Virus record (IMG/VR): IMGVR_UViG_3300021962_000581
Span: 1-25,702 of that record
Length of the DNA: 25,702 nt
Source of the DNA: a virus
Reading direction: 5' to 3' (one strand)
The stretch's first letter is position 1. The number at the start of each line of letters is the position of its first letter. The notes below the pieces were generated by a model that saw nothing but the letters and a program-made list of their open reading frames with translations, had not been told where the DNA came from and did no database searches. Positions 1-25,702 of this stretch are shown piece by piece. Position numbers and translations under genes: made by a program.

Positions 1-250
1 ATACACGCTCCGCGTGTTGCCACACTCCGCGTATCGGCAACGGCAACGGCAAGCAACACACACAACGCCGAGCACGGCGCACGACACGACACGACACACG
101 GCACACGACACGGCACACATCCGAATCTCCAAACAATTCCCGAAACTTTCACGTAAATCGTCACGTGGCTCAAACCATGCCGTACGGAATCCGAAAAGTC
201 GGGGGACCCGGCAAATTCAAAACCGTTTTCCAAATCAGCAGGGCAGCTTG
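1..250. repeat. GC-rich low-complexity tract at left edge
   Basis: The first roughly 250 bases are far richer in G and C than the rest of the window. At about 71-120 they form an imperfect run of short units related to cacga/cacgg. An open frame at 14-289 exists only because the repeat lacks stops; its product is Thr/His/Arg-rich and unlike any other protein here, so I do not call a gene. The tract could be a genome terminus, a replication or packaging region, or a contig-end artefact. The sequence alone does not decide. Confidence 0.5.
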
Positions 251-275
251 AAAATAGTGCATAGCCCCTTCCTTA

Positions 276-283
276 TATATTTG
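276..283 (+). promoter_or_regulatory. Candidate Bacteroidota-type promoter octamer
   Basis: The octamer TATATTTG matches the Bacteroidota -7 consensus TAnnTTTG. The nearest TTG upstream (248-250) is about 25 bases away, slightly more than usual for the -33 element. It lies at the change from GC-rich to AT-rich sequence and about 180 bases before the first gene, a sensible place for a promoter of the whole + strand block. A chance match in AT-rich DNA cannot be excluded. Confidence 0.25.
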
Positions 284-355
284 TTATAACATTTTTATTA
301 TTTCCCCTATGCTAATATTTTTTTTCAAAAAATTTTTTATAATATTTTTTTTAAA

Positions 356-406
356 AGTGTGACGTTAGGTAGTTATATTAAATAAATAGCAGGCTAATGT
401 CGCACT
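356..406 (+). promoter_or_regulatory. Leader hairpin upstream of the first gene
   Basis: Bases 356-368 pair with 394-406 to give a 13-bp stem with two G-U wobbles and a loop of about 25 bases. It sits in the non-coding leader 54 bases before the first start codon, after T- and A-rich runs at about 320-352. Wobble pairs favour a structure acting in RNA, such as a 5' leader stabiliser, processing site or attenuator, but the role is unknown. Confidence 0.4.
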
Positions 407-459
407 GTAAGATTTACTAACTATGCGTGATTGTATAAACTATATTAAAGTATTAGATT

Positions 460-735
460 ATGGAATACCATTTAGGCATACAGTCGCCTTTATTGAAGCA
501 GAAACTATCTCCTAAAGCGGCTAAGGCTAAAGCGGAAAGAGATTTGGCATATGCTAAGACGGACGATAGAACGGCAAAAAAGGCACATGCACAGAGAATG
601 CATCGTAAGAATCCTGGTAAGAAAGGTATGGACTATGACCATGAAGATGGTAGATTTGAATCTGTTAAACAGAATAGAGGTAATGAAGGTGAGGGCACAA
701 AAAAAGAAAGTGGTAAACATTATAAAATAAAGTAA
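460..735 (+). CDS. Small Lys-rich conserved phage protein
   Basis: This 91-aa product is strongly basic, has no hydrophobic segment and is probably largely disordered. The N-terminal half is Ala/Lys-rich and helical in character (residues about 17-48). The C-terminal half holds a charged stretch with DYDHEDGRF followed by a KxNRGNxGEGTKKE-like tail. I recall proteins of this layout in structural regions of uncultured Bacteroidota phages but know no assigned function. It is the first of four small genes that run with almost no spacing (next start 2 bases after this stop), so it is probably co-transcribed with them. A minor internal virion or DNA-binding role is possible; this is inference. Confidence 0.75.
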   Translation: MEYHLGIQSPLLKQKLSPKAAKAKAERDLAYAKTDDRTAKKAHAQRMHRKNPGKKGMDYDHEDGRFESVKQNRGNEGEGTKKESGKHYKIK

Positions 736-736
736 T

Positions 737-1042
737 ATGTACGGAAAAGGTATAGGCCCACAAGGTTTGGGTGTAAGCAAGAACAATGGTTATACTATTG
801 GAGAAGGAAATGGATGCGGATGTAATCACGGCCCTTTGAAAAAATTAAAAGATTTGAGTGGCGACAATAAAGTTACTTTCAAGGATGTTTTAATTGGTAG
901 AGGGGTTATTGAATCTCCGGTAAAGCAAAAATCACCCATAATGCTTAAAGATGATTGTTATAGAAAAGTAAAAGCATCTTATAAAGTTTTTCCTTCAGCC
1001 TATGCAAGTGGTGCTATTGCTAAATGCAGAAAAAATAAATAA
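737..1042 (+). CDS. Small basic Cys-containing protein
   Basis: This 101-aa product has a Gly-rich N-terminus with a CGCNHG cluster (about residues 30-35), a charged middle, and a C-terminal segment (about 73-98) with the pattern CYxKVKxSYKVFPSAYASGAIAKCRK. I recall that last pattern as a repeated module in small proteins of marine phages and giant algal viruses, without known biochemical function. The stop overlaps the next ATG by one base (TAATG), so translation is probably coupled. The paired Cys residues could bind a metal, but nothing shows it directly. Confidence 0.75.
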   Translation: MYGKGIGPQGLGVSKNNGYTIGEGNGCGCNHGPLKKLKDLSGDNKVTFKDVLIGRGVIESPVKQKSPIMLKDDCYRKVKASYKVFPSAYASGAIAKCRKNK

Positions 1043-1296
1043 TGGCAGTTCGCAAGACAGCAGAAGGAGCTTCTTTGAAACGATGGTTTAAAGAGAAGTG
1101 GACAGACGAGAAAGGTAATCCATGTGGATCTCCAGATAGAAAAGGTGTTAAAGCTTGTAGGCCTTCGGTTAGGGTAAGTAAAGACTCACCAAAACCATGG
1201 GGTCAAATGACACAAGCGGAAAAAACAAAAGTAGTATCAGCTAAAAAGAAAGTTGGTATGGGGGCTAGAAGATCTAGTAAAAGCAATGTATCATAA
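1042..1296 (+). CDS. DUF5872-like small basic protein
   Basis: This 84-aa product begins with SLKRWFKEKWTDEKGNPCG and continues with a Cys, an ACRPSVRVSKDSPKPW segment and a Lys-rich tail. The series (LKxWFxEKWxD, CG, ACRPSxRVSxxxPK) matches my memory of the DUF5872 family found in phages and large DNA viruses; the function is unknown. It overlaps the upstream stop by one base and lies 15 bases before the DUF6321-like gene. Its high positive charge and place among similar proteins suggest a nucleic-acid- or virion-associated role, which is inference. Confidence 0.75.
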   Translation: MAVRKTAEGASLKRWFKEKWTDEKGNPCGSPDRKGVKACRPSVRVSKDSPKPWGQMTQAEKTKVVSAKKKVGMGARRSSKSNVS

Positions 1297-1311
1297 ATAA
1301 AAAAATACGGT

Positions 1312-1650
1312 ATGGCATGTAAATGTAAAGGCAAATGTTCTTGTGGGGCAGCTGCTAAAAAAGCAACTCCGGTTATGCAGAAAAAAACTGCAGCTTGGAC
1401 ACGTAAAGAGGGCAAAGACCCTAAAGGTGGATTAAACGCTAAAGGTGTTGCAAGTTATAGAAGAGAAAATCCAGGAAGTAAATTGCAAACAGCGGTGACT
1501 AAAAAACCGTCTGAATTAAAGCCTGGTAGTAAAGATGCTAAAAGACGTAAATCTTTTTGTGCTAGAATGTCGGGTATGCCTGGACCTTTGAAAAAACCAA
1601 ATGGAGAACCAACGAGAAAAAAACTTGCATTAGACAAGTGGAATTGTTAA
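1312..1650 (+). CDS. DUF6321-like protein with N-terminal Cys cluster
   Basis: This 112-aa product starts with a metallothionein-like cluster, CKCKGKCSCG (residues 3-12). The body (about 28-112) carries AWTRKEGKDPKGGLNAKG, a YRRENPG segment, KSFCARMSGMPGP and a C-terminal EPTRKKLALDKWNC. This series is what I remember of the DUF6321 family, common in marine phages and of unknown role. The N-terminal CxCxxxCxC arrangement looks added to the core and could bind zinc or another soft metal. The protein is highly basic, like its three upstream neighbours, and is the last of the small-gene cluster before the fibre genes. Confidence 0.8.
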   Translation: MACKCKGKCSCGAAAKKATPVMQKKTAAWTRKEGKDPKGGLNAKGVASYRRENPGSKLQTAVTKKPSELKPGSKDAKRRKSFCARMSGMPGPLKKPNGEPTRKKLALDKWNC

Positions 1651-1660
1651 TAAAAATAAA

Positions 1661-1981
1661 ATGGCAATATTATATAGCTATCCAATAGCACAACCAGCAA
1701 TTACGGATTTAGTATTAGGAACACATGTTGATCCAGATAGACCATATGATGGTAATCCGACCAAGTCTTTTTATATGGCTGACATAATCAATTTGGCAGA
1801 AACAAAGACAGTAAGTAATCCTACTGCTGTAGCATTAAGTGGAAACACATTAAACACATTATACCCAAATGCAATGATAGGATTTAAAGTGCAATGTGCA
1901 AACCCGGCCGTATTAAAAATATATGAAAAAACTAACACTACTGCTTGGGTATCTTATACTATAGCATTAGTAACACCATAA
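1661..1981 (+). CDS. Short fibre-type protein sharing an N-terminal module with the next gene
   Basis: This 106-aa product has no membrane segment. Its first 50 residues parallel the start of the large fibre downstream: both begin MAI, then a YP pair, then an Asp and a LGT motif, then a Thr/Asn segment ending in a short helix. That layout is typical of the attachment end of phage fibres. The remainder (about 55-106) is beta-rich, with a NTLxP motif and a Thr-rich end. It may be a minor fibre, an adaptor co-assembling with the large fibre, or a duplicated module. It lies 11 bases after the small basic cluster and 9 bases before the fibre gene. Confidence 0.65.
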   Translation: MAILYSYPIAQPAITDLVLGTHVDPDRPYDGNPTKSFYMADIINLAETKTVSNPTAVALSGNTLNTLYPNAMIGFKVQCANPAVLKIYEKTNTTAWVSYTIALVTP

Positions 1982-1990
1982 AACAAATAA

Positions 1991-4780
1991 ATGGCAATAG
2001 GTAATTATTATCCAGTAAGCAGCTCTGTTGTAGACGCAGACCTATTTTTAGGTACAAAAGCGGGCAGTAATAATACTGTTAACTATACGGCTCAAACTGT
2101 AGTAGATTATTTAAATACTAATTCCAAAGTATCAGTTGGAGGACAATTGTCATTTCAATTTGTTGAGGTTCCTAATATACCTAAAACTATATCGTTCCCG
2201 GCAGGCGGAGGGGATAATACCTTGTTTTCTAGTATAACACAGTTAATAGTATCTATAAGTGATTTAGGTAATGCCAACGTTGTAGCATTTTTAAATTATT
2301 TAAATGGGAGTGAAATATTACTGGCACAACAAAACCAACCAAGCACATTTGGTCATTATAAAATAATAGGATATACAGTAACTGTTAATCCTAATTTTTA
2401 TACATTAACTTTACAATTCATAGGAGGCAATGGAAATATTACAAAAAACACATATTATGATTTAAGTTCTTTTGTTTTATCTAGTGGGGGTAATATACCT
2501 ACTAAGACAAGCGATTTAATAAATGATGGTGATGATGGGATTAATCCATTTATATCAGCACTGGCATTATCACCTTATCTGTTAAGCACTACTGCGGCTA
2601 CTACATATTTCCCAATACCAACCGGAACAACTTCTCAATACGTACGAGGGGATGGCTCATTAGCCACTTTTCCTACAAGTTCAACACCTACGTTAAACCA
2701 AGTATTAACTGCAGGTAATGTATCTTTATTAAACGCTAAGATTGGGGTTTTATATGGTTATGATACTAATAATCTAGATTACGGAACATTAGAGTTTTAT
2801 GATAGTGGAGTTGTTATAAAAGGAGCGGTTACAAATGAACTTCTATTTTATAATGATGGACTAGGCGCAGTTAGATTTAGTAATGGTGCATATACACCTA
2901 TGTTAAATTTTAGCGGTGTAGGAAATAATGTATATACTTTCCAAAACGCAAATGGTACGGTTGCTTTTTTAAGTGACATACCAGTTGTTACCGGGTTTGT
3001 TCCAAATTCAAGAACATTGACAATTAATGGTACAACATATGATTTAACAGCAAATAGAACTTGGAATGTTGGAACTGTTACATCTGTTGGAGCAACAGGA
3101 CCAATAACATCAACTGGAGGTAACACCCCTACTATATCCACGTCAATGTCCACTAATAAACTTATTGGTAGAAGTACTGCGGGAACAGGTGTAATGGAAG
3201 AAATTACTGTTGGATCAGGATTAACCTTATCTGGTGGTACTTTATCGGCTACCTCAACCGGAGGAAGTATACCTCATGCGACAGCCACAGGAACAGATAC
3301 TTATGCTGCAACTATAACTGGAGTAAGCTCTTATGCAGATGGAGATGCTTATTTAATTAGATTTACAAATGGTAACACTACAGGTGCTACTTTAAATATA
3401 AATGCATTAGGGGCTGTGCCATTATATGAGAACAACAATGGTCCTTTAATTGGTGGAGATATATGGGATGGAGGAGAAATGCTTTGTACTTATAATTCTA
3501 CTCTTAATATTTTCCAATGTATTGGAACTTCCCCAAATAGTTTATTTGCTTATGTTACAAATGCGGATGCATCAACAATAACAAAAGGACAAGTTGTTTA
3601 TGCTTTTGGAGGAACTGGAGATAGAATGACTGTGAAACTCGCAAACAATACGGGAGATTCAACATCTGCTCAAACAGTTGGAGTTGTCGTTTCTTCTTCT
3701 ATTGCTACAAATCAAAAAGGTATTATTATAGTTCAGGGTCTTTTAGATGGGCTTAGTATTTTGCCTACATCGACTTGGGCTGATGGAGATCCTGTATATC
3801 TAGGATCAACAGCTGGAAGCATTACAAAGGTAAAACCTTATGCACCTAATCATTTAGTTTATTTAGGAGTTGTTACAACAGCAAGTAATGGTTCAGCAGG
3901 AAGATGGTATGTAAGAGTACAGAACGGATATGAATTAGATGAATTACATAATGTACAAGCTCAGAGTCCTTCTGTAAATGATATTCTATATTATTTCGGT
4001 GGCTCTCCGGGGCAATGGAAGACTGCTTCTATACCAACTGTATTAGGATATACACCATTAAGCACAGCAATAACGTCTTTAAATGGTTTAACAGCAGCAA
4101 CCCAAACTTTTTCTACAAGTACTACAGGAACTGACTTTACTATTAGTTCTGTTGGAACAGTACATACATTCAATTTACCGGATGCTTCGGCAACCGCTAG
4201 AGGAGTAATTACAACAGGAACTCAAACTATAGCAGGAGCAAAAACATTTTCTACCGGAATAATAGCCTCATATACTTCTGCCAATACTATTGCTAGTATT
4301 AGTGGTACCGGGGTATTAACTGGGTTAAACACTTCAGGCGGTTATCCAAGTTTAACAGAATTAACTTACGTAAAAGGAGTAACGTCCGCGATACAAACGC
4401 AATTAGACGGGAAACAAAATACATTAACATTAACAACTACAGGAACAAGTGGTCCTGCTACATTAGTTGGTAATACGTTAAATATTCCACAATATAGTGG
4501 TGGTGGGGGAGGTTCAACCCCCGTTAAACTTACATCGCAAACTTTAGCAGTTGGCTCTTGGACATTAGTAGGAAGTTATTATACATACGCATTTAGTAAT
4601 GTTAATGTAACAACTACTTGCGATGTTTCAGTAACACCTCAAAACGCAAGCTACTTAACAGCATATAACGCTCAAGTACTTCCATTTGTTGCAGTAGCAG
4701 CAGGAGTAGCTACATTCTACTCACAATTTCCTCCACAAGCAAATATGACTGTGGATATAGTAATAACACAAACAACTTAA
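1991..4780 (+). CDS. Large tail fibre protein
   Basis: This 929-aa product is Ser/Thr/Gly/Asn-rich with a beta-solenoid or trimeric-fibre character. Residues 1-45 form the attachment-type module shared with the preceding gene. About 335-430 holds repeats of the [18 protein letters not shown] and TSVGATGPI kind seen in flavobacterial phage fibres. About 510-655 is a conserved fibre module that ends [15 protein letters not shown]. About 680-760 holds GYTPLS and TIAGAKTFS elements, followed by a Gly-rich hinge (SGGGGG) and a small C-terminal beta domain. It most likely forms the host-binding fibre; which domain binds the receptor is not visible. It lies 5 bases before a second fibre gene. Confidence 0.85.
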
Positions 4781-4785
4781 ATCTA

Positions 4786-6999
4786 ATGGCATTTAACGCA
4801 TTAATAAATACAATTGCACCTATTCCAACACCTGTTGATTGGGTAAGACCTGCTGATTGGATAACTATAACTGATACCCCTAACGAGGTTCAATTTTTAG
4901 TTGCTGATACAGGAGCTAAAGCATTTGCGATAACAACTACATTTACTCGTACATCGGGTAATATATACATTGATTGGGGAGATGGAGTAACTGATACAAT
5001 TTCAACTACAGCTTCAACAACTACAAATCACGTTTATTCAACGGGCGGAACACCTTGTTCAAGAGGTTACAATACATTTAAGATTAGAATATACGGAGAC
5101 GCAACTTGCGTAATTACAAATGCAAAACATATCTCAAATTTCAGTGTTACAGGTGGTAGCTCTTATTACAATATAGGTTTATTAGAGGCATATTTTGGTA
5201 ATAATACTTGTAATAATAATACATTTTTTACTTATTATTTTAATTCATTAGCTGCTCAACCAAATAGCACAGGGTCATTCCAATTATTAGAATATGTAAA
5301 ACTACCAAATACAGTAAGTTGGACAAATCAAATGGATAGTATGTTTTTGAATTGTCCTAATTTATATGTAGTTATTATGCCAACTTCGGCAAGTTCACTA
5401 ACAACTTTTTTTAATACTTTTAGAAATTGTGTTAATTTAAGAGATATAATATTGCCAAGTAATTCAACATTAATTACAACATTATCAGGGGCTTTTAATA
5501 CTTGCACAAATTTAAGAACAATTTCATTTCCTACAACCTTAAATGTTTGTACTATAATGACAGATATGTGTAGAAGTTGTTTTTCATTAAAGAATATTAC
5601 TTTACCTAGTATAAATTTATTAGTTACAGCAACTACTAGCTTTTTTTATTGTATTTCTTTACAATGGATTAGATTTACATCAATGCCAAGTCCTGTTTCA
5701 GCAGGAACAGCAGTAAATATTTCCTCATTTTTTTCAAATTGTTGGAATTTACAAAATGTATATTTTCCGTCTTCTTGTTCTTCAAATGCAATTTATAACG
5801 CAGCTAGTTTATTTGCAAGTTGCACAAATTTAAAAAATATAATATTTCCAATAAATTTCAATGCATCAACATTATCCTCAACATTTTCAAGTTGTAGTAG
5901 TATAACAAATATAATTTTTCAGTCTCCTTGCCCGAATTTAACAACAATGCAGAGTACATTTGCAAATTGCTTTTTATTAAATTCAATAACTTTTCCAACA
6001 ACTGTTGGTGCAACTATAAATTTGAGTTCTACATTTCAAACTTGTATTTCATTACGTTCAATAACAATACCTAGTGGATGGATAATTCAAACTTTGTCAG
6101 CTACTTTCGATTCTTGTTGGAGTGCTACATCAATAACATTACCGAATAATGCTCAAAATAGTTGTATTTCAATGGCCGGGACTTTTAGCGGTTGTCAAAA
6201 ATTAGAAAATGTAGTATTGCCAACTAGTTTAAATATTGTAAATAATTTAAGTGCTGTATTTGCATCTTGTTTTAGATTAAGTTCAATACAATTTCCAAGT
6301 ACTATGAACTCAGTAACAACAATAAATGGAGGTTTTTCAAATTGTTATAGTTTAACATCATTAACTTTGCCAACTAGTATGAATGCTTGTAGTGATTTTG
6401 GTTTTACATTTCAACTTTGTACATCATTAACTACTTTATTATTTCCAAATACAATATCTACAAACACTACAACTTTTGCAAATTCATTCCAACAATGCTC
6501 TAGTTTAAGAACTGTGACTCTACCGACTACACAAACTTCGTTAGTAAATTCAATAGACAATATGTTATCGGAATGTGGAAATTTAACAACAATAAATAAT
6601 TTAAATAGAATTGGAAGTTTAACAGCAACCCCATTAGTTTCATCTTTAAATGGGGGATCTTCGACATTATTTTCAAATTTAATAACTTCTTTAAGTTATA
6701 GCTGTCCTTTTTCAGTATTAAGATTAAACGGAACTAGCACAACAACAAACTTTAATAAATTAAATTCATTAAGATTGTTAAATGCATCAGCAGGTCAATG
6801 GACAGGTGCATCGCCACAAATAAATGTTTCTTTTTGTGATTTATCAACTGCTGCGTTGAATACATTATTTGCTGATATAGCAGCACAAGGTAACGTAGTG
6901 AGTAAAACAATAAATATAACAAGTTGCACAGGAGCAGCGGGTTTAACAGCAGCAGATAGATTAGTATTAACGTCAAGAGGTTGGACAATAACAGGATAA
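4786..6999 (+). CDS. Fibre or receptor-binding protein with BspA-type leucine-rich repeats
   Basis: This 737-aa product has an N-terminal domain (about 1-130) with a WGDG motif and a following NHVYS, as in PKD-like beta folds. Residues about 165-600 hold some 17 repeats of 23-25 residues, each close to CxxLxxIxLP followed by an FxxC segment. This is the BspA (Treponema/Bacteroides) leucine-rich repeat, known from surface adhesins. Nearly every repeat keeps the same Cys. The C-terminus (about 680-737) with DLSTAALNTLFADI and RLVLTSRGWTITG resembles the ends of other phage fibre proteins. Placed directly after the main fibre, it is best read as a virion adhesin. Phage use of this repeat may reflect gain from a bacterial surface protein. 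Confidence 0.8.
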   Translation: MAFNALINTIAPIPTPVDWVRPADWITITDTPNEVQFLVADTGAKAFAITTTFTRTSGNIYIDWGDGVTDTISTTASTTTNHVYSTGGTPCSRGYNTFKIRIYGDATCVITNAKHISNFSVTGGSSYYNIGLLEAYFGNNTCNNNTFFTYYFNSLAAQPNSTGSFQLLEYVKLPNTVSWTNQMDSMFLNCPNLYVVIMPTSASSLTTFFNTFRNCVNLRDIILPSNSTLITTLSGAFNTCTNLRTISFPTTLNVCTIMTDMCRSCFSLKNITLPSINLLVTATTSFFYCISLQWIRFTSMPSPVSAGTAVNISSFFSNCWNLQNVYFPSSCSSNAIYNAASLFASCTNLKNIIFPINFNASTLSSTFSSCSSITNIIFQSPCPNLTTMQSTFANCFLLNSITFPTTVGATINLSSTFQTCISLRSITIPSGWIIQTLSATFDSCWSATSITLPNNAQNSCISMAGTFSGCQKLENVVLPTSLNIVNNLSAVFASCFRLSSIQFPSTMNSVTTINGGFSNCYSLTSLTLPTSMNACSDFGFTFQLCTSLTTLLFPNTISTNTTTFANSFQQCSSLRTVTLPTTQTSLVNSIDNMLSECGNLTTINNLNRIGSLTATPLVSSLNGGSSTLFSNLITSLSYSCPFSVLRLNGTSTTTNFNKLNSLRLLNASAGQWTGASPQINVSFCDLSTAALNTLFADIAAQGNVVSKTINITSCTGAAGLTAADRLVLTSRGWTITG

Positions 7000-7000
7000 T

Positions 7001-7171
7001 ATGGAAGGATTTTACAGACAAAACGAAGATTTAATTTGGGAATATGCACCTAACTTTGTGTATGCACCTGATTATACATTATTAAAAGAAGAAAAAGATA
7101 CTTATGAATATCCAATAGATGGATGGACATGGTATGATAAACAACCTTATACAAATGAAGAAAATGAGTAA
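7001..7171 (+). CDS. 56-aa fibre-associated protein
   Basis: This short frame begins one base after the stop of the leucine-rich-repeat fibre. The product is acidic and aromatic-rich: it starts MEGFYRQNEDLIWEYAPNF, continues YAPDYTLLKEE, and has a YPIDGWTWYD motif near the end. I recall small proteins of this pattern directly behind fibre genes in flavobacterial phages. A role in fibre folding or attachment is plausible but unproven. Its stop overlaps the start of the next gene by 8 bases, which supports it being a real translated gene. Confidence 0.75.
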   Translation: MEGFYRQNEDLIWEYAPNFVYAPDYTLLKEEKDTYEYPIDGWTWYDKQPYTNEENE

Positions 7172-7346
7172 AGAACAATTAGATTTATTATTAAATAAAT
7201 GGATAAGTAGAAAACTATCTGTTTTTATAGTAGCATGCACGGGATTATTCTCAGGATATTTAACCTCATCTGATTGGGTTATTATATCTACAGCATACAT
7301 AGGAATTCAAGGATTTACGGACATTGTTAATAAACTGAAGAGATAA
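7164..7346 (+). CDS. Small membrane protein, candidate holin
   Basis: This 60-aa product has a polar N-terminus, two hydrophobic segments (about residues 18-34 and 38-54) split by a short SSDW turn, and a basic tail NKLKR. Size, topology and position before a lysis-type enzyme and a spanin fit a small two-helix holin. Upstream in-frame starts at 7119 and 7155 exist, but I chose 7164 because it gives the usual short overlap with the previous stop and a normal N-terminus. The stop overlaps the next start as TAATG. No family was recognised, so holin is inferred from topology and context. Confidence 0.65.
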   Translation: MSKEQLDLLLNKWISRKLSVFIVACTGLFSGYLTSSDWVIISTAYIGIQGFTDIVNKLKR

Positions 7347-7546
7347 TGGATCAATGTAGCCTACGCGTTTATTCTTTAAATGCTTTAACACTTATAATGA
7401 GTCTTACGAATTTGGAAGATACACTAAAAATATTATTATTGTTAATATCAATAATATATACCTCAATGAAAATATACGACTGGTTAATAATTAAAATAAA
7501 AGGAAATAAAAATGCAGATAACAGTAAAGAGACTACACAAGACTAA
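7346..7546 (+). CDS. Small single-span membrane protein, lysis region
   Basis: This 66-aa product has one strongly hydrophobic stretch (about residues 25-48, LKILLLLISIIYTS and onward) and a charged C-terminus (KGNKNADNSKE). The TAATG overlap with the previous stop supports a start at 7346. A second ATG at 7397 would give 49 aa starting MSLTNLEDTLK, a cleaner membrane-protein N-terminus, so the true start is uncertain. Its end overlaps the DUF5675 gene by 35 bases. It could be a second holin, an antiholin or a pinholin partner of the upstream protein. This is inferred only from topology and place. Confidence 0.6.
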   Translation: MDQCSLRVYSLNALTLIMSLTNLEDTLKILLLLISIIYTSMKIYDWLIIKIKGNKNADNSKETTQD

Positions 7547-7898
7547 TACATCTACAATAGGTGAACTATTGGTGGATGGTATTTTCCAATGTTACACGCT
7601 AGAGGATACAGAAAGACCGGTAAAGATTAAAAACGAAACAGCAATTCCAAAGGGAACTTATAAAGTTATAATCAATCAATCTAATAGGTTCAAAAGATTA
7701 TTACCTTTATTATTAAATGTACCAAACTTTGAAGGAGTTCGTATACATAGTGGCAACACTAATCATGATACAGAAGGTTGTATACTTGTTGGGCAAACAA
7801 GAGGAGCCAACTATGTTGGCCAATCAAGAAAAGCATTTGAAAAGTTATTTAAAAAAATGCAAGCAGCTAAAGAAATATCACTAACTATATTATCGTAA
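7512..7898 (+). CDS. DUF5675 family protein, candidate lysis or cell-wall enzyme
   Basis: This 128-aa product matches what I know of the DUF5675 family along its whole length: STIGELLVDGIFQCYTLED (about 14-32), AIPKGTYKV (44-52), LPLLLNVPNFEGVRIHSGN (64-82) and DTEGCILVG (86-94). The His-Ser-Gly-Asn plus Glu-Gly-Cys arrangement resembles the HG...GC signature of L,D-transpeptidase-type catalytic sites, so peptidoglycan cleavage is possible. No experimental role is known to me. It sits between two holin-like proteins and a spanin, the usual slot of the endolysin, and no other lysin is seen in the window. Its stop overlaps the spanin start (TAATG). Confidence 0.8.
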   Translation: MQITVKRLHKTNTSTIGELLVDGIFQCYTLEDTERPVKIKNETAIPKGTYKVIINQSNRFKRLLPLLLNVPNFEGVRIHSGNTNHDTEGCILVGQTRGANYVGQSRKAFEKLFKKMQAAKEISLTILS

Positions 7899-8386
7899 TG
7901 AAAAATTTTATATTATTATTTTTAATTGTATTAACATCTTGCGGAAGCAGGAAAGTTCAAGTAGATAAACTTGATATAAAAAAGGACAGTGTGGCCGAAA
8001 CAAAAATTGCGGTTACAACTATAGAAACAAAACAAAAAACGGATTCTACAAATATAGTTACAACAATTGATAATAGTGAGATAACTATTACGCCAATTGA
8101 TACATGCAAAGAAATTGTGGTAGACGGCAAAGTTTATAAAAACGTTGTTTTAAAGATAAAAAAAAATAAAGCTAATACTTTATATACAAATAACAAAACA
8201 GAGTCTAATAATAAGCGTATGGACTCCGTAGCAACTATTAAAGTAAATAAAACAGAGAAAGTTTCTGGTAAAAATAAAACTATAGATAAGAAGGCAGATT
8301 ATTCTTGGATCCTATGGTTACTTTTATTAATATTAATATTATATCAATTATGGCGAAACAGACTGTCGTTGCTAAAGTTATTGTAA
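7898..8386 (+). CDS. Lipoprotein with C-terminal membrane anchor, probable u-spanin
   Basis: This 162-aa product has a lipoprotein signal peptide (residues 1-14) with lipobox LTSC and the modified Cys at 15. A polar Lys/Thr-rich periplasmic stretch (about 16-133) follows, then a transmembrane helix (about 136-152, SWILWLLLLILILYQLW) and a short basic tail. An outer-membrane lipid anchor plus an inner-membrane helix in one chain is the defining architecture of unimolecular spanins (T1 gp11 type), which fuse the two membranes in the last step of lysis of Gram-negative hosts. The position after holin and lysin candidates agrees. The first 37 codons' worth of context shows no frameshift; the last 37 bases overlap the next gene in another frame. 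Confidence 0.8.
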   Translation: MKNFILLFLIVLTSCGSRKVQVDKLDIKKDSVAETKIAVTTIETKQKTDSTNIVTTIDNSEITITPIDTCKEIVVDGKVYKNVVLKIKKNKANTLYTNNKTESNNKRMDSVATIKVNKTEKVSGKNKTIDKKADYSWILWLLLLILILYQLWRNRLSLLKLL

Positions 8387-8484
8387 AAGACATTTCAAGA
8401 CCAGGTGTTCATGCAAAAACAAAATCATCTAAATTAAAAACCTCTAAGCTATATAAAAAAGCATATAGAGGCCAAGGAAAGTAA
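8350..8484 (+). CDS. 44-aa conserved basic microprotein
   Basis: This short frame begins inside the end of the spanin gene (37-base overlap, different frame). It starts MAKQTVVAKVIV and continues RPGVHAKTKSSKLKTSKLY, ending YRGQGK. The RPGVHAKxKxSxxKxSKxY...GQG pattern recurs, as I remember, in structural regions of many Bacteroidota phages including crAss-like ones, usually as a protein under 50 residues. It has a strong positive charge and no hydrophobic segment, so DNA or RNA binding or internal virion placement is plausible. The function is unknown. It is the last gene before the gap ahead of groEL. Confidence 0.75.
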   Translation: MAKQTVVAKVIVKDISRPGVHAKTKSSKLKTSKLYKKAYRGQGK

Positions 8485-8501
8485 AAGTCCTAAAAAGCAG
8501 G

Positions 8502-8520
8502 TGATATATAAGTTATATCA
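8502..8520 (+). promoter_or_regulatory. Short inverted repeat upstream of groEL
   Basis: TGATATA (8502-8508) is followed after 5 bases by its exact complement TATATCA (8514-8520). It lies in the 54-base gap before groEL, 18 bases before the start codon, in a position fit for an operator or a weak leader hairpin. The stem is AT-rich and weak, and no clear promoter octamer accompanies it. Confidence 0.3.
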
Positions 8521-8538
8521 ATTTAATCAAATAAAATT

Positions 8539-10086
8539 ATGTCAGACGCAATAGTCAAAAACTTAAGCTTTGGGAAAGAAGCGAGTGATAAAGTATTTAC
8601 CGGTATAGAAAAACTAGCTAAAGCAGTTAGCTCAACATTAGGAGCAAGTGGTAAATGTGTTTTGCTGGAAGACGGAAATGGTCGTCCAGTAATTACAAAA
8701 GATGGGGTTTCAGTTGCTGATTCCATTATATTATTAGACCCTGTTGAAAATATGGGCGCTACATTATTAAAAGAAGCAGCTAGAAAAACAGTAAGAGAAG
8801 CTGGAGATGGTACAACAACCGCAACAGTATTAGCTCATGCAATTTTAAAGAATGCTTACGCTATAGAAAATCCTAATGCTAGGCAAATAAAAGAAGGTAT
8901 TAATAAAGCAGTTGATAAAGTTATTGAATATCTCGAAGATATGGCAATAAAAGTCGACGATGAAATGTTAAATCAAATTGCAACAATTTCAACTAACAAT
9001 GATCCTGAACTAGGTAAATTAGTTGGTGATGCTTTTAGATCTGTTGGCAATACCGGAATTGTAATGATGGAAACATCATCAGAACCTGAATGTAGTTTAC
9101 AAGTTGTAGAAGGCGTTCAATGCTCAATGGGATTAAAAAATTCCCACTTTATAACAAATCAAAAAAACAAATCGGCGGAACTGGATAATCCTTTAGTTTT
9201 ATTAGTAGAATCGCCGGTTGAAAATATACGTCAAATACAATCAGTATTAGAGTACGTAATAAAAAATAATAAGTCTTTGTTAATCATTGCGGATATGGAT
9301 CAAGTTCCATTATCAGCTTTAGCAATGAATAAATCAAAAGGCAATATAAAAGTTAATGTTATTGACGCTCCGGTATTTGGAGTTAATAGAAAAGAAATCT
9401 TTGATGATTTGGCTTTATTAACAGGCGCAACATTAATAAATGAAGATCTAGGTGATGATTTAGATTTAATACGTCCTGAAATGTTAGGTACTTGTATTAA
9501 GAGTGTTACAAATCACGAAGAAACAATACTTCAAGTTGGTGAAACATCAGAAGAAATTTTGGATATTATAAATGATATTAAAAAGTCATTATTAGAAAAT
9601 AATTCACCGGCTCAAGTAATTAAGCTAGAAAAAAGATTAGCAAGACTAACAGCTAAAATTGCTGTTTTAAAAGTTGGTGCTAATTCAGAAATAGAATTAA
9701 AAGAAAAAGCAGACAGAATAGAAGATGCCATTTGCGCAACCAAGGCAGCAATCAAAGAAGGTATTGTACCAGGAGGAGGAATTGCTTTACTAAATGCTTC
9801 TCACAATATAGATACGTTTTCTACTGGTGAAGAAATACTTTTAGATTCTATTAGAGCACCTTTTAAAACTATATTAGATAATGCAGGTATTGATCATGCC
9901 CCATTAGAAACAATATCAAAAGTTGGGTACGGGCTTAACGTTATAACAGGTGAAACTGTTGATATGATTAAAGCAGGTATTATTGATCCTTTATTAGTTA
10001 CAAAATCAGCATTAAGAAATGCGGCTTCAGTAGCTACTACTATATTGTCAACGGATTGTGTAATCAATAATTTGAGAGTACAATGA
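8539..10086 (+). CDS. groEL: Phage-encoded group I chaperonin GroEL
   Basis: This 515-aa product aligns with bacterial GroEL (about 548 aa) from end to end. Equatorial domain: STLGASGK (32-39), ITKDGVSVA (52-60) and the ATP site GDGTTTATVL (89-98). Asp55, Asp90, Asp396 (RIEDA) and Asp483 correspond to E. coli Asp52, Asp87, Asp398 and Asp495, so ATP hydrolysis should be intact. The apical domain (about 190-375) changes several substrate-binding residues (see findings). VPGGG is at 410-414. The usual GGM-rich C-terminal tail is missing; the chain ends NNLRVQ. groEL precedes groES with an ATGA overlap, the reverse of the bacterial groES-groEL order. It probably folds capsid or tail proteins in the infected cell. 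Confidence 0.95.
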   Translation: MSDAIVKNLSFGKEASDKVFTGIEKLAKAVSSTLGASGKCVLLEDGNGRPVITKDGVSVADSIILLDPVENMGATLLKEAARKTVREAGDGTTTATVLAHAILKNAYAIENPNARQIKEGINKAVDKVIEYLEDMAIKVDDEMLNQIATISTNNDPELGKLVGDAFRSVGNTGIVMMETSSEPECSLQVVEGVQCSMGLKNSHFITNQKNKSAELDNPLVLLVESPVENIRQIQSVLEYVIKNNKSLLIIADMDQVPLSALAMNKSKGNIKVNVIDAPVFGVNRKEIFDDLALLTGATLINEDLGDDLDLIRPEMLGTCIKSVTNHEETILQVGETSEEILDIINDIKKSLLENNSPAQVIKLEKRLARLTAKIAVLKVGANSEIELKEKADRIEDAICATKAAIKEGIVPGGGIALLNASHNIDTFSTGEEILLDSIRAPFKTILDNAGIDHAPLETISKVGYGLNVITGETVDMIKAGIIDPLLVTKSALRNAASVATTILSTDCVINNLRVQ

Positions 10087-10343
10087 AAGCAGTAGGTAGG
10101 AATTTAATAATACAAAAAGTAAAAGAGGGGACTACCGCAACGAAAGGCGGTTTATTACTTGCAGAGAATCAGAGAGAAGATATTAGGTATGTAGAAGCTC
10201 AAGTGATGTCTGTTGGTGAAGAAGTTGCTGGAGTAAAAGTTAGTGATATAATTTTTTATGATAGGCATGCTGGTCACAAAATAGAGCTTGGAAAAGAAAT
10301 ATACCACGTTATAAAACTTGCCGATGTAGTTGTTGTATTATGA
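10083..10343 (+). CDS. groES: Phage-encoded co-chaperonin GroES
   Basis: This 86-aa product fits the GroES fold. It opens with a conserved-type first strand (MKAVGRNLIIQKV), has a mobile loop at about 15-32 containing GGLLL (22-26) in place of the GGIVL that docks onto GroEL, then VMSVGEE and a C-terminal core ending DVVVVL. E. coli GroES has a roof hairpin after the VGN motif; here VGEEVAGVKVSD runs directly into the next strand, so the roof loop seems absent, as in T4 gp31. Start and stop both overlap neighbours (ATGA with groEL and with the next gene), so stoichiometric coupling with groEL is likely. Confidence 0.92.
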   Translation: MKAVGRNLIIQKVKEGTTATKGGLLLAENQREDIRYVEAQVMSVGEEVAGVKVSDIIFYDRHAGHKIELGKEIYHVIKLADVVVVL

Positions 10344-10798
10344 GCCGTTTAGAAGCATCAGATATTAAGGATCTTGGATTGCTAAAACATTATAGGATAA
10401 TACGCAGATGGGCTTGTAAAAACAATAATTTAACCGATGCAGATTTAGAGTTGCTAATATACTTTGACTGCATGGATTTTTTTACCAAACAGGATTATAA
10501 GATAGGTACATACGCATATAGTTGGGATAATAAACGCTGGAACAATTTATTAAAAGAAGGTTGGATAGTGGTTTGGAGAAATAGAAACCATACAACTCAA
10601 AAATACAATATATATAAAGTTTCATTTAAGTGTAAACAACTAATAAATAAGATGTACCGTATAATGCTGGGTAAAGACGATATACCAACTAGCCATAGAA
10701 ACACTATAATGAAAGGCAAAACGTATATGGATACTGTTGCAATAACAGCAATACAAAATGTAAATAACGATAAAACAAGAAATAGTTATGATGAATAA
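10340..10798 (+). CDS. Winged-helix-like conserved phage protein
   Basis: This 152-aa basic product has a helical N-terminal half with DADLELLIYFD (about 33-43), then YSWDNKRWNNLLKEGWIVVW (about 60-79), which looks like the recognition helix and wing of a MarR-type winged helix. A VSFKCKQLINKMY helix follows, then a Thr/Arg-rich tail with NTIMKGKTYMD. I recall this family in crAss-like and other Bacteroidota phages but know no function. It is coupled to groES by ATGA and overlaps the next gene by 11 bases. It could control the chaperonin operon or late genes, or be a structural protein; this is inference. Confidence 0.65.
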   Translation: MSRLEASDIKDLGLLKHYRIIRRWACKNNNLTDADLELLIYFDCMDFFTKQDYKIGTYAYSWDNKRWNNLLKEGWIVVWRNRNHTTQKYNIYKVSFKCKQLINKMYRIMLGKDDIPTSHRNTIMKGKTYMDTVAITAIQNVNNDKTRNSYDE

Positions 10799-11042
10799 CG
10801 GAGTATACAATCAAGTTGATCCAACTATGGCTGGAGCAATGCCGGTGCCTGGACAAATGGGTGTTAACCCAAACCAAATGGTGCCAAATCAAATTAATCC
10901 AAAAGCATTTAGTAATGCTGCGGCAATTAGTGGGATGTATGGAAATGCAAATCCAAATACATTTACAAGAACTGTAGGTCCATTAACGCCACCAGTTGAT
11001 CCTAGCGCAATAACACCAACTCCAAACTTTAACAATATTTAG
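10788..11042 (+). CDS. Small Pro/Asn/Met-rich protein
   Basis: This 84-aa product is unusually rich in Pro, Asn, Met and Gly with few charges, so it is probably extended or disordered. Repeating MxPNQ-like bits occur at about 20-40 and Pro-Thr-rich bits at the end. Two adjacent ATGs (10788, 10791) are possible starts; both overlap the previous gene. The composition suggests a virion linker or minor structural protein. No family was recognised. The next ATG follows the stop by 2 bases. Confidence 0.6.
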   Translation: MMNNGVYNQVDPTMAGAMPVPGQMGVNPNQMVPNQINPKAFSNAAAISGMYGNANPNTFTRTVGPLTPPVDPSAITPTPNFNNI

Positions 11043-11044
11043 TT

Positions 11045-11263
11045 ATGAATATAAACGCAACAAAACACCCAAGATTGCCTTTAGATAAAGAAGGTCAAAT
11101 AGGAGGATTAGGAGCAGACGCTGTATGGGCTGGCCCATGGGACTCTACTGGATACCCAAAAGGCAAAGGGTCTAGTTCCGGTAAAAACGGAATTAAACTT
11201 AGGTTTGATGATCCTGTTTGTAAACCAGGCCCAATCACAATGAAAGCAAAAGGAAGATATTAA
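11045..11263 (+). CDS. Small conserved-type hypothetical protein
   Basis: This 72-aa basic product is Gly/Lys/Pro-rich and contains HPRLPLDKEGQIGGLGADAVW near the start and a KLRFDDPVCKPGPITMKAKGR end. It has no membrane segment and no known catalytic motif. It is the last gene of the run that starts with groEL and is followed by a 41-base unstructured A/C-rich leader of the next gene. A minor virion role is possible from context only. Confidence 0.6.
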   Translation: MNINATKHPRLPLDKEGQIGGLGADAVWAGPWDSTGYPKGKGSSSGKNGIKLRFDDPVCKPGPITMKAKGRY

Positions 11264-11304
11264 TAAACAACAACTAATAAATAACAAACAAAACAAATAA
11301 CAAA

Positions 11305-11586
11305 ATGGTAAAATTTATCTCAATTCCAAACACATTAAGCGCTACTGCTCCATTTCTTTTTAATGTAGCAAATATTACTGGTGTAGTATATGCTACTACA
11401 ACTACTTTTTTAGTTTACGCTGACGGAAAAACTTACACATTCACAGTTTCAGGTGGTACTGCTGCTCTTACAGCCGCTACAGTAAACGCTGTTAACAAAG
11501 CAATCTTAAGTCCTGCTGGGCCTACAGTTGTTGAAGTTGCAATGCCTGCTGGAGCTACTATCGCTGTTGTTCCTTCTGTAGCATAA
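11305..11586 (+). CDS. Small Ala/Thr/Val-rich protein, candidate decoration protein
   Basis: This 93-aa product has almost no charge after the first residues and is rich in Ala, Thr and Val, with strong beta tendency and one TFTVSGGTAALTAATVNAV segment at about 46-64. Codons lean to GCT, ACT, TAC and TTC, as in the major capsid gene and unlike most neighbours, which suggests high expression. An A/C-rich unstructured leader precedes it and a hairpin follows its stop. A capsid decoration or other abundant virion protein fits these traits. No family was recognised. Confidence 0.65.
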   Translation: MVKFISIPNTLSATAPFLFNVANITGVVYATTTTFLVYADGKTYTFTVSGGTAALTAATVNAVNKAILSPAGPTVVEVAMPAGATIAVVPSVA

Positions 11587-11599
11587 TAATAACCTTAAT

Positions 11600-11627
11600 T
11601 CCCCTATAAATTAATTTTTGTAGGGGA
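11600..11627 (+). terminator. Terminator-like hairpin
   Basis: TCCCCTA (11600-11606) pairs with TAGGGGA (11621-11627), giving a 7-bp GC-rich stem with a 14-base loop just after the 93-aa protein gene. No long T-run follows, so it may slow transcription or protect the upstream mRNA end rather than stop transcription fully. Confidence 0.5.
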
Positions 11628-11646
11628 TTTAATTAAATAAAAAAAT

Positions 11647-11796
11647 ATGGCAACTAAAAAAGTTATCGAAAAGAAAACAGGGGAAAAGTATGCTTCTAAA
11701 GCAGCAATGGCTAAACACGAAAAGAAAGAGTCTAAAGCTGAACAAATGAAAGAATACGGTAAAGTTAAAAGAACTCCTGCTAAAACAAAAAAGTAA
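11647..11796 (+). CDS. 49-aa Lys-rich microprotein
   Basis: This short frame encodes a highly charged Lys/Glu/Ala protein starting MATKKVIEKKTGEKYASK and ending RTPAKTKK, probably helical in the middle and disordered at the ends. The ATG follows an A/T-rich leader after the hairpin and the stop lies 4 bases before the next gene. The composition resembles the other basic small proteins of this phage. DNA binding is possible, but the function is unknown. Confidence 0.65.
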   Translation: MATKKVIEKKTGEKYASKAAMAKHEKKESKAEQMKEYGKVKRTPAKTKK

Positions 11797-11800
11797 TACC

Positions 11801-12115
11801 ATGGCATTTATAATGAAGGGTGCACCGTATAATATGGACAATACTCCAATCTATAGTACAGACATGGATGGTGATGTATTAGGTATGGCGCAAAATAATG
11901 GAGCAATCCTAATTAACAAAGACGTGTCCCCTTTAGAATTAAAAAAAAATAAAACCATATCTCACGAGAAAGTTCATATAGATCAAATGAAGCGTGGCGA
12001 TTTAGATTATACGGATACTCATGTTATTTGGAAAGGCAAAAAATACCCTAGAGCTACTATGGACGAAGGAAATAAAAAATTACCTTGGGAAATGGAAGCT
12101 TATAAAAAACAGTAA
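11801..12115 (+). CDS. Small protein with HExxH motif, candidate metallopeptidase
   Basis: This 104-aa product carries SHEKVHIDQ (residues 54-62), a complete HExxH zinc-peptidase signature, followed 38 residues after the second His by a WEMEAY segment whose Glu97 or Glu99 could be the third zinc ligand of a gluzincin. The N-terminal part is short, with an ILINKDV strand before the helix, as in minimal metallopeptidase domains. I know of HExxH proteins with a similar HxxH...WExEA layout in phage structural regions but cannot name the family. It could mature a virion protein or act on the host envelope. A start at residue 5 (MKGAPY) is also possible. Confidence 0.7.
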   Translation: MAFIMKGAPYNMDNTPIYSTDMDGDVLGMAQNNGAILINKDVSPLELKKNKTISHEKVHIDQMKRGDLDYTDTHVIWKGKKYPRATMDEGNKKLPWEMEAYKKQ

Positions 12116-12126
12116 ATACGCGTAAT

Positions 12127-12154
12127 AATAATATTATATAAATCTAATATTATT
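12127..12154 (+). promoter_or_regulatory. Perfect AT-only inverted repeat
   Basis: AATAATATTA (12127-12136) and TAATATTATT (12145-12154) are exact complements separated by 8 bases. The repeat fills most of the 44-base gap before the secreted-protein gene, 6 bases from its ATG. It may be a leader hairpin controlling translation or an operator; the weak AT stem makes terminator function unlikely. Confidence 0.35.
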
Positions 12155-12159
12155 TAATT

Positions 12160-12519
12160 ATGAAAAAAGTATTTTTAATTATCGCAGTTGCATTATTCAG
12201 TTTAAACACTTTTGCTCAACAAAAAATTAATGTTGATGATTTAGTTGGTTATTGGCAACCAAACGAGGAATCCTCACAGTTGTTTTTTTGGAAAGATATT
12301 GAAGGAAATTTGCAAGTTCAGGAAATTTGTGGGTCAACCGGAGAGCCAATTGACTTGATTAGATTAAAAGTTAATGAAACTAGTTTAATTATTGACACCA
12401 TTTTTAAACCAAATCAATGGATTGTTAGGTGTGAATTTACTTTAACTGAAAACAACAAATTGCTTTGCCAAGTTAGCGGAGACGCTGAAGCAAAAATATA
12501 CTATACTAAGATTAAATAA
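12160..12519 (+). CDS. Secreted protein with Sec signal peptide
   Basis: This 119-aa product has a typical Bacteroidota signal peptide: MKK, a hydrophobic core (about 4-15), then NTFAQQ, with cleavage expected after about residue 19. The mature part begins with VDDLVGYWQPNEE and is beta-rich with two Cys (in QEICGS and VRCEF), reminiscent of small lipocalin-like or DUF-type periplasmic proteins of Bacteroidota. An export signal is out of place in a virion block, so it may be a moron acting in the host periplasm during infection, for example in exclusion or envelope modification. Its own hairpin-bearing upstream gap suggests separate control. No family was recognised. Confidence 0.7.
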   Translation: MKKVFLIIAVALFSLNTFAQQKINVDDLVGYWQPNEESSQLFFWKDIEGNLQVQEICGSTGEPIDLIRLKVNETSLIIDTIFKPNQWIVRCEFTLTENNKLLCQVSGDAEAKIYYTKIK

Positions 12520-12543
12520 TAACCAACAATTAAAAAAAACAAA

Positions 12544-13218
12544 ATGGCATACAAACAAACCCCAGGTGGCCCAATGAAACAAAAAACGGGGCACGGAATT
12601 CCTAGTGCATTTTTGCAAAAACAACCAAATTATAAGGCGGCTGATGTGGAAGAATCCGAAAAAGGGACCGGCGCTTCTTTCCACGCAACTAGAATTTTAC
12701 AAGATTACCCACAGCAACAAAAACATTTAATTAAAAATGTTGAAAAAAACCCTGTATCTGGTAAAATTACAAGTTATGAAACAAAAATAGACGCTGCAAA
12801 AGCTGTAGAACAAAGTCAAGTTGCTAGAGACAGTATGAATTACTTAAGTGGAATTAAAGATCCAAAACTTAGAGAAAAAGCAGGAAGAACTTTTTCATTT
12901 AATTTTTCTCCAAATAATCCGTATGGTAAAAAAGCAATTGAAAGACAAGGCGGTGAATATCAAGGACCAGGGAAAGTATCTGCTACGCAAGAAGATAAAT
13001 CAAAAATATTAACTAATCTTAGGGTTGGGGCTATTACTGGAAAAAACGTAACTCAACAAGATGAAGCTCAAAGAGTGTTTGGAATTGAGGCAGTACCTAA
13101 AGCTTTAGAGCAATTTAATAAAGTTACAGGCGTTAAAACTACAACGCCTAAAAGCAAAAAAGGAGGGCCTAGACAAATGAAGCCTAAAACCTCTGCTGCA
13201 AAAATGAAAAAATGCTAA
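12544..13218 (+). CDS. Lys/Gln-rich hypothetical protein
   Basis: This 224-aa product is basic and largely polar. It begins MAYKQTPGGPMKQKTGHGIP, a start I recall in structural-region proteins of related phages, has a central segment (about 95-125) with SGIKDPKLREKAGRTFSF, and ends in a Lys-rich tail finishing KMKKC. No membrane segment or catalytic motif is seen. It is preceded by an A-rich leader and abuts the next ATG directly. It could be a scaffold-like or internal head protein; this is inference. Confidence 0.65.
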   Translation: MAYKQTPGGPMKQKTGHGIPSAFLQKQPNYKAADVEESEKGTGASFHATRILQDYPQQQKHLIKNVEKNPVSGKITSYETKIDAAKAVEQSQVARDSMNYLSGIKDPKLREKAGRTFSFNFSPNNPYGKKAIERQGGEYQGPGKVSATQEDKSKILTNLRVGAITGKNVTQQDEAQRVFGIEAVPKALEQFNKVTGVKTTTPKSKKGGPRQMKPKTSAAKMKKC

Positions 13219-13467
13219 ATGAAAAATCTATCAACAACAGGTTATAAAAAAAATAGCGCTGATAAAGATAGACCTTATAATGTAATACCTAGCGGGGACA
13301 TCACAATGAAAAACGTAGATTTCCCCGTTTTGGGTATTGATAATGAAGGTAATTCTAAATTAATGGAACCAGGTAAAGATTATTCTTTCCCAGGGAATAC
13401 TGTATTAGAATTTAAATTGAATACAAAAAATAAAAGTAAAATATATAATAAAATATTTAAAAAATAA
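13219..13467 (+). CDS. Small conserved structural-region protein
   Basis: This 82-aa product contains GYKKNSADKDRPYNVIPSG (about 8-26), ITMKNVDFPVLGIDNEGN (about 28-45) and a PGKDYSFPGNTVLEF element (about 51-65), then a Lys-rich tail. I recall the same series of motifs in other uncultured Bacteroidota phages, with no known function. The start directly follows the upstream stop. The beta-rich middle fits a minor virion protein. Confidence 0.65.
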   Translation: MKNLSTTGYKKNSADKDRPYNVIPSGDITMKNVDFPVLGIDNEGNSKLMEPGKDYSFPGNTVLEFKLNTKNKSKIYNKIFKK

Positions 13468-13469
13468 TT

Positions 13470-13781
13470 ATGGGACAATTTGGAAATCAACCTGATTTTG
13501 GAACAAGAGCAGCAACAGCAACACCAACGGGAAACCCATCAGATACAGACACAGCTATTAATTTAAATTCAGCCGCATTATATATTGGCACTGGAGGGAC
13601 TTTAGTTTGTAGAGTAGTAGGTGGGAATGCAGATTTATATAGCGCAGATGAGCAAAGCGGTTATACTGTTTTTAATAATGTGCCAGACGGCACTTTTTTC
13701 CCGGTTATAGTAAGCGCTGTGTGGGCTACTGACGGCGATGTCACTAGCACAAGTTGCTCCAACATTATAGCTCTTTACTAA
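13470..13781 (+). CDS. Spike base-like protein (RCAP_rcc01079 type)
   Basis: This 103-aa product has the series ALYIGTGGTLVCRVVGG (about 36-52), VFNNVPDGTFFPVIVSAVW (about 67-85) and a C-terminal NIIALY. This matches the pattern of the phage spike-base proteins named after Rhodobacter gene transfer agent rcc01079 (ALYVGTGG, VPxGTxLPVxVxxV, DIxALY). In that family it supports head spikes or fibres. Assignment is from remembered motifs, not search. The stop overlaps the next ATG (TAATG), so the downstream small protein may be the partner spike. Confidence 0.65.
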   Translation: MGQFGNQPDFGTRAATATPTGNPSDTDTAINLNSAALYIGTGGTLVCRVVGGNADLYSADEQSGYTVFNNVPDGTFFPVIVSAVWATDGDVTSTSCSNIIALY

Positions 13782-14065
13782 TGAAAATGGGTATAGGGAT
13801 AGGTTGGCCTAATGCTAGTGCATATTTAGCGGGGCCCCCCTATAAATTAGCTATAACAAACTGCGCGGGAGATACAATTGCTTATCCTTATTCATCATCT
13901 GATGTATTTGGTCCAGGTATTTATTTATATGAAGATAGAGCATTAACAATACCATTTTTTATACCGGGAACTTGGAATGCATTTACCGGCCTGCCAATCG
14001 AAGATGGGTATTTAATAGATAACACAAATGGGCAAGTAAAAACAACTTTGCAATCTTGCTTTTAA
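13781..14065 (+). CDS. Small Gly/Tyr-rich protein, possible spike partner
   Basis: This 94-aa product starts MKMGIGIGWPNASAYLAGPP, has two Cys (about 29 and 93) and a YLYEDRALTIPFFIPG segment, and looks like a compact beta domain without membrane helices. I chose 13781 over an in-frame ATG at 13754 because it gives the TAATG junction common in this phage and avoids a long overlap. It directly follows the spike-base-like gene and may form the spike or fibre itself. No family was recognised. Confidence 0.6.
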   Translation: MKMGIGIGWPNASAYLAGPPYKLAITNCAGDTIAYPYSSSDVFGPGIYLYEDRALTIPFFIPGTWNAFTGLPIEDGYLIDNTNGQVKTTLQSCF

Positions 14066-14096
14066 TAAATAAAAATTAACAATTAAATTAAATAAA

Positions 14097-14351
14097 ATGG
14101 AAGTAGTAAAACAAATTACAAAAGAACAATTAGAAAAAATCACAAATCAGCAAAAAGATTTACAATCGCTATTAACAAATATTGGTGTTTTGGAATCGCA
14201 GAAGCATGGGTTTTTACATCAAATTGCTGATGTTAATAAAGCAATTGAAGAGTTCAAAAATGAATTACAAGAACAATATGGACCAATTAATATTAACTTA
14301 GAGGATGGAACATATACTGATATTAAGGAGGAAACTCCAGTAAGTGAATAA
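14097..14351 (+). CDS. Small coiled-coil protein
   Basis: This 84-aa product is acidic with a long amphipathic helix (about 8-60: EQLEKITNQQKDLQSLL, then a VLESQKHGFLHQIADVNKAI stretch) and a short beta-type end with NINLEDGTY. I recall the QQ...IGxLExQKH...NINLEDG pattern in marine phages, without function. The coiled coil suggests oligomerisation, perhaps a scaffold or assembly factor. The stop overlaps the next ATG (TAATG). Confidence 0.65.
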   Translation: MEVVKQITKEQLEKITNQQKDLQSLLTNIGVLESQKHGFLHQIADVNKAIEEFKNELQEQYGPININLEDGTYTDIKEETPVSE

Positions 14352-14578
14352 TGGGTTCTGTAATTAGAAAAATAAGTATAGGCATTGATTATAAAAATGA
14401 GGCGATGCATTACTCCATAGGGCAACAAGTTTATGGGGGTCATGAAATTGCATGTATTTTAGTGGATGATGTGGACGCATCGTACAATGTTTATATAAAA
14501 AAAGGTGATGAAGTAATGCCTTGGAAAAAGTTCAATCATAACATGGCAGTATCTGTAGAATACGATTTAGAATACTAA
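14351..14578 (+). CDS. Small conserved phage protein
   Basis: This 75-aa product begins MGSVIRKISIGIDYKNEAMHY and ends with WKKFNHNMAVSVEYDL; it is beta-rich with no hydrophobic helix. I recall the IRKISIGxDYKxAMHY start in uncultured Bacteroidota phages next to the packaging genes, with unknown function. It overlaps genes on both sides by one base (TAATG), so it is part of the translationally coupled run that leads to the terminase. Confidence 0.65.
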   Translation: MGSVIRKISIGIDYKNEAMHYSIGQQVYGGHEIACILVDDVDASYNVYIKKGDEVMPWKKFNHNMAVSVEYDLEY

Positions 14579-15204
14579 TGCAAAGTGTATTTAACTTTAT
14601 TGTAAAACCTGTCGGTGATAGGTACAATAACAAAGTTAAAGTAGATGGCAAAGAACTAATACTAAATACTAAAATAGAAAGTTTTAAATCAGTGAATAAA
14701 TTAGCGGAGGTGGTTTCTACCCCGCTAGCTTATTCAACAGACATTAAAAAAGGAGATCTTGTGGTAATTCATCACAATGTATTTAGAAGATTTTACGATA
14801 TTAGAGGTAACCAAAAAAACAGTCGTGCTTATTTTATGGACGATTTGTATTTTTGTGATCTGGACCAAATCTACTTGTATAAAAATGAAGGTAAATGGAA
14901 AACATTTGGAGACAGATGTTTTATTAAACCATTAAAAAATATAGATTATTTAAAGCTCGATAAAGAGCAAAGACTTATTGGTATACTAAAATACGGAAAT
15001 GAGTCTTTAAACAAGCTTAAAATCAATCCAGGAGACTTAGTTGGGTATACTCCAGATGGTGAATGGGAATTTTTAATTGATGGAGAGCGATTGTATTGTA
15101 TGAAATCTAATGATATTGTAATTAAATATGAATATAAAGGAGACGAAGCTGAATATAATCCAAGCTGGACACAAAGCAGTGTTGGAATTGATCAAGGTGG
15201 CTGA
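14578..15204 (+). CDS. Tandem GroES-like domain protein
   Basis: This 208-aa product shows two chaperonin-10-like halves. Domain 1 (about 5-102): FIVKPVGDR, a loop, LAEVVSTP, then DIKKGDLVVIHHNVFRRF (56-72). Domain 2 (about 113-186): CFIKPLKN, LIGILKYGN, KINPGDLVGYTPDGEWEF and a final IDGERLYCMKSNDIVIKYE. The last stretch aligns well with the GroES end (IDNEEVLIMSESDILAIVE). I recall homologues in marine phages annotated as co-chaperonin. It is not adjacent to groEL but lies just ahead of the terminase. It may cap the phage or host GroEL, or use the fold for a virion role. Its tail overlaps the next gene by 77 bases. Confidence 0.7.
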   Translation: MQSVFNFIVKPVGDRYNNKVKVDGKELILNTKIESFKSVNKLAEVVSTPLAYSTDIKKGDLVVIHHNVFRRFYDIRGNQKNSRAYFMDDLYFCDLDQIYLYKNEGKWKTFGDRCFIKPLKNIDYLKLDKEQRLIGILKYGNESLNKLKINPGDLVGYTPDGEWEFLIDGERLYCMKSNDIVIKYEYKGDEAEYNPSWTQSSVGIDQGG

Positions 15205-15409
15205 GGAAGCAATCTTGGATAACGGCGAAGATGATTTAGCGGCAGACAAATTAAAGAATGCAGCAGCTACAAAAAAGTTAGCCATATTTGATGCATTTGA
15301 AATACTTACAAGAATAGAACTTGAAGAACGTATAATTGCGGACGAAGATAACGCAAAAGACAATACTCAGAAAGTATTTAAAGGTTTTGCAGAAGGGAGA
15401 TCTAGATAA
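15128..15409 (+). CDS. Small helical protein before TerL, candidate small terminase
   Basis: This 93-aa acidic, almost wholly alpha-helical product contains LELIKVAEEAILDNGEDDL (about 19-37), LKNAAATKKLAIFDAFEIL and a charged tail ending GFAEGRSR. Its place immediately upstream of the large terminase, with a TAATG overlap, is where the small terminase subunit is usually found, and its size and helicity fit loosely. No clear HTH is seen, so this is a context call. The ATG at 15128 gives a 77-base overlap with the GroES-like gene; a GTG at 15179 would reduce it to 26 bases. Confidence 0.55.
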   Translation: MNIKETKLNIIQAGHKAVLELIKVAEEAILDNGEDDLAADKLKNAAATKKLAIFDAFEILTRIELEERIIADEDNAKDNTQKVFKGFAEGRSR

Positions 15410-17634
15410 TGTACGAACAAAACTTATTTAGAGTATTACCAAACCATATAAAACCATCTGTTATTAAACAACAGAATAGGTATGGTAAATGGAAATACGG
15501 TTATAATAAAGAACATGATGTTGTTGTTATAAGCAAGACCGGTAAGATTGGAGAAGTATATGAGATACAAAATTTAAAAATAGCTTTGCCTTTAGCGGAA
15601 GAAGTATATTCAAGATCTGCTAAAAAAGAAGAGCAATATTGGGAAAAAATAGATTACCCAAAAGAATTAGAAAAAATAAAAAATGTATTTGACTGGAATA
15701 AATATCCAGATCATTTTAAAGAACGTTGGTACGATTATGTTGACAACGAATTTAAAAGAAGAGATGAAGGTACATTTTTTAGTAATAATGGAATACCTAC
15801 TTATATAACAGGTACACACTATATGTACTTGCAATGGAGCAAGATAGATGTTGGGCCTCCTGATTTTAGAGAATCAAATAGATTGTTTTTTATATTTTGG
15901 GAAGCTTGTAAAGCAGATACTAGATGCTACGGAATGTGTTATTTAAAAAATAGACGTTCTGGATTTTCATTTATGTCTTCTGCAGAATTAGTTAATCAAG
16001 CTACCATATCAAGTGACTCAAGATTTGGAATATTATCTAAGTCTGGATCCGACGCAAAAACAATGTTTACTGATAAAGTTGTACCAATCTCAATTAACTA
16101 CCCTTTCTTTTTTAAACCTATCCAGGACGGTATGGATAGACCTAAAACAGAATTAGCTTATAGAGTTCCAGCTTCTAAATTTACAAGAAGAAAACTTGAT
16201 AATAGTGATGCACCAGAAGAACTTGAAGGATTAGATACAACTATTGACTGGAAAAATACAGGGGATAACAGTTATGATGGGGAGAAATTAAAACTCCTTG
16301 TTCATGATGAAAGTGGTAAATGGCTTAAACCTGATAATATATTAAATAACTGGCGTGTTACAAAAACATGTTTACGATTAGGTAGTCGTATTATTGGTAA
16401 GTGTATGATGGGTTCAACATCAAATGCTTTAGATAAAGGAGGAGACAATTTTAAAAAACTTTACTACGACTCAGATGTTACGAAAAGAAACCGCAATGGA
16501 CAGACTAGCTCAGGATTATATAGTTTGTTCATACCTATGGAATGGTCCTACGAGGGATTCATTGATACTTATGGCATACCTGTCTTCGACACTCCAAAAA
16601 AACCAATCAAAGGGGTTGACGGAAACGAAATAGAGTATGGGGTTATTGAGCATTGGCAAAATGAAGTTGATGGTTTAAAAAACGATCAAGATGGTTTAAA
16701 TGAATACTATCGTCAATTTCCAAGAACTGAGCAACACGCTTTTAGAGACGAAGCAAAACAATCTTTATTTAATCTTACGAAGATATATGAGCAAATAGAT
16801 TATAATGATGATCTAAGAAACTCAGCAGTACTAACCCGAGGCAGTCTTCAATGGGAACGTGGTATACAAGATAGTGCTGTAGAATTTTATCCGGATAAAG
16901 ACGGAAGATTTTTAATTTCTTGGGTTCCACCTAAACATCTCCAAAATCGTGTAATAATAAAGAATGGACTAAAGTATCCAGGTAATGAACACTGCGGCGC
17001 ATTTGGATGCGATAGTTACGATATATCGGGAACAGTTGATGCAAGCAGAGGATCTAATGGCGCTTTGCATGGATTAACTAAGTTTTCAATGGAAGATGTC
17101 CCACCTAATCACTTTTTTTTAGAATATATTGCAAGACCTCAAACAGCAGAAATATTTTTTGAGGATGTTTTAAAAGCTTTAGTATTTTACGGAATGCCAA
17201 TACTTGCAGAAAATAATAAACCAAGATTACTTTATTATTTAAAAAGAAGAGGTTATAGAGGTTACTCAATTAATAGACCCGATAAAGTTTGGAATAAATT
17301 ATCACCGGCTGAAAAAGAAATTGGTGGAATACCAAACTCATCACAAGATATAATGCAAGCTCACGCTTCGGCAATAGAAACTTATATTGAAAATCACGTT
17401 GGATTTACTGATGGCAATTATGGAACAATGTATTTCCAAAAAACGTTAGAAGACTGGGCAAGATTCAATATAAACAATAGAACTAAACATGATGCTTCTA
17501 TTAGTTCAGGATTAGCTATAATGGCTTGTAATAAGCACTTGTACACTCCAACTACACCTTACGAAAGACCTAAAGCAGAATTAGGATTTAAAAAATATAA
17601 TAATAGCGGACTAAGTTCACAAATAATACAATAA
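15409..17634 (+). CDS. terL: Terminase large subunit
   Basis: This 741-aa product is the DNA-packaging motor with ATPase and nuclease parts. ATPase: a degenerate Walker A-like YLKNRRSGFS (178-187) without the usual GKT, Walker B LLVHDE (296-301) and coupling motif GSTSN (335-339). Nuclease (RNase H-like): acidic residues in CDSYD (534-538), ILAEN (598-602, Glu601) and TKHDA (692-696, Asp695), spaced as in TerL metal sites. Length and motif style agree with crAss-like and related large terminases. It drives genome filling through the portal encoded immediately downstream (start directly after this stop). Confidence 0.9.
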   Translation: MYEQNLFRVLPNHIKPSVIKQQNRYGKWKYGYNKEHDVVVISKTGKIGEVYEIQNLKIALPLAEEVYSRSAKKEEQYWEKIDYPKELEKIKNVFDWNKYPDHFKERWYDYVDNEFKRRDEGTFFSNNGIPTYITGTHYMYLQWSKIDVGPPDFRESNRLFFIFWEACKADTRCYGMCYLKNRRSGFSFMSSAELVNQATISSDSRFGILSKSGSDAKTMFTDKVVPISINYPFFFKPIQDGMDRPKTELAYRVPASKFTRRKLDNSDAPEELEGLDTTIDWKNTGDNSYDGEKLKLLVHDESGKWLKPDNILNNWRVTKTCLRLGSRIIGKCMMGSTSNALDKGGDNFKKLYYDSDVTKRNRNGQTSSGLYSLFIPMEWSYEGFIDTYGIPVFDTPKKPIKGVDGNEIEYGVIEHWQNEVDGLKNDQDGLNEYYRQFPRTEQHAFRDEAKQSLFNLTKIYEQIDYNDDLRNSAVLTRGSLQWERGIQDSAVEFYPDKDGRFLISWVPPKHLQNRVIIKNGLKYPGNEHCGAFGCDSYDISGTVDASRGSNGALHGLTKFSMEDVPPNHFFLEYIARPQTAEIFFEDVLKALVFYGMPILAENNKPRLLYYLKRRGYRGYSINRPDKVWNKLSPAEKEIGGIPNSSQDIMQAHASAIETYIENHVGFTDGNYGTMYFQKTLEDWARFNINNRTKHDASISSGLAIMACNKHLYTPTTPYERPKAELGFKKYNNSGLSSQIIQ

Positions 17635-20082
17635 ATGAATTATACTAATGGTAATAGTGTTTTTCCTAGTCAGGTGGTACCGGATGAAGAAAAGCAAAGT
17701 TTAGAGTATGGAAAGCAAGTAGCTCAAGCGATTGAGTATGAATGGTTTAATAACAATGGAGGGGCAGGAAGCATTGGTGGTTTATCTGGTGGCGGAATGC
17801 CTGGAGGTAGATGGGGAACTAATTGGCAAAAATACCATAGTTTAAGATTATACGCAAGAGGAGAGCAACCTGTACAAAAATATAAAGATGAGTTATCCAT
17901 TAATGGAGATTTATCTTATTTGAATTTAGATTGGAAACCAATACCAGTTATATCAAAATTTGTTGATATAATTGTTAATGGTATTTCCAATAAAAGCTAT
18001 AAAATTAGAGCAGTAGCGCAAGACCCTCATTCAGTAATTAAAAAAACACAATACACTCAATCTATATTGCGTGATATGATGGCTAAAAAATTATTGAATA
18101 AAATACAAGATACTTTTGGCGTTAATTTATATAATACTCAAAACCCAGAATCATTACCTGAGGACCAAGATGAATTAGAAATTAACTTACAATTAAACTT
18201 TAAACAAGCTGTTGAGATAGCAGAGGAAGAAGTAATAAATAATTTTTTAGCACTTAATAAATACGATTTAATAAGCAAAAGATTAAATTATGATTTAACT
18301 GTAATTGGTATTGCTGCTACAAAAACAAACTTTAATAGATCAAATAGTATTACTATAGATTATGTAGATCCCGCAAATTTAGTTTATTCTTACACGGAAG
18401 ATCCAAACTTTAGAGATATATATTATGTTGGAGAAGTAAAATCGGTAAGTTTAGAAGAATTAAAAAAACAATTTCCCGGATTGTCTTATGAAGACATGAA
18501 AGAGATTGAAAAATACCAAGGGAATACAAGTTATGTACGAAATTATAATGGTGCTTATCAGGATGGAAATGTCGTTCAAGTATTGTATTTTGAATATAAA
18601 ACATATTCTAACCAAGTATTTAAAATAAAACAAACAGAGCAAGGATTAGAAAAAGCTTTAGTTAAAACAGACTTTTTTAATCCGCCACCAAGTGATAACT
18701 TTAATGTAGTATCAAGATCAATAGAAGTATTATATAGTGGAGCTAAAATATTAGGGCATCCAAAAATGCTTGAATGGAAATTAGCTGAAAATATGACACG
18801 CCCAGTTGCTGATACAACTAAAGTTGATATGAATTATGCAATTACGGCTCCAAGAATGTACCGTGGTAGAATTGAATCTTTAGTTAATAGGATTACTACC
18901 TTTGCGGACATGATTCAATTAACGCATTTAAAACTACAACAAGTACTATCTAAAATGGTGCCTGATGGAGTATTCGTAGATGTTGATGGATTAGCTGAAG
19001 TTGATTTAGGTAATGGTACAAACTATAATGCTGCGGAAGCATTAAATATGTATTTCCAAACTGGTAGTATAGTTGGTAGATCCCAATCGCAAGACGGGGG
19101 GATGAACCCGGGCAAGGTGCCAATTCAGGAATTGCAAACATCGGCGGGTAATGCTAAAATACAGTCGTTAATTACTACATATCAATATTACTTACAAATG
19201 ATCCGTGATGTAACCGGATTGAATGAAGCGTCTGATGGTAGTACTCCAAGCAGAGATGCTTTAGTTGGTATACAAAAAATGGCCGCGGCAAACTCAAATA
19301 CGGCAACACGTCATATATTAGAAGGAAGTTTATTTTTAACACAAAGAATATGTGAAAACATATCTAAGAGAGTGGCAGATGCATTAAATTACCCAATGAC
19401 TAATAATGCTTTAACACAAAGTATATCTATATTTAATACTGAAACGTTAAGAGAATTACAATCATTAGATATTCATGACTTTGGTATATTCTTAGAATTA
19501 GAACCAGATGAAGAAGAAAAAGCTCAATTAGAACAAAATATACAGGTTGCTTTGCAATCAGGTGGAATCGAACTTGAAGATGCAATTGATCTAAGAGAAA
19601 TTAAAAACCTTAAATTAGCTAACCAATCTTTAAAATACAAAAGAAAGAAAAAGCTAGAAAGAGATCAAGCTGTTCAGCAAGCTAATATACAAGCACAAGC
19701 ACAAGCAAATGCTCAAGTAGCGGAATCGGCAGCGTTATCAGAAGTACAAAAGCAACAAGCTTTAGCGGAAACTCAAATTCAAATTGCACAAGCAAAGAAC
19801 CAATTTGAAATACAAAAGATGGAGTTTGAAGCACAATTGAAAAAGCAATTGATGATGGAAGAATTCCAATACCAAATGCAGCTAGCGCAAGTACAAGCCC
19901 AGGCAAATGCCGAAAAATTAAATAAAATAGAAGACAGAAAAGATGCTAGAGAAAAATTAAGAGGTACGCAACAGTCCGAATTAATTGATCAAAGACAAAA
20001 TAATACAATGCCCAAAGACTTTGAGTCTGCCGGGTTTGATAATATGGGAGGGTTTGATTTAGCCCAGTTTGAACCAAAATAA
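17635..20082 (+). CDS. Portal protein
   Basis: This 815-aa product is called portal from size, position between TerL and the scaffold/capsid genes, and layout. It has a Gly-rich N-terminal stretch (about 40-60), a core with a WKPIPVISKFVDIIVNGI segment (about 101-118), a central DVTGLNEASDG element (about 524-535) of the kind seen in portal stems, and a long Gln/Ala-rich coiled-coil C-terminus (about 660-770, QAQAQANAQ and similar). The ring it would form is the DNA gate and the site where terminase and neck dock. The long C-terminal helix is compatible with a barrel extending into the head. There are no frameshifts. Confidence 0.85.
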   Translation: MNYTNGNSVFPSQVVPDEEKQSLEYGKQVAQAIEYEWFNNNGGAGSIGGLSGGGMPGGRWGTNWQKYHSLRLYARGEQPVQKYKDELSINGDLSYLNLDWKPIPVISKFVDIIVNGISNKSYKIRAVAQDPHSVIKKTQYTQSILRDMMAKKLLNKIQDTFGVNLYNTQNPESLPEDQDELEINLQLNFKQAVEIAEEEVINNFLALNKYDLISKRLNYDLTVIGIAATKTNFNRSNSITIDYVDPANLVYSYTEDPNFRDIYYVGEVKSVSLEELKKQFPGLSYEDMKEIEKYQGNTSYVRNYNGAYQDGNVVQVLYFEYKTYSNQVFKIKQTEQGLEKALVKTDFFNPPPSDNFNVVSRSIEVLYSGAKILGHPKMLEWKLAENMTRPVADTTKVDMNYAITAPRMYRGRIESLVNRITTFADMIQLTHLKLQQVLSKMVPDGVFVDVDGLAEVDLGNGTNYNAAEALNMYFQTGSIVGRSQSQDGGMNPGKVPIQELQTSAGNAKIQSLITTYQYYLQMIRDVTGLNEASDGSTPSRDALVGIQKMAAANSNTATRHILEGSLFLTQRICENISKRVADALNYPMTNNALTQSISIFNTETLRELQSLDIHDFGIFLELEPDEEEKAQLEQNIQVALQSGGIELEDAIDLREIKNLKLANQSLKYKRKKKLERDQAVQQANIQAQAQANAQVAESAALSEVQKQQALAETQIQIAQAKNQFEIQKMEFEAQLKKQLMMEEFQYQMQLAQVQAQANAEKLNKIEDRKDAREKLRGTQQSELIDQRQNNTMPKDFESAGFDNMGGFDLAQFEPK

Positions 20083-20112
20083 ATTTTATTAACAATTATA
20101 TAATATTTTATC

Positions 20113-21294
20113 ATGTCAGAACAAGTAAAACAAGAAGGGGAGTTTAAGCTTAAAGCTAAAAAAGCTACGCCTAGGAAATTAGTTAAAGACAATCAACCTA
20201 TAAAAGTTGATTTAACTGCTCCAACACAAACGGAGGAACCAATAAAAGTAGTAATTCCTAAAGAACAAACAGATGCCATTCAAGAACAAAGCACAACAGA
20301 AGGCGTGTTACACCCAGAACAACCCGAAATGGGATTGCAAGAAATGGGACAAGGAAACGAAGGGACCGTTGAAAATGCTATTGAAGAAATCAATCAGCAA
20401 GAAATAGCTCAAGAAGTAATAGATTTAGAACAAGAATTAAAGGAACAAGTTCAAGAGCAAAATAATACAGGTAGACAATTACCGGAAAATATAGAAAAGT
20501 TAGTATCTTTTATGGAAGAAACTGGTGGAACAGTTGAAGATTATGTTAGATTAAATGCTGACTATTCAAATGTTGACAGTAATATTTTATTAAAAGAATA
20601 TTATAAAAATACAAGACCTCATTTAAATGATGAAGAAATTGAATTCTTAATAGAAGATAATTTTGATTATGATGAGGATCTAGACGATGAACGCGATGTC
20701 CGTAAAAAAAGACTCGCTTTTAAAGAGGAGGTTGCAAAAGCTCAAAACCATTTGGAACAAATCAAGAGTAAATATTACGACGAGATCAAGTTGAGACCGG
20801 GCGTTACTCAAGAGCAACAAAAGGCAATGGACTTTTTTAACCGATACAACAAACAGCAAGAATCAGCACAAGAGCAACACTCTAGATTCAAAAATGAAAC
20901 TAAAAAATTATTTACGCAAGATTTCAAAGGTTTTGAATTCAATCTTGGTGAAAAAAGTTTTAGATATGGAGTTGCAAATCAAGAAACATTAGCTGAAAAA
21001 CAATCGGATATTTCAAATCTTATTAAGAAGTTCTTAAATAAAGATGGAGAAGTTGCAGATGTTAAAGGTTATCACAAAGCGATTTATGCAGCAGAAAATG
21101 CGGATACTATTGCAAGACATTTTTACGAGCAAGGCAAAGCCGACGCAATTAAAGAGGTTGTTGCAAAATCCAATAACATAAGCGACGCCCCTAGGACTGT
21201 TCCTAATGGTGATGGGTTTATAAATGGATTTAAAGTTAAAGCTATAAATGGTGTTGATTCTTCTAAATTAAGAATACAAACAAAAAAATTTTAA
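20113..21294 (+). CDS. Head scaffolding protein
   Basis: This 393-aa product lies between portal and major capsid protein, the usual scaffold slot. The N-terminal third is Glu/Gln-rich and disordered, the middle (about 180-270) is charged helix with YDEDLDDERDVRKKRL and coiled-coil stretches, and the C-terminal part holds FKGFEFNLGEKSFRYGV (about 275-291), an IKKFLNKDG turn and HFYEQGKADAIKEV. This acidic helical layout with a short ordered C-terminal end is typical of scaffolds that bind the capsid subunit. No protease motif is seen, so removal by an external protease is possible. A 30-base AT-rich gap precedes it. Confidence 0.75.
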   Translation: MSEQVKQEGEFKLKAKKATPRKLVKDNQPIKVDLTAPTQTEEPIKVVIPKEQTDAIQEQSTTEGVLHPEQPEMGLQEMGQGNEGTVENAIEEINQQEIAQEVIDLEQELKEQVQEQNNTGRQLPENIEKLVSFMEETGGTVEDYVRLNADYSNVDSNILLKEYYKNTRPHLNDEEIEFLIEDNFDYDEDLDDERDVRKKRLAFKEEVAKAQNHLEQIKSKYYDEIKLRPGVTQEQQKAMDFFNRYNKQQESAQEQHSRFKNETKKLFTQDFKGFEFNLGEKSFRYGVANQETLAEKQSDISNLIKKFLNKDGEVADVKGYHKAIYAAENADTIARHFYEQGKADAIKEVVAKSNNISDAPRTVPNGDGFINGFKVKAINGVDSSKLRIQTKKF

Positions 21295-21312
21295 CATTAA
21301 AAACAAAAAATT

Positions 21313-22773
21313 ATGTCAAACATGGTTAATACCCAAACGGGTACTCCTTACGGATCTATTAAACCGTCTCAAGCGCAACAAATACTTGATACAAATTATT
21401 TAAACTTTACTGACGGAAGTGGTAAAAACTTCTCTCAACAATATTTACCAGAAATCTACGAAGCAGAAGTAGAGCGTTATGGAAACAGAACTTTATCTGG
21501 ATTCTTACGTATGGTAGGTGCTGAAATGCCAATGTCTTCTGACCAAATCGTTTGGTCTGAACAAAACAGATTACACATTGCTTATAACAATGTATCAGTT
21601 ACTGGAGCAAATACATTGTCATTTGCAGTAGATAGTACTTCTGGTAACAATTTTGTTAACAATGTTATCTCTGTTGGACAAACTTTAGTAGTTATGAGTC
21701 CATCTACAGGTAAAGAACTTAAAGTATACGTTACTGCTTCTACTGCTGCTGGTACAAACCCTGCGGTTATTACAGTTCAACCATATACACAAACAGCATT
21801 AAACGCTGGTACTGTTGCTTTCCCTGTTACGGCTGTTGGAGCTGGGGATCTTAAAATCTTTGTTTATGGTTCTGAGTTCAAAAAAGGATCTACTGATTCT
21901 ACTTTAAATTCAGTTACTCCTTCATTTACTCAATTTAGCAATTCACCAGTTATCATTAAAGAAAAATATGCTATTTCTGGATCTGATACAGCTCAAATTG
22001 GATGGGTTGAGGTTGCTACTGAAGATGGAACTTCTGGATACTTATGGTATTTAAAAGCTGAATCTGAAACAAGATTACGTTTTGAAGATTACTTAGAAAT
22101 GGTTGTTATTGAAGGGGAATTAGCTACTAATGCTAACTTAACTGGATTGAAAATTAAAGGTACTCAAGGTCTTTTCTCTGCGGTTAAAGAAAGAGGAAAC
22201 ATTGTAAATAACTTTACTGCTGCTGCTGGTTTAGCTGATTTTGATTCTATCTTAAAAGGATTAGATACTCAAGGAGCTATTGAAGAAAACATGTTCTTCT
22301 TGAACAGAGCTACTTCTCTTGACTTTGATGATATGTTAGCTTCTTTATCTGCTGGTGCTGCCGGTGGTGTTGCTTATGGGCTATTTGAAAACTCTGAGCA
22401 AATGGCATTAAACTTAGGTTTCTCTGGATTCAGAAGAGGTTCTTATGACTTCTACAAAACTGACTGGAAATACTTAAATGATGCTTCTACTCGTGGAGGT
22501 ATGGCTAATACATCTATTGACGGTATCCTTGTTCCTGCTGGAACATCTACAGTTTACGATCAAATGTTAGGAACTAATATTCGTAGACCTTTCTTACACG
22601 TTCGTTACAGAGCTAACCAAGCTGATGATAGAAGAATGAAAAACTGGATCACTGGATCTGTTGGGGGTGCTTATACTTCTGACCTTGATGCAATGGAGGT
22701 ACACTTCTTATCAGAAAGATGTTTAGTTACTCAAGGAGCAAATAATTTCGTATTGTTTACTTCTTCAATCTAA
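21313..22773 (+). CDS. Major capsid protein
   Basis: This 486-aa product is taken as the HK97-fold shell subunit. It follows the scaffold directly and is rich in Ala, Thr, Ser and Asn. It has FSQQYLPEIYEAEVERYGNR (about 36-55), a DQIVWSEQNRLHIAY element (about 77-91), an inserted beta domain (about 95-200), a helical LRFEDYLEMVVIEGELATN (about 256-274) and a C-terminal VHFLSERCLV strand. Codons shift sharply to GCT, ACT, TCT, TTC and AAC, a sign of very high expression. A strong hairpin follows the stop. Motifs resemble crAss-like and related marine capsids as I remember them. Confidence 0.88.
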   Translation: MSNMVNTQTGTPYGSIKPSQAQQILDTNYLNFTDGSGKNFSQQYLPEIYEAEVERYGNRTLSGFLRMVGAEMPMSSDQIVWSEQNRLHIAYNNVSVTGANTLSFAVDSTSGNNFVNNVISVGQTLVVMSPSTGKELKVYVTASTAAGTNPAVITVQPYTQTALNAGTVAFPVTAVGAGDLKIFVYGSEFKKGSTDSTLNSVTPSFTQFSNSPVIIKEKYAISGSDTAQIGWVEVATEDGTSGYLWYLKAESETRLRFEDYLEMVVIEGELATNANLTGLKIKGTQGLFSAVKERGNIVNNFTAAAGLADFDSILKGLDTQGAIEENMFFLNRATSLDFDDMLASLSAGAAGGVAYGLFENSEQMALNLGFSGFRRGSYDFYKTDWKYLNDASTRGGMANTSIDGILVPAGTSTVYDQMLGTNIRRPFLHVRYRANQADDRRMKNWITGSVGGAYTSDLDAMEVHFLSERCLVTQGANNFVLFTSSI

Positions 22774-22779
22774 AAACCT

Positions 22780-22821
22780 GGTAGTATTACCCTCGTTGAA
22801 ACGGCGAGGGTAATTATTACC
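22780..22821 (+). terminator. Strong hairpin after the major capsid gene
   Basis: ATTACCCTCG (22786-22795) pairs perfectly with CGAGGGTAAT (22805-22814) across a 9-base loop, and GGTA/TACC (22780-22783, 22818-22821) extend the stem past an internal loop. It begins 6 bases after the capsid stop. With no long T-run behind it, it could be a partial terminator or a 3' stabiliser of the capsid mRNA that lowers readthrough to the neck genes. Confidence 0.65.
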
Positions 22822-22852
22822 TTTAAAATAAATTATTAAATTATATTATATT

Positions 22853-23707
22853 ATGGCAACAAAAGCAAATACAAAAGCAAAAGAAATTTTAGTTGACGAG
22901 GAAATCGCAACGCAAGAATATACCGAAGTGGTTGAAAAAGAAACACCGGTAAAAAAAGAACCACAAAAACCAAAATGGGAGATAAAAGACCGTATGTATA
23001 TATTAGCAGATGGGTATGCTCCACTAACATTTACTTTACCTTGTAGACACACATCTCGTTATCCATTAATTTGGTTTGATAAAATTACTGGACAACAAGA
23101 AGAAATTAGATACGCAACAAATCAAAATTCACCGTTAGTTAGTGAACAAAAAGGGCAAGTTACTTTAGGACACATTGTATTTGAAAATGGTATTTTAAAT
23201 GTGCCAAAAGAAAGGCAAAATTTACAAAAGTTATTATCACTATATCATCCTGGATTAAATATTAAATATACGGAATTTGATGCTACAATTGAAGCAGAAG
23301 ATGATTTAGACGATTTAGAATTAGAGGTGGAAGCAATGAACATGGCATTGGAGATGGATATTGATGCTGCTGAAGCAATAGTTAGAGTTGAAGTTGGGTC
23401 TAGAGTTAACAATATGAGCTCTAAAGAAATTAGAAGAGATTTATTATTGTTTTCTAAAAGAAATCCTTCCTTATTTATTGAATTAGCAAATGATGAAAAT
23501 GTACATCTTAGAAATGTAGCAATTAGAGCAACTGAAACTGGTATTATAAGATTATCCCAAGATCAAAGAACATTCCATTGGGGTGAAAATGATAGAAAGT
23601 TAATGACGGTACCTTTTGATGAAAATCCATACTCAGCAATGGCTGCATTCTTTAAAACTGATGAAGGTATTAATGTCTTCCAGTCGATAGAGAAAAAATT
23701 AAAATAA
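22853..23707 (+). CDS. Virion-associated protein downstream of the capsid gene
   Basis: This 284-aa product has a charged disordered start (1-40, Lys/Glu-rich), a beta domain (about 42-130) with DRMYILADGYAPLTFTLP, an acidic helical stretch (about 145-185, EAEDDLDDLELEVEAMNMAL) and a C-terminal helical part (about 186-284) ending FQSIEKKLK. I recall homologues in the same slot in related phages, without assigned function. Strong hairpins both before and after isolate it as its own transcript segment. A head-completion or internal protein role is possible. Confidence 0.7.
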   Translation: MATKANTKAKEILVDEEIATQEYTEVVEKETPVKKEPQKPKWEIKDRMYILADGYAPLTFTLPCRHTSRYPLIWFDKITGQQEEIRYATNQNSPLVSEQKGQVTLGHIVFENGILNVPKERQNLQKLLSLYHPGLNIKYTEFDATIEAEDDLDDLELEVEAMNMALEMDIDAAEAIVRVEVGSRVNNMSSKEIRRDLLLFSKRNPSLFIELANDENVHLRNVAIRATETGIIRLSQDQRTFHWGENDRKLMTVPFDENPYSAMAAFFKTDEGINVFQSIEKKLK

Positions 23708-23718
23708 TACGTAATACT

Positions 23719-23755
23719 AATATTAGGCGGTACCGAAAGCTACCGCCTTAATATT
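23719..23755 (+). terminator. Strong hairpin between neck genes
   Basis: AATATTAGGCGGTA (23719-23732) pairs with TACCGCCTTAATATT (23741-23755), one unpaired base apart, across an 8-base loop (CCGAAAGC). It lies 11 bases after a stop codon and 17 bases before the next ATG. The flanks are AT-rich but no T-run follows; terminator, attenuator or processing site are all possible. Confidence 0.65.
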
Positions 23756-23771
23756 ATAATAAAATAAGCAA

Positions 23772-24491
23772 ATGGCAGTAAATGTAGATATAGTTTATAG
23801 AACTGTTTTATTAATTCTTAATAAAGAGCAAAGGGGTTATTTAACTCCTGATGAATTTAATAAAACGGCAGCTCAAGTTCAACTTGAAATCTTTAATGAA
23901 TACTTTGAAGACTTAAATCAACAGTATAGAGTTAATAGCAATGATTCAGAATATAGTGATCGTGTAAAAAACTTAGAAGAAAAGATAGCTATATTTCAAG
24001 AATCAGCCAATTGTAATTATACCGGAGGAGTATTTAAATTAAATATTCCAACCGCAACACCTCAACCTGAACTTTATAAGTTAGGTACCGTTATATACAA
24101 GGGAGAAAAAGAAGTTCAATACGTTCAACCAAATGAATTGTTAGAACTTAATTTATCGCCAATTACTAAACCTACAACGTATTGGCCTGTATATACATAT
24201 AAAAATTTTGATATTAAAGTATATCCATTAACTATTACTGGTAATAATACAATATCGTGCACCTATGTGAGAAAACCATATAACCCAGTATGGAACTTTA
24301 CAGCTACCGCACCAACTTACCAATATGTATACAATCCTGGGACATCTCAAAACTTTGATTTACATCCTACTGAGCAAACAAATTTAATAACTAGAATACT
24401 GCTTTATTCAGGTATAGTTATTAAAGATCCTCAAGTTATACAAGTAGCTGCACAACAAGTTCAAGCAGAAAATGTTAATTCTAAAAGCTAA
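23772..24491 (+). CDS. Neck or head-tail connector protein
   Basis: This 239-aa product begins with a helical domain, VYRTVLLILNKEQRGYLTPD (about 8-27) and FNKTAAQVQLEIFNEYF, followed by beta segments (LYKLGTVIYKGEKEVQYVQ at about 100-118, TYVRKPYNPVW at about 164-174) and a C-terminal helix TNLITRILLYSGIVIKDPQ. This plan matches ring or adaptor proteins that follow the capsid genes in crAss-like and related marine phages, as I remember them. It would sit under the portal and connect to the tail. The next gene starts 6 bases after its stop, so the two are likely made together. Confidence 0.7.
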   Translation: MAVNVDIVYRTVLLILNKEQRGYLTPDEFNKTAAQVQLEIFNEYFEDLNQQYRVNSNDSEYSDRVKNLEEKIAIFQESANCNYTGGVFKLNIPTATPQPELYKLGTVIYKGEKEVQYVQPNELLELNLSPITKPTTYWPVYTYKNFDIKVYPLTITGNNTISCTYVRKPYNPVWNFTATAPTYQYVYNPGTSQNFDLHPTEQTNLITRILLYSGIVIKDPQVIQVAAQQVQAENVNSKS

Positions 24492-24497
24492 TAAAAA

Positions 24498-25702
24498 ATG
24501 CCTACACCAAACGACGGCTTAATCACCGAAACAAATAGACAATACTACGAAGGAGCTCAAGGATTTGTACAAAGTACTGCGGGTAATTTAACCTTCTTAA
24601 CTACATTTAATACAGACTTAATTTATGGAAGTTCAGATCCGCTGAATGTAAATTATGGTTTGAACAACTATAAATTATATACTAGCCCTAATGGTTATCC
24701 TGGAAGTTTTTCAGAGGTAGTAGCTAATTATTCTGTTGTAGAAAATGCAATTGTATTTACTGCCGGGAATGCTCCAGCATTAGGTACTTATATTGTAGTA
24801 CAATTAAAAACATTGGATGGAGGAAAATACGGTACTACTCCAGCTCAAATGGCTTATGGTAATACAGTTGAAACTAATTATGGAAGTTATTCTTATATTA
24901 CACTAAATGATATTATAAATAACTTTATGGTTGCTTATGTTGGTAAAGATAAATTAATACCTTCTGTTAAAAGAACCGACGTAATATTCCATGCTAAAAG
25001 AAGTTTGCAGGAATTTAGCTATGATACTTTAAAAAGCATTCATTCAGTAGAATTAAATATACCGCCAAGTTTAAGCGTGGTATTGCCTCAAGATTATGTT
25101 AATTATGTTAAGGTTTCATGGATAGATCATCAAGGTGTTAAACGTCCGCTTTACCCAACAAACAATTTAACCATCGATCCATATACAAATCCAATTCAAG
25201 ATAACCGAGGAGTTCCTGTGCAGGATAACTTTGGATCTAACATAGAAGGAGATTCTTTAACTGAAAAAAGATGGAAAAGTAACGATGTTTACCAATTAAC
25301 TAATAACCTTAATAATGGAGGCAATTGGGCTGATAACGGATACGGTTATGACAATTGGCTATGGTACGGTTATTTTGGACAAAGGTATGGATTAGATCCA
25401 CAATATTCAAATGGAAACGGTTGGTTTACTATAAATGATAGAGAAGGTAAAATATCTTTTAGTAATGGGCTTGTAGACAAATTAATTGTATTGGAGTACA
25501 TATCAGATGGACTTGCATATGATTTAGATACAAGAGTTCCTAAACTAGCTGAAGAAGCGATGTACGCGCACATTTTACACGCTATTTTATCTTTAAGAGC
25601 TAATCAGCCAGAATATATAATTAATCGCCTTAAACAAGAGAAATCGGCTAAATTAAGAAACGCAACAATAAGATTATCAAATATAAAACTAGAAGAGATT
25701 AC
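24498..25702 (+). CDS. Neck or tail stabilisation-type protein (partial)
   Basis: A frame starting MPTPNDGLITETNRQYYEG stays open to the window edge (401 codons seen, no stop). It has a beta-rich N-terminal part (about 1-130), then LNDIINNFMVAYVGKDKLIP (about 134-153), VIFHAKRSLQEFSYDTLK, LPQDYVNYVKVSWID, an LVLEYISDGLAY-like element and, near the end, RLKQEKSAKLRNATIRLSNI. I recall this series in crAss-like and relatives, where it belongs to the head-tail neck. The 3' end lies outside the window, so full length is unknown. Confidence 0.75.
   Translation, partial: MPTPNDGLITETNRQYYEGAQGFVQSTAGNLTFLTTFNTDLIYGSSDPLNVNYGLNNYKLYTSPNGYPGSFSEVVANYSVVENAIVFTAGNAPALGTYIVVQLKTLDGGKYGTTPAQMAYGNTVETNYGSYSYITLNDIINNFMVAYVGKDKLIPSVKRTDVIFHAKRSLQEFSYDTLKSIHSVELNIPPSLSVVLPQDYVNYVKVSWIDHQGVKRPLYPTNNLTIDPYTNPIQDNRGVPVQDNFGSNIEGDSLTEKRWKSNDVYQLTNNLNNGGNWADNGYGYDNWLWYGYFGQRYGLDPQYSNGNGWFTINDREGKISFSNGLVDKLIVLEYISDGLAYDLDTRVPKLAEEAMYAHILHAILSLRANQPEYIINRLKQEKSAKLRNATIRLSNIKLEEI

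Follow-up and report, generated by a model that had tools for sequence, protein, structure and literature searches.

A DUF5675 protein with a predicted YkuD-like fold as the probable endolysin of a compact phage lysis block

Introduction

Which enzyme opens the cell wall when a phage lysis block has small membrane genes and a spanin but a protein of the uncharacterised family DUF5675 in the place of the endolysin? The question is raised by a viral DNA stretch of 25,702 nucleotides (positions 1 to 25,702 of IMG/VR record IMGVR_UViG_3300021962_000581), a 25.7 kb contig that is itself a fragment and that we call the window. Pfam and PHROG 1501 give unknown function for DUF5675, and we found no study of its activity in the literature. 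The only full-text papers found to name it are two genome papers on lytic Vibrio phages, in which DUF5675 lies next to a transmembrane protein and no endolysin is listed (PMC9229204, PMC10671443). A first-pass annotation of the window suggested that the protein may be a lysin of an uncharacterised class, and here we examine that suggestion by comparing gene order, gene exchange, sequence motifs and predicted structure across related viruses.

The lysis block and its relatives

The terminase of the window shares 64% identity with that of a podovirus from Manatee Spring (MW202828) and 43% with that of Flavobacterium phage elemo, and the host of the virus is a Bacteroidota-type bacterium. Five relatives of ~66 kb (G001, G002, G004, G005 and G006) align to large parts of the window. 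Their starts are mutually permuted and G004 closes on itself when aligned against G002, so by alignment G004 is apparently a complete genome, with the records classed as linear. The stretch 7161-10790 is among the best-conserved DNA shared by the window and these relatives.

The lysis block itself (7164-8386, + strand) consists of H1 (7164-7346), a 60 aa membrane protein that is a probable holin or holin partner; H2 (7346-7546), a 66 aa membrane protein that is a probable second holin or antiholin; the DUF5675 protein (7512-7898), 128 aa long and the probable YkuD-like endolysin; and a u-spanin of 162 aa (7898-8386). The four genes overlap in series, as the first-pass annotation had described: H1/H2 and DUF5675/u-spanin by 1 nt within TAATG, and H2/DUF5675 by 35 nt. 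Dozens of independent viral contigs share this order, so it is more than a chance arrangement.

H1 has a hydrophobic stretch and H2 one transmembrane segment. Their matches to PHROG holins are weak (E=0.02 and E=0.026, respectively), and both have homologues in the isolate phage elemo (E=8e-32 for H1 and E=5e-25 for H2); in 79 viral loci, homologues of H1 lie directly upstream of the lysin. The two proteins probably serve to open the inner membrane. The u-spanins of phage T1 type are single chains with an N-terminal lipobox and a C-terminal transmembrane helix. The 162 aa protein is also a single chain, with Cys15 in an N-terminal lipobox (LTSC) and, at the C-terminal end, a transmembrane segment near residues 134-152, a likeness to the T1 type that is one of layout alone. 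It matches phrog_5885 (E=1.6e-11) and is kept beside every lysin type in the loci of the relatives.

Exchange of DUF5675 with lysozymes and peptidases

We gathered a first set of loci through the GroEL gene that follows the block; in the window, a phage GroEL/GroES pair occupies 8539-10343. Where DUF5675 is present (12 loci), it lies ~1 kb upstream of GroEL. In eight further GroEL-anchored loci there is a homologous spanin and an M15_3 or M15_4 peptidase instead of DUF5675, and seven of these eight also have homologous H1 and H2.

A second set was gathered by H1 alone and is thus blind to DUF5675. It holds 80 loci, one of which was dropped because it ends at a contig edge. In the remaining 79 viral loci, the lytic gene that follows the small membrane genes is a GH24 lysozyme in 39, DUF5675 in 23 and an M15 peptidase in 17; not one locus has two lytic genes, and not one lacks a lytic gene. 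The same arrangement is found in the lysis cassette of elemo (MT497078), where homologues of H1 and H2, overlapping and in the same order, precede an M15_4-family 'D-alanyl-D-alanine carboxypeptidase' in the DUF5675 slot; elemo differs also in that no u-spanin homologue was detected beside the cassette. Based on the one-for-one exchange at the H1-anchored loci and on the H1-H2-M15 order of elemo, we conclude that DUF5675 occupies the endolysin slot. The presence of lysozymes and peptidases in this slot in related viruses strongly suggests that DUF5675 is itself the wall-cutting enzyme, and this replacement is stronger evidence than was available to the first-pass annotation.

Search for other lysins

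The first-pass annotation saw no usual lysozyme, amidase or peptidase gene in the window, and a Pfam scan of nearly all of the other window proteins likewise found none of these families. Because the window is a fragment, we tested the absence of another lysin on the ~66 kb relatives. Nearly the whole proteome of G004, including two very large proteins, contains no recognised lysin besides DUF5675.

We also searched 48 records for GH24, M15_4, M15_3, Amidase_2 and CHAP; searches for GH19 and GH108 matched nothing, controls included, so these two families were left out of the counts. A canonical lysin family was found in 1/23 of the relatives that carry DUF5675, as against 11/15 of those that do not (Fisher p=1.2e-5), where some records are fragments, so an absence weighs less than a presence. 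A canonical endolysin elsewhere in the genome would have spoken against the proposed role, and in 22 of the 23 DUF5675-bearing records there is none among the families searched. Nor was any of the five families found in the records searched of Bacteroides fragilis phage VA7, Curvibacter phage PCA1, Campylobacter phage CJIE4-3, Bacteroides phage crAss001 and the microviruses.

The one DUF5675-bearing relative with a canonical lysin is G012, with an M15_3 peptidase. At this locus (L019, 5730-6155 and 10001-10384) the M15_3 peptidase has its own holin-like gene and stands in addition to the DUF5675 cassette, so that this phage has two lysis modules. We had considered that DUF5675 and other lysins might strictly exclude each other, which this genome rules out.

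Predicted fold and catalytic residues of DUF5675

The window protein matches the DUF5675 family model PF18925 with E=1.8e-38 and 131.4 bits (cut-off 26.7). The first-pass annotation had noted that its HSGN and EGC motifs recall the L,D-transpeptidase site. Both motifs are present, and by alignment they place the predicted catalytic histidine at His79 (HxGN motif, codon 7746-7748, + strand) and the predicted nucleophile at Cys90 (motif [TS]xGC, codon 7779-7781, + strand), a His-Cys spacing of 11. Among aligned DUF5675 proteins, Cys90 and the [TS] at position 87 are invariant (186/186 each) and His79 is nearly so (185/186). The Pfam model for YkuD (PF03734) gave no match to the protein at E<=0.1. 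Profile comparison with hhalign aligned DUF5675 with YkuD domains at E=3e-4 (reversed control 0.39), with HxG and [ST]xGC in register; the test was small and the YkuD domains were chosen by motif, so this E-value is somewhat flattering. The match to Tlde1 (PF10908) is weak (E=0.014, 16.2 bits, below the cut-off of 30.1), the Tlde1 family search yielded no alignment bridging the two families, and sequence searches of the PDB with the protein or its alignment found no relative.

An AlphaFold2 model of the protein, made with an alignment of 32 relatives, has a pLDDT of 93.6 and a pTM of 0.86. In a plain Foldseek search of the PDB the best E was 0.14 and no YkuD chain was among the top 50. When the Foldseek candidates were re-aligned with VIA-align, YkuD-fold enzymes filled 42/42 rows, a set that is visible solely after this re-alignment. 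The best match is Pgp2 (Z 10.3, rmsd 2.6 over 108 residues), and other matches are LdtMt2 (Z 9.0), Csd6 and Bacillus subtilis YkuD (both Z 8.9), Tlde1a (Z 8.8) and DpaA (Z 8.4). A second model, of a distant member with ~40% identity (L125), gave the same YkuD set with Pgp2 at Z 9.1, and the sole unrelated chain scored Z 2.2. The structure comparison with YkuD-type enzymes that the first-pass annotation called for therefore came out in its favour: as far as two separate predicted models that agree can tell, the DUF5675 protein has a YkuD-like fold. The arginine that usually follows GC[IV] in transpeptidases is missing, with GCIL or GCLL found instead. Given this loss and the failure of the Pfam YkuD model, we call the protein YkuD-like rather than a member of YkuD.

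The best structural matches, the L,D-carboxypeptidases Pgp2 of Campylobacter jejuni and Csd6 of Helicobacter pylori, are unlike DUF5675 in being multidomain cell-shape enzymes that trim stem peptides and have no part in lysis. Tlde1a, a type VI secretion effector of Salmonella (PDB 7uma, PMC9638812), shares with DUF5675 the YkuD-like fold, an antibacterial use and a short His-Cys spacing, 10 in Tlde1a (H121, C131; PMC9638812) against 11 in DUF5675. It differs in the -2 position, which is His in Tlde1a and mostly Glu or Asp in DUF5675, and it is a secreted effector, not a phage lysin. DpaA (LdtF) of Escherichia coli is a hydrolytic enzyme of the YkuD fold that cleaves a lipoprotein bond and lacks a conserved active-site arginine of transpeptidases (PMC12729407); we do not equate this arginine residue by residue with the one after GC[IV]. 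Unlike DUF5675, DpaA is a host enzyme and releases Lpp from peptidoglycan.

Neighbourhood and spread of DUF5675

A tblastn search found DUF5675 in 252 phage records, including crAss-like phages, Vibrio and Campylobacter phages, and circular Microviridae with seven genes. In a distant and a near set of viral loci, a small membrane gene lies beside DUF5675 in 71/77 and 67/70 cases, as against 40% and 32% of control genes from the same loci. Genes resembling u-spanins are near DUF5675 in 21/77 (distant) and 52/70 (near), as against 4/92 and 0/185 for the controls. In unrelated phages, namely VA7, PCA1, CJIE4-3 and crAss phages, DUF5675 likewise lies between or beside membrane and Rz-like genes. 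DUF5675 copies on bacterial chromosomes have small membrane neighbours in 17/49 cases, as against 40/66 for controls, so the lysis neighbourhood applies to the phage members of the family. That all DUF5675 proteins are lysins is ruled out by such chromosomal copies outside a lysis context, for example in Nitrosospira. The Nitrosospira gene (L085 and L090, 6001-6393) is just downstream of a Ser/Thr-kinase-like gene.

In the circular seven-gene Microviridae (L314-L317), DUF5675 lies between the pilot and replication genes, and in L314 a small membrane or lipoprotein-like ORF overlaps its end. No other lysin was found in these microviruses among the families tested. DUF5675 also occurs as a domain of long phage proteins, such as one in Ralstonia phage RP31. 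In crAss phage cr130_1 (L341, 2501-2929), DUF5675 and the neighbouring holin contain TAG codons in frame, consistent with the recoding of stop codons in late genes.

The nearest precedent for a lytic role is in the crAss-like phages. Gp30 of crAss001 (MH675552) belongs to the same Pfam family as the window protein (E=2.8e-28), and gp30 and its crAss-like relatives adjoin genes annotated as lysis regulatory protein or holin. Gp30 differs in that it is ~41% identical to the window protein and comes from another phage family, and its neighbouring lysis genes show no homology to those for H1, H2 and the spanin of the window. The crAss001 papers mention three genes for lysis as well as a holin and endolysin, in passages that describe no assay. 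Records of crAss phages label relatives of DUF5675 as 'L,D-carboxypeptidase/transpeptidase', and the listed parts of a multidomain gut-phage endolysin include a YkuD domain (PMC13284279). The suggestion that DUF5675 is a lysin gains from the slot exchange with GH24 and M15 and from the YkuD-like fold, and the crAss-phage labels mean that the class was not wholly unrecognised. The idea is not wholly new; what differs here is a probable endolysin whose YkuD-like catalytic domain stands alone.

Proposed mechanism and alternatives

We consider it highly probable that the four genes form a holin-endolysin-spanin cassette in which the part of the endolysin falls to the DUF5675 protein, a YkuD-like enzyme with Cys90 and His79 in its active site and with hydrolysis of the mDAP3-D-Ala4 bond as its most likely reaction. 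The gene order, the slot exchange with proven endolysin families, the predicted fold and the conserved catalytic signature are well supported, and from these we infer that DUF5675 cleaves peptidoglycan and which bond it cuts. The protein lacks both a signal peptide and a membrane anchor. It would therefore stay soluble in the cytoplasm until H1 and H2 open the inner membrane, and would reach the wall through their hole. There Cys90 would attack the L-centre carbonyl of meso-DAP3, leading to hydrolysis of the mDAP3-D-Ala4 bond. An mDAP-D-Ala bond is part of the donor stem in a 4-3 cross-link, so a cut at this place would open the cross-link, making DUF5675 an endopeptidase; with free tetrapeptides as substrate, its activity would be that of an L,D-carboxypeptidase. 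Disruption of the outer membrane by the u-spanin would follow.

Those YkuD enzymes that have been studied best act as transpeptidases or carboxypeptidases and are not lytic by themselves, which counts against reading DUF5675 as an endolysin. LD-endopeptidase activity is known for one YkuD enzyme, LdtCd2 of Clostridioides difficile, on mDAP-mDAP cross-links (PMC12729407). The broader proposal is that DUF5675 forms a class of stand-alone cysteine endolysins, YkuD-like, that cut the L,D bond between meso-DAP3 and D-Ala4 within 4-3 cross-links, unlike the textbook classes, and that serve tailed phages of several host groups as well as seven-gene ssDNA microviruses. This we put forward tentatively, as having somewhat less than an even chance of being right.

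The main alternative is that DUF5675 is an auxiliary editor of peptidoglycan, either an L,D-carboxypeptidase or a D-amino-acid exchanger like Tlde1a, which weakens the wall while the true endolysin is another unrecognised protein. The closest structural matches are indeed the carboxypeptidases Pgp2 and Csd6 and the exchange enzyme Tlde1a (PMC9638812), an M15 peptidase coexists with DUF5675 in one relative, and a lytic domain could lie hidden in the two very large G004 proteins, neither of which matches a Pfam family. We nevertheless regard an editor as unlikely, given that GH24 or M15 replaces DUF5675 one-for-one across the 79 loci, that DUF5675 is the sole recognised wall enzyme of the seven-gene microviruses, and that canonical lysin families are missing in 22/23 related records.

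A role closer to the spanin step, in which DUF5675 frees outer-membrane proteins from their attachment to the wall, as DpaA does with Lpp, is suggested by the presence of DpaA among the structural matches, by the lost arginine after GC[IV], which recalls the arginine missing from DpaA, and by the adjoining spanin gene. However, the lysozymes and M15 peptidases that replace DUF5675 do no such job, and the phages with DUF5675 would be left without an endolysin, so we think this very improbable. It is slightly less probable still that DUF5675 is unrelated to lysis and that the lysin is another gene of the window, such as the zincin-like protein at 11801-12115, which has a metallopeptidase-like motif (HEKVH...E) and is itself kept in relatives. 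This protein is encoded outside the lysis block, among structural genes, and matches only PHROGs of unknown function, while DUF5675 sits exactly in the endolysin slot.

If DUF5675 is the endolysin, it would add to phage lysis a new catalytic class with a cysteine nucleophile, directed at an L,D bond outside the reach of lysozymes, amidases and D,D-peptidases. DUF5675 may be the missing endolysin of crAss-like, Vibrio and Campylobacter phages and of microviruses, which would provide a ready assignment for many phages whose annotation lists no lysin. There is also the question of how an L,D-transpeptidase fold became a lytic hydrolase.

Other genes of the window

The zincin-like ORF at 11801-12115 encodes 104 aa with an HExxH motif (ISHEKVHIDQ...WEMEAYKKQ), and it is possible that it is a small metallopeptidase of virion assembly. 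A basic 44-aa ORF (8350-8484) overlaps the end of the spanin gene by 37 nt. A PHROG search with it found no match, and its motif ISRPGVHAKxK..LK.SK.YKK.Y.GQG recurs elsewhere in the lysis region of relatives. Directly upstream of the lysis block is a 737-aa BspA-type leucine-rich-repeat protein (4786-6999; LRR_5/DUF285, E=3.9e-39). Its place is taken by other genes in relatives, so that a variable adhesin or receptor-binding protein is one possible reading.
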